Origin: Aquificaceae bacterium
GTDB taxonomy: Bacteria > Aquificota > Aquificia > Aquificales > Aquificaceae
Assembly: GCA_026981975.1 (NCBI GenBank)
Contig: JALSHV010000015.1
Span: 1-64,000 of the forward strand
Direction of reading: 5' to 3'
Length of the DNA stretch: 64,000 nucleotides
Shown here: in pieces, positions 1-64,000 of the stretch
Position numbering within the stretch: position 1 is the stretch's first letter
Layout of the letters: every line of letters begins with the position of its first letter
Position numbers and translations under genes: made by a program
The notes under the pieces: generated by a model
The model's database searches: none
What the model was told of the DNA's origin: nothing
What the model saw: the letters and a program-made list of their open reading frames with translations, nothing else

Positions 1-16
1 GGAGGTAAAAAGAGAA

Positions 17-1234
17 ATGGCTAAGGAAAAATTTGAAAGGACTAAAGAACACGTCAATGTGGGAACAATAGGACACGTAGATCACGGCAAATCTACCCTA
101 ACCTCCGCCATAACCTGTATCCTAGCCGCAGGCTTGGTTGAAGGCGGTAAGGCTGTCTGCTACAAATACGAAGAAATTGATAAAGCCCCAGAAGAAAAAG
201 AAAGAGGTATCACCATTAACATAACCCACGTTGAATACGAAACCCCTAAGCGCCACTACGCTCACGTTGACTGCCCCGGACACGCCGACTACATCAAAAA
301 TATGATAACAGGCGCCGCTCAAATGGACGGCGCTATCCTCGTCGTATCCGCCGCAGACGGACCTATGCCCCAAACCCGTGAACATGTCCTCCTCGCAAGA
401 CAGGTTAACGTCCCCTATATCGTCGTCTATATGAATAAATGCGATATGGTTGATGATGAAGAACTCCTTGAACTGGTAGAGCTTGAAGTGAGAGAACTGC
501 TCAATAAATACGAATTCCCAGGTGACGATGTCCCGGTTATTAAAGGCTCCGCCCTCGGTGCACTCCAAGAACTGGATCAAGGACAAGAAGGTAAATGGAT
601 AGCTTCTGTTAAAGAACTCCTTGAAGCTATGGACAACTATATCCCTACTCCAAAAAGAGAAGCTGATAAGCCCTTCCTTATGCCTATTGAAGATGTCTTC
701 ACTATATCAGGTAGAGGAACTGTCGTAACCGGCAGAGTTGAAAGAGGTGTCCTAAAACCCGGTGAAGAGGTGGAAATCGTCGGACTAAGAGATGAACCTT
801 TAAAAACTGTCGCCACTTCCATTGAAATGTTCAGAAAAATCCTTGATGAGGCTCTGCCCGGTGACAATGTTGGTGTCCTGCTAAGAGGTGTGGGTAAAGA
901 TGATGTGGAAAGAGGTCAGGTTCTTGCTAAGCCCGGCACTGTAACACCCCATAAAAGGTTTAAGGCTCAGGTGTATATCCTCTCAAAAGAAGAAGGTGGA
1001 AGACATACTCCCTTCTTCGTTAACTACAGACCTCAGTTCTACTTCAGAACAGCTGATGTGACGGGAACTGTTGTGAAGCTCCCTGAAGGTGTTGAAATGG
1101 TTATGCCCGGTGATAATGTGGAGCTTGAAGTGGAACTCATCGCCCCGGTAGCTATGGAAGAAGGTCTTAGATTCGCCATAAGAGAAGGTGGTAGAACCGT
1201 CGGCGCAGGTGTGGTTACCAAAATCCTAGACTGA
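17..1234 (+). CDS. tuf: Translation elongation factor EF-Tu
   Basis: GTPase that carries aminoacyl-tRNA to the ribosomal A site; cytosolic. The 405-residue product has the full family length and shows the P-loop GHVDHGKST at residues 19-27, the switch/G3 motif DCPGH near residue 85 and the G4 motif NKCD near 140, followed by the two beta-barrel domains. The start ATG follows a strong ribosome binding site (ggaggt) at the very first bases of the window. It is the first gene of the S10 ribosomal cluster and was probably preceded by fusA or rpsG outside the window (inference from family gene order). Codon use is odd: the first half is rich in C-ending codons (atc, gtc, ctc, tac, aac), unlike the A/T-ending codons of the ribosomal genes that follow. 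Confidence 0.98.
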
Positions 1235-1247
1235 GGTGCGGATCACT

Positions 1248-1562
1248 ATGGAACAGGATAGGATAAGAATAAGGCTCAGAGCTTATGACTATAAGTTGTT
1301 AGACGAATCTGTAAAAAAAATCATAGAAACCGTTAAAAGAACCGGAGGAGTTGTAAGAGGACCAATACCTATGCCTACTAAAATAAGAAAGTGGTGTGTT
1401 TTGAGATCCCCTCATAAATTTGAACAGTCTCGTGAACACTTTGAAATAAGGGAACATGCACGTATTCTTGATATAACCAGAGTAACTCCTCAAACAATAG
1501 AAGCTCTTATGGAAATAAATTTACCGGCAGGTGTTGATGTAGAAGTCAAAATGAGAGGTTAA
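1248..1562 (+). CDS. rpsJ: 30S ribosomal protein S10
   Basis: Small-subunit ribosomal protein, also the NusE partner in antitermination. The 104-residue product contains the family segments [21 protein letters not shown] and the HFEIREH region. The ORF track starts at a GTG at 1236, but the ATG at 1248 is preferred: gaggtg at 1233-1238 gives a good ribosome binding site spacing, and the product then begins [10 protein letters not shown] as in the family. It lies 13 bp after tuf and 3 bp before rplC, so it is part of one operon. Confidence 0.97.
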
Positions 1563-1565
1563 ACC

Positions 1566-2276
1566 ATGGGAATAGGACTCATAGGAAAAAAAGCAGGAAT
1601 GACGAGAGTTTTTACTGCCGATGGAATTGCGATACCCGTTACCGTAGTGGAAGTTCCTGAAAACTATATAGTTCAAATTAAAACCCTTGAGAAGGACGGA
1701 TATACAGCTCTTCAAATAGGAGCGGTAGAAGCTAAGGAAAAACACCTTACAAAACCACTCATAGGTCATTTTAAAAAACACGGTGTAAAGCTTCTGAAGT
1801 ATTTAAGAGAGTTTAAAGTTGAGAATCCTCAAGAGTTCAAAGAAGGGCAGGAAATAAAACCAGAAGATATATTTTCTTCGGGAGATTTAGTAGATGTAGT
1901 AGGAACATCAAAAGGTAGAGGTTTTGCAGGAACGATGAAGAGATGGGATTTTTCCGGCTTTCCTAAATCCCACGGACACAGATATCACAGAGCGGTAGGA
2001 GCCATAGGAAACAGATCAGACCCCGGTAGAATATGGAAAGGAAAGAAAATGCCTGGACATTACGGAGCGGAGAAGATAAGAGTTCAGTCCTTATTGGTAG
2101 TTGATATTCTGGTTGAAGAGAAAATTCTTTTGCTGAAAGGTTCTGTTCCCGGACCTAACGGTGGACTGCTTGTAATAGAAAAAAGCACAATAGGTTACAG
2201 AAAAAAACAACAACTCAAACAGAAAAAACTCAAATCTCTTGTAGAAAACCTTCTGAAGGTAGGTGAAGCGTCATGA
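1566..2276 (+). CDS. rplC: 50S ribosomal protein L3
   Basis: Large-subunit assembly-initiator protein whose central loop reaches the peptidyl transferase centre. The 236-residue product starts [16 protein letters not shown], carries the signature [15 protein letters not shown] and the [18 protein letters not shown] loop. It is somewhat longer than the roughly 210 residues usual in bacteria because of a Lys-rich C-terminal tail ([12 protein letters not shown]). Its 3' end overlaps rplD by 4 bp (ATGA), which implies coupled translation. Confidence 0.97.
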
Positions 2277-2872
2277 AAATAGGTAACGTAGAAGTCAGAG
2301 ATGATGTGTTTAACGTAAAGGTGAAAAAACACGTTTTATGGGAAGTTGTAAAGTGGCAACTTGCTTGCAGAAGACAAGGAACCCACTCTACAAAAACAAG
2401 AGGAGAGGTAGCCTACAGTGGAAGGAAGATACTTCCCCAGAAAGGAACAGGACACGCCAGAAGAGGAGATAGAGGAGCCAATATACTCGTAGGCGGAGGT
2501 GTAGCTCACGGACCCAAACCCAGAGATTATTGGTATCCCCTACCCAAGAAAGTAAGGAAATTAGCCCTTAAAATGGCACTGTCTGATAAAGCGAAAAACA
2601 ATGCTATTTTCATTGTAGATTCCATAAATATTAAAGACAAACCTAAAACAAAAAAAGCCTTGGAATTTCTCAAGAATCTTAAAATTGATGATAAGAAAGT
2701 TCTTATTGTAATACCTGAGAAAGATGAAGTTATCTATAAATCCTTCAGGAATTTGCCGACAGTCAAAATGATAACAGCAGAAGGATTGAATACTTACGAT
2801 ATACTCTGGAGTGACTGTTTAGTTTTAGTCAAATCGGCTATTGAAAAGATTTACAAGAGGGTAGAAACATGA
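2273..2872 (+). CDS. rplD: 50S ribosomal protein L4
   Basis: Large-subunit protein lining the exit tunnel; in some bacteria it also represses the S10 operon, which cannot be judged here because the operon leader is outside the window. The 199-residue product contains the conserved tunnel-loop region [26 protein letters not shown] and [19 protein letters not shown]. It overlaps both neighbours by 4 bp (rplC before, rplW after). Confidence 0.97.
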
Positions 2873-3177
2873 GCCAAAGAAAGGCTTATGAGATAATAAT
2901 AAGACCCGTTATTACTGAAAAGAGTAATAGGCTTATGGAAGACTTGGGTAAATACACTTTTGAGGTTGCTCTAGACGCTTCAAAAAGTGAGATAAAGAAC
3001 GCAGTGGAAGAACTGTTCGGTGTAAAAGTTAAAAAAGTAAACACCATGATAGTAAAACCTAAGAAAAAAAGAGTTCTGGGTAGATTTAGACAATACGGTT
3101 ATACACGTAAATGGAAAAAAGCTGTAATAACCTTAGAACCGGGACAGAGTATAGATCTTTTAAATTTCAGTAGTTAA
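2869..3177 (+). CDS. rplW: 50S ribosomal protein L23
   Basis: Large-subunit protein at the tunnel exit, the docking site for trigger factor and SRP. The 102-residue product shows [15 protein letters not shown] near the N-terminus and the family core [26 protein letters not shown] (quoted in part). Overlaps rplD by 4 bp and is followed by rplB after 10 bp with an aaggagctaaaaatg start context. Confidence 0.96.
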
Positions 3178-3187
3178 GGAGCTAAAA

Positions 3188-4051
3188 ATGGGTGTAAGAA
3201 AGCTTAAGCCTGTCACTAACGGAACAAGACACGCTATCATTTATGATTTTGCGGAAATAACAAAAACCAAACCCGAAAAATCTCTTCTTATATGGTGGCA
3301 CAGAGCAAAAGGAAGATCCCGTCAGCAAGGTAAAATAACTTCAAGACACAGAGGAGGAGGACACAAAAAACTTTACCGTATCATAGACTTCAAAAGAGAT
3401 AAAAGTCTTGTTCCCGCAAAAGTAGCCGCCATAGAATACGATCCCTTCAGAAGTGCCAGAATAGCTCTTCTTCACTACGCAGACGGTGAAAAAAGATATA
3501 TTCTCTGGCCTGAAAATTTAAAAGTGGGAGATACTGTAATATCAATAAGTTACGAAGATGCATCGGCTGGAAAGGAACTTCCCGAAATAAAACCGGGAAA
3601 TGCAATGCCTTTAAAATTTATACCAGTGGGAACTTTCATTCATAACATAGAACTAAAGCCCGGTAAAGGAGGGCAGCTGGTTAGATCCGCCGGAACTTCC
3701 GCTCAGATACTGGGAAGGACAGGGACTTACGTCCAGATCAGATTACCTTCTGGTGAAATGAGACTTGTTCATGAAAGGTGTATGGCAACCATAGGAAAGG
3801 TAGGATTGGCGGAGCACGAGCTTATAAAATTAGGTAAAGCGGGAAGAGCACGTTGGTTAGGTTGGAGACCCCACACACGGGGAACTGCAATGAATCCGGT
3901 TGATCACCCTCACGGCGGTGGAGAAGGTAAAACCCGAGGCAAACATCCAGAATCTCCGTGGGGTTGGAAGACAAAAGGTTTTAAAACCCGTAGAGGGAAA
4001 AAACATTCCGATAGATTTATAATTACACGTAGAGATGGGAGGCCATTGTAA
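3188..4051 (+). CDS. rplB: 50S ribosomal protein L2
   Basis: Core large-subunit protein needed for subunit joining and peptidyl transfer. The 287-residue product is slightly longer than the usual 273-276. It contains [12 protein letters not shown], the SH3-like middle part, and the C-terminal motif [13 protein letters not shown] that holds the conserved histidine near the peptidyl transferase centre. The stop codon overlaps the rpsS start by 1 bp (TAATG). Confidence 0.97.
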
Positions 4052-4512
4052 TGGGATTTAAAGGTGCATGGAACAAAAGAAATAAACTTATAGAGGATCT
4101 TGAAACCTTTTATAAACTCTATAAGAAGATTCACAGACTTCACAAAAAAGTCAAGGAAGCTCAGAAAAAAGGAGATCCACAACTAATAGAAAGAAGAATA
4201 AAAAAATATGAAGAAGTCTATGAAGAGTATAGAAAATTGGTAGATAAAAAGGCGTGGGTTCATCCCAAGCTTTGGAAAAAAATAAGAGAAATGAACAAGG
4301 CAGGGGAAAGGAAAGTAATAAAAACTTATTCCAGATCCACTACAATAATACCTGAGTTTGTAGGACACACTATAGCGGTTCACAACGGAAAGACCTTTGT
4401 TCCTGTCTATATAACACAGGATATGGTAGGACATAAACTGGGAGAATTCGCACCGACCAGGATTTTCAGAAGCCACCCAGAAAAGAGCGCTAAGGTAGTA
4501 AAGAGAAAGTGA
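4051..4512 (+). CDS. rpsS: 30S ribosomal protein S19 with a long helical insertion
   Basis: Small-subunit head protein that contacts S13 and the A-site tRNA region. The C-terminal part (about residue 68 onward: [40 protein letters not shown]) is a normal S19 core. Between the first residues (MGFKGAWNK) and this core lie about 60 extra, strongly charged residues rich in Lys, Glu and Tyr that look alpha-helical or coiled-coil. The product is 153 residues against about 90 in most bacteria. It is in one uninterrupted frame and coupled to rplB, so this is not a frameshift. I recall that Aquifex S19 is also enlarged, but cannot check it. Confidence 0.95.
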
Positions 4513-4521
4513 GGTAAAAAA

Positions 4522-4914
4522 ATGGGACAGATGAGTATAAAAAACAAAAGGGAAAGAGAAGGTTACAGAGAAGGGGAAGCTATTGCTATACTTAGGTATG
4601 CGCGCATATCACCTTTAAAAGCCCGTTTAGTTCTTAAGGAAATTCACGGAAAGGAAGTAGGAGAAGCTCTTTACATTCTTAAAGTGATACCCAAAAAAGC
4701 TGCTCGCATAGTGGAAAATCTTCTCAAGAGTGCCTTGGCAAATGCGGAAGAAAAGGGGTTGGATTTAGATAGCCTGTATATAAAAAAAGCAGTAGCGGAT
4801 AGAGGACCTGTTTTAAGAAAATGGTTTCCAAGAGCGCACGGAAGAGCCACACTTTTGCGCAAAAGGCTTTCTCATATAACTATAGTCCTTGCTGAGAAGA
4901 AAAAGGAGGACTGA
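4522..4914 (+). CDS. rplV: 50S ribosomal protein L22
   Basis: Large-subunit protein whose hairpin lines the exit tunnel. The 130-residue product contains YARISPLKARLVLKEI, ANAEEKGLD and the tunnel-hairpin/terminal segment PRAHGRATLLRKRLSHI. The ATG at 4522 is chosen because gaggt at 4511-4515 is properly spaced; an ATG three codons later is possible. It has a short basic N-terminal extension (about 18 residues) relative to E. coli. Confidence 0.96.
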   Translation: MGQMSIKNKREREGYREGEAIAILRYARISPLKARLVLKEIHGKEVGEALYILKVIPKKAARIVENLLKSALANAEEKGLDLDSLYIKKAVADRGPVLRKWFPRAHGRATLLRKRLSHITIVLAEKKKED

Positions 4915-4917
4915 TAC

Positions 4918-5613
4918 ATGGGTCAAAAAACACATCCTGTAGGTTTCAGACTTGGCATTACTAAGGGTTGGGATTCAAGATGGTATGCTCCTAAAAAAGA
5001 ATACCATCTTATTCTTCACGAGGATTTGAAAATAAAGAATTACATAAAAGAAAGATACAAAGTAGCAGGTATTTCAAAAATAGAAATAGACAGAATAGTG
5101 GACAAGCTTAAACTCAGAATTAATGCAGCAAGGCCCGCTATAATCATTGGCAGAAAAGGACAGGAGGTTGAACTTCTCAAAAAGACCATAGAAAAAATAG
5201 CACCGGGTAAAGAAGTAACCATAAACGTAAATGAAGTTAAAGTTCCAGAATTAGATGCCCAACTTATAGCGGAGGATATAGCTCTTCAGATAGAAAGAAG
5301 GGTATCGCATCGCAGGGCGATGAAAAGAGCCATAGATAACGCTCTTAAAGCGGGAGCTAAAGGAGTAAAGGTTCAGGTAAAAGGGAGAATAGGAGGCGCA
5401 GAGTTAGCACGCAGAGAGTGGTTTTTAGTAGGTAGAATGCCTCTTCAAACGCTAAGAGCGGATATAGATTACGGCTTTGCAACAGCTTACACCAAATACG
5501 GTATTCTAAGTGTAAAAGTGTGGATATATCACGGAGACAAACTGAAAAAGAAAAAGGAAGAAATTCTTAAGAAAATAGAAGAGGACTTAGCAAAAGCAGG
5601 ACAGGAGGGTTAA
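4918..5613 (+). CDS. rpsC: 30S ribosomal protein S3
   Basis: Small-subunit protein at the mRNA entry channel. The 231-residue product begins [13 protein letters not shown], has the KH-domain loop [14 protein letters not shown] near residues 75-90, the segment [14 protein letters not shown] and the C-terminal [14 protein letters not shown]. Lies 3 bp after rplV and 3 bp before rplP in the same operon. Confidence 0.97.
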
Positions 5614-5616
5614 AAG

Positions 5617-6039
5617 ATGTTCCTTCAACCCAAGAAGACCAAATTCAGAAAACAAAGAAGAGGAAGCCTTAAAGGAAAGGCTTCAAGGGGTAACAAGGTT
5701 GCCTTTGGAGAATACGGCATACAGGCTATGGATAGAGCTTGGATCACCCAAAGACAGATAGAAGCTGTGAGAGTCGCTCTTGTAAGAGCCCTCAGAAAGG
5801 GAGCAAAAGTATGGATTAGAATATTCCCCGACAAACCCTATACAAAAAAACCTAACGAAGTTAGAATGGGTGGCGGTAAAGGAGATCCCGAAGGATTTGT
5901 CGCGGTTGTTAAACCCGGCAGGATAATGTTTGAGTTTTCCGGAGTTACCGAAGAAGCAGCTCAAGAAGCTTTTCGTTTGGCTTCCGCTAAGCTTCCCATA
6001 AAAACCAGACTTGTAAAAGCAGGAGGCTTAAGAGTATGA
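5617..6039 (+). CDS. rplP: 50S ribosomal protein L16
   Basis: Large-subunit protein near the A site. The 140-residue product begins [16 protein letters not shown] and includes the conserved [20 protein letters not shown] stretch with the arginine and glycine-rich loop. Overlaps rpmC by 4 bp (ATGA). Confidence 0.97.
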
Positions 6040-6236
6040 AAGCTTCTGAATTAAGACAGCTGACCAAAGAAGAACTGGAAAAAAAACTAGATGAAATGAA
6101 AAAGGAACTTCTCAAATTACGCTTTCAACAGAAAATATCGGGATTAGAAAATCCTATGGCTATAAGGAAACTGAGAAAAGATATAGCACGTGTATTAACA
6201 GTTTTAAAAGAGAAAGAGGTGGCTTCCGATGACTGA
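6036..6236 (+). CDS. rpmC: 50S ribosomal protein L29
   Basis: Small helical large-subunit protein near the tunnel exit. The 66-residue product starts [20 protein letters not shown], then has the typical LLKLRFQ and [15 protein letters not shown] helices. It overlaps rplP by 4 bp and rpsQ by 8 bp. Confidence 0.95.
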
Positions 6237-6516
6237 GAAAAAGTGGCATGAAAAAAGAAAACATCTTGTAGGAGTTGTTGTTTCCGATAAAATGGACAAA
6301 ACCGTAGTAGTTAAAGTGGACAGAAAAGTTCCTCACCCTCTTTACGGTAAGCATATTGTTAAGAGTAAAAAATACCACGCTCATGATGAGAGAAACGAAT
6401 GCAGAATTGGAGATGTAGTTGAAATAAGAGAGACGCGCCCTCTTTCAAAAACAAAACGATGGGTTGTGGTAAAGGTTATTAAAAGAAGTGAAAAAGCAGA
6501 ACACGCCTCTGCTTAG
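6229..6516 (+). CDS. rpsQ: 30S ribosomal protein S17; last ribosomal gene here
   Basis: Primary 16S rRNA-binding protein with an OB fold. The 95-residue product shows [20 protein letters not shown], the [16 protein letters not shown] segment and [16 protein letters not shown]. In most bacteria rplN, rplX, rplE and others follow; here the operon stops, and a possible terminator and unrelated genes follow. The same break after rpsQ is what I recall for Aquifex aeolicus. Confidence 0.96.
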
Positions 6517-6540
6517 TGAGCAGTTATCTTTTCTTTTAGC
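6509..6540 (+). terminator. Possible intrinsic terminator after rpsQ
   Basis: CTGCT-TAGTG-AGCAG can form a 5-bp stem with a 5-base loop, overlapping the rpsQ stop codon, and is followed at once by a T-rich tract (ttatcttttctttt). The stem is short, especially for a thermophile, so it may be weak. It fits the change from ribosomal to unrelated genes. Confidence 0.4.
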
Positions 6541-6550
6541 TTTCAGAGCC

Positions 6551-6556
6551 TATTTT
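6551..6556 (+). promoter_or_regulatory. -10-like box TATTTT for the small membrane protein gene
   Basis: TATTTT lies 7 bp before the ATG at 6564, so transcription would start at about the start codon. There is no ribosome binding site in the gap. No clear -35 is visible. This is one of many such -10/start pairs in the window. Confidence 0.4.
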
Positions 6557-6563
6557 AATTTTT

Positions 6564-6770
6564 ATGCTCCGTTATATTATTTACATAGTTGCCGTATTTC
6601 TAATAATTGATCATGTATATACCCATTGGGGACCTCAGATAATAAACAGTCTTGCAAGTAGTTTTATGGGAAGAAAAGTTACCGTAGTAGAGGATTCACC
6701 CTATAAAGAGAGCATTATAGATAAACTCATTAAGGAGGTAAACAATTCAGTTAATAAGTTACGGAGGTAA
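6564..6770 (+). CDS. Small single-pass membrane protein of unknown function
   Basis: A 68-residue product with one hydrophobic segment at about residues 2-18 (LRYIIYIVAVFLIID) and a polar, Lys/Asn-rich tail likely in the cytoplasm or periplasm. I do not recognise the family. It fills the space between the S10 operon and ribBA, ends 4 bp before the ribBA start, and its 3' end carries the ribBA ribosome binding site (ggaggt), so the two are probably cotranscribed. It has no Shine-Dalgarno sequence of its own. The tight packing supports a real gene, but the evidence is only length, context and the membrane segment. Confidence 0.6.
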   Translation: MLRYIIYIVAVFLIIDHVYTHWGPQIINSLASSFMGRKVTVVEDSPYKESIIDKLIKEVNNSVNKLRR

Positions 6771-6774
6771 ACTG

Positions 6775-7986
6775 ATGGAGGAAAAAATTTTCAGCACTAT
6801 TGAAGAAGCTGTAGAGGATATTAAAAAAGGAAAAATGGTCATTGTAGTAGACGATCCAGATAGAGAAAACGAAGGTGATCTGGTAATGGCAGCGGAGAAA
6901 GTAACACCCGAACACATAAATTTTATGGCTAAATACGGTAGAGGATTGATATGTCTTTCCCTCACACCTGAAAGATGTGAAGAGCTTGATCTTTACCCTA
7001 TGGCTCACAGAAATACAGATCCCAAGGGAACTTACTTCTGCGTGTCCATAGACGCTCACCCGAAATACGGAATCACGACAGGTATTTCCGCTTACGACAG
7101 AGCGAAAACCATACAGCTCGCTATAAGTCCTTCAGCTAAACCTTCAGATTTTGTAAGACCTGGTCATGTATTCCCGCTAAGAGCAAGGGCTGGTGGAGTT
7201 CTGGAGAGAGCTGGGCATACGGAAGCTTCCGTTGATCTTGCAAAGCTTGCGGGATTGTATCCCGCAGGTGTTATCTGTGAGATCATGAAAGAAGACGGAA
7301 CTATGGCTCGCTTACCAGATCTCGTAACCTTTGCTCGTAGATACAATCTTAAGATAATAACTATTGCGGATCTTATAAGATATAGACTTCGGAAGGAACG
7401 GCTTGTGGAAAGAATCGCAAGTGCTCATCTGCCAACAGAATGGGGAGTATTTAAAATACACGCTTACAGGCACAAGTTAACCGCAGAAGAGCAAATAGCA
7501 CTGACAATGGGAGAATGGCGCGAAGAAGAACCTGTGCTTGTTAGAGTTCATTCTGAGTGTTTGACGGGTGATGTTTTTAGATCAATGCGATGTGACTGTA
7601 GATCTCAGCTTGAATCAGCTCTAAATACCATAGCAAAAGAAGGTAAAGGTGTTTTGGTTTATATTCTTGGGCATGAAGGTAGAGGTATAGGTATAGCTAA
7701 TAAAATAAAAGCTTATGAACTTCAGGAAAAGGGGTATGACACAGTAGAGGCGAACGAAAAACTCGGATATCCGCCGGATCTACGGGATTACGGTGTAGGT
7801 GTTCAGATCCTCTTGGATCTGGGAGTAAAGAAAATGAGACTTATGACAAATAATCCCCGTAAGATAGTGGCTCTTGAAGGGTTTGGTCTTGAAATAGTGG
7901 AAAGAGTTCCGCTTCAAGTCAATCCCAATCCGCACAACAAAACCTATTTAACTGCAAAAAAAGACAAACTGGGTCATCTTATATAA
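6775..7986 (+). CDS. ribBA: Bifunctional riboflavin protein RibBA: DHBP synthase / GTP cyclohydrolase II
   Basis: Supplies both precursors of riboflavin: 3,4-dihydroxy-2-butanone 4-phosphate from ribulose 5-phosphate (N-terminal half, about residues 1-200) and the pyrimidine from GTP (C-terminal half, about 205-403). The RibB half shows VDDPDRENEGDLVMAAE and RAGGVLERAGHTEASVDL; the RibA half shows VRVHSECLTGDVFRSMRCDC with the zinc cysteines and GHEGRGIGIANK. Full length at 403 residues. A strong ggaggt precedes the ATG. No FMN riboswitch is visible in the short upstream space. Confidence 0.97.
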   Translation: MEEKIFSTIEEAVEDIKKGKMVIVVDDPDRENEGDLVMAAEKVTPEHINFMAKYGRGLICLSLTPERCEELDLYPMAHRNTDPKGTYFCVSIDAHPKYGITTGISAYDRAKTIQLAISPSAKPSDFVRPGHVFPLRARAGGVLERAGHTEASVDLAKLAGLYPAGVICEIMKEDGTMARLPDLVTFARRYNLKIITIADLIRYRLRKERLVERIASAHLPTEWGVFKIHAYRHKLTAEEQIALTMGEWREEEPVLVRVHSECLTGDVFRSMRCDCRSQLESALNTIAKEGKGVLVYILGHEGRGIGIANKIKAYELQEKGYDTVEANEKLGYPPDLRDYGVGVQILLDLGVKKMRLMTNNPRKIVALEGFGLEIVERVPLQVNPNPHNKTYLTAKKDKLGHLI

Positions 7987-7991
7987 GAACC

Positions 7992-8294
7992 ATGAGGAAA
8001 AGTTTGGAAGATCTTTTAAAACAAATGCTCATATCCGCAAAGATAAGGTTTGAAGGTTATAAGGAAATAATAGAAGATCTTGAGATTACCGAACTCAAAC
8101 ACGATCTCGGAGAATACAAAGAGCTTTTAAAGAAGGAAATTTCACCTCTTACAAAGAAAGCTCTGTTCTCAAGGAATGAAGAACTCCTCAGCTTAGCTCA
8201 GGAGGTAGAAGATATTTACAAAAAGCTTATAAAAATGATAGAAGAGAAAATCGCTCATGAAAGGGAAAGAAAGCGGGGAGAAATATCCCCTTGA
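7992..8294 (+). CDS. Small helical protein of unknown function
   Basis: A 100-residue, highly charged, probably all-helical product with Leu-rich heptad-like spacing (LEDLLKQMLISAK, EYKELLKKE, EEVEDIYKKLIKMIEEK-like segments). No family recognised. It starts 5 bp after ribBA and its end overlaps the diguanylate cyclase start by 38 bp in another frame, so it probably belongs to the same transcript. Being cytosolic and next to a cyclase it could be a partner, but nothing in the sequence proves this. Confidence 0.6.
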   Translation: MRKSLEDLLKQMLISAKIRFEGYKEIIEDLEITELKHDLGEYKELLKKEISPLTKKALFSRNEELLSLAQEVEDIYKKLIKMIEEKIAHERERKRGEISP

Positions 8295-9510
8295 AGAGTT
8301 TGAACGTTTTTTTGACATATTGGCAATCAGAGATGAATCACAGATAGAACGAGAATTTAAAGGTATAAAGTTCTTAAAATTCTCTCCCATCATAGAAAAA
8401 GCTTTTTTAAGCTTTTATCTTCATAAGTTTCTATGGCAAAAAAGAATTGCTGTCTTAGCGGGTGTTTCTCTATACGCTGTATTTGGAATACTGGATACCG
8501 TTGTTATGCCAGAAGTTAAAGATGCTCTTTGGTTTATAAGATACGGTGTAGTTTGTCCACTTGGAGTTTTATTCCTTCTTATAACTTTTAAAATCCTAAA
8601 TGAAAACGTTATACAAGTCCTTCACTTGTTTCTTGTAATGATTGCAGGTCTGGGAATAATTGCCATGATATACGTAGCACCTCACACAAAATCGCATATA
8701 TACTATGCGGGTCTTATGCTTGTAGTTTTTTACGCCTATACTTTCTCCGCAATGAGATTTTACTACGCGTCAATAAGCGCTTTGAGTATCACCTTAGGAT
8801 ATGTATTCTTAGATATATACTTTGTAAAAACTCCGCAGGAGTATTTTATAGCAAATATTTTCTTCTTAGGAGCTTCTAACTTTATAGGACTACCTGTTTC
8901 CTATTTACTTGAACGTCATATAAGAAGAGATTTTCTCCTAACTATGTTGCTGGCTTTTGAGAAAAAGAAAACGGATAAACTAAACCTAAAACTGAGAAAT
9001 ATATCTTACCTTGATGGTCTTACAGGAGTAGCTAATCGTAGGCGTTTTGAAGAGTATCTAAGTAGAGAATGGGAAAGAGCAAAGAAAAATAAACAGCCTA
9101 TTTCTCTTCTGATGGCTGATATTGATTTTTTTAAACGTTACAACGATATCCTTGGACACTTAGAAGGAGATGAATGTCTAAGAAAAGTAGCTCAGACAAT
9201 AAGCAAACACGTTCGCTCGGGAATGGATTTAGTTGCCAGATACGGCGGAGAAGAATTCGCCATAATTTTACCGGAAACAGACGAAGCTCAAGCTAAGACA
9301 ATTGCTGAAAGAATTAGAAAAGACATAGAAGACTTAAAAATTCCTCATCCTCTTTCCGAAATTTCGGAATACATAACAGTAAGCCTTGGTGTAGCAACTT
9401 TAATTCCACGTAACAATCTTAACAAAGAGGTAATAATAAATATGGCAGATAAGGCTCTTTACAGTGCAAAAAGCAAAGGAAGGAACAGGGTAGAAGTATT
9501 CAACAATTAA
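8257..9510 (+). CDS. Membrane diguanylate cyclase (GGDEF)
   Basis: Makes c-di-GMP from two GTP. Residues about 45-220 form roughly six hydrophobic helices (for example IAVLAGVSLYAVFGILD, VLFLLITFKIL, FLVMIAGLGIIAMIYVA), a membrane sensor of unrecognised type. The GGDEF domain covers about 255-417, with the complete substrate and metal segment ADIDFFKRYNDILGHLEGDE and the active-site loop ARYGGEEF. The inhibitory I-site RxxD is not in register (RSGMD, one residue too long), so feedback control may be altered. The ATG at 8257 overlaps the previous gene by 38 bp with no obvious ribosome binding site, so the exact start is less certain than the domain call. Confidence 0.92.
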   Translation: MKGKESGEKYPLEEFERFFDILAIRDESQIEREFKGIKFLKFSPIIEKAFLSFYLHKFLWQKRIAVLAGVSLYAVFGILDTVVMPEVKDALWFIRYGVVCPLGVLFLLITFKILNENVIQVLHLFLVMIAGLGIIAMIYVAPHTKSHIYYAGLMLVVFYAYTFSAMRFYYASISALSITLGYVFLDIYFVKTPQEYFIANIFFLGASNFIGLPVSYLLERHIRRDFLLTMLLAFEKKKTDKLNLKLRNISYLDGLTGVANRRRFEEYLSREWERAKKNKQPISLLMADIDFFKRYNDILGHLEGDECLRKVAQTISKHVRSGMDLVARYGGEEFAIILPETDEAQAKTIAERIRKDIEDLKIPHPLSEISEYITVSLGVATLIPRNNLNKEVIINMADKALYSAKSKGRNRVEVFNN

Positions 9511-9537
9511 ATTAAATTACATTTTTCTCCTAACCCT

Positions 9538-9864
9538 TTAAGAAGCCTTTGCCCCTTCCTTTATATCCCTATCGGGAACAAGTAGAGAAAGTTCCTTACC
9601 ATCGGAAAGAGCCAATATCATACCTTGAGATTCTACACCGAAGATTTTCTTAGGTTGAAGATTAGCAAGGATAAGTATTTTTTTTCCTTCAAGATCCTTA
9701 GGTTCATAGTATTCCGCTATTCCCGCTACAAGGGTTCTCTCCTCCTTACCAAGGGAAACCTTAAGTTTAAGAAGCTTTTTAGAACCTTTTAACCTTTCAG
9801 CAGATAGAATTTTTGCAAGTCTTAAATCCAACTTTGCGAAATCTTCCAAGGTTATGTTTTCCAT
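9538..9864 (-). CDS. Trbp111-type structure-specific tRNA-binding protein
   Basis: A 108-residue OB-fold protein of the EMAPII / MetG C-terminal tRNA-binding family. It shows the family order DLRLAKILSAERLKGSKKLLKLKVSLG, then VAGIAEYYEPKDLEGKKIL, ANLQPKKIFGVESQGMILA. Trbp111 was first described from Aquifex aeolicus as a free-standing dimer that binds the outer corner of tRNAs, and the length matches. It is the last gene of a minus-strand run after gcvPB (13 bp gap) and converges with the diguanylate cyclase. Confidence 0.9.
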   Translation of the reverse strand: MENITLEDFAKLDLRLAKILSAERLKGSKKLLKLKVSLGKEERTLVAGIAEYYEPKDLEGKKILILANLQPKKIFGVESQGMILALSDGKELSLLVPDRDIKEGAKAS

Positions 9865-9877
9865 AAAAAAACTCCTT

Positions 9878-11347
9878 TCAAGCTAAAGGCGCTTTAACAC
9901 CGTCTTTTTCCACTCTAAACCTGAAAATTGGTTTTCTGTTTGCTTCCGCTTCTTTTATCCGCTTTACAGGTGTTTTCTGGGGAGATTTTTTAAGTATTTC
10001 AGGATTATCCCGTGCTTCCTTTACTATTTTTTCCATGACAACTGCAAATGCTTTGAGGGTATCTGGATTTTCCGTTTCCGTAGGTTCTATCATAAGAGCT
10101 TCCCTTACTACTAAAGGAAAATACATTGTGGGAGCGTAAAATCCATAATCAAGAAGTCTTTTAGCAATATCCGCTGCAGTTACTTTGTATCGGAGAAGAT
10201 TAACTGCAGAAAGGACAAATTCGTGCATGCACGGAGACTGAGGATAGGGATCGCGGAAAATACCCTTAAGAAGGTATTTCAAATAACGAGCGTTCAAAAC
10301 AGCGTATTTTGCTACATTATCTATTTCATTTCCGCACATCAAAATGTAAACAAGAGCTTTAATCCACACGGAGAAATGACCGTGAAAAGCTAAAAGACGT
10401 CCTACACTTTTTGGAATGTTATAGTTTAAGTAATATTTTCTTCCGTCATACTCAACTTGAGGAGTGGGAAGATAATCTTTCAGTTTTTCCGAAACCCCAA
10501 CAGGACCGCTACCCGGTCCACCTCCCCCGTGAGGGGTTGCAAAGGTTTTATGCAGATTAAAGTGCATTACATCTACACCCCATTCGCCAGGCTTTGCTAT
10601 TCCCACAAGAGCATTAAAGTTAGCGCCGTCCATATACAGCAGAGCGTCTTTTTCGTGAAGTTTTTCCGCCATTCTTTTTATATTTCTTTCAAAGATACCC
10701 AAAGTGTTTGGATTCGTAATCATAAGGGCTGCTACCTCATCGTCAAGCTTTTTAAGAAAATCTTCCCAACTTAATTCACCGTTAGTATCACTTTTTACTG
10801 TAACAACATCAAAACCGCACAGTTTAGCAGTGGCGGGATTAGTTCCGTGAGCTGAATCCGGTATAAGTATTTTCTTTTTATCGCTATTTCCCCTGTCTTT
10901 ATGATACGCGCGAATCAGTAAGAGTCCAAGGAGTTCTCCCTGCGCCCCTGCGGCAGGTTGAAGAGAGACCTCCGCAAATCCTCCCAGCTCCTTAAGAAGT
11001 TCTTTGAGTTCGTAAGCTATTCTGAGAGTTCCTTGAACCGATTCAGAAGGACTCAAAGGATGAACGTTTTTAAATTTACTAAAGGAAGCTATTTCTTCAC
11101 CTATTCGCGGATTGTATTTCATAGTGCAAGAGCCTAAGGGAATCATAGTCGTATCCACCGCATAATTTAACTGGGAAAGCTTAGTGAAATGTCTTATTAC
11201 GTCAAGCTCCGATAGCTGAGGTATGTTCAGTTCTTCACGCACGTATTCGGACGGTATTATATCTTCCGGCTTTCGTAGTTCCACATCAATCGGGGGAAGG
11301 GAGTAACCTCTCCTGTCTTTTTGCGCTGTTTCAAATATCAGTTCCAT
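9878..11347 (-). CDS. gcvPB: Glycine dehydrogenase (decarboxylating) subunit 2, P-protein
   Basis: PLP-bearing half of the split P-protein of the glycine cleavage system, which decarboxylates glycine and passes the aminomethyl group to lipoylated GcvH. The 489-residue length and start (DVELRKPEDIIPSEYVRE) are those of the two-subunit form. Family features include TMIPLGSCTMKYNPR, QPAAGAQGELLG, the PLP-lysine loop NLHKTFATPHGGGGPG and the C-terminal EPTETE segment. Subunit 1, GcvT and GcvH are not in this window. In autotrophs of this group the system may run in either direction; the sequence does not tell. Confidence 0.96.
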   Translation of the reverse strand: MELIFETAQKDRRGYSLPPIDVELRKPEDIIPSEYVREELNIPQLSELDVIRHFTKLSQLNYAVDTTMIPLGSCTMKYNPRIGEEIASFSKFKNVHPLSPSESVQGTLRIAYELKELLKELGGFAEVSLQPAAGAQGELLGLLLIRAYHKDRGNSDKKKILIPDSAHGTNPATAKLCGFDVVTVKSDTNGELSWEDFLKKLDDEVAALMITNPNTLGIFERNIKRMAEKLHEKDALLYMDGANFNALVGIAKPGEWGVDVMHFNLHKTFATPHGGGGPGSGPVGVSEKLKDYLPTPQVEYDGRKYYLNYNIPKSVGRLLAFHGHFSVWIKALVYILMCGNEIDNVAKYAVLNARYLKYLLKGIFRDPYPQSPCMHEFVLSAVNLLRYKVTAADIAKRLLDYGFYAPTMYFPLVVREALMIEPTETENPDTLKAFAVVMEKIVKEARDNPEILKKSPQKTPVKRIKEAEANRKPIFRFRVEKDGVKAPLA

Positions 11348-11358
11348 AATAAAAAATT

Positions 11359-12189
11359 TTATCCTCTTATACTACCTTTCAAAAGAAAACCTACAGCAAA
11401 GGAAAGAAATAGGCAGAGAACAAATAGAACCGAAGACAGTGCGGAAGCGTAACCAAAATCCCCTACCAAATAGAACTTGTAAGCGTAAAGAGATAAAGGA
11501 GTGGTAGAACCGCCCGGACCTCCTCCTGTAAGGACAAAGACCAAATCAAAAACTCTCAGAGCATCTATACCTCTAAAGAGAACAGCTATTAAAATAAAAG
11601 GTTTTAAAAGAGGAAGAGTTACGAAAAAGAATCTTTTAAAAAGACCAGCACCGTCCACAAGTGCCTGTTTAAATACTTCTTCTGGCAAAGTTTGGAGACC
11701 TGCAAGAATAATCAGAGCAACAAAGGGAGCTGTTCGCCATGTGTCAGCTATAGCAAGAGCTAAAAGAGCGGTATGTTCTTCTCCAAACCAATTTATTCTT
11801 ACTCCAAGGAGTCCATCACTTAAGGAGTTAAGAACTCCGTAGGTATAGTTGAATACTAATTGCCACATACGTGCACTTACCACAGCGGGTATAGCCCAAG
11901 GAATAAGAATCAAACCGCGCACAAGACCTCTGTATCTGAATTTTTCGTTTACAATAAGTGCTAAAATAAGACCTAATGTAATTTCAAAGGGAACAGAAAC
12001 AAGTGCAAACTTTACGGTAAACCAAAGAGAGTCAGTAAAACGTGGATCGGATATAAGACGAGCGTAGTTTTCAAAACCTTTGGAAAAGCTTAGAAGAACA
12101 GTTCCTATAACTGCCGTCAGGACAAAAAGGGTTATAAAAAAAAATGACGGAAATCCGTAGAGAAGGAGATAAACTTTATCGCTTTTCAT
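11359..12189 (-). CDS. ABC sugar-type transporter permease (MalF/UgpA-like)
   Basis: Inner-membrane permease of the carbohydrate-uptake (CUT1) type, 276 residues with about six membrane helices. The cytoplasmic EAA loop that contacts the ATPase is readable as FKQALVDGAGLFKRFFFVTLPLLKP. It overlaps the binding-protein gene by 4 bp. A CUT1 importer normally needs a second permease (MalG-like) and an ATPase; neither follows, as gcvPB begins 11 bp downstream. Either those parts are encoded elsewhere or this permease works as a homodimer. Substrate cannot be predicted. Confidence 0.9.
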   Translation of the reverse strand: MKSDKVYLLLYGFPSFFFITLFVLTAVIGTVLLSFSKGFENYARLISDPRFTDSLWFTVKFALVSVPFEITLGLILALIVNEKFRYRGLVRGLILIPWAIPAVVSARMWQLVFNYTYGVLNSLSDGLLGVRINWFGEEHTALLALAIADTWRTAPFVALIILAGLQTLPEEVFKQALVDGAGLFKRFFFVTLPLLKPFILIAVLFRGIDALRVFDLVFVLTGGGPGGSTTPLSLYAYKFYLVGDFGYASALSSVLFVLCLFLSFAVGFLLKGSIRG

Positions 12190-13412
12190 CTATAAGTGCG
12201 TTCCAACAGATTAAGTTCTCTTTGAGCTTTTGTAAGAGCTTCCAAAGGATTAAGCCTTCCAGCCAATACAGCGTTGATGTAAGGTCTTATAACTTCAGAC
12301 ATCTGAATGTAATAGGATACAGAAGGGCGCGGTATAGCGTATTCGCAAGCTTCTTTTATTTTTTTGATTTGAGGGAACTTTTTAAGTAGTTCTTTATCCT
12401 CGTATACATCTCTACGGGAAGGATTCCAACCCAAGTTTAAAGCAAGTTTTTTTTGAGTTTCATAAGATACAAGAAATTTTAGAAGCTTAAGAGCTTCTTC
12501 CTTTTTATCTGAGAAAGCTGATATTCCTACATGCCAACCACCTAGACAGGAAGCTCTTTTGCCTCCCTTAAAAGCAGGAAGTGGAGCTATACCTACTTTT
12601 CCTTTCACAGGAGAGTTTTCCATGTTGTGGAGAATCCACGCATAAGACCAATTTCTCTCAAATAAAGCTTTTCCTGCCTGAAAAAATCTCCTTACTTCTT
12701 CTTCTTTCATTTCCGTATAGGTGTTTGGTGGAGAAATAGCGTATACTCGTATCAAGTCTCTCATGAAGGAAAGAGCCTTTAAATTAGCAGCTGAATCTAA
12801 GTCATCTAAGCTTCCCCCAGCGGAGGTTGAAAACTCTAAAAATACACACATAAGACCCTCATACTGAGCGCCCTGCCATACGAAAGCGTAAAATTTGGGA
12901 TCCCTTTTTCTCTCCTGTCTTTGAACCTTTAAAGAACACTCAAGGAGTTGTTCCCAAGTAGAGGGAACAGAACAGTTGTATTTTTCAAGAAGATCTTTCC
13001 TGTAATAGAGCAATCCGCAATCTACAAATAAAGGTAAGGCGTAGAGATCTTCCCCTTTCTTGTCCACAAAGAGCACCTTTTCTATAAAAGGTGAAGAGTC
13101 TATATCCCTTAATTTTTCCAACCAACCGGATTTTATGAAAAAACCTACCCAAGCTATATCCATTAAAAAAACGTCCGGATCTTTCTCCTTAGCACTTAGG
13201 GAAACCGCAAGTCCGTGTCTTCTTAAATCCGTGTCTGCGGGTTGCCTTAGAATTTTAACTTCTATCCCTTCTTTTTTTTCAAATTCCTCTATTATCTGTG
13301 ACCAGTATCTTATTTCTTCGGGTGTTCCCCCTACAGCTATGGTAAGCTGTTCTTCCTTTTTTTTACAGGAAAAGATCAAGGTAAAAAGAACAAGAAAAAG
13401 CAATACTTTCAT
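12186..13412 (-). CDS. Sugar-type ABC transporter solute-binding lipoprotein
   Basis: Family 1 extracellular solute-binding protein, 408 residues. The N-terminus is a lipoprotein signal: hydrophobic LLFLVLFTLIFS followed by C16 and a Lys/Glu linker, so the mature protein is lipid-anchored at the cell surface side. The body shows IAVGGTPEEIRYWSQIIEEFEKKEGIEV and DVFLMDIAWVGFFIKSGWLE typical of the family. It is first in a minus-strand operon with the permease, gcvPB and Trbp111. Substrate unknown (sugar, polyol or glycerol-phosphate class are the usual choices). Confidence 0.9.
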   Translation of the reverse strand: MKVLLFLVLFTLIFSCKKKEEQLTIAVGGTPEEIRYWSQIIEEFEKKEGIEVKILRQPADTDLRRHGLAVSLSAKEKDPDVFLMDIAWVGFFIKSGWLEKLRDIDSSPFIEKVLFVDKKGEDLYALPLFVDCGLLYYRKDLLEKYNCSVPSTWEQLLECSLKVQRQERKRDPKFYAFVWQGAQYEGLMCVFLEFSTSAGGSLDDLDSAANLKALSFMRDLIRVYAISPPNTYTEMKEEEVRRFFQAGKALFERNWSYAWILHNMENSPVKGKVGIAPLPAFKGGKRASCLGGWHVGISAFSDKKEEALKLLKFLVSYETQKKLALNLGWNPSRRDVYEDKELLKKFPQIKKIKEACEYAIPRPSVSYYIQMSEVIRPYINAVLAGRLNPLEALTKAQRELNLLERTYR

Positions 13413-13438
13413 CTATAATATAATACTCCTCTTAGGCT
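13413..13438. promoter_or_regulatory. Compact divergent promoter region, binding protein / DegT gene
   Basis: Only 26 bp separate the two divergent start codons. On the minus strand TATTAT (13425-13420) sits 7 bp before the binding-protein ATG. On the plus strand TATAAT at 13419-13424 would start transcription about 8 bases before the DegT ATG at 13439. The two boxes overlap, so the promoters probably exclude each other. Confidence 0.45.
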
Positions 13439-14497
13439 ATGATAAGGATAGTAGAACCTGTCTTTTCAGAAGAAGAAAAGGAAGCTGTTCTTGAAATCAT
13501 AGAAAGTCACCAAATAACAAGGGGAAAATGGACTAAAACTTTTCAGGAAGAATTTGCCCATTTTGTAGGAGTAAAGCACTGCTTTACAGTATGTTCCGGA
13601 ACAACTGCTCTTTTCATAGCTCTTAAAGCGTTGGGAGTTGAAAAGGGAGACAGAGTAATAGTCCCAGCAATGAGTTTTATGGCAACGATTGACGCTGTTT
13701 ACCTTGCGGAGGGAATTCCTCTTGTGATAGACGTAGATGACTTTTATACAATGGATTTGAACCAGCTGGAAGATGCTGCAAGGAAGTTTCGTCCTGCTGT
13801 TGTTATTCCTGTTCACCTTTACGGCGGAATGGCAGATATGGAAGGTATCATGTTTCTTTCGGAAAAATACGGTTTTTACGTTATTGAAGATGCCGCTCAG
13901 GCACACGGTGCTGAACTTAAAGGGAAAAAAGCAGGTGCTTGGGGTCATATAGGAGTTTTCAGCTTTTACGCTTCTAAGAACGTTCCCATGGGAGAAGGTG
14001 GAGCTTTAACAACTTCTGATGAAGATGTGGCAAGAAAGATAAAAAGGTGGATAGATTTCGGAGATCACCCCGCTTTTAATGTAAGGATAACCGAATTCCA
14101 AGCGGCTATAGGAACTATTCAGTTAAGAAAATTGGAAAACAGAAATAATCGTAGAAGAGAAATAGCAAGCAGATACAATTCCCTTCTAAATGGAGATTTT
14201 TCCCCACCCACAGAAAGGGACAACAGTTTCCATGTTTACCATCTTTACACACTTCGCCATTCAGAAAGAGACAGGATAGTTTCAGAACTCAAGAGAAAAG
14301 ACATAGATGCCCGAGTGTATTACACCTATCTACTCCATGAACTAAGAAACGCAGAACATTTACCCACACCTCAGGCGGAAAAGTTCAGAAAAGAAGTCTT
14401 TTCAATACCCGTGCATCCTTACTTAACTGATGAACAAGTAGAGTATATAGTGGAAAGTCTTTTAAGTGCTATTTCCTCTGGTAAGATAATCTCCTAG
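13439..14497 (+). CDS. DegT/DnrJ/EryC1/StrS-family sugar aminotransferase
   Basis: PLP enzyme that aminates a nucleotide-linked keto-sugar, 352 residues. It shows VCSGTTALFIALKALGVEKGD, DAAQAHGAELKGKKAG and the PLP-lysine loop SFYASKNVPMGEGG, followed by FNVRITEFQAAIG. All are hallmarks of the family. Likely role is in cell-surface polysaccharide or nucleotide-sugar metabolism. No sugar genes lie beside it, so the substrate is unknown; it starts a long housekeeping run and abuts accC with no gap. Confidence 0.92.
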   Translation: MIRIVEPVFSEEEKEAVLEIIESHQITRGKWTKTFQEEFAHFVGVKHCFTVCSGTTALFIALKALGVEKGDRVIVPAMSFMATIDAVYLAEGIPLVIDVDDFYTMDLNQLEDAARKFRPAVVIPVHLYGGMADMEGIMFLSEKYGFYVIEDAAQAHGAELKGKKAGAWGHIGVFSFYASKNVPMGEGGALTTSDEDVARKIKRWIDFGDHPAFNVRITEFQAAIGTIQLRKLENRNNRRREIASRYNSLLNGDFSPPTERDNSFHVYHLYTLRHSERDRIVSELKRKDIDARVYYTYLLHELRNAEHLPTPQAEKFRKEVFSIPVHPYLTDEQVEYIVESLLSAISSGKIIS

Positions 14498-15832
14498 ATG
14501 TTTAAGAAAATTCTTATAGCTAACAGAGGGGAAATTGCTGTAAGAGCTATACGTGCTTGCAAAGAACTCGGCGTAAAAAGTGTAGCGGTTTATTCCGAAG
14601 CAGATAAGAATTCTCTTCATGTTAAATTGGCTGATGAAGCTATATGCATAGGACCTCCTGAAGCTTCTCGTAGTTACTTAGACGTTCCCTCCATAATGTC
14701 AGCGGTAGAAATATCAAAAGCAGAAGCTCTTTATCCGGGTTACGGATTCTTGGCAGAAAATCCCAAATTTGCGGAGATAACTTCCAAAAGCGGTGTTAAA
14801 TTCATAGGTCCTTCCGCCGAAACCTTGGAACTCATAGGGGATAAGATAAAAACAAAAGAAATAGCTGCCAGAGTAGGAATCCCTCTTGTGCCGGGAAGTA
14901 GCGGAGCTACCGATCTTGAAAAAGCATTAGAAGTTGCCAGTAAAATAGGCTATCCCGTAGTCCTGAAAGCCTCCGCAGGCGGAGGAGGAAGAGGCATAAG
15001 AATAGTTATGAACGAGAAGGAACTCAGGGAAAAATTTCCCATAGCTGTTCAAGAAGCAGAGATCGCCTTCGGCGATGGAAGAATTTTTGTGGAAAAATTC
15101 TTAATAAATCCTAAGCACATAGAATTCCAGGTTCTGGCGGACAGTCAAGGCAATGTGATAGTTCTCGGAGAAAGAGAATGCAGTATTCAAAGGAGACATC
15201 AAAAACTCATAGAAGAAGCTCCAAGTCCTTCCGTTGACGAGAAAAAGAGAAAAGAAATAGAAACCGCCGTGGTGGAGTTTTGTAGAGAAATAGGTTACGA
15301 AGGGGCAGGAACAGTAGAGTTCCTTATGGACGAAGAAGGAAACTTCTACTTTATGGAAATGAACGGAAGAATTCAAGTAGAGCATCCAGTTACGGAGATG
15401 GTAACCGGTATAGATATAGTCAAATGGCAGATAAAGATAGCTTACGGACACAAACTCAAAACAGTAAAAGTTAAAAAGAAGGGATTTGCCATAGAGATGA
15501 GGATAAACGCAGAAGATCCTGATACATTCATGCCTTCTCCGGGAAGAGTAGAAGAGCTTATCCTACCCGGAGGACCCGGTATCAGAATAGATACTCACAT
15601 ATATCAAGGTTATCAAGTTCCCCCTTATTACGATTCCCTACTTGTAAAGCTAATAGTATGGGGAGAGACAAGAGAAGAAGCCATAAGAAGAGGACTCAGA
15701 GCTTTGGAAGAACTTACAATAAAAGGGCAGGGACTAAAGACAAACGCAGATTTTCACCGCAGGGTTTTGCAAAGCAGGGAATTTAAAGAAGGAAAACATC
15801 ACATAGGATTTGTGGAAGAGTTGATGGTTTAA
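14498..15832 (+). CDS. accC: Biotin carboxylase, acetyl-CoA carboxylase subunit
   Basis: ATP-grasp enzyme that carboxylates biotin on the carrier protein, feeding malonyl-CoA to fatty acid synthesis. The 444-residue product begins MFKKILIANRGEIAVRAIRA, has the glycine-rich ATP loop KASAGGGGRGIRIV and the catalytic MNGRIQVEHPVTE. Length equals E. coli AccC (about 449). The related 2-oxoglutarate carboxylase small subunit CfiB and pyruvate carboxylase PycA of this group are alternatives, but no large biotin-bearing subunit gene is adjacent, and the N-terminus is AccC-like. Confidence 0.88.
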   Translation: MFKKILIANRGEIAVRAIRACKELGVKSVAVYSEADKNSLHVKLADEAICIGPPEASRSYLDVPSIMSAVEISKAEALYPGYGFLAENPKFAEITSKSGVKFIGPSAETLELIGDKIKTKEIAARVGIPLVPGSSGATDLEKALEVASKIGYPVVLKASAGGGGRGIRIVMNEKELREKFPIAVQEAEIAFGDGRIFVEKFLINPKHIEFQVLADSQGNVIVLGERECSIQRRHQKLIEEAPSPSVDEKKRKEIETAVVEFCREIGYEGAGTVEFLMDEEGNFYFMEMNGRIQVEHPVTEMVTGIDIVKWQIKIAYGHKLKTVKVKKKGFAIEMRINAEDPDTFMPSPGRVEELILPGGPGIRIDTHIYQGYQVPPYYDSLLVKLIVWGETREEAIRRGLRALEELTIKGQGLKTNADFHRRVLQSREFKEGKHHIGFVEELMV

Positions 15833-15833
15833 G

Positions 15834-16637
15834 ATGAATAGGATAAAAGAGACCTTTAACAGGCTTTATTTGAAAAAGCAAAAGGCGTTAGTAGTTTATT
15901 TAATGGTTGGATATCCGGACTACGAAACCTCACTGAAAGCTTTTAATACAGTTTTAGAAAACGGAGCGGATATACTTGAGATAGGATTTCCCTTTTCAGA
16001 TCCGGTTGCGGACGGACCCACAATACAGATAGCCCATGAAGTAGCTCTTAATAACGGTATAAAATCCCACCACGTTTTTGAAGCAGTAAAAACCTTAAGG
16101 AGAGATTTTCCCCATATACCTTTCCTTCTCATGACGTATTACAATCCTGTCTTCAGAATAGGACAGGAGTCCTTCTGCTGTCTTGCAAAGGAAAGCGGAC
16201 TTGACGGCTTTATAGTGCCTGATCTTCCTCCCGAAGAGTGTGTTCCACTTAAAGAAACCATGAAAAACTACGGACTTTCCCTAATACTCCTCGCATCTCC
16301 TACAAGCACAGAGAAAAGATTGCGATTAATATGCGAAAAAACAGACGATATGGTTTACTTCGTTTCCGTTACAGGAACAACAGGAGAAAGAAAAGATCTT
16401 CCTTTCAAGGAATTGAAAGATAAAGTCCATCATTACAGAAAAATCTGTTCAAAACCTGTTGTCGTAGGATTTGGAGTGTCAACAAAAGCCCACGTAAGGG
16501 AAATAAGTTGCTTTGCGGACGGAGTGGTTGTAGGTAGTTCTATAGTAAAGTTAAGCTCTCAGAAAAATATGAAAAAGTTAGCCGATAAGGTAAAGGAGCT
16601 TAAAGAAGGAACACTTAAATCAGGAGTGCTAAGTTGA
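15834..16637 (+). CDS. trpA: Tryptophan synthase alpha chain
   Basis: Cleaves indole-3-glycerol phosphate to indole and glyceraldehyde 3-phosphate. The 267-residue product has the catalytic pair at the classical positions E49 and D60 within [19 protein letters not shown], and the phosphate loops [11 protein letters not shown] and [12 protein letters not shown]. trpB and other trp genes are not adjacent, so the pathway genes are dispersed. It overlaps metF by 4 bp (TTGA). Confidence 0.96.
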
Positions 16638-17512
16638 AAATAGGGAAACTGTTGAAAAAAGGTATATTCAGTGTTTCCTTTGAATTCTTTCCGCCCAAAA
16701 CTCCTGAAGGAGAAGACCAGCTCTTTAGAACTGTAGAAGAATTGAGAGAGTTAAATCCCTCTTTTGTTTCCGTTACTTACGGAGCGGGAGGATCTACAAG
16801 AGATAGAACACGTAGAGTTGTTGAAAAAATTCACAGAGAAACAAACCTCACTGTGATGGCTCATTTAACCTGCATAGCCCACAGCAAAGAAGAGATTGAA
16901 CAAATCCTACGGGGTTACAGAAAAATCGGAATAGAAAATATACTAGCTCTAAGAGGAGATATACCTAAGGATGTATCCGACTTTAACTTTAAAGGGTGTT
17001 CTTACGCAAAGGAACTCGTGGAGCTTATAAAAAACAAATTCGGTGATTACTTCTCCGTAGGTGTTGCCAGTTATCCAGAAGGGCATCCTGAATCTCCTAA
17101 TATGGAATGGGAGATAAAATTTTTCAAGGAAAAAGTTTACGCGGGAGCTGATTTTTCTATTACCCAAATGTTTTTTGAAAACGACTTTTATTACAGATTC
17201 TTAGAGCGCTGCAGAAAGGCACAGATAAATATACCCATAATACCGGGCATAATGCCTATAACTAACTTTAAACAGATTAAAAAATTTGCTCTGATGTGCG
17301 GTGCAACTATTCCTCAAAGATTAGTGGAAAAACTTGAAGCTGTGGAGAGTAAACCCGAAGAGGTGGAAAAAATAGGTGTTGAATTCGCTATAAAACAGTG
17401 TGAAGATCTTCTGACAAACGGAGTTCCGGGATTCCACTTTTATACTCTTAATAAGTCAAAGGCTACGCTGAAAATATACAAAGCTATCAAAAATTTAATA
17501 CCCACAAGGTAA
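16634..17512 (+). CDS. metF: 5,10-methylenetetrahydrofolate reductase
   Basis: FAD-dependent reductase giving 5-methyl-THF for methionine synthesis. The 292-residue TIM barrel shows [46 protein letters not shown] and [11 protein letters not shown], all characteristic. The start is a TTG overlapping the trpA stop; aggag 8-12 bases upstream supports it. No SAM riboswitch can fit in the gap-free junction. Confidence 0.96.
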
Positions 17513-17515
17513 AAT

Positions 17516-19450
17516 ATGGAAACTATGACCGTAAAAGACAACATCAAGATCGTAATTGAAGGGAAGGAATACATCTTGAAAAAGGGAATCCCCCTGAAGG
17601 AACTTTTTCAGAAAGTAGGTATAAAAGGCGCGATCGGTGGGAAAATAGGAGATAAGATCGTTGATCTACAAACTCCCCTTTCAGAAGAAGGGGAAGTTAA
17701 ACCTCTTTTTAAAAGAGATCCTGAAAGTCTTGAAATCTTAAGACACTCCCTCGCTCACATATTAGCACAAGCCCTTAAAGAACTCTACGGCGCTGAAAGA
17801 GTTCATCTGGGAATAGGTCCTCCAACGGAGGAAGGGTTCTACTATGATGTAGAAGTAGAAGGGCATCAAATAACAGAAGAGGATTTAAAAAAAATAGAAG
17901 AAAAGATGAAAGAAATAATAAGGAGAAACTATTCTATTGAAAGGGAAACCCTTGAAAGATCAAAGGCTTTAGACGTTTTTGAAAAACTCAAAGAAAAATA
18001 CAAATTAGACATAATCAACAGAATACCTCCGGAAGAGGAAATAACAGTTTACAAACAGGGAGAATTTATAGACTTGTGCAAAGGACCACATCTTCCCTCA
18101 ACAGGAGAAGCTGGAGCTTTTAAACTAATTTCCGTCTCCGGTGCTTACTGGCAGGGAAGAGCGGATCAGCCTCAGCTTACACGTATATACGGGTTAGCAT
18201 TCTGGACGGAGAAAGAACTCAAACAAAGACTTAAATTCTACGAAGAGGCTAAAAAAAGAGATCACAGAAAAATCGGAAAAGAACTTGAATTCTTTATCAT
18301 AGAAGAAAGTGTAGGAGCGGGGTTGATTCTATGGCTTCCAAGAGGTGCAGTTTACAGAAACGTGCTTGAAGATTACTGGCGTAAAGAGCATTTCAAAAGA
18401 GGCTATAAGCTGGTTTACACTCCTCACGTAGGAAAGGCACGCCTGTGGCAAAAAAGTGGTCATCTTGAGTATTACAAGGAGAATATGTTTCCACCTATGA
18501 AGGTGGAAGGTGAAGAGTATTACGTAAAACCTATGAACTGCCCTTTTCACATAACTATATACAAAAGTAAAACCAGAAGTTATAAAGAGCTTCCCCTGAA
18601 GCTGGCGGAACTCGGAACAGTTTACAGATACGAAATGTCAGGAGTTCTTCATGGACTTATGAGAGTTCGCGGATTTACCCAAGATGATGCCCATATAATC
18701 TGTGCACCTGATCAAGTTGAAGGAGTTATAGAGGAAACCCTAAGCTTTGCTCTGAGTATGTTGAAAGATTTCGGTTTTGAAGAATTTAAAATCTACATAT
18801 CCACGAAACCAGAAGATGCTATAGGCTCCGAGGAACAGTGGAAGCTTTCTGAAGACTCTTTAAAAAAAGCAGTTGAAAAATTAAATCACGACTACGAACT
18901 GGACGAAGGAGGAGGAGCTTTCTACGGACCCAAAATAGACATTAAGATAAAAGACGCCATTGGAAGACTCTGGCAGTGTTCAACAATACAATTTGACTTT
19001 AACCTGCCTGAGAGATTTGACATGACATACATAGGACCAGATAATAAAAAGCACAGACCTTATATGATACACAGAGCCTTACTGGGATCAGTAGAAAGAT
19101 TCACAGGAATACTTTTAGAACACCATGCGGGACAACTCCCCCTCTGGCTTTCTCCTACGCAGATTAGAATAGTTCCCATAGCAGATAGGCACAAAGATTA
19201 CGGACTTAAGATACTATCAAAATTGATTGAAGAAAACTTCAGAGCTGATATGGACGAAAGAGATGAAAGAATGAACGCAAAAATAAGAGATGCGGAACTT
19301 CTTAAAATCCCATACATTCTTGTAATAGGAGACAAGGAAGTGGAAACGGGAAGAATTTCTGTTAGGAGTAAAAAGAAAGGAAACATGGGTTCTATGGAAT
19401 TAGAAGAGTTTATGAATCTCTTAAAGGAGGAAATACGTAGAAAAAAATGA
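17516..19450 (+). CDS. thrS: Threonyl-tRNA synthetase
   Basis: Class II synthetase, 644 residues, full length. An N-terminal TGS domain (about 1-70) is followed by the editing domain (about 75-230, with RHSLAHILAQAL and the zinc/editing motif LCKGPHLPSTG), the catalytic core (about 250-540, with MKPMNCPFH-like VKPMNCPFHI, motif 2 RYEMSGVLHGLMRVRGFTQDD, and RALLGSVERFTGILLEHHAG) and the anticodon-binding domain (about 545-644). Alternative ATG at 17525. No T-box is possible in the 3-bp gap to metF. Overlaps plsC by 4 bp. Confidence 0.97.
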   Translation: METMTVKDNIKIVIEGKEYILKKGIPLKELFQKVGIKGAIGGKIGDKIVDLQTPLSEEGEVKPLFKRDPESLEILRHSLAHILAQALKELYGAERVHLGIGPPTEEGFYYDVEVEGHQITEEDLKKIEEKMKEIIRRNYSIERETLERSKALDVFEKLKEKYKLDIINRIPPEEEITVYKQGEFIDLCKGPHLPSTGEAGAFKLISVSGAYWQGRADQPQLTRIYGLAFWTEKELKQRLKFYEEAKKRDHRKIGKELEFFIIEESVGAGLILWLPRGAVYRNVLEDYWRKEHFKRGYKLVYTPHVGKARLWQKSGHLEYYKENMFPPMKVEGEEYYVKPMNCPFHITIYKSKTRSYKELPLKLAELGTVYRYEMSGVLHGLMRVRGFTQDDAHIICAPDQVEGVIEETLSFALSMLKDFGFEEFKIYISTKPEDAIGSEEQWKLSEDSLKKAVEKLNHDYELDEGGGAFYGPKIDIKIKDAIGRLWQCSTIQFDFNLPERFDMTYIGPDNKKHRPYMIHRALLGSVERFTGILLEHHAGQLPLWLSPTQIRIVPIADRHKDYGLKILSKLIEENFRADMDERDERMNAKIRDAELLKIPYILVIGDKEVETGRISVRSKKKGNMGSMELEEFMNLLKEEIRRKK

Positions 19451-20097
19451 GTTCTCCCGACACAGTAGTGGGACGCTATCTTTTGAAACCCCTGTGTCCC
19501 TATATAAAACCTATTTTTAGAATTCTCCTTAGAGTAACCACCTACGGTTGTGAAAATATACCAAAAGGAAAAGCTTTTATAGTAGCTTCCAACCACAGAA
19601 GTCACCTTGATCCTCCGCTCTTGAACAGTGTATTCCCCGAACCTTTAACCTTCCTTGCAAAAGAAGAACTCTTCAAACCACCCCTCGGTTGGTTCATAAA
19701 ACACATGAGAACAATTCCCGTTAAAAGGGGAAAAGGTGACACAAGCGCTTTAGAAACAGCTCTTGAATTGCTTAGCCAAGGATATCCCGTAGCTATTTTT
19801 CCCGAAGGGACTAGAGCAGAGCCAGGAAATTTCCTTAAACCGAAAATAGGAGTAGGACTTTTAGCAATAAAGAGTAAAGCTCCTGTCATTCCCGTTTTAA
19901 TAGAAGGCACAGATAAAATACTTCCCCGTGGAAGTAAAATCCCCCGATTCTTTCACTCAGTAAAAGTATTCATAGGGTTTCCTAAAACCTATGTAAATCA
20001 AGAAGACAATCCAAGAGGTTACAAGAAAGTAGCCTTAGATATAATGGAGGAAATCAAAAAACTTCACTATGGACTTGAATCCAAAACACTTGTATAG
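19447..20097 (+). CDS. plsC: 1-acyl-sn-glycerol-3-phosphate acyltransferase
   Basis: Makes phosphatidic acid at the inner membrane. The 216-residue product has the acyltransferase block I NHRSHLDPP, block II near RTIPVKRGKG, block III FPEGTRAEPG and block IV VIPVLIEGTD. The ATG overlaps the thrS stop (ATGA). A related lyso-lipid acyltransferase cannot be excluded from sequence alone. Confidence 0.92.
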   Translation: MSSPDTVVGRYLLKPLCPYIKPIFRILLRVTTYGCENIPKGKAFIVASNHRSHLDPPLLNSVFPEPLTFLAKEELFKPPLGWFIKHMRTIPVKRGKGDTSALETALELLSQGYPVAIFPEGTRAEPGNFLKPKIGVGLLAIKSKAPVIPVLIEGTDKILPRGSKIPRFFHSVKVFIGFPKTYVNQEDNPRGYKKVALDIMEEIKKLHYGLESKTLV

Positions 20098-20126
20098 GAT
20101 AATGGTTAACGCCGGAGGAAAGAAGT

Positions 20127-20561
20127 ATGGACATAGGTGTAGTTCCGAACATTACCCTTGTAATTCAGGCAATTCTTTTTTTAATCTTTGTAGCTTTGGT
20201 AAATATCTTTTTTGTAAAACCCTATACCCGTGTAATGGAAGAGAGGGAAAGAATAGCCGAAGAGAATAGAAAAAAGGCAAAGCTCTTACAGGAAGAAGCA
20301 AAAAAACACCTTCATTCGGCAAAGGATATACTAAATTCAGCCAGATTTTCCGCCAATGAAATACTTGAAAATGCTCGTAAAGAAGCAAATAAGATAAGAG
20401 CGCAGATACTTGAAAAAGCGGAAAGAGAATCTCAAGAGGAAATTTCAAGAAAAACGGAAGAAATCAGAAAGTCTCTTGAAGAAGAGAAGAAAAAAATGCA
20501 AGAAAGAATCAGCGATTTGGCTCAAATCATAGTTAAGAAGATAATAGGAGAAGCAGCATGA
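20127..20561 (+). CDS. atpF2: ATP synthase F0 subunit b' (first stalk subunit)
   Basis: One of two different stator subunits of the F1F0 ATP synthase. The 144-residue product has one membrane helix (about residues 7-30, NITLVIQAILFLIFVALV) and a long Lys/Glu/Ala coiled coil. Start ATG follows ggagga. It overlaps the second b-type gene by 4 bp. A. aeolicus ATP synthase is known to have a heterodimeric peripheral stalk, which this pair matches. Which of the two is called b1 or b2 is a naming choice. Confidence 0.92.
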   Translation: MDIGVVPNITLVIQAILFLIFVALVNIFFVKPYTRVMEERERIAEENRKKAKLLQEEAKKHLHSAKDILNSARFSANEILENARKEANKIRAQILEKAERESQEEISRKTEEIRKSLEEEKKKMQERISDLAQIIVKKIIGEAA

Positions 20562-21109
20562 GGCACATACTCTATTTACTTTTAAGCACCGCACCCCTTT
20601 ACGCAGGTACAGGAGAAAGCCACGGACCCCTGGAGCTTTTCTGGAAGGGATTTAATATATTGCTGTTTTTAGGAATAGTCTACTGGATTGGAAAAAAGCC
20701 CATAGGTGAGGCTTTTAATAACTTTTTCAAGTCTCTTACAGAAAAGATTGAAAATTCAGAAAAAGAGTTAGAAAAAGCAAAAACCGAACTTCAAAAGGCA
20801 AAAGAAGAACTTGAAAAAGCAAAAGTAAGAGCTGATGAATCAGTAGCACTCGCTCAGGAATCTGCAAAAGCGGAAATAGAAAAGGCAAAACAACATGCGG
20901 AAGAAATAGCTCTAAGAATTAAGGAAAAAGCAAAAGAAACTCTTGAAATAGAACTTAAAAAAGCCAAGCAAGAATTAGCTCTTTACGGAATGTTAAAGGC
21001 AGAAGAAGTAGCCCGTGAAATGTTAAAGGATACTTTCAAGAATGCGGAAATGCAGAGAAGATACATAGAAAAGCAGCTCAAGACTCTGGAGGAAAAGAAA
21101 AATGCTTAA
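20558..21109 (+). CDS. atpF1: ATP synthase F0 subunit b (second stalk subunit, possible signal peptide)
   Basis: Second peripheral stalk subunit, 183 residues. It starts MRHILYLLLSTAPLYAG, which looks like a cleavable signal peptide ending at about residue 17, then a short polar stretch and a membrane helix (NILLFLGIVYWIG, about 33-47) and a coiled coil full of repeating EKAK units. The presence of a signal-like leader in a b subunit is unusual. Overlaps both neighbours (4 bp with b', 8 bp with atpH). Confidence 0.92.
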   Translation: MRHILYLLLSTAPLYAGTGESHGPLELFWKGFNILLFLGIVYWIGKKPIGEAFNNFFKSLTEKIENSEKELEKAKTELQKAKEELEKAKVRADESVALAQESAKAEIEKAKQHAEEIALRIKEKAKETLEIELKKAKQELALYGMLKAEEVAREMLKDTFKNAEMQRRYIEKQLKTLEEKKNA

Positions 21110-21647
21110 GAAAAAGGAAATAGCCAGAAAAGTAGTTCGTTTGTTAATTCGTAGAATTCCGAAGGATAAAAAAACACTTATATCAACAGGAGAGTTCTTA
21201 GAATTCTTAGCACAGCTTTACAGAAAAAATAAAACAGTGCGGAATTTCTTTGTAAGTCCCTTTGTGCCTAAGACTAAAAAGTTGGAAGCCTTGGAAAAAA
21301 TTATGGAAAGGTTTAGTGTTCCTTACGAAGAAATAAAAGAAGTTTTTGAATATCTGATAGATATAAACGCATTTTCTCTTTTCGGAGAAATAAAGAGACT
21401 GTATGATCACGAAGTGGAAAGAATTATGAAAATGTCTAAGGGATTCTTGTATTTAGCTGCAGAAATTGAAAAAACGGAAGAAGAAAAAATAGTAAAAACT
21501 CTTCAGAAAACCTTAGGAAGAGAAATAGAAATTACTACGGAATACGATCCTTCTCTTATAGGAGGCTTTGTTTTTAAAACTTCCGGTTTTGTTTTAGATA
21601 CTTCCGTCAAACGCCAACTTGACAGATTACTGCTGAGAGGAGGTTAA
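21102..21647 (+). CDS. atpH: ATP synthase F1 subunit delta
   Basis: Links the b stalk to the F1 head. The 181-residue product has the helical N-terminal domain (LAQLYRKNKTVRNFFVSPFVPK) and the C-terminal segment GREIEITTEYDPSLIGGFVFK, the family's best conserved part. atpA, atpG, atpD and atpC do not follow; ndk does. ATP synthase genes are therefore dispersed, as I recall for A. aeolicus. Confidence 0.92.
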   Translation: MLKKKEIARKVVRLLIRRIPKDKKTLISTGEFLEFLAQLYRKNKTVRNFFVSPFVPKTKKLEALEKIMERFSVPYEEIKEVFEYLIDINAFSLFGEIKRLYDHEVERIMKMSKGFLYLAAEIEKTEEEKIVKTLQKTLGREIEITTEYDPSLIGGFVFKTSGFVLDTSVKRQLDRLLLRGG

Positions 21648-21648
21648 A

Positions 21649-22071
21649 ATGGAAAGAACTCTTATAATCATCAAGCCAGATGCAGTTGAGAAGAAAGCCA
21701 CCGGTAAAATTCTGGACAGATTCCTTCAAGAAGGTTTAGAAATAAAAGCTCTTAAGAAATTTAAATTCAACAGACAGCAGGCGGAGAGATTTTATATAGT
21801 TCACAAGGACAGACCTTTTTACAAAGAACTCGTAGAGTTCATGACCTCAGGGCCTGTTGTAGCTGCTGTCCTTGAGGGAGATGACGCTATAAAAAGGGTA
21901 AGGGAGATAATAGGACCAACCGATAGCGAAGAAGCTCGCCGAACAGCACCCAATTCTATAAGAGCTTTATTCGGAACAGATAAAGGGAAAAACGCAATTC
22001 ACGCTTCAGATTCACCAGAATCCGCTAATTATGAAATTCCTTTTGTATTCTCCCAGTTGGAGATTTTCTGA
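21649..22071 (+). CDS. ndk: Nucleoside diphosphate kinase
   Basis: Transfers phosphate from ATP to other NDPs. The 140-residue product contains ERTLIIIKPDAVEKK, the GPVVAAVLEGDDAI helix and the active-site histidine in FGTDKGKNAIHASDSPESA. Strong ribosome binding site aggagg before the ATG. Its last 47 bp overlap, tail to tail, the end of the O-antigen ligase gene on the other strand. Confidence 0.97.
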   Translation: MERTLIIIKPDAVEKKATGKILDRFLQEGLEIKALKKFKFNRQQAERFYIVHKDRPFYKELVEFMTSGPVVAAVLEGDDAIKRVREIIGPTDSEEARRTAPNSIRALFGTDKGKNAIHASDSPESANYEIPFVFSQLEIF

Positions 22072-23215
22072 TACAAGCTTCCGCTAAACCGAACATGAAA
22101 AGAGCAACTGGAAAAGTAGCGTTTACGTAAGGGGTAAACAAAGAAGAGAAATTGTAAAATACCAAGTAAGAAGCCATAGATGAAAGCATAAGGTTCTCAC
22201 GCTTTCTAAGATCAACAGAAATGAACAACTTCAGAGATCTGATAAAAATAAGTATCATAGCAATAAGTCCCAAAATTCCTCTCTGAATCATCTCCTGAAC
22301 AAAAACCACGGATTCGTAGTAAGGCAGACCGTTAGGAGGAGGAGGAACAAGTTTATGACCACTGTAGATACCGTGTCCGATCAAAAGAGGGACAATATCT
22401 GTATTTTTAAAATCCCTTCCGATAATTACCAAACCTGCCTTTAAATTGTTCCATCTTGTTGTAGTTAATCTGTTTATAGTCTCTTCTGAAAGTTCTTTTT
22501 CACCTTTAAGTATTTCTATTACCACCCTAAACCGTGGATCTTTTTCTTTCTCCGCCATATAGTAAAAACCACCACAGCCTGTCAACAGAGCTACCGCAAG
22601 GGCAGCAAGAACTCTTTTTACATATCCGGGATTGTCCCTTAGGTAGAGAATTCCCAAAAGGAAAAGAGTCATCAACACACCCAGAATTTCAGCACGTCTT
22701 ACAGGCACAGCCATTATCAAAAAGAAAACAACGGCAAGAAACGTGTAGAAAATACTCCTTTTATAAAGAGCAAGAAAAACCGCGGAAAGTGTGAAAAGAG
22801 CGTAAATTTCGGCAACTTTCATCATATTACCCCACAGAAGCTTCATTCTATTTTCAACAAAGAAGTTATAAAGAAACACAGGAATAAGGATAAGACCTTC
22901 TAACACCAAAAGTCTGTTTATGTTGTAGAAAAGCTTTTCCCATCTGGAAGTTTCCACAAAAGGTAACAAATACCCGTATCTTAGAAAGGAAGAGCTGAAA
23001 GCTTCCCTTAGCTTTTCAGGCATATAAAGAAAAGCTGAAGCTAAGGTAGAAAAGTTGAAAAGGTGAAGTGGATTTCCCAACAGAGTAAGGGACGGATACT
23101 TCTTTTCTTTAAAGAGTTTGTAAATAAAATAAAGAACACCCACAGATATCAATCCGTGGTGCAGTGTTACAGAAAGAGGGAAAGAAATTACTACAGCTAT
23201 TAAGAAGTAGGACAT
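22025..23215 (-). CDS. O-antigen ligase / polymerase-like membrane protein
   Basis: Polytopic inner-membrane protein, 396 residues, with about ten hydrophobic segments and the large periplasmic loop near residues 215-320 typical of the Wzy/WaaL family (LTTTRWNNLKAGLVIIGRD, HGIYSGHKLVPPPPNGLPYYE). It probably joins or polymerises surface glycan. The track start at 23242 is replaced by the ATG at 23215: ggagaa is well placed and ATGA overlap with the glycosyltransferase stop indicates coupling. Confidence 0.8.
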   Translation of the reverse strand: MSYFLIAVVISFPLSVTLHHGLISVGVLYFIYKLFKEKKYPSLTLLGNPLHLFNFSTLASAFLYMPEKLREAFSSSFLRYGYLLPFVETSRWEKLFYNINRLLVLEGLILIPVFLYNFFVENRMKLLWGNMMKVAEIYALFTLSAVFLALYKRSIFYTFLAVVFFLIMAVPVRRAEILGVLMTLFLLGILYLRDNPGYVKRVLAALAVALLTGCGGFYYMAEKEKDPRFRVVIEILKGEKELSEETINRLTTTRWNNLKAGLVIIGRDFKNTDIVPLLIGHGIYSGHKLVPPPPNGLPYYESVVFVQEMIQRGILGLIAMILIFIRSLKLFISVDLRKRENLMLSSMASYLVFYNFSSLFTPYVNATFPVALFMFGLAEACIRKSPTGRIQKEFHN

Positions 23216-24108
23216 CACTTCTCCTTCTCTATTATTTCCCAATTTGAATAGGAAAAAATAGGGTTTTTAAAGATCTTCTTTTCAAGAAAGTCTATCAGCT
23301 TGTATTTAAATCTTTCATGCTTAAACAGAGGCCTGTTAGGTCTACCTTGTGCGGAGTAATTGAGTCTATCCTTCCAGCTAAAGGCTTTTATCCTCTCCTC
23401 CATTACGCGGGGGTGAGAATCCTTAAAAACAGGTATCTTACCGAGAGGACCGTAGTCAAAAATTTCGTAGTTTTTTTCACCTGCTTTTCCCGTATAATAC
23501 TGTTCTTGATCTGATTTTTTAACTAACATAACCTCTGGAGGTCTTGCCCAACCGTAATGGTATATGTATACAGGAATATGAACAACACGAAGCTTTCTAC
23601 CCCTTATTCTAAAAGACTGAGCATCACCATAGGATTCAACACCTATACCGCTTCTCACTATTCTTATCTCATTTTGATACCAGCCATGAAAGGGTAAGTA
23701 ATGCCAGTAATCACCCCAAAAGTGATAGTAGTTAAATAAAAATCCTTCAACGCGCGGATCGTTCTTGTATTTTTGGCAGTAATAAACTATCCTTTCAAGG
23801 TCTCTTTCATGAACCACTTCATCAGCTTGAAGATAAAAACACCAGTCTCCCGAACACTGACTCAGTGCAAAGTTTGTCTCTTGACGGAATATTTCACCAC
23901 CTTTAAAAAGATTTATATCCCACTTTCTCTTAAATATCTTTATCTTGGAAGAGTTTATTGATCTTATGAGTTCTTCCGTTCCATCATCACTGTCTCCCAA
24001 AGCAACTATAAATTCATCAACTATAGGGAGTATAGACAAAATGCTCTCCTTTACAGGGAAGTGAAATTTAACAGCGTTCCTGACAAAGGTAAATCCACTT
24101 ATTCGCAT
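23215..24108 (-). CDS. Family 2 glycosyltransferase
   Basis: A 297-residue GT-A fold protein. It shows the nucleotide-sugar binding start GFTFVRNAVKF, the acidic VDEFIVALGDSDDGTEELI and the metal-binding region WCFYLQADEVVHERD. Likely adds a sugar to a lipid-linked or LPS-type glycan, given that it is translationally coupled to the O-antigen ligase gene. Donor and acceptor unknown. Confidence 0.85.
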   Translation of the reverse strand: MRISGFTFVRNAVKFHFPVKESILSILPIVDEFIVALGDSDDGTEELIRSINSSKIKIFKRKWDINLFKGGEIFRQETNFALSQCSGDWCFYLQADEVVHERDLERIVYYCQKYKNDPRVEGFLFNYYHFWGDYWHYLPFHGWYQNEIRIVRSGIGVESYGDAQSFRIRGRKLRVVHIPVYIYHYGWARPPEVMLVKKSDQEQYYTGKAGEKNYEIFDYGPLGKIPVFKDSHPRVMEERIKAFSWKDRLNYSAQGRPNRPLFKHERFKYKLIDFLEKKIFKNPIFSYSNWEIIEKEK

Positions 24109-24133
24109 TGAGTTAGATCTATAATTTTATCCT
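24109..24133. promoter_or_regulatory. Divergent leaderless-type promoters, glycosyltransferase / aminotransferase
   Basis: A 25-bp gap separates the divergent start codons. On the plus strand a consensus TATAAT (24120-24125) lies 8 bp before the ATG at 24134. On the minus strand TATAGA (24123-24118) lies 9 bp before the glycosyltransferase ATG. The two -10 boxes overlap. No Shine-Dalgarno sequence fits in either leader. Confidence 0.5.
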
Positions 24134-25264
24134 ATGTTCAGAAAGGAAAGAATCTTCACCCCCGGACCTGTAGAAATTCCCGATTCTATAAGGGAAGTTC
24201 TTAGCAGGCAGATAGTTCACCACAGAACTACTGAGTTCAAAACTACCTTCTTAGAAACAAGAGAGTTGTTCAAACAGTTAATAGATTGCACATCTGACAA
24301 CTTTGTCTTCTTTTCCTCTTCGGGAACAGGAGCTATGGAAGCTGCTGTTTTAAACTTCTTTGAAGAAGGAGATAAAGTAATAGCGGTAGTGGGTGGAAAG
24401 TTTGGAGAAAGATGGAGTGAACTGGCAAGAAAATGGAAGCTCCAAGTTGTTGAATTAACTCTTGAATGGGGTAAAAGCGTAGATCCAGAGAGAATAAAAA
24501 AACTCTTAAAAGAAAACGCAGACTGTAAAGGAGTTCTCATTCAAGCATGTGAATCTTCTACAGGTGCTTTCCACAACATAAAAGCTGTTGGAGAAATTAC
24601 AAGTTCTTACGATGTTTTACTGGTAGTTGACGCAATAACAGCTCTCGGAGTCTACAACATAAAACCTCATTCTTGGAACATTGATGTTTTAATAGGAGGT
24701 TCTCAAAAAGCTTTTATGTTACCACCAGGGCTTTCAATGTTGTGGTTCTCGGAAAAAGCTCAGAAGACTCTCACGGACAGAGCTTACTACTTCAGCGTAA
24801 AGGAGGAGTTAAAAAAACAAAAGGAGGGGCAAACCGCCTGGACACCAGCAATACAGTTGATTTTAGCTTTTAAAGAAGCTCTGTCCTTACTCCTTACCAA
24901 GGGAATAGATAAAGTTGAAAAAGAATACAGACTTATATCAACGGCTATGAACAAAGCTGTTAAAGCTCTGGGATTAAGTGTATTCCCTGAGAATCCTTCT
25001 ATATCTTTAAGTGCTGTATTGCCACCGGCAGGTTTAAACGCTGATGAAATTAGAAGGGAAATGTTAAATCTCGGAGTCCGCACTGCGGGAGGACAGGGAA
25101 AGCTCAAAGGCAAAATTTTCCGTATATCCCATATGGGTATGAACATAATGGACATGGTCATCGCTTTATCCGCCCTTGAAGTAGCTTTGTGGCGACTTGG
25201 TTATCTGAGAGAACTCGGAAAAGGTGTGCGCAGTTATTTAGAAAACGCTTACCAAAATCAATGA
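24134..25264 (+). CDS. Class V aminotransferase (serine/alanine-glyoxylate type)
   Basis: PLP enzyme of 376 residues. It starts with the family phrase FTPGPVEIPDSIRE, shows SSSGTGAMEAAV, CESSTGAFHNI, VVDAITALG and the PLP-lysine loop IGGSQKAFMLPPG. Relatives act as serine-glyoxylate, alanine-glyoxylate or phosphoserine-type aminotransferases; an old name for the same family is the soluble hydrogenase 42 kDa subunit. In an autotroph a role in serine or glycine synthesis is plausible, with gcvPB in the same region, but that is inference. Coupled by ATGA to the next gene. Confidence 0.88.
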   Translation: MFRKERIFTPGPVEIPDSIREVLSRQIVHHRTTEFKTTFLETRELFKQLIDCTSDNFVFFSSSGTGAMEAAVLNFFEEGDKVIAVVGGKFGERWSELARKWKLQVVELTLEWGKSVDPERIKKLLKENADCKGVLIQACESSTGAFHNIKAVGEITSSYDVLLVVDAITALGVYNIKPHSWNIDVLIGGSQKAFMLPPGLSMLWFSEKAQKTLTDRAYYFSVKEELKKQKEGQTAWTPAIQLILAFKEALSLLLTKGIDKVEKEYRLISTAMNKAVKALGLSVFPENPSISLSAVLPPAGLNADEIRREMLNLGVRTAGGQGKLKGKIFRISHMGMNIMDMVIALSALEVALWRLGYLRELGKGVRSYLENAYQNQ

Positions 25265-26049
25265 GCGGTAAAAGATTATCTCTTTCTGTTGCTCTGATTA
25301 CTTACAACGAAGAGGATAGGTTGAGCAGGGTCCTTGAATCTGTGAAAGATCTCGCTACGGAAATAATAGTGGTGGATTCACATTCCACCGATAAAACAAG
25401 GGAAATAGCGGAGTCTTTTGGTGCTAAGGTTTTTGTAGAAGACTGGAAAGGATTTGTAAATCAAAAAAACTCCGCTCTACAGAAATGTTCTCAGGAATGG
25501 GTTCTCTTCTTAGACGCAGACGAAGTTCTTTCAGAAGAATTGCAACAGTCTATAAAGACAGCTCTAAAAGATCCACAATACGATGGGTATATGGTCAATA
25601 GGCGAACCTATTACCTTGGGAAGTTTCTAAGATACACTTGGCAGCCCGAATGGAGGCTAAGACTTGTAAAAAGGAATGCAAACCCACGTTGGGAAGGTCG
25701 GGATCCCCACGATATTTTAAAAATAAAAGGTAGAGTAGGAAAACTAAGAGGAGATCTTTACCATTACTCGTTCCGAAGCCTTAAGGATCATCTTATTAAA
25801 TCCTTGCGTTATGCAGAGATATCTTCTGAAGAAAAATTTCTCCAAGGCTTAGAAGTCAAGCCTGCAGATCTATTCTTACGCCCTCTTTGGAATTTTACAA
25901 AACTTTACTTTATTAAAGGAGGCATTAGAGATGGACTAAGGGGATTCTTAGCTTGCAGTATATCTTCTTTTTACACCTTTATGAAATACGCCTTCCTTCT
26001 GGAAAAAAAACTCAAAAGCAGATACGGTTCTGATCTTTGGGAAAAATAA
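25261..26049 (+). CDS. Family 2 glycosyltransferase, WaaE-like
   Basis: A 262-residue GT2 protein resembling LPS-core glucosyl/heptosyl-type transferases. It shows SVALITYNEEDRLSRVLESV, VVDSHSTDKTREIAESFGA, the EWVLFLDADEVLSEEL metal site and the late motif HYSFRSLKDHL. The track start at 25189 lies inside the aminotransferase gene; the ATG at 25261 overlapping its stop gives the family N-terminus and is preferred. Converges with fliR. Confidence 0.88.
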   Translation: MSGKRLSLSVALITYNEEDRLSRVLESVKDLATEIIVVDSHSTDKTREIAESFGAKVFVEDWKGFVNQKNSALQKCSQEWVLFLDADEVLSEELQQSIKTALKDPQYDGYMVNRRTYYLGKFLRYTWQPEWRLRLVKRNANPRWEGRDPHDILKIKGRVGKLRGDLYHYSFRSLKDHLIKSLRYAEISSEEKFLQGLEVKPADLFLRPLWNFTKLYFIKGGIRDGLRGFLACSISSFYTFMKYAFLLEKKLKSRYGSDLWEK

Positions 26050-26062
26050 AATTTCCAAGAGT

Positions 26063-26827
26063 TCATTTCATTACCATAAATCTCATAAAACTGAACATAT
26101 ACTCTCTCATATGAGAAGTTAAAACAATACCTATAACAGGCAGTGAAAGAGCAAAAACTATAAGTCCTACCATAATCTGGAGAGGAAGACCTACCATAAA
26201 TACGTTTATCTGAGGTATAAACCTGTTGACAACCGCAAGAATAATATTTGTAAGAAGGGACGCTATCAAAACAGGAAGAGCTACTTTAACTCCCAGTGCA
26301 AAACTGCTGTAGAAAAAGGAAATAATCTTTTCACCACTTAAACTGTATAAATCAAAGTATCCCGGCGGAACAGTTTCAAGACTTTTAAGAATACCAATAT
26401 ACACTGTTTCCGCTCCTCCCAAGCTCAAGAACAAAGCAGAGCCTAAAAGCACCGAAAAACCTGCAAGGACTGTGGTTTGTGGTTGTTGAGGTAAAAACAT
26501 CATTAAAAAACCTAAACCCGCGTGAACCGCTATGACCTCACCCGCCACTGTAATAGCATCAAAAATGAGCCTTAAAATAAATCCCGCTGTAAATCCAAAC
26601 AAAGCTTCCTTCAAGGCTATTTCAACTAACTGAAAACTTGAATCTACCCTTACAGGCTCTACAGTTTCCATAAGCAGAAAAGAAAAAGCAATAGCAAAGG
26701 AAAAATAAATCCGAACAACGGTGGGAAGGAAAAATGTTCCGAAAAAAGGAATCATAAAGAGAAAGAAAAACACCCGTAAGAAAATAAGGAAAACCGTTAT
26801 GAGACTTTCTACATCTGGTAGTATCAT
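26063..26827 (-). CDS. fliR: Flagellar export protein FliR
   Basis: Membrane subunit of the flagellar type III export gate. The product is hydrophobic with about six helices and has the FliR segments IPFFGTFFLPTVVRIYFSFAIA, FGFTAGFILRLIFDA and VNRFIPQINVFMVGLPLQI. The track start is a TTG at 26836; the ATG at 26827 overlaps the fliQ stop (ATGA) and gives 254 residues, so it is preferred. Last gene of the flagellar run; no flhB or flhA follows. Confidence 0.95.
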   Translation of the reverse strand: MILPDVESLITVFLIFLRVFFFLFMIPFFGTFFLPTVVRIYFSFAIAFSFLLMETVEPVRVDSSFQLVEIALKEALFGFTAGFILRLIFDAITVAGEVIAVHAGLGFLMMFLPQQPQTTVLAGFSVLLGSALFLSLGGAETVYIGILKSLETVPPGYFDLYSLSGEKIISFFYSSFALGVKVALPVLIASLLTNIILAVVNRFIPQINVFMVGLPLQIMVGLIVFALSLPVIGIVLTSHMREYMFSFMRFMVMK

Positions 26828-27093
26828 CTTATCCAAAGGGGTATGTTTATAAGAATCTCTTTTGTAAAGTCCACAATCTTACTCATCATCCACCCCCCTA
26901 AGAAGAAAACTGTAAGCATTGCAGCAACTATTTTCGGAATATAAGCAAGAGTCATCTCCTGTATTTGAGTAGCCGCTTGGAAAACACTTACTACAAGGCC
27001 TACAACAAATGTTGCTATAAGCACCGGCGCCGCAAGTAGTATTGTCATTTCAAGAGCTTTTTGTCCCAAGGAAACTACAAGATCCGCTTCCAT
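26824..27093 (-). CDS. fliQ: Flagellar export protein FliQ
   Basis: Small export-gate subunit, 89 residues, two membrane hairpin helices (AAPVLIATFVVGLVVSVFQ and VAAMLTVFFLGGWMM) around the conserved ATQIQEMTLAYIPK segment. Preceded by gaggtgat 5-10 bases before the ATG. Coupled to fliR. Confidence 0.96.
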   Translation of the reverse strand: MEADLVVSLGQKALEMTILLAAPVLIATFVVGLVVSVFQAATQIQEMTLAYIPKIVAAMLTVFFLGGWMMSKIVDFTKEILINIPLWIR

Positions 27094-27102
27094 AATATCA
27101 CC

Positions 27103-27837
27103 TCATTGATAACTTCTTACTAATGACAATACAACAAGTTCCCAACCGTTAGCTAACACAAAAAGCATTATTTTGAAAGGAAGCGAAATTATCTGGGGAG
27201 GGATCATTATTATACCCATAGAGATAAGTATGGAAGCCACCACAAGATCAACTATAAGAAAAGGTATGTAAAGGAGAAAAACTATTTCAAAGGCTGTAGT
27301 GAGTTCGCTGATAATAAAAGCAGGCAGTAAAACACTCATTGGTATATCCTTAGGGTTTTTTATTCTTTCCCTGTCCTCCGGTTTGAGTTCCGCCACTTCC
27401 AAAAATATGCTTACTGTATCTTTTCTTGTTTGCTTTACCATAAAGGACTTAATAGAGTTAAGCGTTCTTTCAAAAAACTCCTTATCTGTTATTTCCTCCT
27501 TTATATAAGGTTGAAAAGCTTGATTATTTATATCCTCAAAGACAGGCTTCATTATAAAAAACGTCAGAAAAAGTGCAAGGGATATTATGACTTGGTTAGG
27601 AGGAACCTGTGGAATTCCTATAGCCTGTCTTAAAACTGAAAGGACAACAACAATCCTTATAAAGGAAGTTGTCATTATAAGAATGGAAGGAGCCAAGGAT
27701 AATACTGTAAACAGTATAAGTAATCGGACAGCGGTATCTAAATCTCCTTCGCCTATTTTGAGTTCAATCGGGGGAATTACCGCTTCCTGTGCCAGAACCG
27801 CTTGACTTAGGAACATCAGGAAAAGAAGAATTATCAT
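27103..27837 (-). CDS. fliP: Flagellar export protein FliP
   Basis: Core pore subunit of the export gate, 244 residues. It begins with a cleavable signal-like leader (MIILLFLMFLSQAVLA), as in other FliP proteins, then LLILFTVLSLAPSILIMTTSF, the VVVLSVLRQAIGIPQVPPNQVI motif and FLIVDLVVASILISMGIIMIPP. Its first 74 bp overlap the end of fliO in another frame. The ribosome binding site (gggaag) is unusually close to the ATG. Confidence 0.96.
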   Translation of the reverse strand: MIILLFLMFLSQAVLAQEAVIPPIELKIGEGDLDTAVRLLILFTVLSLAPSILIMTTSFIRIVVVLSVLRQAIGIPQVPPNQVIISLALFLTFFIMKPVFEDINNQAFQPYIKEEITDKEFFERTLNSIKSFMVKQTRKDTVSIFLEVAELKPEDRERIKNPKDIPMSVLLPAFIISELTTAFEIVFLLYIPFLIVDLVVASILISMGIIMIPPQIISLPFKIMLFVLANGWELVVLSLVRSYQ

Positions 27838-28087
27838 CTTCCCTATATATTACATCAGCTCCGCGCTCTCCTACGCACAGTATGATTGTCTTACCTTTAA
27901 CTTCCATTTCAACTATAAATACATTTTTAGAAAGTGTTACAACTTTTTTAATCTTAAAACTCCCTTCTTTTGAAAATCCCCTTAAAGTTGATATACGTTT
28001 CAGTAAAAAAGGTAACAGTAAAAAAATAAAGATTAAAACAACACCTAAGGAGAAGAGAATCTTGAAAATGTATTCGGTAAAATCCAT
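27764..28087 (-). CDS. fliO: Flagellar export assembly protein FliO
   Basis: Small membrane protein that helps assemble the FliP ring. 107 residues: one membrane helix (about 7-30, IFKILFSLGVVLIFIFLLLPF) and a short cytoplasmic domain containing KIKKVVTLSKNVFIVEMEVKG, the only well conserved FliO part. The ATG at 28087 overlaps the fliL stop (TGATG) and replaces the GTG at 28090. The C-terminal tail is Ser/Gly-rich (KSSGSGTGSG) and is encoded across the fliP signal-peptide region. Family assignment rests on topology, the conserved stretch and position. Confidence 0.8.
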   Translation of the reverse strand: MDFTEYIFKILFSLGVVLIFIFLLLPFLLKRISTLRGFSKEGSFKIKKVVTLSKNVFIVEMEVKGKTIILCVGERGADVIYREDDNSSFPDVPKSSGSGTGSGNSPD

Positions 28088-28590
28088 CACTCAGCTTGAA
28101 CTACAAATTCCGTGAAATAAACGTTTCTCACCCCTCCCTGCACTAATATAGTATTAACCCTTTTTATAATTTCCAGTTTAAGCTGTTCTCTGCCTTCAGG
28201 GGAACGGAGTTCCCTAGAAGTCTTATTGGACAGTATTTCTATGATAGCATCTCTTAGTATAGGTTCTCTTTTTTGAACTTCAAGCACAACTTCCGGAGAG
28301 GAAACTTCTAAAGTAATTGAGACTCTTGCATACATAGTCATTTCAGGATCAGCCAAATTTACTATAAAGGAAGGTTCCAACTTATACATAACACCCACAG
28401 CTTCCGGAGGAACCGCAGGCTTGGGAACTTCTTCTTTTTTTTCTTCTTTTTTTGCAAATAAAAAGAAATAAGCGGTTCCACCAGCCCCTCCTAAAAGTAT
28501 GAGGAGAAGGAGGGCGATCAGGAGGAGCTTGCCCTTGCCTCCGCCGGTCTTCTCCTCCGTCTGTTGCGCCTCCCTCTCCTCGTCAGCCAT
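28087..28590 (-). CDS. fliL: Flagellar basal body protein FliL
   Basis: Single-pass protein around the stator ring that supports motor torque, 167 residues. A charged cytoplasmic tail, one helix (about 21-43, LLLIALLLLILLGGAGGTAYFFLF), a Lys/Glu/Pro linker and the periplasmic FliL domain (YKLEPSFIVNLADPE, SREGREQLK-like LRSPEGREQLKLEIIKRVN). The first 30 codons are strikingly GC-rich compared with everything around. fliM and fliN, which often follow fliL, are absent here; fliO follows directly. Confidence 0.93.
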   Translation of the reverse strand: MADEEREAQQTEEKTGGGKGKLLLIALLLLILLGGAGGTAYFFLFAKKEEKKEEVPKPAVPPEAVGVMYKLEPSFIVNLADPEMTMYARVSITLEVSSPEVVLEVQKREPILRDAIIEILSNKTSRELRSPEGREQLKLEIIKRVNTILVQGGVRNVYFTEFVVQAE

Positions 28591-28598
28591 GGCTCTTA

Positions 28599-30077
28599 TT
28601 ATCTAACAAGATTAACAGTTTCATCAAGTATAGTATTAGAAGTTGTTATAACCCTTGCGTTTGCCTGGTAAGCCCGCTGAGCTGTAATCAGGTTTATAAA
28701 TTCCTTAGCTATATCAACGTTGGACATCTCCAACATTCCCGATCTTACCTTTTCAGCACCTCCTGCTAATAATATAGTTGGTGTTGTTATAGATGTGTAG
28801 AGGTTTGCACCCTTTTTTGTGAGTTCTTCAGGATCGGTGAAAACCGCCACCGCTACTCTGTATAAAGGAAGAGATTTCCCGTTTGAATACACACCCACAA
28901 CAGAACCGTCTTCAGAAAGAACGTAAACGTCTATAAGATCTCCCTTAGCGTAACCGTCTTGCTCAAGAGTAATTACAAATTCCGCCGCATACTGATTTAC
29001 ATAAGAGTTCTGGATCAGATTAACATCAGTATCCGAAGAGGATTCATCTCCGAGAGACAGTATCATTCCCGGCACTGTTGTAAGCCCTTCTACTGTGTTG
29101 CCTAAGGTTCCACCTGAAGCTGTGCTTAAGGTATCATTGGCACCCGTTGTAACATCGGAAGGTGGATTAGCGTTATCAAACATCTGTAAAAAGAAGTAAG
29201 TTTTGCTTCCCAACGTAACAGCTTGAAAGCCCGGATTTACAGCCTGTGTATCATCTTGATCTATTTTTCCTGTAGCGGGGTCAAAAACTACGGTTTGGTA
29301 GTTGTAAGTGTTCCCTCCTGATGTTTCAAAACCAGAACGGTAAGCGTTTGATATGAGATTTTCGTAATTTCCGTCTCCGTCATAATCACTGAGTATAAAA
29401 ATACGCCATCTGTTAGAGCCTGTTTCTTTTTTGAAAAAAACGTCCGCTTGATATTCATTTCCTAAGCTATCGTATATGCTTATAGTGTATTTATAGTTGT
29501 AGGTGGTTGTGCTGTTAGGATCAAAAGGAGCTGTGGGAGCTATTGCTTCCGCATTTAAATTGGTAGGTTGTAGAAAATTAACCCTGCCTGTAGCCCTGGG
29601 GGGAAGCTGCTGTTGAACATGTATGCTTTCCAATCCTGTGCCTATAACTTCTCCTTTATCGTTGAGTTTAAAACCTTGAAGGTAAAATCCACCTGAAGTG
29701 ACCATATAACCATCTCTGCTAAGTCTGAACTGTCCGTCCCTTGTGTAAAAGCTCGCACCCGTTATAGGATCTTTGAGAATAAAAAGACCTCTGCCTTGAA
29801 TTGCAAGATCTGTATTAACACCAGTTTGTTTAAAGTTTCCTATGGTCCAGAATTTTTGAGTGCTATCCACTACCACACCAGCTCCGTAAGTGGTGGATTT
29901 TAGTGTTCCCGTAACTACATTTAAGCCTATGGTAACCTGAGATATGACATCTTGAAATAACGGTCTCTGAGCTTTAAAAGCTACAGTATTGACATTTGAA
30001 ATGTTGTCGGAAGTAACATCAATCCAAAAACGCGAAGCGTCCATTCCCGTTACAGCGTTGAAGAAACTCCTCAGCAT
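28599..30077 (-). CDS. flgE: Flagellar hook protein FlgE
   Basis: Builds the flexible hook joining basal body and filament; secreted through the export gate. 492 residues. N-terminal rod/hook motif FNAVTGMDASRFWIDVTSDN ISN-type sequence, central domains rich in Ser/Thr/Asn/Gly, and the C-terminal helix NVDIAKEFINLITAQRAYQA. It is longer than the E. coli protein (402), mainly in the middle. Start ATG lies 3 bp after the flgD stop. Confidence 0.95.
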   Translation of the reverse strand: MLRSFFNAVTGMDASRFWIDVTSDNISNVNTVAFKAQRPLFQDVISQVTIGLNVVTGTLKSTTYGAGVVVDSTQKFWTIGNFKQTGVNTDLAIQGRGLFILKDPITGASFYTRDGQFRLSRDGYMVTSGGFYLQGFKLNDKGEVIGTGLESIHVQQQLPPRATGRVNFLQPTNLNAEAIAPTAPFDPNSTTTYNYKYTISIYDSLGNEYQADVFFKKETGSNRWRIFILSDYDGDGNYENLISNAYRSGFETSGGNTYNYQTVVFDPATGKIDQDDTQAVNPGFQAVTLGSKTYFFLQMFDNANPPSDVTTGANDTLSTASGGTLGNTVEGLTTVPGMILSLGDESSSDTDVNLIQNSYVNQYAAEFVITLEQDGYAKGDLIDVYVLSEDGSVVGVYSNGKSLPLYRVAVAVFTDPEELTKKGANLYTSITTPTILLAGGAEKVRSGMLEMSNVDIAKEFINLITAQRAYQANARVITTSNTILDETVNLVR

Positions 30078-30079
30078 AT

Positions 30080-30712
30080 CTACACCCCCGCATAGATAAT
30101 TCTGGAAGCAGAAATCTGTCTACCAGAGAGCAGATCCAGCATAAGCTCTCCGTCTATAATGCCTGCGGATTGGACTGTATCTTTAAAGCCCAACTTCCAG
30201 TTGAGAAGTTGAGTATCCCCTTTAAAGAGTTCTACTTTAAACTGTCCCTTAGGAAGATCAGATATGTCCAGTGGGTTGAGTCCTTTTTCCAAATCCACAG
30301 TTAACTCCTTTATAACTTCTTCCCCATCGTAAATTTTTACTTTTACATCTTTGAGTTTTTCAGCAGATAGTATGTAGTATTCTCCACCTTTTACGTTGTC
30401 CAAAATATCGGTTTCAAAGATAAAGTTCTTTCCTATCATGCTTAAACTTTGCATAAAAGTCATTTGGTTCATCCAAAGGGAAAGATTTTTTAGAAAGAAT
30501 TTCATGTCAGTGTAAAAGCGTATTTGATTTAGTCTAACTACATCTTCAATGGATTTGGAAAGATCCTGCTGTCTGAAGGGATCTTGAAATTTGAGAGTTT
30601 CTAAGTAAATCTTCATAAAGTCTGTGGTAGATAGATTATCAAAGGATTGCACATAGTCCGGACCTACTACCTGCGGTTCTTTTACCTTTAAAGATTCTCC
30701 TGAATTGATCAT
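30080..30712 (-). CDS. flgD: Flagellar hook cap / scaffold protein FlgD
   Basis: Capping protein needed for hook polymerisation. 210 residues; the conserved N-terminal part reads TTDFMKIYLETLKFQDPFRQQD, followed by VVRLNQIRFYTDM and a C-terminal Ig/tudor-like region that includes DISDLPKGQFKVELFKGD. Identification relies mostly on the N-terminal motif and on the following flgE. Its start overlaps the stop of the AbrB-type gene by 4 bp (ATGA). Confidence 0.9.
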   Translation of the reverse strand: MINSGESLKVKEPQVVGPDYVQSFDNLSTTDFMKIYLETLKFQDPFRQQDLSKSIEDVVRLNQIRFYTDMKFFLKNLSLWMNQMTFMQSLSMIGKNFIFETDILDNVKGGEYYILSAEKLKDVKVKIYDGEEVIKELTVDLEKGLNPLDISDLPKGQFKVELFKGDTQLLNWKLGFKDTVQSAGIIDGELMLDLLSGRQISASRIIYAGV

Positions 30713-30960
30713 TTCCTTCCTCCCTGTTTCGCTCTTATTTCCTGAGCCAGTATTTCCTTAAAGGTTTTAGCTTCTGTTCTTGTTTCCCTTCCGGAAAGAA
30801 CTCCCTTCAGATCGTATATTCTCTTCTCCTTGCGCAGGATCACTTCTTTATCCTTTACTTCTACTTTGAGAATATCTCCTTCCTTTACTCCTAATCTCTT
30901 CCTGATATCACTGGGAAGAGCTATTAAGCCTCTTGCCATTACCTTTACAATATCCTCCAT
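30709..30960 (-). CDS. AbrB/MazE-type swapped-hairpin protein, putative antitoxin
   Basis: An 83-residue DNA-binding protein with the SpoVT/AbrB fold: VMARGLIALPSDIRKRLGVKEGDILKVEVKDKE is the typical beta-hairpin/helix unit, followed by a charged C-terminal tail (about 45-83) that could bind a toxin. The track begins at a TTG (30999); the ATG at 30960 gives the normal family N-terminus and has TATTTA 9 bp upstream with TTGAAA as -35. It is divergent from a PIN-domain gene and translationally coupled to flgD. Function as antitoxin and autorepressor is inference from fold and neighbour. Confidence 0.8.
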   Translation of the reverse strand: MEDIVKVMARGLIALPSDIRKRLGVKEGDILKVEVKDKEVILRKEKRIYDLKGVLSGRETRTEAKTFKEILAQEIRAKQGGRK

Positions 30961-30969
30961 GACTTTATA

Positions 30970-30999
30970 TAAATATCGGATCATTGTTGAAATTTTCAA
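30970..30999 (-). promoter_or_regulatory. Promoter of AbrB-flgD transcript
   Basis: TTGAAA (30999-30994), 18-bp spacer, TATTTA (30975-30970), then 9 bp to the ATG at 30960. The predicted start site is about at the start codon, so the mRNA would be nearly leaderless. Because the AbrB gene overlaps flgD, this promoter may also drive flgD and the hook and export genes behind it. Confidence 0.5.
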
Positions 31000-31012
31000 G
31001 CATCATGTAAGA

Positions 31013-31032
31013 TAAAATGTCTTGACATTTTA
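31013..31032. promoter_or_regulatory. 20-bp palindrome, likely AbrB operator
   Basis: TAAAATGTC-TT-GACATTTTA is an inverted repeat with two perfect 9-bp arms and a 2-bp centre. It lies between the divergent AbrB and PIN genes, overlaps the -35 box of the PIN promoter and is 13 bp from the -35 of the AbrB promoter. Dimeric AbrB/MazE-type proteins bind such sites. Binding would directly block the toxin-gene promoter. Only the symmetry is seen; the binding partner is inferred. Confidence 0.65.
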
Positions 31033-31048
31033 GTTTGTTTGATACAAT
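31022..31048 (+). promoter_or_regulatory. Promoter of the PIN-domain gene
   Basis: A perfect -35 TTGACA (31022-31027) and TACAAT (31043-31048) with a short 15-bp spacer. The GTG start at 31057 is 8 bp after the -10 box, so the transcript would be leaderless or nearly so. The -35 box is embedded in the palindrome 31013-31032. Confidence 0.55.
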
Positions 31049-31056
31049 TTATTATC

Positions 31057-31452
31057 GTGAAGCTACTTGACAGCACTGTTCTTTTAGAATTCTTCTGCGG
31101 TTCTGAAGAAAGAATAAATAGAATAGACAAATTGTTTAGGAATTTGGAGAGAAGGAAGGAAAAACTTTTAATAACCCAAGAAGTTATAACAGAACTGATT
31201 TACTATTTAGAAGTAGTTTACAAATGGGAACGGGAAGTTATAGCTGATATAGTTAACACAATTCTGAAAGACAGTTTGTTCAGTGTGGAGAATCGGGAAA
31301 CTATACAAAGAGCGCTCATAGTATATCTGAAAGCAGGTTTAAGTTTTATGGATTCCCTTAAAACTGCAAAGGCTGAAAGTAAGAAAGTTAAAGAGGCTGT
31401 TTCCTACAACAAAAGGTTTGAAAAAGCAAAAATTAGAGTTATTCACCCCTAA
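31057..31452 (+). CDS. PIN-domain ribonuclease, putative toxin (VapC-like)
   Basis: A 131-residue PIN-fold protein. The acidic residues expected in the active site are D5 (KLLDSTVLLEFF), E46 (VITELIYY) and D99 (LSFMDSLKTAKAES); the fourth position is Asn (N118 in SYNKRF) instead of Asp. The GTG at 31057 is preferred over the TTG at 31039 because it puts the first Asp at residue 5 as usual. It is divergent from an AbrB-type gene and ends 14 bp inside the 3' end of fliI. Toxin activity is inference. Confidence 0.75.
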   Translation: MKLLDSTVLLEFFCGSEERINRIDKLFRNLERRKEKLLITQEVITELIYYLEVVYKWEREVIADIVNTILKDSLFSVENRETIQRALIVYLKAGLSFMDSLKTAKAESKKVKEAVSYNKRFEKAKIRVIHP

Positions 31453-32725
31453 GAGCTGAATAGAGCTTTCTTAGATCCTCTACACTTTCGGAAAAAGAAA
31501 CACCTACTTTGTAATTCTGTTTAAAAAAGTTATCTATAAGATCCTTATTTTCAATAACTTTATCTACCGCTAAATTTGAACCTTTTTTATACAAACCAAG
31601 ATTTACCAAATCCTCCATTGATTCAAAAGAGTTCAACAGTTCCCTTACATACATAGCCATAGTTATATGTTCTTCAGAAACAAGACGGGGCATAAGTCTT
31701 GAAAGGCTTCTCACAGGATCAACAGCAGGAAATATACCAGCATTAGCACGTTTACGGGATAAGACTATATGTCCATCAAACATTCCCACAAGAGCATCAG
31801 CAACAGGATCTAATGTAATATCATCTCCTTCTACCAAGACGCTGAATATTCCCGTAATACTACCCCCTTTTTTAAAATTTCCACAGCTTTCCACTATATT
31901 CGCCATCATGTGGAATACGGAAGGAGTATATCCTTTAAGAGTAGGGGGTTCTCCGGCAGTTAACCCTATTTCTCTCTGAGCCATAGCAAAGCGTGTTATA
32001 GAGTCCATAACAAGCAACACGTCAGCACCTTTTTGAGCGAAATAACGGGCATGAACAATTGCACTCAACGCCCCCTTTACTTTAACAACAGGCGGTTCAT
32101 CTGCAGTAGAGACAACAACTATACTTTTTTTAAGTCCTTCTCCTAAAACGTCTTCTATAAACTCTCTTACTTCCCTTCCTCTTTCACCTATAAGTGCCAA
32201 TACAACAACGTCCGCAGCACTGTAGTTAGTTATCATTCCCAGAAGTGTGCTTTTTCCCACTCCCGCTCCTGCGAATATTCCTATTTTCTGTCCTTTGCCT
32301 AAGGTAAAAAGAGCGTTTATAGATCTTATTCCTGTATCAAATACTTCTTTTATTCTTTCTCTGTCTAAGGGATTTATAGAGAAAAGTTCTATAGGGAGTT
32401 TCTCAGCTGTGTATATGGGAGTTCCATCTAAGGGTTTGCCAAAGGGATCAACCACTTTACCCAAAAGTATTTCACCTGTGGAAGTTGAAACGTGTTCACT
32501 CCTTACAAGAACTCTGTCACCAGGTTTTATACCCGATAGTTTACCGTAAGGCATTACTATGCATCTGTCTTCGTTAAAACCTATAACTTCTCCGTATATA
32601 CTCTCTCCGAAGGAAGGAAATATCTCCACCATATCTCCCGTAGCACTGCCAGGATTGTAAGCTTCAAGGTATATACCGCTGACTTTTACAATTTTTCCGT
32701 ATATTTTAACTCCTTTTAAGGACAC
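31439..32725 (-). CDS. fliI: Flagellar export ATPase FliI
   Basis: Hexameric ATPase that feeds substrates to the flagellar export gate. 428 residues with Walker A GAGVGKST (about 153-160), GERGREVREFI, Walker B LLVMDSITRFAMAQRE and VEGDDITLDPVADA. The start is a GTG that overlaps fliH by 20 bp; no ATG nearby fits. fliJ and fliK, which usually follow, are absent; the PIN/AbrB pair lies there instead. Confidence 0.96.
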   Translation of the reverse strand: MSLKGVKIYGKIVKVSGIYLEAYNPGSATGDMVEIFPSFGESIYGEVIGFNEDRCIVMPYGKLSGIKPGDRVLVRSEHVSTSTGEILLGKVVDPFGKPLDGTPIYTAEKLPIELFSINPLDRERIKEVFDTGIRSINALFTLGKGQKIGIFAGAGVGKSTLLGMITNYSAADVVVLALIGERGREVREFIEDVLGEGLKKSIVVVSTADEPPVVKVKGALSAIVHARYFAQKGADVLLVMDSITRFAMAQREIGLTAGEPPTLKGYTPSVFHMMANIVESCGNFKKGGSITGIFSVLVEGDDITLDPVADALVGMFDGHIVLSRKRANAGIFPAVDPVRSLSRLMPRLVSEEHITMAMYVRELLNSFESMEDLVNLGLYKKGSNLAVDKVIENKDLIDNFFKQNYKVGVSFSESVEDLRKLYSALRGE

Positions 32726-33386
32726 GTTTTACAACCTCTCTAAAGATTTCTTCAAGTATCTCTCCCTCTTTTCTCTCTATGATAAACTTGGGAGTTTCCA
32801 CTCTTATTTCCCCCCGTGAAAGGTTGGGATCTGAAGTTATTTCCACTTCAACCCTGTCACTTAGCTTCTCGTCAACTGTTCCTACAAATTCGTAAGCTCT
32901 GTCTATATCTGTTGGATTTAAGAATATCTTCACACTCCCTTTCAAATCTATTGATCCGCTGAATATCTCTTCAAGTATTCTGGTTATAACTTCTTCCTTA
33001 GGAAGCACATCTGTCATAAGGAATTCTTTCAGAACCGCCAGTGCTATTTGAACCATGTCATTCCTGAGTTTGTCCTTTACTTCTGTAAGTTGTGATTTCA
33101 GCTTCTTTTCAAGTTCCGCTATCATCTTGAACACTGTTTCCCTGCTTTCTAATTGTCTACTTTTATCAGTAAGTTCTTTTTCTTTTTGTTTGATAATCTC
33201 TTCCAACTCTTTTAACTTTTCACGAAGTATGCGATTCTCTTCTCTGAGCTTAGTAACTTCCTGCCGTGCAAGGGAAAGTTCCTCCTGTAGTTTTCTCTTC
33301 TCCTTTTCATCCTTCTCTGCACTATCTTGAAAAGAAGTTAACCGTTCAAGAGAAGTGCTGAATATAGGTCTAAAATCCTTAGACAT
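32706..33386 (-). CDS. fliH: Flagellar assembly protein FliH
   Basis: Regulator and stator of the FliI ATPase. 226 residues: a long charged coiled coil (about 20-110, many Lys/Glu/Arg heptads) and a C-terminal domain with VKIFLNPTDIDRAYEFV, ITSDPNLSRGEIRVETPKFIIE resembling FliH/YscL and the ATP synthase delta/b region. Position between fliG and fliI supports it. Overlaps fliG by 8 bp. Confidence 0.9.
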   Translation of the reverse strand: MSKDFRPIFSTSLERLTSFQDSAEKDEKEKRKLQEELSLARQEVTKLREENRILREKLKELEEIIKQKEKELTDKSRQLESRETVFKMIAELEKKLKSQLTEVKDKLRNDMVQIALAVLKEFLMTDVLPKEEVITRILEEIFSGSIDLKGSVKIFLNPTDIDRAYEFVGTVDEKLSDRVEVEITSDPNLSRGEIRVETPKFIIERKEGEILEEIFREVVKRVLKRS

Positions 33387-34386
33387 AAGCTTCTTCTCCT
33401 CCCAGTTCTATTTTACCCTCATCTATTAGCTTCCTTATAACCGCTACAACCTGTTTCTGCGCTCTTTCCACTTCACTTTTCTTGACAGGTCCTAAAGCTT
33501 CCATATCTTCTTGCATTATCTTCGCCGCTCTTTTGGACATGTTGGAGAAAAACTTATCCTTTATATCCTCAGGCGCACCCTTAAGGGCTATTATCAACGT
33601 ATTTTTATCAACAGCCTTGAGAACTTCTATTATTGCTCTGTTGTCAAGCTTACGTATATCTTCAAAGGTAAACATCTTTTCCCTTATTCTTTCCTCAAGA
33701 GTTGGATCCTCCTCTCCTATTTTGCGAAGAAGGTTTTCCGCACTTTCTTTATCCAACATGTTCATCAATTCCGCTGCAATAGCTACTCCTTCTTGCTTCT
33801 TTATCCCTCCGCCTATACCTAAGACCTTTATCTCTTCCGTTACAGTCTCTATGAGTTCTCTTAGAAACTGAGGAGAAACGTTCTCAAGAGTTGCTATTCT
33901 TTTAACTACTTCAAAACGGAGATTTTCAGGAAGCCATTGAAGAATATCCGCCGCTTTCCGAGGAGTAAGTTGGGAAAGCAAAACAGCAAGGGTCTGGGGA
34001 TGTTCGTTTTTTATAAGTCCTGCGAGAACTCTGGTGTCTATCTTCTCAAGCTGTTCAAGTCCCTCCGCAACTCCCGCAGATCCTATAAGACTTTTTATCC
34101 TTTCATAAACCTCTGGTGGAAGAACTCCTTGAAGCTGTTCTAAAAGAGTTTCTAAATTGGAATACTGAGTAGCTACATAGCTGAAATCTTCCAAGAATTC
34201 TCTAACAGAGGTTTCTATATCTGAAGCAGTTAAATCCTTAAGACGTGCAGCTGTTAAAAATATCTTCTGAATTTCTTCTTCTGTCAGCTCCTTTAGAATT
34301 TTAGCCGCCACATCGGGAGGCATTGACATAAGGAGAATTGCAGCTTTTTCAACTTTTGATAAGTCCCTTCTGGTTGTTTCAGCCAT
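33379..34386 (-). CDS. fliG: Flagellar motor switch protein FliG
   Basis: Rotor protein that transmits torque and switching. 335 residues, full length. N-domain KVEKAAILLMSMPPDVAAKIL, middle-domain KNEHPQTLAVLLSQLTPRKAADIL and the C-domain with FTFEDIRKLDNRAIIEVL and LGPVKKSEVERAQKQVV, which carry the charged torque residues. fliF, normally upstream, is not here; an frdB-like gene precedes it by 9 bp. Confidence 0.97.
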   Translation of the reverse strand: MAETTRRDLSKVEKAAILLMSMPPDVAAKILKELTEEEIQKIFLTAARLKDLTASDIETSVREFLEDFSYVATQYSNLETLLEQLQGVLPPEVYERIKSLIGSAGVAEGLEQLEKIDTRVLAGLIKNEHPQTLAVLLSQLTPRKAADILQWLPENLRFEVVKRIATLENVSPQFLRELIETVTEEIKVLGIGGGIKKQEGVAIAAELMNMLDKESAENLLRKIGEEDPTLEERIREKMFTFEDIRKLDNRAIIEVLKAVDKNTLIIALKGAPEDIKDKFFSNMSKRAAKIMQEDMEALGPVKKSEVERAQKQVVAVIRKLIDEGKIELGGEEAYV

Positions 34387-34395
34387 ATTTAAATA

Positions 34396-35094
34396 TTAAA
34401 ACTCTAAAAAACCGAAATCCTGTTTTTCCTTTTGAAGAAAACCCTTCTGCTTTAATTGTGTTTCCATCAAAGTTATCCACTTTTCCGGCATACAACCCTT
34501 AGGACAAAAGAGGTTGCAGTTTCCACAATGCACACACTGCTGAATGTTGAGATCCGCAATATCCTTTAATCTTTCTTTCTTTTTATCCCGTGGATCTTTA
34601 AGTAGAGAATAGAGTTTGTTGAAAATCAAAGGTCCCCCAAAATTCTTCCCCTCTGAAATAGGAGGGCATACGCTGTTGCATATACCACATAGAATACAGT
34701 CTCTTGGTCTTTCTACTCCTGCAAGATCTGCGGCTTTCAAAGGCTGATTTTTATCAAAGGCGAATATCCAAGCTTTCGCTTTTTTAAAATCTTTAAAAAG
34801 TTCATCGTGAGATACAACTAAATCCTTAATATTTGGAAGATTATCCACAGGTTCTATTAACAATTCTTTTCCTTCCGCACGGGTAGAACAAGCTAAGCGG
34901 TGTTCCCCGTTTATCTTAACGGCACATGTTCCGCATATACTTGATCTACACATAATCCTGAAAGAAAGAGTGGGATCTTTTTCCTCTTTTATTTTGCACA
35001 GAATCTCAAGAACAGTTGCACCTTTTGAAACATGCAGTTCATACTCTTCAAGAAAGTATTTACCTTCTTTAAAGCGCTTTATCTTAACTTTCAC
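34396..35094 (-). CDS. frdB: Fumarate reductase / succinate dehydrogenase iron-sulfur subunit
   Basis: Electron-transfer subunit of 232 residues. A plant-type ferredoxin domain binds [2Fe-2S] (CRSSICGTC, then a fourth Cys in LACSTR), and a C-terminal domain binds [4Fe-4S] and [3Fe-4S] clusters (CILCGICNSVCP and CVHCGNCNLFCPKGC). It should pass electrons to or from a flavoprotein subunit that is not encoded nearby. In reductive-TCA autotrophs of this group it would serve fumarate reduction (inference). GTG start, overlapping the ABC ATPase gene by 11 bp. A heterodisulfide-reductase-like or other SdhB paralogue is an alternative. Confidence 0.85.
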   Translation of the reverse strand: MKVKIKRFKEGKYFLEEYELHVSKGATVLEILCKIKEEKDPTLSFRIMCRSSICGTCAVKINGEHRLACSTRAEGKELLIEPVDNLPNIKDLVVSHDELFKDFKKAKAWIFAFDKNQPLKAADLAGVERPRDCILCGICNSVCPPISEGKNFGGPLIFNKLYSLLKDPRDKKKERLKDIADLNIQQCVHCGNCNLFCPKGCMPEKWITLMETQLKQKGFLQKEKQDFGFLEF

Positions 35095-35818
35095 AGCCGA
35101 CTCCCTTATTATACTTTTCTCCGAGATAGGCTTTGATTACTTCCTCATTTTTAGCCATATCCTGAGGATTACCGTCAAATATAAGCTTTCCTTCACTGAG
35201 AACAACAACTCTTTCTGTAAGTTGGAAAAGAGCTTTAAGAACGTGTTCTACAAGAATAACGGTTATACCTTTTTCCGCATTCATATTTAGGATAAGCTCC
35301 ACAATTTCCTTTATTGAAACCGGATTCAAACCCGCAAAGATTTCGTCCAACAGTAAAATCTTAGGGGAAAGTGCTAAAGCACGTGCTAACTCAAGACGCT
35401 TACGCTGTGCCAAGGACAGAGAACCTGCCAACTCTTCTTTTTTATTAAAAAGTCCAACAGATTCCAGTATTGCATAGGCAACTTCCTTTTCCGCTTTTAA
35501 AGGAGAACCGTAGTAAAGAGGTATCATTACATTTTCCAAAACTGACAGATTTTCAAAAAGGCGGGTAATTTGAAAGGTTCTGCCTATGCCGATTCTTGCT
35601 CTTTTATACAAAGGTATTCGGACTAAACTTCTACCTTCAAGAAGAATATCCCCTTTATCAGGAACTACAATCCCGCTTATAACATTCAGTAGTGTCGTTT
35701 TCCCAGAACCGTTTGGACCTACTATACCGAGTATTTCCCCTTTCTCTACGGAAAAAGTTACGTTTTTTAATACTTTATTACCTCCAAAGTTTTTGGAAAT
35801 TTCTTTTACTTCTAACAT
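35084..35818 (-). CDS. ABC transporter ATPase, LivG-like
   Basis: Cytoplasmic ATPase, 244 residues, closest in style to branched-chain amino acid importer LivG: Walker A GPNGSGKTT, IGIGRTFQITRLFENLSVLENV, signature SLSLAQRKRLELARALAL (non-canonical LSLAQ in place of LSGGQ), Walker B ILLLDEIFAGLNP and switch VEHV. No permease, binding protein or LivF gene is near, so it is an orphan here; partners may lie elsewhere. Confidence 0.88.
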   Translation of the reverse strand: MLEVKEISKNFGGNKVLKNVTFSVEKGEILGIVGPNGSGKTTLLNVISGIVVPDKGDILLEGRSLVRIPLYKRARIGIGRTFQITRLFENLSVLENVMIPLYYGSPLKAEKEVAYAILESVGLFNKKEELAGSLSLAQRKRLELARALALSPKILLLDEIFAGLNPVSIKEIVELILNMNAEKGITVILVEHVLKALFQLTERVVVLSEGKLIFDGNPQDMAKNEEVIKAYLGEKYNKGVGCES

Positions 35819-35821
35819 AAT

Positions 35822-36622
35822 TCATACAAAAATAATACCTGCATAGGTTACCACATTGTTTGTATCTCCAGTAACCTCTCCGGAATGACTGTAATCTATA
35901 AGAATTCCTCTTTTCGCTCCCATCACCTTAGCGGCTTCAATACCTACTACTGCGGGAATAAAGCCACACATGGAAATGTTATACTGTATGCGTTTAAAGT
36001 ATAGTTCTTCTGTAAGCAACCTTTCCATGGTAGAGATAAGTATGCTATCCTTCTCCTCCGCTTGATCCGCCGGGACGTAATGGGACATATCGGAACTTAT
36101 AACTACAAGAGCAGATTTATTTTTAAGTGTATTCCCTAAGAAAGTGCCGAGAACTTCAGCTTTGTCGTAATTTATAAATTTCAATACAAGAGGGGTTATT
36201 TTAAAAGAAGTGCGAGCGTATTTGATTAAAAAGGGAAGTTGAACTTCCAAAGAATGTTCGTAAAGATGTGCGGATTCGTCCTCTTCTACAACAGGATGTC
36301 CGAGCAGCTCTTCTACGAGTTCTTTGTCCACCGGCACATCTCCAAGTGGGGTTTCCCAAAGCTCTCCCTTGTAAATTGCTACATCGGGTCCAAAACCTGT
36401 ATGGTTTGGTCCTAATAAAATAACTTTTTCGGGAATCTCTATCCTTTTATAAACAGCACAGGCAGTTCTACCAGAGTAAACTATACCAGCATGAGGAACA
36501 AGAACAGCCTTTGCACTAAACTTCTCTTCAGATTCCTCACCACACAGTTGTTGAAGGAGCTTTTTTAACTCCTCCTCTTTTGAAGGATAAAAAGTTCCAG
36601 CAACAGAAGCCTTTCTTCTCAC
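35822..36622 (-). CDS. MEMO1 family protein (AmmeMemoRadiSam system protein B)
   Basis: A 266-residue protein of the MEMO family, structurally related to class III extradiol dioxygenases. It shows the N-terminal RKASVAGTFYP, VPHAGIVYSG, GPNHTGFGP and MCGFIPAVVG, which carry the conserved His, His and Cys of the family. In many bacteria it occurs with AMMECR1 and a radical SAM protein; neither is adjacent. Biochemical role uncertain. GTG start, 3 bp before the LivG-like gene. Confidence 0.9.
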   Translation of the reverse strand: MRRKASVAGTFYPSKEEELKKLLQQLCGEESEEKFSAKAVLVPHAGIVYSGRTACAVYKRIEIPEKVILLGPNHTGFGPDVAIYKGELWETPLGDVPVDKELVEELLGHPVVEEDESAHLYEHSLEVQLPFLIKYARTSFKITPLVLKFINYDKAEVLGTFLGNTLKNKSALVVISSDMSHYVPADQAEEKDSILISTMERLLTEELYFKRIQYNISMCGFIPAVVGIEAAKVMGAKRGILIDYSHSGEVTGDTNNVVTYAGIIFV

Positions 36623-36650
36623 CGCTAAGTTATAGAATATGCCTTTTTGC

Positions 36651-37616
36651 CTATATTTCTATATCCTTTATCCAATTCCAGTTTTTCTCAAACCATCTTA
36701 CTGTGCGTTCAATTCCTTCCCTTAGGGATACCTTCGGTTTCCAATTCAGTAAATCCGCGGCTTTTTTTATATCAGCCCAGGTAGCGGTTAAATCAGCTTT
36801 ATGAAATTCTCTATTTACAATGTGTGCTTTCCTGTTAGTAAACTCTTCTATAAGTTCTATCATTTCTAAAAGAGCAGTAGGATTGTTGTTCCCTAAATTT
36901 ACAATTTCATATCCCACTGGTTTAAGAGCTTTCACCGTTCCGTATGCTATGTCGTCTACGTAAGTAAAGTCTCTTCTTTGAGAACCATCTCCAAAGATCT
37001 CCAAGGGTTTTTCTTTCATTATCCAGTATATAAAGCGGAAAACACTCATATCAGGCCTGCCTGCGGGTCCGTAAACTGTAAAGTATCTGACAACAGTTAT
37101 ATCTAATCCGTATAGATAGTGATAAGTATAAGCCATTACCTCTGCCGCCTTTTTAGAAGCTGCATAGGGAGATATAGGTGTATTTACAGGAAGATCTTCT
37201 TTAAAGGGCATTTTTTGTCCCGCGTAAAGAGAAGAGGTAGAAGCGAGAACCATTTTTCTCACACCAAATTCTTTCATGAGTTCCAACAAGTTTAAAGTTC
37301 CGTATGCATTTGTTTTTAAATAAATCCACGGATCTTGAAGGGAATACCTTACCCCTGCACGAGCAGCTTCATTTATTACTGCATCAAACTTGTATTTCTT
37401 AAAAATTTCTTTGAGTTTTTCATAATCTTCTATATCCAGTTTATAAAATTTAAAATTTTCAAATTTCTTTAGTTGAGCTAAACGCCAATTTTTCAATCGT
37501 ATGTCGTAATAAGTGTTTAAATTGTCCAATCCTATAATTTCATGTCCTTCTTCAAGGAGTTTTTCCGCTACCTTCCAACCTATGAACCCTGCGCATCCTG
37601 TTAACAGTATTTTCAT
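36651..37616 (-). CDS. NAD-dependent sugar epimerase, UDP-glucuronate 4-epimerase-like
   Basis: Extended short-chain dehydrogenase, 321 residues. NAD-binding TGCAGFIG near residue 7-13, catalytic ASTSSLYAG serine/threonine, YAASK (Tyr/Lys) and VRYFTVYGPAGRPDM plus RRDFTYVDDIAYG, which match UDP-glucuronate 4-epimerases best. Likely supplies UDP-galacturonate for surface glycans, consistent with the glycosyltransferases elsewhere in the window; UDP-glucose 4-epimerase is a possible alternative. Confidence 0.87.
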   Translation of the reverse strand: MKILLTGCAGFIGWKVAEKLLEEGHEIIGLDNLNTYYDIRLKNWRLAQLKKFENFKFYKLDIEDYEKLKEIFKKYKFDAVINEAARAGVRYSLQDPWIYLKTNAYGTLNLLELMKEFGVRKMVLASTSSLYAGQKMPFKEDLPVNTPISPYAASKKAAEVMAYTYHYLYGLDITVVRYFTVYGPAGRPDMSVFRFIYWIMKEKPLEIFGDGSQRRDFTYVDDIAYGTVKALKPVGYEIVNLGNNNPTALLEMIELIEEFTNRKAHIVNREFHKADLTATWADIKKAADLLNWKPKVSLREGIERTVRWFEKNWNWIKDIEI

Positions 37617-37646
37617 AAGAGATATTATAATGTTATAATTGTGTTT
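37617..37646. promoter_or_regulatory. Symmetric divergent leaderless-type promoters, epimerase / NIL protein
   Basis: Within a 30-bp gap there are two consensus -10 boxes: TATAAT on the plus strand (37634-37639), 7 bp before the ATG at 37647, and TATAAT on the minus strand (37629-37624), 7 bp before the epimerase ATG at 37616. Neither leader has space for a ribosome binding site. -35 matches are weak on both sides. Confidence 0.6.
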
Positions 37647-37889
37647 ATGAATATGGTAAGACTTCAGCTTATATATCCTGAAGAGCTGGTCAAAGAACCT
37701 ATTCTGTGTATGGTTTGCAAAAATTTTGATGTTGTCCTGAATATAAGAACTGCAAAAGTTACACAGGATACAGGTATACTGACAGTTGAAATAGACGGTG
37801 AATCAGAAGAGATAGAAAAAGCTATAAAGTTTATAGAAGAAAAAGGAGTAACTGTGCAGCCTATAGAAGGCCAAATTTTTATGGAGTAA
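37647..37889 (+). CDS. NIL-domain protein
   Basis: An 80-residue small protein that is almost entirely a NIL domain, the ferredoxin-like fold found at the C-terminus of MetN-type ABC ATPases and next to some ferredoxins: VRLQLIYPEELVKEPILCMV, then VEIDGESEEIEKAIKFIEEKGVTVQPI. Stand-alone NIL proteins may sense sulfur amino acids, but nothing nearby proves it. The ATG at 37647 (or 37653) is preferred over the GTG at 37641 because a -10 box lies just upstream. Confidence 0.8.
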   Translation: MNMVRLQLIYPEELVKEPILCMVCKNFDVVLNIRTAKVTQDTGILTVEIDGESEEIEKAIKFIEEKGVTVQPIEGQIFME

Positions 37890-37932
37890 AAATTTTACAA
37901 ATAACTCAATAAAGGAATATTCTATTCTTATA

Positions 37933-40764
37933 ATGGAAGTTGTAGATCAAATTCCAGCGGCGGTATACGTCGCCGAAGCCGTAATCACAAAAGGAAGTAT
38001 TTCTTTTAAAAAAATTAACTTCGTAAACAACTGGATAAAAAATCTAACCGGTTACAGTAAAGAAGAAATAATTCCAAACCAATGGGAGAGAAATATTCCC
38101 GAAGAAGACAGAGAAAAACCCTATACAATAGAAAACGCAACAGCTTATAAAACTTTCCGATTCAGAAGAAAAGACGGCGGATACGTAAGAATAAGGGACA
38201 CTCTCAAGATAATAGAGCGGCAGGGAAATCATGCGCATATAACCGGTATCTGGATAGAAGAAAAAAGGGAGGAAGAGGAAGAAATATTTAACGCTGTTGA
38301 TAAAGCTCCTGCTGTCGGTATTATTGTTTACAGAGAAAAGATTCTTTACGCCAACAAAACTGCAATTGAAACCTTTGGATACACAGAAGAAGAATTACTC
38401 TCCATGAGTCCTGAGCAATTAGTTGCAGAAGAATACAGAGAAGAAGTGAAAAAAGTTATTAAAAGACGCCTCAGAGGAGAAGAATTTGAAAACATATACC
38501 GGGAACTGCCTGTTCTAACACGGGACGGAGGGATTAGAGTCCTCTTTATATTCTCAAAAACTATAAAGTGGAAAGACAAACCTGCGGGATTTGTAATATT
38601 CATAGATATAACTAAGAAAAAGCGCTATGAAAAATTCTTTCACGTTTTAAGGGAGGTAAATCAGCTGATAATTTCCGCTTATGAAGAAGAAGAACTTCTG
38701 GGTAAAGTATGTGAACTTTTAGTGACAAAAGCAGGTTTTAAAATGGCATGGGTAGGAATTCCCGATCCTGAAAGCCGATACATTAAGCCTTTAAAAATCT
38801 GCGGTTTTGATGAGGGTTATGTTAAGAGTGTAAAAATCTCCACAGATGAAAGTGTTCCTGAAGGTAGAGGTCCCACTGGAACAGCCCTTAGGGAAGGAAA
38901 GATAATTGTAAACCCCGATACGCGGACAAATCCAGCTGTTCAACCTTGGAGAGAACAGATGCTCCAAAGGGGTTTTCTTTCTTCCTGTGCTATTCCTCTT
39001 AGTAGAGGAGGGAAAACCGTGGCTCTTCTTAACATATACTCTGCAATTCCCAATATGTTCAGCGAAGAAGAGTTAGAACTGCTTGAAGAAATTCAAAAGG
39101 ATCTATCCTTTGCTTTAGAAAAGATAGAAAAAGAAAGATTTATAAAGATAACAAACACCGCCATAGAGAAAGGACATGAGTGGGTTGTAATAACAGATGA
39201 AGAAGGAAACATTCTGTCTGTAAACAAAGCGGTTGAAGAAATTTCAGGTTATAAAAGAGAAGAACTTATAGGAAAGAATCCGCGGATATTTAAATCCGGT
39301 TATCATCCTCCTGAGTTTTACAGAAAAATGTGGCAGACTATAAAAGAAGGTAGATCTTTCCAAGCGGTTTTTGTAAACAGGAAAAAGAACGGAGAGATTT
39401 TCTATTTGGATCAAAGGATTGTTCCAATTCCCGTAGGTGGAAATAAGATACGATACGTTGGACTCGGTAATGACATAACCTCTGAAAGATTCCTTGAAGA
39501 GAGGATAACTTATCTTAAATACATTGACATAGTAACCGGCTTACCTAATAGAGAGGGCTTCCTTGCTTCCGTAGAGCTTGCTTTACAAAGGGATAGAGAC
39601 TTAAATCATGTTCTTTTTATCATAGATATCGTTGACTTTTCTGGAATAAATCAAATTTACGGCACAGCGGTAGCCGACAAGGTGCTAAGGTATATAGGAA
39701 ATATACTAAAGGAAACTCTTTTCAGAAGAGATATAGTGGGAAGGGTTGGCGGAGATGAGTTTGGTGTATTGGCACGGAATATAGCGGAAAGGGAAATTAC
39801 TGCTCTTTCTGCAAGGTTGTTAAACGCTCTTGGAGAAACTTTTGATGTGGAAGGAAGAAAAATAAAACTCAGTGTAAACGTAGGAGCTTCCCTTTATCCG
39901 AAGGACGGAGAAAACGCAAAGGAACTTTTGGAAAAGGCTTCCGTTGCCTTAACCTTTGCTAAAAGAGAAGGAGAAAACACCTGTAGATTCTTCAGTGAAG
40001 AGATAAACGAAAAAATAAAAGGTTACTTTAAAGTTAGAGATGAGCTTGAAAAAGCTTTACAAGAGGACAGATTTATCCTTTACTTTCAACCTTTTTATTA
40101 CGCAGATACCAGAAGCATAGCGGGGTTTGAAGCCCTTATGAGACTTAAAAAGAAAGGAGGTAAAGTGCTTACACCGAAGGACTTTATTTTCGTCCTTGAG
40201 AGAACAAGTTTAATAAAAAGAGTAGAAGATAGACTACTGGAAAAACTCAAGAGCTTTATATTCAGACACAGAAAAAAAATAACAGTTGCTATGAACATTT
40301 CCCCAAAAAGCTTCAAAGATGAAAACTTTATAAAGAAAATCAAAAGAATATCAGAAGAAGTGGGACGCTGTTTGGTGTTGGAAATTACAGAACGCCTATT
40401 AGTTGAAAATCCAGAGTACGCTCAGAATTTCCTGCAAGAGGTAAGATCCGCAGGAGTGAAAATAGCAATAGACGATTTCGGAACAGGTTATTCCTCACTT
40501 GCTTATCTTGAAAGTCTTCCTGTAGATATACTCAAAATAGATATGAGATTTGTTCACAGAATAACGGATAGTCCTAAGAGCCTTGCCATTGTTGAAACCA
40601 TTATAGAACTGGCGCGGAGATTAGGAATAAAAACTACCGCCGAAGGAGTAGAAACAGAAGAACAGTTAAGGATCTTAAACGAACTCGGAGTAGTTTACGT
40701 TCAGGGATTTTATCTTGCAAAACCAATGCCTCCGGAAGAGACAGATCTGATTTTAACATTATGA
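37933..40764 (+). CDS. PAS-PAS-GAF-PAS-GGDEF-EAL c-di-GMP signalling protein
   Basis: A 943-residue, apparently soluble sensor. Domains in order: PAS (about 1-115), PAS (about 125-230), GAF (about 240-395), PAS (about 400-515), GGDEF (about 525-680, motif GGDEF near 605) and EAL (about 695-943, FEALMR near 733). The EAL domain keeps MNIS, LEITERL, DDFGTGYSS, KIDM, AEGVETEE and QGFYLAKPM, so it should hydrolyse c-di-GMP. The GGDEF domain is partly degenerate before the motif (IDIVDFSGINQIYGTAVAD rather than DxDxFKxxND..GHxxGD) and lacks an RxxD I-site, so it may be only regulatory. AT-rich upstream (AATATTCTTATA) with no Shine-Dalgarno. Confidence 0.93.
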   Translation: MEVVDQIPAAVYVAEAVITKGSISFKKINFVNNWIKNLTGYSKEEIIPNQWERNIPEEDREKPYTIENATAYKTFRFRRKDGGYVRIRDTLKIIERQGNHAHITGIWIEEKREEEEEIFNAVDKAPAVGIIVYREKILYANKTAIETFGYTEEELLSMSPEQLVAEEYREEVKKVIKRRLRGEEFENIYRELPVLTRDGGIRVLFIFSKTIKWKDKPAGFVIFIDITKKKRYEKFFHVLREVNQLIISAYEEEELLGKVCELLVTKAGFKMAWVGIPDPESRYIKPLKICGFDEGYVKSVKISTDESVPEGRGPTGTALREGKIIVNPDTRTNPAVQPWREQMLQRGFLSSCAIPLSRGGKTVALLNIYSAIPNMFSEEELELLEEIQKDLSFALEKIEKERFIKITNTAIEKGHEWVVITDEEGNILSVNKAVEEISGYKREELIGKNPRIFKSGYHPPEFYRKMWQTIKEGRSFQAVFVNRKKNGEIFYLDQRIVPIPVGGNKIRYVGLGNDITSERFLEERITYLKYIDIVTGLPNREGFLASVELALQRDRDLNHVLFIIDIVDFSGINQIYGTAVADKVLRYIGNILKETLFRRDIVGRVGGDEFGVLARNIAEREITALSARLLNALGETFDVEGRKIKLSVNVGASLYPKDGENAKELLEKASVALTFAKREGENTCRFFSEEINEKIKGYFKVRDELEKALQEDRFILYFQPFYYADTRSIAGFEALMRLKKKGGKVLTPKDFIFVLERTSLIKRVEDRLLEKLKSFIFRHRKKITVAMNISPKSFKDENFIKKIKRISEEVGRCLVLEITERLLVENPEYAQNFLQEVRSAGVKIAIDDFGTGYSSLAYLESLPVDILKIDMRFVHRITDSPKSLAIVETIIELARRLGIKTTAEGVETEEQLRILNELGVVYVQGFYLAKPMPPEETDLILTL

Positions 40765-41633
40765 AGAAAACACTTTACCTTATAGACGCTTCCTCTTTTA
40801 TATACAGAAGCTTCTTTGCTCTACCTTCCCTTAAATCAAAGGAAGGTTTACCCACTAACGCTGTTTACGGTTTTTTGAAAACACTTATGTCTATAATTAA
40901 GGCAGAAAATCCAAATTACATGGCTATAGTATTTGACTCTCCAGCACCTTCTAAAAGAGAAAAGATATTTAAAGATTACAAAGCAGGTAGACCTTCTATG
41001 CCAGATCCTTTGAAAATACAAATTCCCATTATAAAGAGAATTGTTCCTCTTATGGGAATTACTTCCTTTGAAAAAGAAGGTTACGAAGCAGATGATCTTA
41101 TAGCTTCCATCGCAAAGAAATTCTCCACAACAGAATTCAAGGTTAAAATATACACACCCGATAAAGATATGCTTCAGCTTGTTAATGAGAAAATACAAGT
41201 AGTGAATCCGGCAACGGGAGAAATCTTCACCTTTGAAAAGGTAAAGAGAAAGTTCGGTGTTCCCCCTGAGAAAATACCTGACTACCTTGCTCTTGTAGGA
41301 GATAAAATAGACAACATTGAAGGAATAAAAGGAGTGGGACCCAAAACGGCTCCTTTACTTATAAAGGAATTCGGGGGAGTGGAAGGAATACTCAGTCGTT
41401 GGGAGGAATTTAAAAAAAGATTTCCACAGGCTGATGCAAACCTGCTAAGGAGATCCTATACCTTAGTAAAACCTATGCTGGATACAAAGATAGAAATCAC
41501 AGAAGAGGATCTTCTACTCAAAGATCCTAATTTGTCTTATATTAAGAAAGAACTGGAAAAACTTGATATGAAAAGCTTAATAAAAGAATTAGAAAAAATC
41601 TTGAAAAGAAAAAAACAGAAATCCCTTTTCTAA
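40761..41633 (+). CDS. Stand-alone 5'-3' exonuclease (PolA N-terminal type)
   Basis: Flap endonuclease-family nuclease for RNA primer removal and repair, 290 residues. It shows [75 protein letters not shown] and the helix-hairpin-helix region [18 protein letters not shown]. In most bacteria this is the first domain of DNA polymerase I; no polymerase follows. A. aeolicus PolI is known to lack this domain, which fits. Overlaps the upstream gene by 4 bp. Confidence 0.93.
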
Positions 41634-41676
41634 TTTAAAATTTAAAAAACAAAAAACAAATATCGGGAGGTTGTTA

Positions 41677-42231
41677 ATGATAGTTCTCTTATTAATAGTT
41701 TTAATCTCAGGGCTAATAGTCTTTTACGTGATTACAATTTACAACAGATTCCAAAGTTTATACAACGGTGCTGAAGCAACCTTAAGTCAAATTCAAGTGG
41801 CGCTTAAGAAAAGGCTTGATATGTTGGAACAGTTAATAGAAAACATCAGAAGTTACGCCCGCTTTGAGAAAGAAACCTTAGAAAACATCACAAAGATGAG
41901 ATCAGCTCTTTCATCACGGGAAATAAAGGATATTAACAAAATAGGACACGAATCTTCAAAATTATTAGGGAATATAATGCTTACCGTAGAAGCCTATCCT
42001 GATCTGAAAACCTCCGAAGTTGTAAAAGATCTGACTAAAGCCATAAAAAACGTAGAAAGTGAACTGGCAAGACACAGATATACGTATAACAATATAGTTC
42101 AAGAAATCAATACAAAAGTGGATACTTTTCCCTCAAATGCAATAGCGGGTATGTTCAATTTCTCCAAACTTGACTATTTGGAATTTGAAGAAAAGGTAGA
42201 AAACAGACCAAGTATGGACTGGAAGCTTTGA
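41677..42231 (+). CDS. LemA family membrane protein
   Basis: A 184-residue protein with one N-terminal helix ([22 protein letters not shown]) followed by a helical LemA domain ([28 protein letters not shown]). The ATG at 41677 is preferred over the TTG at 41671: gggagg ends 6 bp before it. It is translationally coupled to a DUF2207 protein, a pairing seen in many bacteria. Function of LemA proteins is not established; roles in envelope stress have been proposed. Confidence 0.88.
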
Positions 42232-44039
42232 TGGGAGAAGATAGAAAACTTCTTACTGTTTTTACAGTATGCGTAGGAATCTCTTTGATTTCCTTACTCC
42301 TGTCTCAATACGATATTAGAAATCTTGTAAAACCCCTTACAGCAAATTACAGGGCGGAGATAATCTTGGAAGAAAGGATCTATCTCAAAGAAGCTATAGT
42401 ATTTGAAGTAAAAAAAGAAAAGAAGTTCAAAATGCTATACCGACTGTGGAAAGTCCCCTTGGTTTACAAAACAACACTTTCAAAGCCTTATTTGCAGGTG
42501 ATTGATTTCAGCGGAGACGGAACAGCTTACTTAAAAGACTATAAAGGAAACGTTTTTCTGAAAGAAAGCAATTCCGAACTCGGAGAACTTGCATTAAGAA
42601 AAGCTCTGAGGAATGAAGTAGGTATAATAAAACAGGAAGGTTTTGAAAAAGGTGAATTCACAGTTCTTTCCGAATACTGGATATTTCCTCCGCTGAATTA
42701 CGATGAAAATTACACACATGTAAACCTGAAGCTGGCAGATGAACATATACCCTATAACAGGGTAGAGATAGTAATTTCCGACCCAAGAAACTTGATAAAG
42801 AAAGTATATCCCCATATTCCTTTATTTAGTCTTGAAAGGAATGAAACTTTATGGATATTGGAAGGAAAAGCACCCGAAAACAAGCTTGTGGAGATAGAAC
42901 TTCTGTTAAAAAATGACAACTTAGAAGGTTTCACTTCCTATATACCTCGGGTAAAGGACCGAGTAGAAAGTGCTAATGCTACACTTTCCACCCTTTATAC
43001 TCTGTTGAACATTATTAGATATTTATTGATTCTGTTTGTGTTGAGTATGCCCTTTGTTCTTCTACTAATTTACAGAAAATACGGTGCTGAAAAGAAATAC
43101 ACAGTTCCACAATTTTTGAGTTATATACCCAACAAAGAGAGAAAACCTTGGCTTGTTAATATGCTATACTACGGCGATTCCACGGTTACAGATCAAAACG
43201 CCTTTTTCGCCACACTGCTGGACATGGAAAAAAGAGGATTTCTGGAGCTGGATACGATAGGAGGTGACATAAAAGTTAGAATTAAAGGAAAAGTTCCACA
43301 AGATCCTTACGAGAGAAAAGTTCTTACCTTCTTGATAACTTATGCTGAGGGAAATACCTTCAGTCTTGAAAAGATAGAAAACAGAATCTCCGAGCTGGAA
43401 AGATTAAAGGATACGGAATCTTTAAAACGTATAAAAGCGGATTTTGACAGTATTTTTAGTTTTTCCGATAAAACCTTAGTGGAGAAATTTCTCACCACTA
43501 AGGGACATACTCTTATAAGAATCGTAGGCTTATTGTGTATCTTTATCTTTGGTGCTTTTTTAATAGGAATACTTGTTATTTCTAAAAAATATCCTCTATA
43601 CATCTACGATCTTATACTTCTCTCCACAGCTAGTATTGTTCTTACTAATATTCCTCATCTGTTATTACCTTCTCAGATATTTGGGAGATGGAAAGGTGAT
43701 TTTTACAAGGAAAAGTTAGAATGGGAAGCTTTCAGAAATTTTCTTTCTGATATGGTTATGATGAAAAAATACTCACCAGAGGATATTGTTATTTGGGAAG
43801 AATGGCTTATCTACGCCACCACTTTGGGTGTAGCGGAAAAAGTAGAAAAAGCTATGGAAAACTTAAAGATAAACATTCCCATAAAAGAAAAATCCTACTT
43901 TGCTCGCAGGAGATTTTACAGAACCTACTATCATATCAGCAAAGTATTAACCGCTTCCAAACCAAAAGTAAGCGGACCAAAAGGAAAGAGTTTCGGAGTG
44001 GGAGGAGGATTTGGAGGAGGAGGAGCAGGAGGAAGATAG
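42231..44039 (+). CDS. DUF2207 membrane protein with Gly-rich tail
   Basis: A 602-residue protein. An N-terminal membrane segment (about 10-25), an extracytoplasmic beta-rich DUF2207 domain (about 40-250, YRAEIILEERIYLKEAIVFEV), a helix near 265-285 (YLLILFVLSMPFVLLLIY), a cytoplasmic part, a helix pair near 425-480 and the C-terminal tail GVGGGFGGGGAGGR typical of the family. Partner of the upstream LemA protein (ATG overlaps its stop). Molecular role unknown. Confidence 0.85.
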   Translation: MGEDRKLLTVFTVCVGISLISLLLSQYDIRNLVKPLTANYRAEIILEERIYLKEAIVFEVKKEKKFKMLYRLWKVPLVYKTTLSKPYLQVIDFSGDGTAYLKDYKGNVFLKESNSELGELALRKALRNEVGIIKQEGFEKGEFTVLSEYWIFPPLNYDENYTHVNLKLADEHIPYNRVEIVISDPRNLIKKVYPHIPLFSLERNETLWILEGKAPENKLVEIELLLKNDNLEGFTSYIPRVKDRVESANATLSTLYTLLNIIRYLLILFVLSMPFVLLLIYRKYGAEKKYTVPQFLSYIPNKERKPWLVNMLYYGDSTVTDQNAFFATLLDMEKRGFLELDTIGGDIKVRIKGKVPQDPYERKVLTFLITYAEGNTFSLEKIENRISELERLKDTESLKRIKADFDSIFSFSDKTLVEKFLTTKGHTLIRIVGLLCIFIFGAFLIGILVISKKYPLYIYDLILLSTASIVLTNIPHLLLPSQIFGRWKGDFYKEKLEWEAFRNFLSDMVMMKKYSPEDIVIWEEWLIYATTLGVAEKVEKAMENLKINIPIKEKSYFARRRFYRTYYHISKVLTASKPKVSGPKGKSFGVGGGFGGGGAGGR

Positions 44040-44044
44040 TTCAG

Positions 44045-45997
44045 CTAAATCTTTTCCACTCTAACGCAGGTATATTTAAGATCAGGTTCTTCTGAAAAAG
44101 GATCATATCTGTCCGAAGTTAGGAAGTTCACCGGTGGACCGAATTCATCAGGATATCCGAAGGGTGTAAAAAGATGTCCCTTTACTATTTTTCCGTATCT
44201 TACAAATCTTTCAGTCCAGCCGTTCTTTGAAGTGATCCTTACTCTGTCCCATTCTTCAATGCCTTTTTGCAGAGCATCTTCTGGATTCATAATAACAAAA
44301 GGCGGTAAAGCCGATTTTAAAAGAGATTTGGACTTTCCTGTTCTTGTCATAGAATGCCACTGATCCGCAACTCTTCCTGTTATGAGAATGAATTCTCCAT
44401 CAGCTTCAGAGGTGTAAAATTCCGCAGGGTAAAACTCAGCCTTTCCAGAAGGAGTTTTAAATATCAGATCTTCGTAAAGCCACCTACCACCCCACTGTAA
44501 AGGGAAGGAATTAAAGCGAGAAATATCACAAATTCTTCCTTGGGTAGTTAAGGAAAACTCCTCAAATATTTGCAGACTACTTTTATAAGGAAACAGTTTC
44601 TCTCCTCCCATTTTCCTTGCTAATTCTGTAAAAATAAGCCAATCAGGTTTTGCACACGGCGGTGCTTTCCACACTTTATGGGAAAAGCTTATCTTTCTAT
44701 CCATGGAAGTTTTGAAACCTTCCCTTTCCCCTACCTGACAAGCGGGTAGAATTAAATCCGCAAACTTCGCAGTATCATTCCAATAAGCATCTTGAACTAC
44801 GAGAAAAACTTCTCTGAGAGCCTTTCTAACCTTATTAAGATTCGGCAGAGAAATTGCTGGATTTGTGCATATTACCCACAACAGTTTAATCTTTCCTTCC
44901 AAGATAAGATCTATAGCAGATAAAATAGTAGGACCCTTACAGGGTTTTATACCTTCAATATCCCAAAATTCTTCCATAAATTTTCTATCCTCTTCAATCT
45001 CAACATTTCTAAATCCCGGAAGTCCGAAGGGAGTATAGCCCACCTCCCTACCCCCCATTGAATTGGATTGCCCTGTAAGAGAAAAAGGACAGCCTTTTTC
45101 GTTCAACTTCCCCGTTGCAAGGTGGAGGTTCAAAAGGGAAATTACTTTCATAGTCCCGTTGAACGACTGATTTAACCCCAAACACCAGAGGGATATTAAC
45201 TTGCGTTTACTGGAGAATAAATCCGCCACTAAATTTATATCTTTCTGTGTAACTCCACATATTTTTGAAGCTACAGAAGGAGGAAATTTTAAAGCTTCCG
45301 CCAGAGCTTTTTCAAAGCCTATCGTATGCTTGTTTATAAATTCCCAGTTTACTCTACCTTTTTTGTAGAGAAGATAAAGCACAGCGTTTAAAAAGACTGT
45401 ATCCGTCCCCGCTTTTATAGGTATATGAACATCACTTTTTCTTGCGGTTTCGGTTTCCAGGGGATCTACTGTAACAATAAAGGTATTCTTTGCCTTTAAT
45501 CTTCTGTTCAGAATTCTTCTAAATAACATGGGAAAGCTAACAGCAGGATTTGCTCCTATGATAAAAAACACTTCTCCGGATTCTATATCATCGTAGCAAC
45601 AGGGAGGTCCGTCGGAGCCGAAAACCATTTTATAGGCTACAGCTGACGATGAAACACACAATCTTGAATTAGAATCAACATTATTGGTTTTGAGAAATCC
45701 CTTTGCGAATTTGTTTACAACGTATATAGCTTCTGTAGTGAGTTGTCCCGAAAGGTAAAAGAAAATCTCTTCCGGAGACAATTCCGTGAGTTTTTCCTTC
45801 AAAATTGTATAAGCGGTTTCCCAATCCACGGCTTTGAAAGAATTTCCCTTCCTATAAAAGGGTGTCTCCAGTCTGCCTTTGTAAAGAGCTTCCGGTATTT
45901 TTAAAGGTTTCTTACAAAGCCTTCCCTTAAGTTTAAACCCTTCATACACTTTAATACTACAACCTACACCACAGTAAGGGCATACAAGTTCGCTCAT
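44045..45997 (-). CDS. narB: Assimilatory nitrate reductase catalytic subunit (NasA/NarB type)
   Basis: Molybdenum bis-MGD enzyme reducing nitrate to nitrite in the cytoplasm, 650 residues, no signal peptide. N-terminal [4Fe-4S] cysteines in CPYCGVGCS and LCKKP; Mo-ligand cysteine in NSRLCVSSSAVAYKMVFGSDG; AVSFPMLFRR, and VADQWHSMTRTGKSKSL near the C-terminus, which is typical of NasA/NarB and not of formate dehydrogenase. Ferredoxin is the likely donor. Nitrite reductase and transporter genes are not adjacent. Slightly shorter than the usual 700 or so residues. Confidence 0.9.
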   Translation of the reverse strand: MSELVCPYCGVGCSIKVYEGFKLKGRLCKKPLKIPEALYKGRLETPFYRKGNSFKAVDWETAYTILKEKLTELSPEEIFFYLSGQLTTEAIYVVNKFAKGFLKTNNVDSNSRLCVSSSAVAYKMVFGSDGPPCCYDDIESGEVFFIIGANPAVSFPMLFRRILNRRLKAKNTFIVTVDPLETETARKSDVHIPIKAGTDTVFLNAVLYLLYKKGRVNWEFINKHTIGFEKALAEALKFPPSVASKICGVTQKDINLVADLFSSKRKLISLWCLGLNQSFNGTMKVISLLNLHLATGKLNEKGCPFSLTGQSNSMGGREVGYTPFGLPGFRNVEIEEDRKFMEEFWDIEGIKPCKGPTILSAIDLILEGKIKLLWVICTNPAISLPNLNKVRKALREVFLVVQDAYWNDTAKFADLILPACQVGEREGFKTSMDRKISFSHKVWKAPPCAKPDWLIFTELARKMGGEKLFPYKSSLQIFEEFSLTTQGRICDISRFNSFPLQWGGRWLYEDLIFKTPSGKAEFYPAEFYTSEADGEFILITGRVADQWHSMTRTGKSKSLLKSALPPFVIMNPEDALQKGIEEWDRVRITSKNGWTERFVRYGKIVKGHLFTPFGYPDEFGPPVNFLTSDRYDPFSEEPDLKYTCVRVEKI

Positions 45998-46003
45998 AAA
46001 TCT

Positions 46004-46017
46004 TTTCTTGCAAGAAA
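46004..46017. promoter_or_regulatory. 14-bp perfect palindrome between narB and the Toprim gene
   Basis: TTTCTTG-CAAGAAA is a perfect inverted repeat with no spacer in the 42-bp region between the divergent start codons of the nitrate reductase and Toprim genes. It is 6 bp upstream of the narB ATG and could be an operator. The regulator is unknown; chance formation in AT-rich DNA is possible. Confidence 0.4.
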
Positions 46018-46039
46018 TATGCCAATATAAAATTTGCTT

Positions 46040-46405
46040 ATGGAGTTTAGATGTTTTAAAGACTGGTTAGAAGAACTTAAAAAAATCTCTAAGATATACC
46101 CTGTTTTGGTTGAAGGAAAAAGAGATGTAGAAGCTCTAAAACGCTTAGGTGTGACCAATACGATAGATCTTTCAGGTAAAAGGTATGCGGATATAGTTGA
46201 CATTTTAGAAAAGAAAGCACAAGGAGCAGTAATTCTTTACGACCTTGACCCTCATGGTGAAAGAATAAGTAAGAAAATATCTGAGCTTCTCAGATCCCAA
46301 GGTTTTAAGGTTTTTTTGGATTTTAGAGACTATTTAAAGGAAAAAGGTATAATTCATATTGAAGATCTATACAGGTTAAGTTATGGAAAGGATAGAAATT
46401 CTTGA
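46040..46405 (+). CDS. Small Toprim-domain protein
   Basis: A 121-residue protein that is essentially a bare Toprim domain: the glutamate motif YPVLVEGKRDVEALKRLG and the DxD motif VILYDLDPHGERISKKI. The size and order resemble RNase M5-like or OLD/primase-type Toprim proteins, but it lacks other domains. It may act on RNA or DNA; the substrate is unknown. The ATG at 46040 is chosen (TTG at 46034 in the track) since TATAAA lies 8 bp upstream. Overlaps the next gene by 23 bp. Confidence 0.8.
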   Translation: MEFRCFKDWLEELKKISKIYPVLVEGKRDVEALKRLGVTNTIDLSGKRYADIVDILEKKAQGAVILYDLDPHGERISKKISELLRSQGFKVFLDFRDYLKEKGIIHIEDLYRLSYGKDRNS

Positions 46406-46865
46406 AAAGATTCTCATTTACGATAGACTGTTACGTTTTACCATAGACCTGCTCACAGGCATAAGAACAGAGCTTCTTGCTGATATTGAAGAGACAAAAA
46501 TCCTCAGTGAGTCTTTACTGAGCAGAGCGGAGAGAGAAGTTTTAAACGGCTTTCTGCACAAGGTAGAAAGTGAATTCATACTCAAACTGGAAGAAGTTCT
46601 GGAAAACATTTACGACGTCTACGAAATGTTCAACTTTGACATAACTTTCCTTTCAAATCTACCGCAAGAACTCGGAAGAGAAATAGAACGTTTAGATATA
46701 CTAACCAATGTTAACTCAAAACTTCAAGATCTAATGAATATTCTTTTAGAAGCTTGTAGTGTAAAAACAGATAATAAATTTACTGTTATACTTACTCCTT
46801 TCAAAATGTATTGTGAACTGATAAATCATGCTATAGACTTTAATAAAAAATTTGAAAATTTTTAA
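46383..46865 (+). CDS. Helical protein of unknown function
   Basis: A 160-residue, Leu/Glu-rich, likely all-helical product; no motif or family recognised and no membrane segment. Its start lies 23 bp inside the Toprim gene, so the two are probably made from one mRNA. A role linked to the Toprim protein is possible but unproven. Confidence 0.65.
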   Translation: MERIEILEKILIYDRLLRFTIDLLTGIRTELLADIEETKILSESLLSRAEREVLNGFLHKVESEFILKLEEVLENIYDVYEMFNFDITFLSNLPQELGREIERLDILTNVNSKLQDLMNILLEACSVKTDNKFTVILTPFKMYCELINHAIDFNKKFENF

Positions 46866-46910
46866 TTAGTATGCTAAAATAAAAGTGTAATAGTAAAGGA
46901 GGTTAAAAAG

Positions 46911-47147
46911 ATGGCAAGAAAAGGCAGAAAAAGAGGAGGTCCAAGATATAAAAGGGTGTCCTTGTCTCTTCCAAAAAGGTTATATTTGGTGCTTAGTGGT
47001 ATTGCAATGGGAGATGAGAAAAAGCTCAACAGACTGATAAAGGGTATTTTAGAAGACAAACTTCAAGAATCTACCGTCGCTGAACTTGAACTTTATTTAA
47101 GAAAAGTAGAGGAGGAAGAAAAAGAAGAGCAGGAGGCTCAGGGATAA
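46911..47147 (+). CDS. Small basic protein, possible ribbon-helix-helix fold
   Basis: A 78-residue protein with a very basic start (MARKGRKRGGPRYKR), a segment RVSLSLPKRLYLVLSGIAMG that looks like a beta strand plus helix of a ribbon-helix-helix domain, and an acidic tail (EEEEKEEQEAQ). It has one of the best ribosome binding sites in the window (aaaggaggt, 7 bp before ATG) and a TAAAAT -10-like box at 46874-46879, suggesting high expression. DNA-binding is inference. Confidence 0.7.
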   Translation: MARKGRKRGGPRYKRVSLSLPKRLYLVLSGIAMGDEKKLNRLIKGILEDKLQESTVAELELYLRKVEEEEKEEQEAQG

Positions 47148-47154
47148 AAACTTT

Positions 47155-48201
47155 ATGCTTTCTCTAAGACTGAAATCTTTAAAAGCCTACAATACGGAAA
47201 CTTCCAAAGCAAAGATAAAGTTGTCCTCTAATGAGCTTCCCTACGAATTGCCGGATTATCTTAAAACACGGATAGCGCAGGAGATTTCTAAAATTCCCCT
47301 TAATCGCTATCCAGATCCACTGTGTGCTGAACTCAAAGAAGTGCTTGCGGACTTTTTTGGAATAAAAGAGAGCAACATTTTATTAGGAAACGGTTCTGAT
47401 GAACTTATATACTACATTTCCACCGCTGTAGGTGAATTAAACGAAGCTGTTTTAATTCCTGTGCCAACTTTTCCTATGTATGAAATAATCTCCCGCACCT
47501 TAGGAAGACCACGGATTGAAGTTTTACTTAAAGAGGATTTTGATCTGGATCTTGAAAAGATTCTAGAAGTTTTCAAAGAAAGGAAACCTATCTTGGCATA
47601 CTTTTCTTTTCCTAACAATCCCACGGGAAATCTTTTTTCTAAGGAAAAGATAGAAAGAATAAGATCTGAAGGATTGTTTGCTGTCTTAGACGAGGCTTAC
47701 TATCACTATTCGGGGAACACTTTTCTAAAGGACGCTCTTGAAAGGGAAGATACTGTAGTCTTAAGAACTCTTTCCAAAATAGGACTCGCAGGGTTGAGAA
47801 TAGGTATCCTTATAGGAAAGGAAGAAATAATAAAAGAGTTAGATAAAATAAGACTTCCCTTTAATATAACTTATCCATCTCAAGTAGCTGCGGTATTAAT
47901 TCTCAGAGAAGGAAGAGAGTTTATAGAACAGTCTATTAAAAAAGTAGTTTCAGAACGCCAAAGGGTTTATTTTGAACTGCAAAATATAAAAGGAGTTGAA
48001 GTTTTTCCCAGCAAAGCAAATTTCATTCTTTTTAGAACTCCATACCCTGCCTCTTTTGTTCATGAAGAACTTCTCAAAAGAGGTGTTCTAATAAGGAATA
48101 TGTCCTATTTACCGGGATTGGAAAGATGCCTGCGTGTAAGTATAGGTAAGGAAGAAGAAAACGATGCTTTTTTAGAAGCTCTGTCAGAAGTTATAAAGTG
48201 A
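47155..48201 (+). CDS. hisC: Histidinol-phosphate aminotransferase
   Basis: PLP aminotransferase of histidine synthesis, class I/II fold, 348 residues. It shows KLSSNELPYELPD, NRYPDPLCAELKEVLADF, LGNGSDELIYYI, FPNNPTGNLF, VLDEAYYHYSG and the PLP-lysine region LRTLSKIGLAGLRIG. Slightly overlapping specificities (aromatic or tyrosine transamination) are possible. It lies 7 bp after the basic small protein gene; no other his gene is near. Confidence 0.92.
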   Translation: MLSLRLKSLKAYNTETSKAKIKLSSNELPYELPDYLKTRIAQEISKIPLNRYPDPLCAELKEVLADFFGIKESNILLGNGSDELIYYISTAVGELNEAVLIPVPTFPMYEIISRTLGRPRIEVLLKEDFDLDLEKILEVFKERKPILAYFSFPNNPTGNLFSKEKIERIRSEGLFAVLDEAYYHYSGNTFLKDALEREDTVVLRTLSKIGLAGLRIGILIGKEEIIKELDKIRLPFNITYPSQVAAVLILREGREFIEQSIKKVVSERQRVYFELQNIKGVEVFPSKANFILFRTPYPASFVHEELLKRGVLIRNMSYLPGLERCLRVSIGKEEENDAFLEALSEVIK

Positions 48202-48208
48202 ATTCTGA

Positions 48209-48214
48209 TAAAAT
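48209..48214 (+). promoter_or_regulatory. -10-like box TAAAAT of tpiA
   Basis: TAAAAT lies 8 bp before the tpiA ATG in the 21-bp space after hisC, with no Shine-Dalgarno sequence, so tpiA may have its own leaderless transcript as well as read-through from hisC. Confidence 0.4.
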
Positions 48215-48222
48215 TCCTCACT

Positions 48223-48963
48223 ATGAGGCTGATAGCAGCTAACTGGAAAATGAACAAGGGAATTCATGAAGCTCAGGAGTATATTAGAAAACTTCTAAGT
48301 TTACTTAAAACAACAGAAGATAGGGAGATTTTGATATGTCCACCTTTTACCGCTTTGTGCGAGTTGAAAAATCTCCTAAAAGAAACACCAATCAAACTGG
48401 GTGCTCAGAACTGTTACTATAAAAAAAGCGGAGCTTTCACAGGAGAGATTTCCCCCCCTATGTTAAAAGAACTTAACTGCGAATACATTATTGTAGGGCA
48501 CTCAGAAAGAAGGCATATATTCGGTGAGGACGATGAGCTTATAAACAAAAAACTCATAGCCTGTCTTGAAGAAGGTTTAAGACCAATACTGTGTGTAGGA
48601 GAAAGGTTAGAAGAAAGATCCGCGGGAATGACCTTTAAAGTAATAGAAACCCAACTAAGGCTTGCTCTTTCAGGAATAGAGGACTATACAGACAGTATAG
48701 ATATAGCCTATGAACCAGTTTGGGCAATAGGAACAGGTGTTCCAGCAACACCCGAAGATGCTGTCAGTGTTCATCGCTTCATAAAGGATCTGATCAGGGA
48801 AATTAACCCTTCTTTGAAGGGTGATACCCGAATCCTCTACGGTGGAAGTGTTAAACCCTCAAACGCACCAGAGTTTATGAAATTTGAAGAAATAGAAGGT
48901 TTATTGGTAGGCGGTGCAAGTTTAGAGCCTGAATCCTTTGCGCAGATTGTTTATTCCTTTTAA
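48223..48963 (+). CDS. tpiA: Triosephosphate isomerase
   Basis: Interconverts dihydroxyacetone phosphate and glyceraldehyde 3-phosphate. The 246-residue TIM barrel has the AANWKMNKG lysine, the catalytic His in VGHSERR, the catalytic Glu in AYEPVWAIGTG, and the phosphate loops YGGSVKPSN and LVGGASLEP. Its last 42 bp overlap the end of the opposite-strand LptF/G-type gene. Confidence 0.97.
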   Translation: MRLIAANWKMNKGIHEAQEYIRKLLSLLKTTEDREILICPPFTALCELKNLLKETPIKLGAQNCYYKKSGAFTGEISPPMLKELNCEYIIVGHSERRHIFGEDDELINKKLIACLEEGLRPILCVGERLEERSAGMTFKVIETQLRLALSGIEDYTDSIDIAYEPVWAIGTGVPATPEDAVSVHRFIKDLIREINPSLKGDTRILYGGSVKPSNAPEFMKFEEIEGLLVGGASLEPESFAQIVYSF

Positions 48964-49995
48964 CAGATAAAAAGTTAAAAATACATAACCCACAAAGGCA
49001 TAGTAAGGAGGTAAGCCTGCTCTGTCCGCCAGCAGTTTAGGACTTATTACAACTATCCATCCGCCTATTAGATGCATTAGAAAGGAAAGCATACCTGTTC
49101 CAAGCTTTCTGAAACTGAACAGAGTTGATAGTAGTGGAATAAACACAATAAAAGGTAAAAAAGACATACCCGCTCTGTATAGGATTTCCGAAAGGTAACG
49201 ATCTGTATCAAAACCGAGCTTTGATCCTTTCAAGTAAAGACTAAAAAGAGAAGAAATACGCACATGTTCCATTTTTTCCGCAAATAGACTTACTTCCCTA
49301 AGTCCTACTTCAGTACCTAAGGAAAAATTCCTGAGCTCTTCAACAAAGTAACCTTCTCTGAAATTGTAAGCAGATCCTATATCAACGTGTATTTGATTTT
49401 CTTGCCACTTTCCTGAAAATCCTTCAATAATTTCAAGAACTCTACCCTCATTTGAAGTAACCAGCATGAACAAGTCTGTAAATCTACCGTTTAAAGTATC
49501 TAAGCTACCTACAAAGATGTAATATCTACCTTTATCGGTTTCTTTTACAAACCACAGTTTCTCCACTATCCTACCTATTTCCTGTTTCTTCTTATAAGTT
49601 TTTTCTATATACCATACATTCCTAAAAAGCTGAGGAATAATACTTTCATTCAACAAAAGAAAAATGAAAGAAAGAAGCAAAATACTACTCAACAGAGACA
49701 AGGAGAAACGGAGAGGAGATATGCCAAAGCTCTGAGCGGTAAGATCTATGTTGCGAACAAATATCCTTCTGAAAAGTATGAGAAGAGATATGTTTACCAG
49801 AAGAGAGGAAAGAACATAAAAACCGAGTGGTATTAAATTAAACACATAGCTTAAACCTATTTGCCAACTTATTACTTTAAATCCCAGCAGAAGATCCGTC
49901 ATACTGTATATAATCGTTAGTCCTACCGCAACAACACTAACAGTGATGAGAATTTTTAAATAATTAATCAATACGTATCGGTCAAAGATGTTCAT
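48922..49995 (-). CDS. LptF/LptG-type permease (YjgP/YjgQ family)
   Basis: Inner-membrane permease of the LPS export complex, 357 residues. N-terminal NIFDRYVLINYLKI and a first helix, then two more helices (about 50-70 and 95-115), a periplasmic beta-jellyroll-like domain (about 130-260, with IHVDIGSAYNFREGYF) and three C-terminal helices. This layout is that of LptF/LptG. Which of the two cannot be told; the partner gene and lptB are not in view. Points to an LPS-bearing outer membrane. Confidence 0.88.
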   Translation of the reverse strand: MNIFDRYVLINYLKILITVSVVAVGLTIIYSMTDLLLGFKVISWQIGLSYVFNLIPLGFYVLSSLLVNISLLILFRRIFVRNIDLTAQSFGISPLRFSLSLLSSILLLSFIFLLLNESIIPQLFRNVWYIEKTYKKKQEIGRIVEKLWFVKETDKGRYYIFVGSLDTLNGRFTDLFMLVTSNEGRVLEIIEGFSGKWQENQIHVDIGSAYNFREGYFVEELRNFSLGTEVGLREVSLFAEKMEHVRISSLFSLYLKGSKLGFDTDRYLSEILYRAGMSFLPFIVFIPLLSTLFSFRKLGTGMLSFLMHLIGGWIVVISPKLLADRAGLPPYYAFVGYVFLTFYLLKGINNLRKGFRL

Positions 49996-50008
49996 AATTA
50001 ATATTATG
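49993..50008. promoter_or_regulatory. Symmetric bidirectional start region (CATAATTAATATTATG)
   Basis: Read on the plus strand, CATAAT is 7 bp before the ATG at 50006; read on the minus strand, CATAAT is 7 bp before the LptF/G ATG at 49995. Each -10-like box contains the complement of the other gene's start codon. The start codons are separated by only 10 bp, so the rest of each promoter must lie inside the opposite gene. Confidence 0.5.
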
Positions 50009-50737
50009 AAGATGAAGATTATAAAGGCTTTAATACTTTTCTGCGGTATTTGTTTCTCCTTTGAAATTTACCTTTCTCCACGTTACACGCAATGGGAGGA
50101 ATTTGATACGGACGGCAGAAAACTCTTAGAAGAAAAAGGCTGGATATTAGCTCTTGGTATAAGAAAAGAGGGAAAACTTTTCAGAGGAGGTGCAGAGCTT
50201 TACGGAGGAACACTTAAATACGACGGTCAAACGCAAGCAGGAACACCTGTTCAAACTGATTCAGTATACAGTGGGTTTTCCCTATACGGAGGGGTAGGGT
50301 GGTATTTTGGAAATTCTGTTCTATTCAGTCCGAAGGTTCTTTACACCTTAGAAGGGTGGGTAAGGGACATAAAGTCAACGGCTACCGCTCTGGGTTACAG
50401 GGAAATTTGGAGTTATCATACCCTTGATTTTGAAGGAGAAGTTGTTCACAAAATGAAAATTATGGAGATGTCTATGTTCGCCACGCTGAGACTGATGCTC
50501 GGCGATGCCGTAATGAAAGCAGATTTAGAAGGAGTTCCTACTCTTTACCCCAAAAGAGGTCCAGCCTACAAGTTAGGTTGCAGATTTAGAAAAAACAGAT
50601 ACGGTGTAGAAATCGCTCACTCCTACGTTAAGTTCAACCGCTCTGATCCGCAACCCACCTTCATTCCGGGCGTATACGTTCTTCAACCAGAATCCGTAAG
50701 AAGAACCATGTCCTTAACTTTCTTTCTACGCTTTTGA
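50006..50737 (+). CDS. Probable outer-membrane beta-barrel protein
   Basis: A 243-residue exported protein. Signal peptide MKMKIIKALILFCGICFS with cleavage near FS/FE, then alternating Gly/Tyr/aromatic strands (GGAELYGGTLKY, SGFSLYGGVGWYFG, KLGCRFRKNRYGVEIAHSYVKF) and a C-terminal strand ending in Phe (MSLTFFLRF), the outer-membrane insertion signal. No specific family recognised. The ATG at 50006 is chosen rather than 49988, which would overlap the divergent gene. Its divergent partner is an LPS-export permease gene, a sensible pairing. Confidence 0.75.
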   Translation: MKMKIIKALILFCGICFSFEIYLSPRYTQWEEFDTDGRKLLEEKGWILALGIRKEGKLFRGGAELYGGTLKYDGQTQAGTPVQTDSVYSGFSLYGGVGWYFGNSVLFSPKVLYTLEGWVRDIKSTATALGYREIWSYHTLDFEGEVVHKMKIMEMSMFATLRLMLGDAVMKADLEGVPTLYPKRGPAYKLGCRFRKNRYGVEIAHSYVKFNRSDPQPTFIPGVYVLQPESVRRTMSLTFFLRF

Positions 50738-50738
50738 A

Positions 50739-52655
50739 TTATCTGGAAGTTATTTCTTCCATATAGAACAAAAAACTGAAAGGAACAGCAATTCCACTCA
50801 CATAGGCTGTTCCCGGCTTTAAAAAGGGGAGTAAATTGAATATATCTTCACGGGATACTTCAAAGAAAGGAGATACCGCTTCAAGATCGTTTCTACTTAT
50901 AAGTTTAAAGACAATACGGGTATTCAGCTGAGAAAAAACAAACTTACTTATACCGGCGGGTCTTTGAGTAATCGCCACAATACCGAGTTTAAGCTTTCTG
51001 CCCTCCATGGCAATCCGTTTTGCGCTTATGTAGGCAAGATTTTCCCTACCCGCAGGAATATCCCCTGTTCCCCTTTCAGGGACAAAATTGTGAGCTTCTT
51101 CAAGAACAACGAGCTTGTCAGATGCATCTCTTTTGGAAATCTTAAGAATTTCTTTGAGAAGAAGTCCTGCAATGTTGATAGATGTCTCCGCGATATCAGT
51201 TTCTTTAAAATCGTATATAACTATTCCCTCCTTAAAGTTTAAAGACTCCTTAAGCATTCGCACCACCTTAGACTGATTTCTAAGGGCTTCTTTTCCAAAA
51301 GAGTTTTTCAAAGATTCAAGAGTTTCAAGTAATAAGTCACCAAGAGAGCTATCTTTTACCAGAAGAACAGCTTCCTTTAGAATATCTTCAAAACTTTTTG
51401 TGTTAAATACTGTTCTGTTTAAGTCCGGTCTGAGATATCTCTTAAAAAGAGAAATAACTGTTTTTTCTTCCGTGGATCTTTCAGAAAGGATTAATCCCCC
51501 TTCCCTTATAATACGCTTCATATCCTCAGAATCTAAAGGGAACAAAACATTAGGAATAGATACTTTCCTAACATTCCTATTTCTTTTTAAGTCTTCGTAA
51601 TACTCTCCGTAAAGGTCAAAGACATATACTTTTACAGGTTCTTTTAGCTCTTTAAGTATCTTTTTAACAAAAGTGGTTTTTCCTGAACCAGTAGCACCCA
51701 CTACAGCCATATGCATGGATATTACTTTTTCCATATCAAGAAAAGCTTCAGCATTTGTTCCCTGAAGTTTACCCACGGGAACCGGAAGGCGCATGGGATA
51801 ACCTGAGTGATTTTTAAGGAGAACAGCTTTAAGGTTTTCTTCTTCTTTGAGTGTTTCCACAGGAGATCCCGCTTTCAACGGCGTAAAAGGAGTTTTAAAA
51901 AGATCTTTGCTTTCTTCGTATTCTCCTAAAACTTCAACTTTTGCTTCTTTTACTTCATAACACTCTGCCATTTTTGCAAATAAAGCTGCTGCTTTCCAGC
52001 TTTCCTCTTTTTCAGTAAAAACCCTTTTTAGAAAACCTCCTTCTGAAATAGATTCCGTTCCAAAAGCAGGATTAAAACTTCTTATATCAAAAATTCTGCA
52101 AAGGAGAAAGTTTCCTTTTGAAATGGGTATTTTTACATAGCTGTGTTCATCAAGCTCTTTTAACAGTATAACTCTTCCCGTTCTGGAAGTAATAGAGTCT
52201 ATTACAAGGGCGACTGCGTCACTTAGTTTATACGATTCCTCTTTTATAAGTTCAAAAGTTTTTTCAAGAGCGGAAATTTCCTGTATATCTTCTGTATAGA
52301 CTACCGTTTCAAAATTCCCTCCTTTCTCCAAACCAGAACGGGTTATATTTGCTGAACCTACAACAGCAAATTTACTGTCAACAATCACAAACTTTGCATG
52401 AAGTCTTTTACTGATGAAGATATCTCCTCCTTTTCTGGTTATAAGACTAAAAAAGTGCGGGTCTGTTGTGTTCATATCTTCAAAAGAAGAAGATCTGATA
52501 ACAACTTCAAGCCTGACGTTGTCCTTTAAGTCATTTAGAAGATCTTTTAGAGTGTCTCCCCGTATCCAAGCGGAACAGATGTAAACGTGACGCTCGGCTT
52601 TTGATAAGATTTCTTTCAATTTTAAAGCGATCCTTTCCTCTGTAAGAATTTCCAT
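50739..52655 (-). CDS. PLD-nuclease / HerA-type ATPase fusion protein
   Basis: A 638-residue single chain combining a nuclease and a DNA-translocase module. Residues about 1-150 are a phospholipase D-type domain with one HKD motif (LHAKFVIVDSKFAVVGSANITRSG, H near 86). Residues about 155-290 are beta-rich and may be a HAS barrel. Residues about 305-638 are a HerA/FtsK-like ATPase: Walker A GATGSGKTT (about 320-328), Walker B VVLEEAHNFVP, and the sensor stretch ITQRPAGISKFVFSQLNTRIV. HerA usually pairs with NurA for DNA end resection or with nucleases in defence; here the nuclease is fused. The ATG at 52655 is preferred over the TTG at 52673. Confidence 0.88.
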   Translation of the reverse strand: MEILTEERIALKLKEILSKAERHVYICSAWIRGDTLKDLLNDLKDNVRLEVVIRSSSFEDMNTTDPHFFSLITRKGGDIFISKRLHAKFVIVDSKFAVVGSANITRSGLEKGGNFETVVYTEDIQEISALEKTFELIKEESYKLSDAVALVIDSITSRTGRVILLKELDEHSYVKIPISKGNFLLCRIFDIRSFNPAFGTESISEGGFLKRVFTEKEESWKAAALFAKMAECYEVKEAKVEVLGEYEESKDLFKTPFTPLKAGSPVETLKEEENLKAVLLKNHSGYPMRLPVPVGKLQGTNAEAFLDMEKVISMHMAVVGATGSGKTTFVKKILKELKEPVKVYVFDLYGEYYEDLKRNRNVRKVSIPNVLFPLDSEDMKRIIREGGLILSERSTEEKTVISLFKRYLRPDLNRTVFNTKSFEDILKEAVLLVKDSSLGDLLLETLESLKNSFGKEALRNQSKVVRMLKESLNFKEGIVIYDFKETDIAETSINIAGLLLKEILKISKRDASDKLVVLEEAHNFVPERGTGDIPAGRENLAYISAKRIAMEGRKLKLGIVAITQRPAGISKFVFSQLNTRIVFKLISRNDLEAVSPFFEVSREDIFNLLPFLKPGTAYVSGIAVPFSFLFYMEEITSR

Positions 52656-52672
52656 GTATTTTTTAAGATACA
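52656..52672. promoter_or_regulatory. 17-bp divergent start region, PLD-HerA / histidine kinase
   Basis: On the minus strand TATCTT (52670-52665) is 9 bp before the ATG of the PLD-HerA gene; on the plus strand TATTTT (52657-52662) is 10 bp before the histidine kinase ATG. No ribosome binding site is visible on either side. Confidence 0.4.
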
Positions 52673-54694
52673 ATGAGATTTCTCAGAAGGAGTTTTAAAC
52701 TTAAAGTTTCCATCGCCTTCCTTGCGGTGGGACTTATACCTTATGTAGTTTTTTCGTTATTCTCTATCGTTCAAATGGATAATACCCTTAAAGAAAGAAT
52801 AGAGTATGATCTGGAAATGAACGGCGGATTTCTCATTCATGAAGTAACCGAGCAGGTTCATTTTCTTTACAACCAACTCAGGCAACTGTCAAAGCTTCAA
52901 ATAATGGAAGACGTTCTTATAGGCGACATCAACAGAAGAATTTCCGATTTCTTGACAAAGATTCAAAAGGAAATGGGATTTCTTGGTTATATTCTATGTA
53001 TTAACGAAAAAGGGAGAATTGTAGCGTCCTCTCACGAAGAACTGATAGGAAAAGATTTCAAAGCAAAGGGAAAATTTTACAAAGGAAGGGACGGAACTTT
53101 CTTAGTATTAAGATCTTCACTACAACCCTTCCCAGGCAGTGAAGTTCCCATAGGAGAGTTAGTTATTCTGTATTCTGTAGAAAACTTTGAAAAATTTCTC
53201 ATAAATACAGATTCCGCTGTCAGTTCTCTTATAAATCCAGCAATAGACGTGTATATATCTCCTTTTTACGATTCTCTACCACCTTTATGGGCTTACGGTT
53301 TTGCAGATATAGGTAAATACATGGTTTATTACCAGCGGTTTGACGATGCACTTATGGGAAGAGAATGGGTTATGCTGGTAGGAATAGATAAGAATTTTGT
53401 ATTCGCTCCTGTAAAAAAGATAACTTTAATCTTCGGTGGCTCAGCCCTCACAGGAGGTTTAGTGATTGTTTTTATATCCCTATTTATATCTTCAAGGATT
53501 CTTGCACCGGTAATGAACGTTTCAGAAGCAACAGCTTACATAATAAAAACAGGAGATTACAGCAAGCGTGTGCCGGTAAAAGGTGAAGATGAAATAGCTT
53601 TACTATCTTCTTCTTTTAATAAAATGCTTGACGAAATTCAGGAAGTTTTGAAAAAACTAAGAGAGGAAAACCTTGAAAGGATAAAGCTTTTCCGTAAACT
53701 CGTAGAGATGTTTGCTCTTATATTAGAACAAGAAGAAGAAAGCAAATTATTGGAAGTAGCTGTAAGAGAACTGAGAGCATTTCTCGGAGTTGATGTTAGC
53801 ATATACAGAACACCTCCTACTGAAGGAAGGAGTTATGAAATAAAAGCTATGGTTTTTTCAGAAGGGGAAATGAGAGAAGAAATAATAGGTTATTTGGGGT
53901 TTAACATAAAGGAAACATCACCTGAAACGGAAGATTTCTTCAAGTCCATTGTCAGAATGCTCTCTTTTCAAATAGAAAGACTTAACATGCTTAAACTGCA
54001 AAGCCATCTTAGAGAGAAAGCAGAAGCCGCTTCAAGAGCAAAGTCTATGTTCATAGCAAATATGTCTCATGAACTAAGAACTCCACTGAACGCTATCATA
54101 GGCTTTGCTCAATATCTTCAGTCCGAACTTAAATCTACATATTCGGAAATAGCTAAAAACATAGAAGTTTCTGGCAGACACCTTTTGAACATGATAAATG
54201 ACATTCTTGATCTATCAAGGATAGAAGCTGGCAAGATGAAAATTCAAAAGGAGAAGTTCAATCTTAAAAATCTATTAAATGAAGTTGAGATAATGGTAAA
54301 ACCCTTTGCGCAGGAGAAAAAACTTACCCTTGAAATAGAAAAACCTTCTGTTGAACTGGAAACCGATCCTAAGCTTTTAAAACAGATACTTATAAATCTG
54401 CTTTCAAATGGTGTAAAATATACCGAAAAAGGTAAGGTATCCTTAAAAGTAGAACAGAAAAAATTCTATATAAAATTCAGAGTAGTAGACACAGGAATAG
54501 GAATATCCCCCGAAGTGCGAGGTAAACTCTTTGAAGCTTTTGAACAGATAGAACCCTCTAAGGGAGGAACAGGATTGGGTCTTGCTCTTTCTAAAAGATT
54601 AGTAGAGCTACTCGGAGGTAGAATAGGAGTTTTTTCCGAAGGGAAAGGAAAAGGTGCGGAATTCTGGTTTACTCTTCCTCTTCAACATCACTGA
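52673..54694 (+). CDS. Membrane sensor histidine kinase
   Basis: A 673-residue two-component kinase. Helix 1 (about 11-32), an extracytoplasmic sensor domain (about 35-245, Cache-like in length, with DVYISPFYDSLPP), helix 2 (about 250-273), HAMP (about 275-330), a linker or GAF-like region (about 345-435), HisKA with the phospho-histidine in MSHELRTPLNAIIGFAQYL (about 465) and a HATPase domain (N box LSNGVKYTEKG, G1 DTGIGI, G2 GGTGLGLAL). The convergent neighbour is an HD-GYP response regulator, whose gene end overlaps by 26 bp; it is a plausible partner though not in an operon. Confidence 0.93.
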   Translation: MRFLRRSFKLKVSIAFLAVGLIPYVVFSLFSIVQMDNTLKERIEYDLEMNGGFLIHEVTEQVHFLYNQLRQLSKLQIMEDVLIGDINRRISDFLTKIQKEMGFLGYILCINEKGRIVASSHEELIGKDFKAKGKFYKGRDGTFLVLRSSLQPFPGSEVPIGELVILYSVENFEKFLINTDSAVSSLINPAIDVYISPFYDSLPPLWAYGFADIGKYMVYYQRFDDALMGREWVMLVGIDKNFVFAPVKKITLIFGGSALTGGLVIVFISLFISSRILAPVMNVSEATAYIIKTGDYSKRVPVKGEDEIALLSSSFNKMLDEIQEVLKKLREENLERIKLFRKLVEMFALILEQEEESKLLEVAVRELRAFLGVDVSIYRTPPTEGRSYEIKAMVFSEGEMREEIIGYLGFNIKETSPETEDFFKSIVRMLSFQIERLNMLKLQSHLREKAEAASRAKSMFIANMSHELRTPLNAIIGFAQYLQSELKSTYSEIAKNIEVSGRHLLNMINDILDLSRIEAGKMKIQKEKFNLKNLLNEVEIMVKPFAQEKKLTLEIEKPSVELETDPKLLKQILINLLSNGVKYTEKGKVSLKVEQKKFYIKFRVVDTGIGISPEVRGKLFEAFEQIEPSKGGTGLGLALSKRLVELLGGRIGVFSEGKGKGAEFWFTLPLQHH

Positions 54695-55736
54695 GCTCTT
54701 CGTATATTTCTTCAAAGCGCTTGTGAAGTTTCTTAAAAGCTTCAAAAACATCAGGATCAAAATGATAAGGTCTGAGCTTACTATCTCCTTCCGTCATTAT
54801 TTTGTAAGCTTCTTCATGAGGAAGCGCCGGCTTGTAAGGTCTTCTGCTTCTGAGAGCATCGTAAACGTCTGCTATACTGACTATTCGGGCGCTGAGGGGA
54901 ATCTCTTCCCCTTTTAGTTTAAAGGGATAGCCTGAACCGTCCCACCGCTCGTGATGGAAAAGAGCTATCTCCCTTGCCATTTTTATAATAGAAGCCCTGG
55001 GAGAGTTTAAGATTTCTCCACCTATGATAGTGTGGCTTTTGACCAATTCCCATTCCTTAGGAGTTAAGAAACCTTTCTTTAAAAGAATCCCTTCCGGAAT
55101 TCCTACCTTTCCGATATCGTGCATAGGAGAAGCGTAAAATATCTGTTCTACAAACCTGCTATCAAGACCAAGAAAGCGGGCAATTTCCTTAGAGTAGTAA
55201 GAAATTCTCCTTATATGATTACCCGTTTCCGGATCTTTGTATTCTGTTGCTTTTGCTAATCTGTAAAGGGTATCAAGATAAGATTTCTTTAACTCCTGAG
55301 TTCTTCTTAAAACCTCCGCTTCTAATTGGCGGTTATAGTCCCTAAGAAGATCATGATAAGCTTTTATCTTGAGATTGTTTTTAAGGCGTAATCTAAGTTC
55401 CTCCATGTCTATGGGCTTAGTGAGAAAGTCATCTGCACCCGCTTTTATTCCCTTTAATTTATCTTCCCTTGCGTCCAGGGCGGTAACCACTATTACAGGA
55501 ATCAAAGCTGTTGAGGGATTCTTTTTTATAAGTTCTGTTGCAGAAAAACCGTCCATTACAGGCATCATTATGTCCATAATAATAACGTCTGGCATTTCTT
55601 CCTTAGCCTTTTCTACAGCTTCCTTACCGTCATTTGCTTCTATAACTTTATAGTGCCACTTTTCACAAAAAAGCTTAAGCAGTAATCGGTTTTGGGGTTC
55701 ATCGTCAACAATTAAAATTTTAGGTTGTTCGGACAT
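54669..55736 (-). CDS. Response regulator with HD-GYP c-di-GMP phosphodiesterase
   Basis: A 355-residue regulator. The receiver domain (about 1-120) has the acidic pair VDDE, phospho-acceptor D55 in VIIMDIMMPVMDG, the Thr in VVTALD and the KPI lysine. A coiled linker leads to the HD-GYP domain (about 150-345) with HDIGK (206-210), HHERWDGSGYP (261-271) and IADVYDALRSRRPY, all catalytic signatures present. It should degrade c-di-GMP on phosphorylation. Similar to RpfG-type regulators. Confidence 0.95.
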   Translation of the reverse strand: MSEQPKILIVDDEPQNRLLLKLFCEKWHYKVIEANDGKEAVEKAKEEMPDVIIMDIMMPVMDGFSATELIKKNPSTALIPVIVVTALDAREDKLKGIKAGADDFLTKPIDMEELRLRLKNNLKIKAYHDLLRDYNRQLEAEVLRRTQELKKSYLDTLYRLAKATEYKDPETGNHIRRISYYSKEIARFLGLDSRFVEQIFYASPMHDIGKVGIPEGILLKKGFLTPKEWELVKSHTIIGGEILNSPRASIIKMAREIALFHHERWDGSGYPFKLKGEEIPLSARIVSIADVYDALRSRRPYKPALPHEEAYKIMTEGDSKLRPYHFDPDVFEAFKKLHKRFEEIYEELSDVEEEE

Positions 55737-55745
55737 AATTAATAT

Positions 55746-56198
55746 TTAATATTTTTTGAAAAATTCCTCAACTTTTACGATTATATCTTCGGCGGATTTT
55801 ACTACTTCCACTCCCTTTACAGAATGAGTTTTCCAACCTACAACGTATTTTCCAAGTATAAGAGCGTAAGCTATCTCAGAGAGTGTTCCGTAATTTCCGC
55901 CTATAGCTACCACCATATCCCCTGTTGCTACTACTATGGGATTACGATTCCAGTTCATACCTGTTTTTATCTTTATATCCACATAAGGATTCGCCTCACT
56001 ACCATCGTAAGACGGCATTATTCCTATGGTTAACCCTCCGAACTCCTTTGCTCCTTTACATACAGCTTCCATTACTCCAGTTCGTCCGCCACAAACGATA
56101 CCTATACCTCTTCTAGCCAGCTCCTTACCTATTTTATAAGCTGTCCTATACTCTTCTTCCACAGCCTTTGAAGATCCTATTACCGAAACAAGCCTCAT
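55746..56198 (-). CDS. LOG/SLOG-family Rossmann protein (TIGR00725-like)
   Basis: A 150-residue Rossmann-like protein: VSVIGSSKAVEEEYRTAYKIG, CGGRTGVMEAVCKGAKEFGG, GIMPSYDGSEANPYVD and AIGGNYGTLSEIAYAL. The GG-x-GT-x-x-E signature belongs to the lysine-decarboxylase-like/LOG fold, also related to molybdenum-cofactor carrier proteins. Exact function unknown. The track start at 56288 is inside the divergent gene; the ATG at 56198 gives the family N-terminus and has TATAAA 9 bp upstream. Confidence 0.82.
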   Translation of the reverse strand: MRLVSVIGSSKAVEEEYRTAYKIGKELARRGIGIVCGGRTGVMEAVCKGAKEFGGLTIGIMPSYDGSEANPYVDIKIKTGMNWNRNPIVVATGDMVVAIGGNYGTLSEIAYALILGKYVVGWKTHSVKGVEVVKSAEDIIVKVEEFFKKY

Positions 56199-56216
56199 AA
56201 GAATTACTTTATAAAA

Positions 56217-58712
56217 ATGATGAGAAAAATTACAGTTCTTTGTGAAGGTGCGGATCTTGATGCCCTTTCTGCTGCTTTTGCAGTGCAAAAGCTCTATAAA
56301 GACTGTTATTTACTTCAGCCTAAATATCTTTCAAAAAGAGCAGGTATGGCTTTTAGAGAGTTCAAGCACCTGTTCAGAGTAGTTGATAGCCTTCCGAAAG
56401 AGTTTGTTCTTATTCTTGTAGATTCAAGATACTTTCCCAGTGATATTCCTAAGGAAAAAGTAAAGGATATCGTAGTCTACGATCATCACCCCTTTGGAGA
56501 TATAGAGGAATTTGAAGGTATTGTTGAAAGAGTAGGAGCTGCTACCACTCTTGTAGTTGAAGAACTTCGCAGAAAAGGGATTTCCCTTAGCCCTGAAGAA
56601 GCAACTCTTATAGCTTTAGGAATTTACGAAGATACTGGTAGCTTTACTTACGAAGGAACAACTCCCAGAGATACGGAAGCAGTTAGCTGGCTACTATCAC
56701 AAGGAGCTAACTTAAGAACTCTGAGGAAGTATATACTGGAAACCTTTACAAAGGAACAAATTGATATTGTAAGAAACATTCTGTCTTCTGTGGAAAAAAT
56801 TTATATAAACGGCAAGGAAATAGCAGTAGCTACAGCTGTCTTAGAGAAATACGATCCTGATATTAACGCTCTTTTATACGAAGTTAAAGATCTTAAGGAA
56901 GCAGATGCTTTTTTTATAATTATTGAGGCTCAAAACAAAACCTACGTTTTCGGAAGATCGCAAACTGAAGATATAGATGTTGGGGAAATACTATCCGCCT
57001 TCGGCGGTGGAGGACACAGAGCTGCCGGGGCGGTTAAACTGGAAAACGTATCCTCTTCGCGTATAAAGAGTCTCCTTATAAGTCAAATAAAAGGTTTAAG
57101 TCCTCCCAAGCTCAAAGTAGGAGAAATAATGTCCTCTCCTGCTTTTCTACTATCTGCTTACTTGAGCGTCAAAGACGCCTTAGCGGAACTTTCGGAAAGA
57201 GGATTTGCCAACGCACCGGTAATAGACAGAGAAGGTAATCTCATAGGTATAGTTTCTAAGAAAGCTCTTATAAAACTGTCAAAGCTTTATCCGGAAGAAT
57301 CCATAGGAGAATTTGTAAACAAAGACTATACGGTATTAAAACCAGATTCCCCCGTATGGGAAGCAGAGGAAATACTCACCAGATTCGGACAAAAACTCAT
57401 ACCCGTAATAGACAAAGGAATAGTAGTAGGAGTTGTAACTCGGTTAGACATACTTCAAAAGATGAAAGAAGATTTAGGGCAACTTAAAGCCTATCGTAAA
57501 AGGGTAAAAATTCCAACTTCAGTGGAGGATATAGTTCGCTGTATAGGAGAAACAGCTCAAAAGATGAATTACAGAGTTTACATAGTAGGTGGAGTTGTAA
57601 GAGATATACTCTTGGGTAAAGAAGTTTGGGATTTAGACTTTGTAGTAGAAGGAGACGCTATAGAAATAGCCCAAAGGTTATCAGATCTGTGGAAAATAGA
57701 CTTTCACCCTTTTCCAGAATTCGGAACAGTTCATATGAAAAAAGAAAAAATCAAACTTGAATTCTCCACCGCACGGCGGGAAACCTATCCTAAACCCGGA
57801 GCCTATCCGAAGGTAGAAAAAGCTTCTCTTAAGGAGGATTTAATTAGAAGAGACTTTACTATTAACGCTATGGCTATATCGGTAAATCCAGAAGACTTTG
57901 GCACTTTATTGGACTACTTCGGTGGTGTAAGGGACTTAAAGGACAAGATAATAAGAATACTGCACCCTGTAAGCTTTATAGAAGATCCTGTTAGAATTTT
58001 AAGAGCTTTGAGATTTGCGGGCAGACTCAGTTTTAAACTTTCAAAAAGCACAGAACGCTTGCTCAAACAAGCTGTAAACTTGGGATTGTTGGAAGAAGCT
58101 CCTCGCGGTAGGATACTCGCGGAAATCCGCTTAGCTCTTAGAGAAGACAGACTTATAGAAATACTCAGCTTTTACAGAAAATACCGCGTATTAGAACATG
58201 TAATAAAAGGCTTCCGATGGAACGCACATCTTGAAGATAAGCTCCTTAAATTAAAGAAAGTTACCGACTGGCATTCCTTAGAATTTCCTCAAGAAAGGGT
58301 AGACTACGGCTGGATATTCCTGATGCTCATACTTTCAACAGTTAAATACGAAGTAAGTGTTGAATTCTTGAAAGGAGTATCCGCTCCCGCATGGGTAAGG
58401 GAGAACACTGCAAGGATATACAGAGATTTGGAGTTTTTTAAAAAGGGTTTAAAATCAGCTCAAAAAAATTCCCAAGTGTATAAGCTCCTTAAAGGAGTTC
58501 ATATTTCACTTTTACTTCTGCTTATGATAGAACAGGATATAAGGGATAAAATTAAGGTTTTCTTAGAAAAACTCAGATATGTAAAAGTCCCTACGGAAAA
58601 AGTAGAGGAACTTAAATCACAGGGAATTGAAGGTAGAAAGCTCGGAATGGAAATAGAAAAAATCAAGCTGGATATGATGGATCAAGAAAAATCCTTTATA
58701 ATGGAAAAGTAA
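56217..58712 (+). CDS. DHH-CBS-tRNA nucleotidyltransferase (A- or CC-adding enzyme)
   Basis: An 831-residue multidomain protein. DHH phosphoesterase (about 1-300: GADLDALSAAFA, VYDHHPFGD, DTGSFTYEGTTP, GGGGHRAAGA), two CBS domains (about 305-430) and a class II nucleotidyltransferase (about 440-810: YIVGGVVRDILLG, VWDLDFVVEGDA, RRDFTINAMA, DPVRILRALRFAGRLSF). Aquifex is known to divide CCA-end synthesis between a CC-adding and an A-adding enzyme, one of them long like this; I believe the long one is A-adding, but am not certain. The first DHH motif is weak (GADLDAL), so nuclease activity is uncertain. Start ATG at 56217 or 56220. Confidence 0.9.
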   Translation: MMRKITVLCEGADLDALSAAFAVQKLYKDCYLLQPKYLSKRAGMAFREFKHLFRVVDSLPKEFVLILVDSRYFPSDIPKEKVKDIVVYDHHPFGDIEEFEGIVERVGAATTLVVEELRRKGISLSPEEATLIALGIYEDTGSFTYEGTTPRDTEAVSWLLSQGANLRTLRKYILETFTKEQIDIVRNILSSVEKIYINGKEIAVATAVLEKYDPDINALLYEVKDLKEADAFFIIIEAQNKTYVFGRSQTEDIDVGEILSAFGGGGHRAAGAVKLENVSSSRIKSLLISQIKGLSPPKLKVGEIMSSPAFLLSAYLSVKDALAELSERGFANAPVIDREGNLIGIVSKKALIKLSKLYPEESIGEFVNKDYTVLKPDSPVWEAEEILTRFGQKLIPVIDKGIVVGVVTRLDILQKMKEDLGQLKAYRKRVKIPTSVEDIVRCIGETAQKMNYRVYIVGGVVRDILLGKEVWDLDFVVEGDAIEIAQRLSDLWKIDFHPFPEFGTVHMKKEKIKLEFSTARRETYPKPGAYPKVEKASLKEDLIRRDFTINAMAISVNPEDFGTLLDYFGGVRDLKDKIIRILHPVSFIEDPVRILRALRFAGRLSFKLSKSTERLLKQAVNLGLLEEAPRGRILAEIRLALREDRLIEILSFYRKYRVLEHVIKGFRWNAHLEDKLLKLKKVTDWHSLEFPQERVDYGWIFLMLILSTVKYEVSVEFLKGVSAPAWVRENTARIYRDLEFFKKGLKSAQKNSQVYKLLKGVHISLLLLLMIEQDIRDKIKVFLEKLRYVKVPTEKVEELKSQGIEGRKLGMEIEKIKLDMMDQEKSFIMEK

Positions 58713-59926
58713 TGAAATTAGCTTTTTTCAAAACCGGAGAACTACAAGGCACTCTTAAACATATAAATGCTCTGCTTGAGTATTTAAAAGGTAAAGGGAT
58801 TGAACTAAAAGTATTAAATTTAGAACCGGAAAATGTTCAGAAAACAGTAGATGAACTTCAGGAGTTTAAACCTTCCTTTGTTCTGGATATAAACGCAACA
58901 GGTATCATAGTAGGGGAAAACGAAGGAGAGAAAAAAGCACTGTGCGATATTCTGGGTTACGTTCACCTGTCCTTGTTCACAGATGATCCACTTCTTCACT
59001 TTCCTCATATTCACGGAATATCTCCAAGAAATATGATAGGCATAGTTACCGATATAAAACACGCTGATAGTCTTAAGATGCTCGGTGTAGACAATGTAAG
59101 CTATATAACACCTTTCCTTGACTTTTCTCTTTTTCCTCAACCGCAGTCAGAAAGGGATATAGATATAGCCTTCTTAGGACCTGTTATAGATCCACAAATA
59201 GTTGTAAATGCTGTTCAGAAAAACATTCCCGAAAGTATATTCCCTATTTTTATTGAAACGGGAGAATACATGTTCAGAAATCCAGAAGTAAACGTTTTAA
59301 CTGCACTCAGCTACGTTTTGGGAATATTTAACCCTCAGTTCCAGCAAGAATTCAATAACTGGAGACAAAATGAAGAATTTGCCTTTTTTAGATTACTTAA
59401 CGATATAGCTATATACGCTACTATGAGAAAAAGATGGTATTTAATTAACTTCTTAGAAGGCGTAAATTTGAAAATAATAGGTGATTTTCAAGGAGAATTA
59501 AAAGAAGATCATGAAAACATTCCGGTAAACTCCTATGAGGACTTCTACAAAATTTACGGAAGAACTTGTATAACCGTTATGAGTTTTCCTTACACTGTTC
59601 CCACAAGCACAGGTTTTGTTCCACTTGAAGTAGCTGCTATGGGAAGTGCGGGAATGGTGGATTTTAGAGGAACTCTTACAAGTTTCTTCAAACCCGGAGA
59701 GGAAATAATTCCCTATTTACCCTTGGACAGAGCAGATATTGAAGAGAAAGTTCTTTATTATCTTGACAACCTTGAAGAAGCTAAGGAAATAGGTGAAAGA
59801 GCAAAACAGGCTGTGATAGACAGATTCAGGGTAAACGACAGAGGTGATTTTATAATAAAAATAATGGGAGAAATTCTCTCCCAATCCCAACAACAGAGTA
59901 GTTTAGAATCCCCTAAGGAAAATTAG
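58712..59926 (+). CDS. CgeB-like / GT1-type glycosyltransferase
   Basis: A 404-residue protein with two Rossmann-like halves. The C-terminal half resembles the CgeB/Glyco_trans_1_2 group: TGFVPLEVAAMGSAGMVDF, FFKPGEEIIPYLPLDRADIEEKVLYYLDN, EIGERAKQAVIDRF. N-terminal FKTGELQGTLKHINALLEYLK may be the acceptor half. Relatives occur near flagellin-glycosylation loci, which may suit a flagellated cell, but no flagellin gene is near. Substrate unknown. Start overlaps the previous stop by 1 bp (TAATG). Confidence 0.7.
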   Translation: MKLAFFKTGELQGTLKHINALLEYLKGKGIELKVLNLEPENVQKTVDELQEFKPSFVLDINATGIIVGENEGEKKALCDILGYVHLSLFTDDPLLHFPHIHGISPRNMIGIVTDIKHADSLKMLGVDNVSYITPFLDFSLFPQPQSERDIDIAFLGPVIDPQIVVNAVQKNIPESIFPIFIETGEYMFRNPEVNVLTALSYVLGIFNPQFQQEFNNWRQNEEFAFFRLLNDIAIYATMRKRWYLINFLEGVNLKIIGDFQGELKEDHENIPVNSYEDFYKIYGRTCITVMSFPYTVPTSTGFVPLEVAAMGSAGMVDFRGTLTSFFKPGEEIIPYLPLDRADIEEKVLYYLDNLEEAKEIGERAKQAVIDRFRVNDRGDFIIKIMGEILSQSQQQSSLESPKEN

Positions 59927-61203
59927 GAGAAATTTTCACAACTACTGCATAATTTAACAAGCTTTGATTTGAACAGAAACTCAAAAACCTTCTCTTCAAA
60001 CCACGGAGCTATATTTCCGCTTTTTACCTTCCAAATAAAGTATTTTTCAAAAGCTGTTTTTAGGTAATGAAGCCATTTACCTTTTTTGGTTTTTACCCAC
60101 ATTCGTGGAGGTAAAACTGGGTTTGCTAAAAAGCCCACCGCTTCATCTCCCGTATCCGCTATGCAAATTGCTGCAAGTGTTGGAGTATATCTATCTGGAG
60201 AATTGTTTATATCGTTTATTATATTCAAAGCCACTGCCATAGCCATACCTTCTATCATCTGCCCCGTTTTCGGAGTTCCAGTAGGAACAGGTGTAAGCTC
60301 CACCGGCGGAAGGAAAGTAACTACGCCCACACCGTAAATATTTCCGTAAGTGGGATTCTGAAAACATTTGTTCACTATAAGCATTTTATTTTTGGAGTGA
60401 GCCAACTTATCACCTGCAAAGGCTATTGCTTCAGGACCTTCAAATCGTGGCATAAGCATAGTGAAATGTGTGGGAACTTCTTTTTCATTCCCTTCCAGAT
60501 CTTCGTAAATTACCTTATCCTTTTCTACAGCTTTAATCCTAACATTCGTTATACACTTTATATCTTTTTCCGCAAATAAATCTTCCATTAACCTACGGGA
60601 AGGTCCTATACCTCCAAGTCCCATATGTCCTTCATAGGGTTCAGAAGTTATATAAGTAAGAGGAACTTTTGTTCTTAACCCTCTTTTAACAAGTTCATAA
60701 TGTAACATAAGGACAAACTCATAAGCAGGTCCAAAACAGCTTACTCCCGGTATAGCACCCACAACAGCAGGTCCGGGATCTTCAAAAAAAACCTCAAGAC
60801 GCCTACGCGTTTCTATAGCGTGTTCCGCAGTGCAAATAGAGGAAGCGTTTTCTTCCTGACCTTCTGCAGAAAAAACTAACTTCGGACCTGTCGCTACGAC
60901 TAAATAGTCATAACCTATGCTTCTTCCGGAAATGGTTTTTACCTCTTCTTTTTCCGGTTCTATTTTTTCAACTGCTTCATTGATAAACTCTATACCGAAA
61001 CGAGGCAGTAAAGGTGCAAGAGGAACAGTAATATCTTCAAATTTACGCCAACCCATTGCAAGATGGGGATAGGAAGGTGTAAATCCAAAATAAGATCTGT
61101 CAGAGATAATAGTGATTTTTATGTTTCTGTTAAGTTTTCTCAAATAATAAGAAACCGCTATACCACCTATTCCCCCACCTATTACAACTATATGTTTACC
61201 CAT
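59923..61203 (-). CDS. sqr: Sulfide:quinone oxidoreductase
   Basis: Membrane-associated flavoprotein oxidising sulfide and reducing quinone, 426 residues. N-terminal FAD fold VIGGGIGGIAVSYYLRKL, a second nucleotide fold motif ATGPKL, and the two redox cysteines expected in SQR: one in PGVSCFGPAYEF, one in ICIADTGDEAVGFL, followed by NPVLPPRMWVKTKKGKWLHYLK and a membrane-binding helix region. An extra CxxC (KLCSSC) at the C-terminus is unusual. The ATG at 61203 replaces the track start at 61221, and TAATAT lies 8 bp before it. It is divergent from cox genes, the same neighbourhood that I recall in A. aeolicus, where SQR and ba3 oxidase form a supercomplex. Confidence 0.9.
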   Translation of the reverse strand: MGKHIVVIGGGIGGIAVSYYLRKLNRNIKITIISDRSYFGFTPSYPHLAMGWRKFEDITVPLAPLLPRFGIEFINEAVEKIEPEKEEVKTISGRSIGYDYLVVATGPKLVFSAEGQEENASSICTAEHAIETRRRLEVFFEDPGPAVVGAIPGVSCFGPAYEFVLMLHYELVKRGLRTKVPLTYITSEPYEGHMGLGGIGPSRRLMEDLFAEKDIKCITNVRIKAVEKDKVIYEDLEGNEKEVPTHFTMLMPRFEGPEAIAFAGDKLAHSKNKMLIVNKCFQNPTYGNIYGVGVVTFLPPVELTPVPTGTPKTGQMIEGMAMAVALNIINDINNSPDRYTPTLAAICIADTGDEAVGFLANPVLPPRMWVKTKKGKWLHYLKTAFEKYFIWKVKSGNIAPWFEEKVFEFLFKSKLVKLCSSCENFS

Positions 61204-61290
61204 TTCGGAGAATATTAACACAGGTTTTTACAAAATTGAATAAACAAAAAAATTATCTGAAAGTCATTTTTTTCTTAGAAAAACTTGCAT

Positions 61291-61318
61291 TTGACAATAT
61301 ATTGACTTATGATTATCT
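61291..61318 (+). promoter_or_regulatory. Promoter of the cox operon
   Basis: TTGACA (61291-61296), 16-bp spacer, TTATCT (61313-61318). The predicted start leaves a leader of about 43 bases before the coxC ATG, which contains aaggaggga as a strong ribosome binding site. This lies in the largest intergenic gap of the window (61204-61367). A second TTGACT at 61302-61307 overlaps it. Confidence 0.5.
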
Positions 61319-61367
61319 CTGTTCCCATGGGGGTTACTGATATAGCTCTTCTCAAGGAGGGACTAAA

Positions 61368-62150
61368 ATGGCACAGGGAGCAGTTCATCATGAACCTCAT
61401 CATGAAGTAAGTATTTGGCCCCTGCCAATAGGGGTTGGGGTTCTGCTGATGCCTATAAGCTTTACAATGTTTTTCCATTACGGGTGGCAACTACCCGGCT
61501 TAATCGCTGGAGGTGTGGGCTTAGCGCTTATACTCGTCGGAGCCGCAGGTTGGGCTAATGAACACTTCACCGCAGAAAAAGAAGAAGGGTTTGGGTGGGT
61601 AGGTATTCTTTCCTTCATAATTTCAGAGGTAGTCATATTCGGAACTCTCTTTGCCGCCTTTTGGACTGCAAGAGTAACTCACGCTGATGAATGGAGTGCA
61701 TGGGTTCCGGAGGGTATAAGTCTCGGTATGGCGGGTATCCTCACCCTTATACTGTGGGCTTCCAGTTTTACTATCTTTAGAGCGGAAACAGCCCTTGAAG
61801 AAGAAGGAGATTCCGGAAAAGCTCTAACATGGGTATTTTTAACCTTCGCACTGGGTTTGACTTTCGTTGTTCTGCACGTGAAGGAATGGATTCATCTGTG
61901 GGGTGAAGGATTTACTCTCAGCTCTCACATGTATGGAACAGGCTTTTACGCTCTTACAGGTTTGCACACATCTCACGTTATAGTAGGACTTATCGCCCAG
62001 ATTTACGCTATGTGGTTGTTAGCATCGGGAAGAATGAACAGAGAAAAACCCACCATGCTCAGAGCCACTTCCGCATACTGGCACTTTGTTGATGTTATGT
62101 GGATGTTGGTAGCTGGAACAGCCTATCTTGTAGGAACGGCGGCTCTGTGA
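61368..62150 (+). CDS. coxC: Cytochrome c oxidase subunit III
   Basis: Membrane subunit of a heme-copper oxidase, 260 residues, seven hydrophobic segments. Family features: WPLPIGVGVLLMPISFTMFF, SFIISEVVIFGTLFAAFW with the conserved glutamate, TGFYALTGLHTSHVIVGLIAQIYAMW and the end YWHFVDVMWMLV. It precedes sco, coxB and coxA, so the usual order is inverted. Start supported by aaggaggg 8 bp upstream. Confidence 0.95.
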   Translation: MAQGAVHHEPHHEVSIWPLPIGVGVLLMPISFTMFFHYGWQLPGLIAGGVGLALILVGAAGWANEHFTAEKEEGFGWVGILSFIISEVVIFGTLFAAFWTARVTHADEWSAWVPEGISLGMAGILTLILWASSFTIFRAETALEEEGDSGKALTWVFLTFALGLTFVVLHVKEWIHLWGEGFTLSSHMYGTGFYALTGLHTSHVIVGLIAQIYAMWLLASGRMNREKPTMLRATSAYWHFVDVMWMLVAGTAYLVGTAAL

Positions 62151-62944
62151 TGGTTAAAGCCCTGCTCCTTCTTCTTGTTGTTTGTTTTTCCTTTTCAAAT
62201 GTAGTGGGGACGAGGGGTGCGCTCAAAGAAGACTTTTTTGATCCCTCTCTCCTGAAAATAGACGAGAGTAAATATCTCGGTAATTTCGTTGCCAAAGGGG
62301 ATATTGTTCTTGAAGACGGGAGCAGGGTTTCTCTTTATTCCCTTTTAGAGGGAAAACCGACAATTTTACTTTTCTCCTACTACACTTGTGAAGGTTCTTG
62401 TCCTTTGAGAATTGATAAACTCAACGAGCTGATTAAAAGGACAGATTCTCTTCTTAAAAGAGATTTTAGAGTCCTTGTTCTTTCTTTTGATGAAAGGGAC
62501 ACGCTTGAAGATCTAAAAAACTTTAAAACAAATCACGGACCTTTCACTTCTCATTGGATTTTTGGTATAATTCCACCTGAAGATATAGAAACAATAACTC
62601 AGAGTGTTGGTTTCCGTTTCTTCTACTCTGAAAGGGATAAAACATTTGTTCATGCAAATGTTTACATATTCTTAGCCCCGGACGGTAGAATTACAAGGTA
62701 TCTCTACGGTGTAAATCCTAAGGAAAGAGATATAAGAATAGCTCTTGCAGAGGCAGAAGGCGGAAAAATTACAGCAAGCTCCTTTGTAGATCTTGCACTA
62801 CTTGTATGCTATACTTACGATCCTTCTCGTAGCAGTTTTGTAATTAACCCTACAATTCTCTTCGGCGGAATAGGCTTTGCTGCTCTGGGAAGCGTTGTTC
62901 TTATAGCCTTTATTTCTGGAAAGCTACTAAAAAGGGAGGTGTAA
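62150..62944 (+). CDS. sco: SCO1/SenC copper chaperone for cytochrome oxidase
   Basis: Delivers copper to the CuA site of CoxB. 264 residues: an N-terminal signal or membrane helix (VKALLLLLVVCFSFSNVVG), thioredoxin fold with the copper motif CEGSC in SYYTCEGSCPLRIDKL and a later His in TFVHANVYIFLAPDGRI, and a C-terminal membrane helix (PTILFGGIGFAALGSVVLIAFISG). The ATG at 62150 overlapping the coxC stop (TGATG) is chosen instead of the track start at 62099. Sits directly before coxB. Confidence 0.92.
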   Translation: MVKALLLLLVVCFSFSNVVGTRGALKEDFFDPSLLKIDESKYLGNFVAKGDIVLEDGSRVSLYSLLEGKPTILLFSYYTCEGSCPLRIDKLNELIKRTDSLLKRDFRVLVLSFDERDTLEDLKNFKTNHGPFTSHWIFGIIPPEDIETITQSVGFRFFYSERDKTFVHANVYIFLAPDGRITRYLYGVNPKERDIRIALAEAEGGKITASSFVDLALLVCYTYDPSRSSFVINPTILFGGIGFAALGSVVLIAFISGKLLKREV

Positions 62945-62945
62945 C

Positions 62946-63662
62946 ATGGAGCAGGTATTTGCTTATCCTGCTAATTGGTGGGGTGAAGCGGTCAGAGTGT
63001 GGCTCGTAGTAGCGGTGATCATTTATTTAATAGTTGCTATCCCGGGTATGTATTTCATTATGAAATACCGATTCAAACCGGGTGAAAGGGAAGTGGGAGA
63101 TCACGAAAATCACGGGCACTGGGGATTGGAAGCACTGTGGACTATAATTCCCACAATAATAGTCTTGGTTCTGGCAACTTACTCTTTTGCGGTTTTCAAA
63201 AAGCAGAGAACAGCACCGCCGGATTCTATGGTTATAAAAGTAACAGGTTTTATGTGGGGCTGGGAAACAGAATACCTTGATGAAAAAGGGAATACCATTA
63301 AAAAGGTTCTTACCGTTTACAATCCTACAGGATACGATTTACCAGAGGATCAAAAAATAGTTGTTCCCGCAGGAAAGCCTATAAAAGCATTACTCACTTC
63401 CAAAGATGTAATCCACTCTTTCTACGTGATGCCTGCCATGGTTTTAGAAGATATGGTTCCAGGAAGAATTACCCATTTGTGGTTTCAGATTAACGAACCC
63501 GGAGAATACTGGATCTTCTGCAGAGAGTTCTGCGGAACAGGACACTCCCATATGTTTGCTAAGCTGAAGGTGGTTCCTCCTGAACAGTTTACCGCATGGC
63601 TCAAGGGAGAACCCAGCGTGGCTAACAAAGAAAATAAAGCAGAAAAAGGAGAAAACATATAA
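62946..63662 (+). CDS. coxB: Cytochrome c oxidase subunit II
   Basis: CuA-bearing subunit that takes electrons from cytochrome c, 238 residues. Two N-terminal membrane helices (about 13-38 and 62-85), then a cupredoxin domain with the CuA ligands: His in DVIHSFYVMPAM and the cluster CREFCGTGHSHM with two Cys, His and Met. TGFMWGWETEY is the aromatic electron-entry segment. Ribosome binding site ggaggt. Followed by coxA after 12 bp. Confidence 0.96.
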   Translation: MEQVFAYPANWWGEAVRVWLVVAVIIYLIVAIPGMYFIMKYRFKPGEREVGDHENHGHWGLEALWTIIPTIIVLVLATYSFAVFKKQRTAPPDSMVIKVTGFMWGWETEYLDEKGNTIKKVLTVYNPTGYDLPEDQKIVVPAGKPIKALLTSKDVIHSFYVMPAMVLEDMVPGRITHLWFQINEPGEYWIFCREFCGTGHSHMFAKLKVVPPEQFTAWLKGEPSVANKENKAEKGENI

Positions 63663-63674
63663 GGAGGTTGTGAG

Positions 63675-64000
63675 ATGAGAGAAGCTATATCTGTTCCCTA
63701 TTTGAAGGCAGGATTAAAAGAATGGATTTTCACCACGGATCACAAGAAAATAGGAATCCTTTACTTGACTACTACTTACATATTCTTCTTAGTCGCGGGT
63801 TTATTTGGATTAGTTATAAGATTTGAACAAAACTCACCGGGTTATCAAATTGTTCCACCTGACTTTTACAACTATCTACTTACAGGTCACGGAGCTGTTC
63901 TTCTGCTATGGTGGGGAATAGCTTCTCACATAGGAGGTTTGGGTAACTTTCTTCTTCCACTTATGATAGGAGCAAAAGACGTTGCCTTTCCTAGGCTCAA
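63675..64000 (+). CDS. coxA: Cytochrome c oxidase subunit I (partial, cut by window end)
   Basis: Heme-copper catalytic subunit; the first 108 codons are present. Translation from the ATG at 63675 gives MREAISVPYLKAGLKEWIFT, TDHKKIGILYL, a first membrane helix, then TGHGAVLLLWWGIASHIGG with the low-spin heme His, GNFLLPLMIGAKDVAFPRL. Good aaggaggt before the ATG. The rest lies beyond base 64000. Not in the ORF track because it has no stop here. Confidence 0.95.
   Translation, partial: MREAISVPYLKAGLKEWIFTTDHKKIGILYLTTTYIFFLVAGLFGLVIRFEQNSPGYQIVPPDFYNYLLTGHGAVLLLWWGIASHIGGLGNFLLPLMIGAKDVAFPRL

Follow-up and report, generated by a model that had tools for sequence, protein, structure and literature searches.

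A candidate compact divergent promoter for two envelope genes with predicted leaderless transcripts in an Aquificaceae genome

The locus and its inverted repeat

In the window (the whole stretch of DNA analysed here, 64,000 nt of the genome of a thermophilic, Aquifex-type member of the Aquificaceae), the starts of two divergent envelope genes are only 10 to 16 bp apart. By sequence inspection, CATAATTAATATTATG is located at 49993–50008. It reads CATAAT-N7-ATG on both strands, with ATGs at 49995 (minus strand) and 50006 (plus strand). Each CATAAT hexamer is separated from an ATG by 7 nt and is placed exactly 13 nt before it, and the mirror-image spacing given in a preliminary description of this DNA is correct. 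That description took the hexamers as the −10 boxes of two promoters, each box containing the start codon of the opposite gene.

The minus-strand gene (48922–49995, ATG 49995) encodes an LptF/LptG-family permease, as first described, and is called lptF below. The match to Pfam LptF_LptG (PF03739) has an E-value of 1.5e-18 and 67.4 bits, above the cut-off of 27.9. The score of 69.6 against the NCBIfam LptG equivalog is under its cut-off of 240, and therefore the protein may be either LptF or LptG. The MNIFDRY-type start is common to the relatives (other Aquificaceae). The plus-strand gene (50006–50737) was correctly described as encoding a barrel protein. The AlphaFold2 model shows a β-barrel with an N-terminal helix that fits a signal peptide (pLDDT 91.3). 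The best Foldseek match is OpcA (2vdf, E = 1.2e-8), and OpcA and omptins are the closest solved structures. No Pfam or NCBIfam family was matched, and the PHROGs search gave nothing significant (best E = 0.78). According to the model, the product is predicted with high confidence to be a 10-strand outer-membrane β-barrel with a signal peptide.

CATAATTAATATTATG forms the core of a longer inverted repeat, TTCATAAT-TAAT-ATTATGAA (49991–50010). The arms of the repeat are 8 bp, not 6 bp as first described, because both genes begin with ATGAA. The exact core is present once in 1.46 Mb of the own genome, against about 0.4 copies expected from base composition, and ATGAA is the start of 285 of 1207 genes. 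Inverted repeats of the 8/4/8 type number 81 in the own genome and about 36–58 in Markov-simulated sequence. ATT directly precedes ATG in 40 of 1207 genes; ATT-ATG on both sides is expected by chance at about 0.001 per pair, that is, about 0.2 cases among 188 divergent pairs. The repeat layout is a coincidence of a mild, not striking, degree. The composition and ATGAA counts favour the view that the repeat is simply AT-rich sequence between two ATGAA genes, with no promoter role. However, some promoter must lie near these few bases, and the 13-nt spacing is the modal one for both genes (see below). Chance alone is thus considered improbable.

A regulator might also use the repeat as its operator. 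In relatives, the core CATAATN4ATTATG is found within a longer conserved palindrome, TTARCATAATN4ATTATGYTAA, beside a NikR-like gene. At the window site, however, the TTAR/YTAA flanks are absent, and the own genome keeps a copy of the palindrome (one mismatch) beside its NikR-like gene (C7:68512). Sites resembling the repeat occur at the chance number (19, against 16–24 simulated). As the flanks differ and the counts are at chance level, the operator reading was rejected as very unlikely. The palindrome itself, TTARCATAATNNNNATTATGYTAA, is conserved beside the gene of the NikR-like RHH regulator at G000 C7:68512–68535, G007:C1:678298, G011:C3:11080, G002:C210:16420 and G003:C168:2043, and in two genomes it also adjoins a NiFe-hydrogenase small-subunit gene. 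It is probably the operator of the NikR-like regulator or of another metal or hydrogenase regulator.

Leaderless genes and the start codon of the barrel gene

Of the 1.61 Mb of the own genome, 1.46 Mb was put together from separate stretches, and 1381 genes were called by a simple script. TATAAT-like hexamers peak sharply 12–15 nt before the ATG. At a distance of 13 nt, hexamers matching TATAAT at five or more of six positions precede 65 genes, against a background of about 19 at other distances. A leaderless −10 model was fitted to the 674 genes without a Shine-Dalgarno sequence; about half of them were assigned a leaderless −10, with a modal distance of 13 nt. These features, as read from sequence, indicate that leaderless genes are common in the genome. 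They agree with an independent prediction for Aquificae, in which 20–32% of the genes are leaderless and the TA signals lie about 12 bp upstream (PMC3160421). No enrichment of a −35 element was observed among 200 confident leaderless cases of the own genome. Therefore, missing −35 boxes are no argument against the CATAAT boxes, and the −35 requirement was dropped as a test.

Both genes of the pair resemble the TA-led leaderless genes of Aquifex (Zheng et al., 2011, PMC3160421), which have the same TATAAT-like box about 12–13 nt before the start and no Shine-Dalgarno sequence. No Shine-Dalgarno sequence was found upstream of the lptF or barrel ATG, and a hexamer is located 13 nt before the lptF start and before either barrel start considered below, although the match is weak for lptF. 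What differs from the Aquifex genes is that two such genes stand head to head here; the terms 'divergent' and 'head-to-head' are absent from PMC3160421.

The probable −10 of lptF is CATAAT (50003–50008, minus strand), which overlaps ATG 50006. It is the sole credible hexamer at leaderless spacing, and no better one was found at the leaderless distance of lptF. CATAAT scores low (2.9 bits, against 7.3 bits for TATAAT), because C is rare (about 2%) at position 1 of the fitted −10 matrix. The posterior for any leaderless −10 of lptF is 0.66. CATAAT at 12–15 nt is found in 4 of 1207 genes, where about one is expected. Two of the four are lptF and the barrel gene, and the count barely exceeds background after the removal of this pair. 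The promoter reading of the two boxes is thus plausible for its modal spacing, but CATAAT is a poor −10 in this genome. In nearly all relatives lptF looks leaderless, and in most of them a −10-like hexamer, mostly TAAAAT, is present at the leaderless distance.

For the plus-strand ORF, three ATGs are present in the same frame, at 49988, 50006 and 50012. ATG 49988 was rejected (posterior 0.02). ATG 50012, which was overlooked in the preliminary description, is an equally valid start. TAATAT (49999–50004, plus strand) is located 13 nt before it and scores 4.6 bits, with a posterior of 0.86 for ATG 50012. The alternative, CATAAT (49993–49998, plus strand), is located 13 nt before ATG 50006, holds the complement of the lptF ATG and scores 2.9 bits. 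The N-termini of five genus orthologues, the closest among them, match the start column of ATG 50012, not that of 50006. Orthologues of the barrel gene in the genus have leaderless-type starts in eight of eight cases (posterior 0.59–0.98). Since TAATAT is the better −10 and the orthologue N-termini align there, ATG 50012 is most likely the barrel start, favoured over ATG 50006 by about 3:1 in this sequence-based comparison.

This preference bears directly on the reciprocal arrangement, in which CATAAT would be the −10 of both genes, with ATG 50006 as the barrel start, so that the start codon of either gene would lie within the −10 of the other. With ATG 50012, 16 bp lie between the two starts and the plus-strand −10 is free of the lptF start codon, whereas the lptF −10 still spans the unused ATG 50006. 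Its mirror-image, modal spacing of 13 nt on both sides speaks for the reciprocal arrangement; a start-codon constraint would account for the unfavourable C with which both boxes begin, and a distance of about 10 bp between divergent start sites is among the common ones known (PMC12825309). However, the arrangement needs ATG 50006, whereas ATG 50012 has the better −10 and the orthologue alignment, and the use of CATAAT as a −10 is not independently supported by the genome. We regard it as doubtful. It is a sub-case of the compact leaderless promoter proposed below, and its probability is contained in that of the promoter and is not to be added to it. A true start codon further downstream had been named in the preliminary description as incompatible with the reciprocal claim, and the preference for ATG 50012 comes close to this.

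Transcription may instead start further upstream, inside the opposite genes, with the repeat incidental. A perfect TATAAT for lptF is located within the barrel gene (50018–50023, minus strand), 28 nt before lptF, and a transcript from it would have about 15 nt of leader; for the barrel gene, TATAAT at 49909–49914 is an example. Both hexamers are perfect and score 7.3 bits. However, a leader of this kind would have no Shine-Dalgarno sequence in either gene, TATAAT shows no enrichment 24–32 nt upstream (14 cases, with 14 and 10 in the control intervals), and the orthologues of both genes have leaderless-type starts. Upstream starts are accordingly rated unlikely.

Compact divergent pairs and the partners of lptF

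The 188 divergent pairs of the own genome include none with a gap of 0–9 bp, 3 with 10–15 bp, 12 with 16–20 bp and 47 with 21–40 bp. Ten further pairs were called overlapping, most of which are probably due to misplaced starts. Both genes look leaderless in 47 pairs with a gap of 40 bp or less, and the −10s overlap in 39 of these (83%), against 24 expected from geometry, a number reached in none of 2000 simulations for that expectation if 39 is taken as the mark, although local AT-richness may contribute to the excess. As the genes were called by script, the starts of other pairs are approximate, except that three tight pairs have convincing N-termini and are secure: C12:8379/8392 (gap 12 bp, also starting CATAAT), C13:23416/23430 (gap 13 bp, CATAATAAATAATATTATG) and C15:98893/98907 (gap 13 bp). 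In 0.8 Mb of the relative G007, 26 tight leaderless pairs were found, 23 of them overlapping and none with a gap of 0–9 bp. As the own genome and G007 give the same picture, the compact divergent leaderless architecture is a habit of the genus. The description of the locus as extreme promoter compression is right in that it is extreme, but it is not unique, given the other pairs with gaps of 12 and 13 bp. With ATG 50012 as the barrel start, the divergent layout is ordinary for the genome.

Two of the compact loci show further features. At C12 8379–8392 (CATAATTTTAAATCTATG), a gap of 12 bp separates the starts of the genes of a GspE/PilB-like ATPase and a DksA-like protein. Relatives have different genes opposite the DksA-like gene (for instance, a MurG-like gene at a distance of about 20 bp), and thus partners are exchanged whereas the compact promoter habit is retained. 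Within the window, the gene pair that follows, of a HerA/PLD-domain protein and a histidine kinase, is also divergent and very closely spaced: at 52655–52673 (CATGTATTTTTTAAGATACAATG) the gap is 17 bp, and the two genes overlap if the first TTG is used.

The preliminary description proposed conservation of the 16-bp element between orthologous pairs as a check. When this was examined among the relatives compared, the two genes were found adjacent only in the window genome, and the element is in one genome only; thus, conservation cannot support the 16-mer. In 13 of the 14 genus mates with lptF, tRNA-Ser(GCT) is the divergent neighbour of this gene, and TAAAATTATA is found in the roughly 25 bp between the two. 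This sequence supplies lptF with a TAAAAT placed 16 nt upstream of its ATG, and the tRNA strand with a TATAAT-like box. The barrel gene is elsewhere in the closest relative (G006), beside the same herA-like gene, and is about 0.78 Mb from lptF in G007. In the window genome, tRNA-Ser and thiE are on another contig (C27:8177). There, at C27 8177–8302, tRNA-Ser(GCT) has another gene opposite it, and the short AT-rich region between them is new. lptF has changed its partner. Since lptF faces tRNA-Ser in genus mates and the barrel gene and tRNA-Ser are elsewhere, the ancestral two-way promoter appears to have been broken by a rearrangement, which would have split lptF from its ancestral divergent partner and brought in the barrel-herA block, and a new compact promoter would then have formed. 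The ancestral promoter was likewise a compact shared region, in which lptF had TAAAAT and the opposite strand a TATAAT-like box; the window genome differs in the partner gene and in the promoter sequence.

The proposed promoter and its meaning

The reading that we favour, with moderate confidence, is that a compact divergent promoter serves two leaderless genes. The housekeeping sigma factor would direct RNA polymerase to the promoter by the −10 boxes only, and a −35 element would not be needed. lptF would be transcribed from the minus-strand CATAAT (50008–50003), the first nucleotide being the A of ATG 49995 or one next to it. For the barrel gene, on the plus strand, TAATAT would most likely be used with a start at ATG 50012, or less likely CATAAT with a start at ATG 50006. 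The mRNAs would have no leader and would be translated from the 5′ ATG. The weakness of the lptF −10, the perfect TATAAT further upstream of lptF and the restriction of the element to one genome weigh against this promoter.

From the overlapping predicted −10s, the start sites would be 17 bp apart with ATG 50012 and 11 bp apart with ATG 50006. Bidirectional promoters are characterised by transcription both ways from the same DNA, with divergent start sites 7–25 bp apart that belong to overlapping −10s. Among their start-site distances, 18, 10 and 23 bp are common, and small deviations from these values occur (PMC12825309). Either version is therefore predicted to be in or near the known bidirectional class. 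The opposed −10s of the bidirectional bacterial promoters described by Warman, Grainger and colleagues (PMC12825309, PMC10268837) overlap in one short AT block, as predicted here. In contrast to those promoters, both transcripts are predicted to be leaderless here, with start codons in or beside the opposing −10. As both boxes share or overlap an AT block of about 16 bp, the two promoters could not be occupied simultaneously. The competition for polymerase proposed at first does not follow from this, because the basal-strength bidirectional promoters of E. coli that were tested are too weak to compete (PMC12825309). Competition is possible but is not to be assumed; it would matter only once one direction becomes strong.

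If the reciprocal arrangement were true, promoter strength and start codon would constrain each other in a 16-bp reciprocal element, and the genus-wide class of minimal divergent leaderless promoters would have its lower limit in this element. The layout of lptF and the barrel gene is an extreme case of an arrangement that the genome uses dozens of times, not a new kind. Where genes are leaderless, the promoter that divergent neighbours share can be reduced to 10–30 bp. The dozens of such pairs are a natural series on the minimal size of a two-way promoter and on the competition between its directions, and the element at 49993–50008 is one extreme example of this series.
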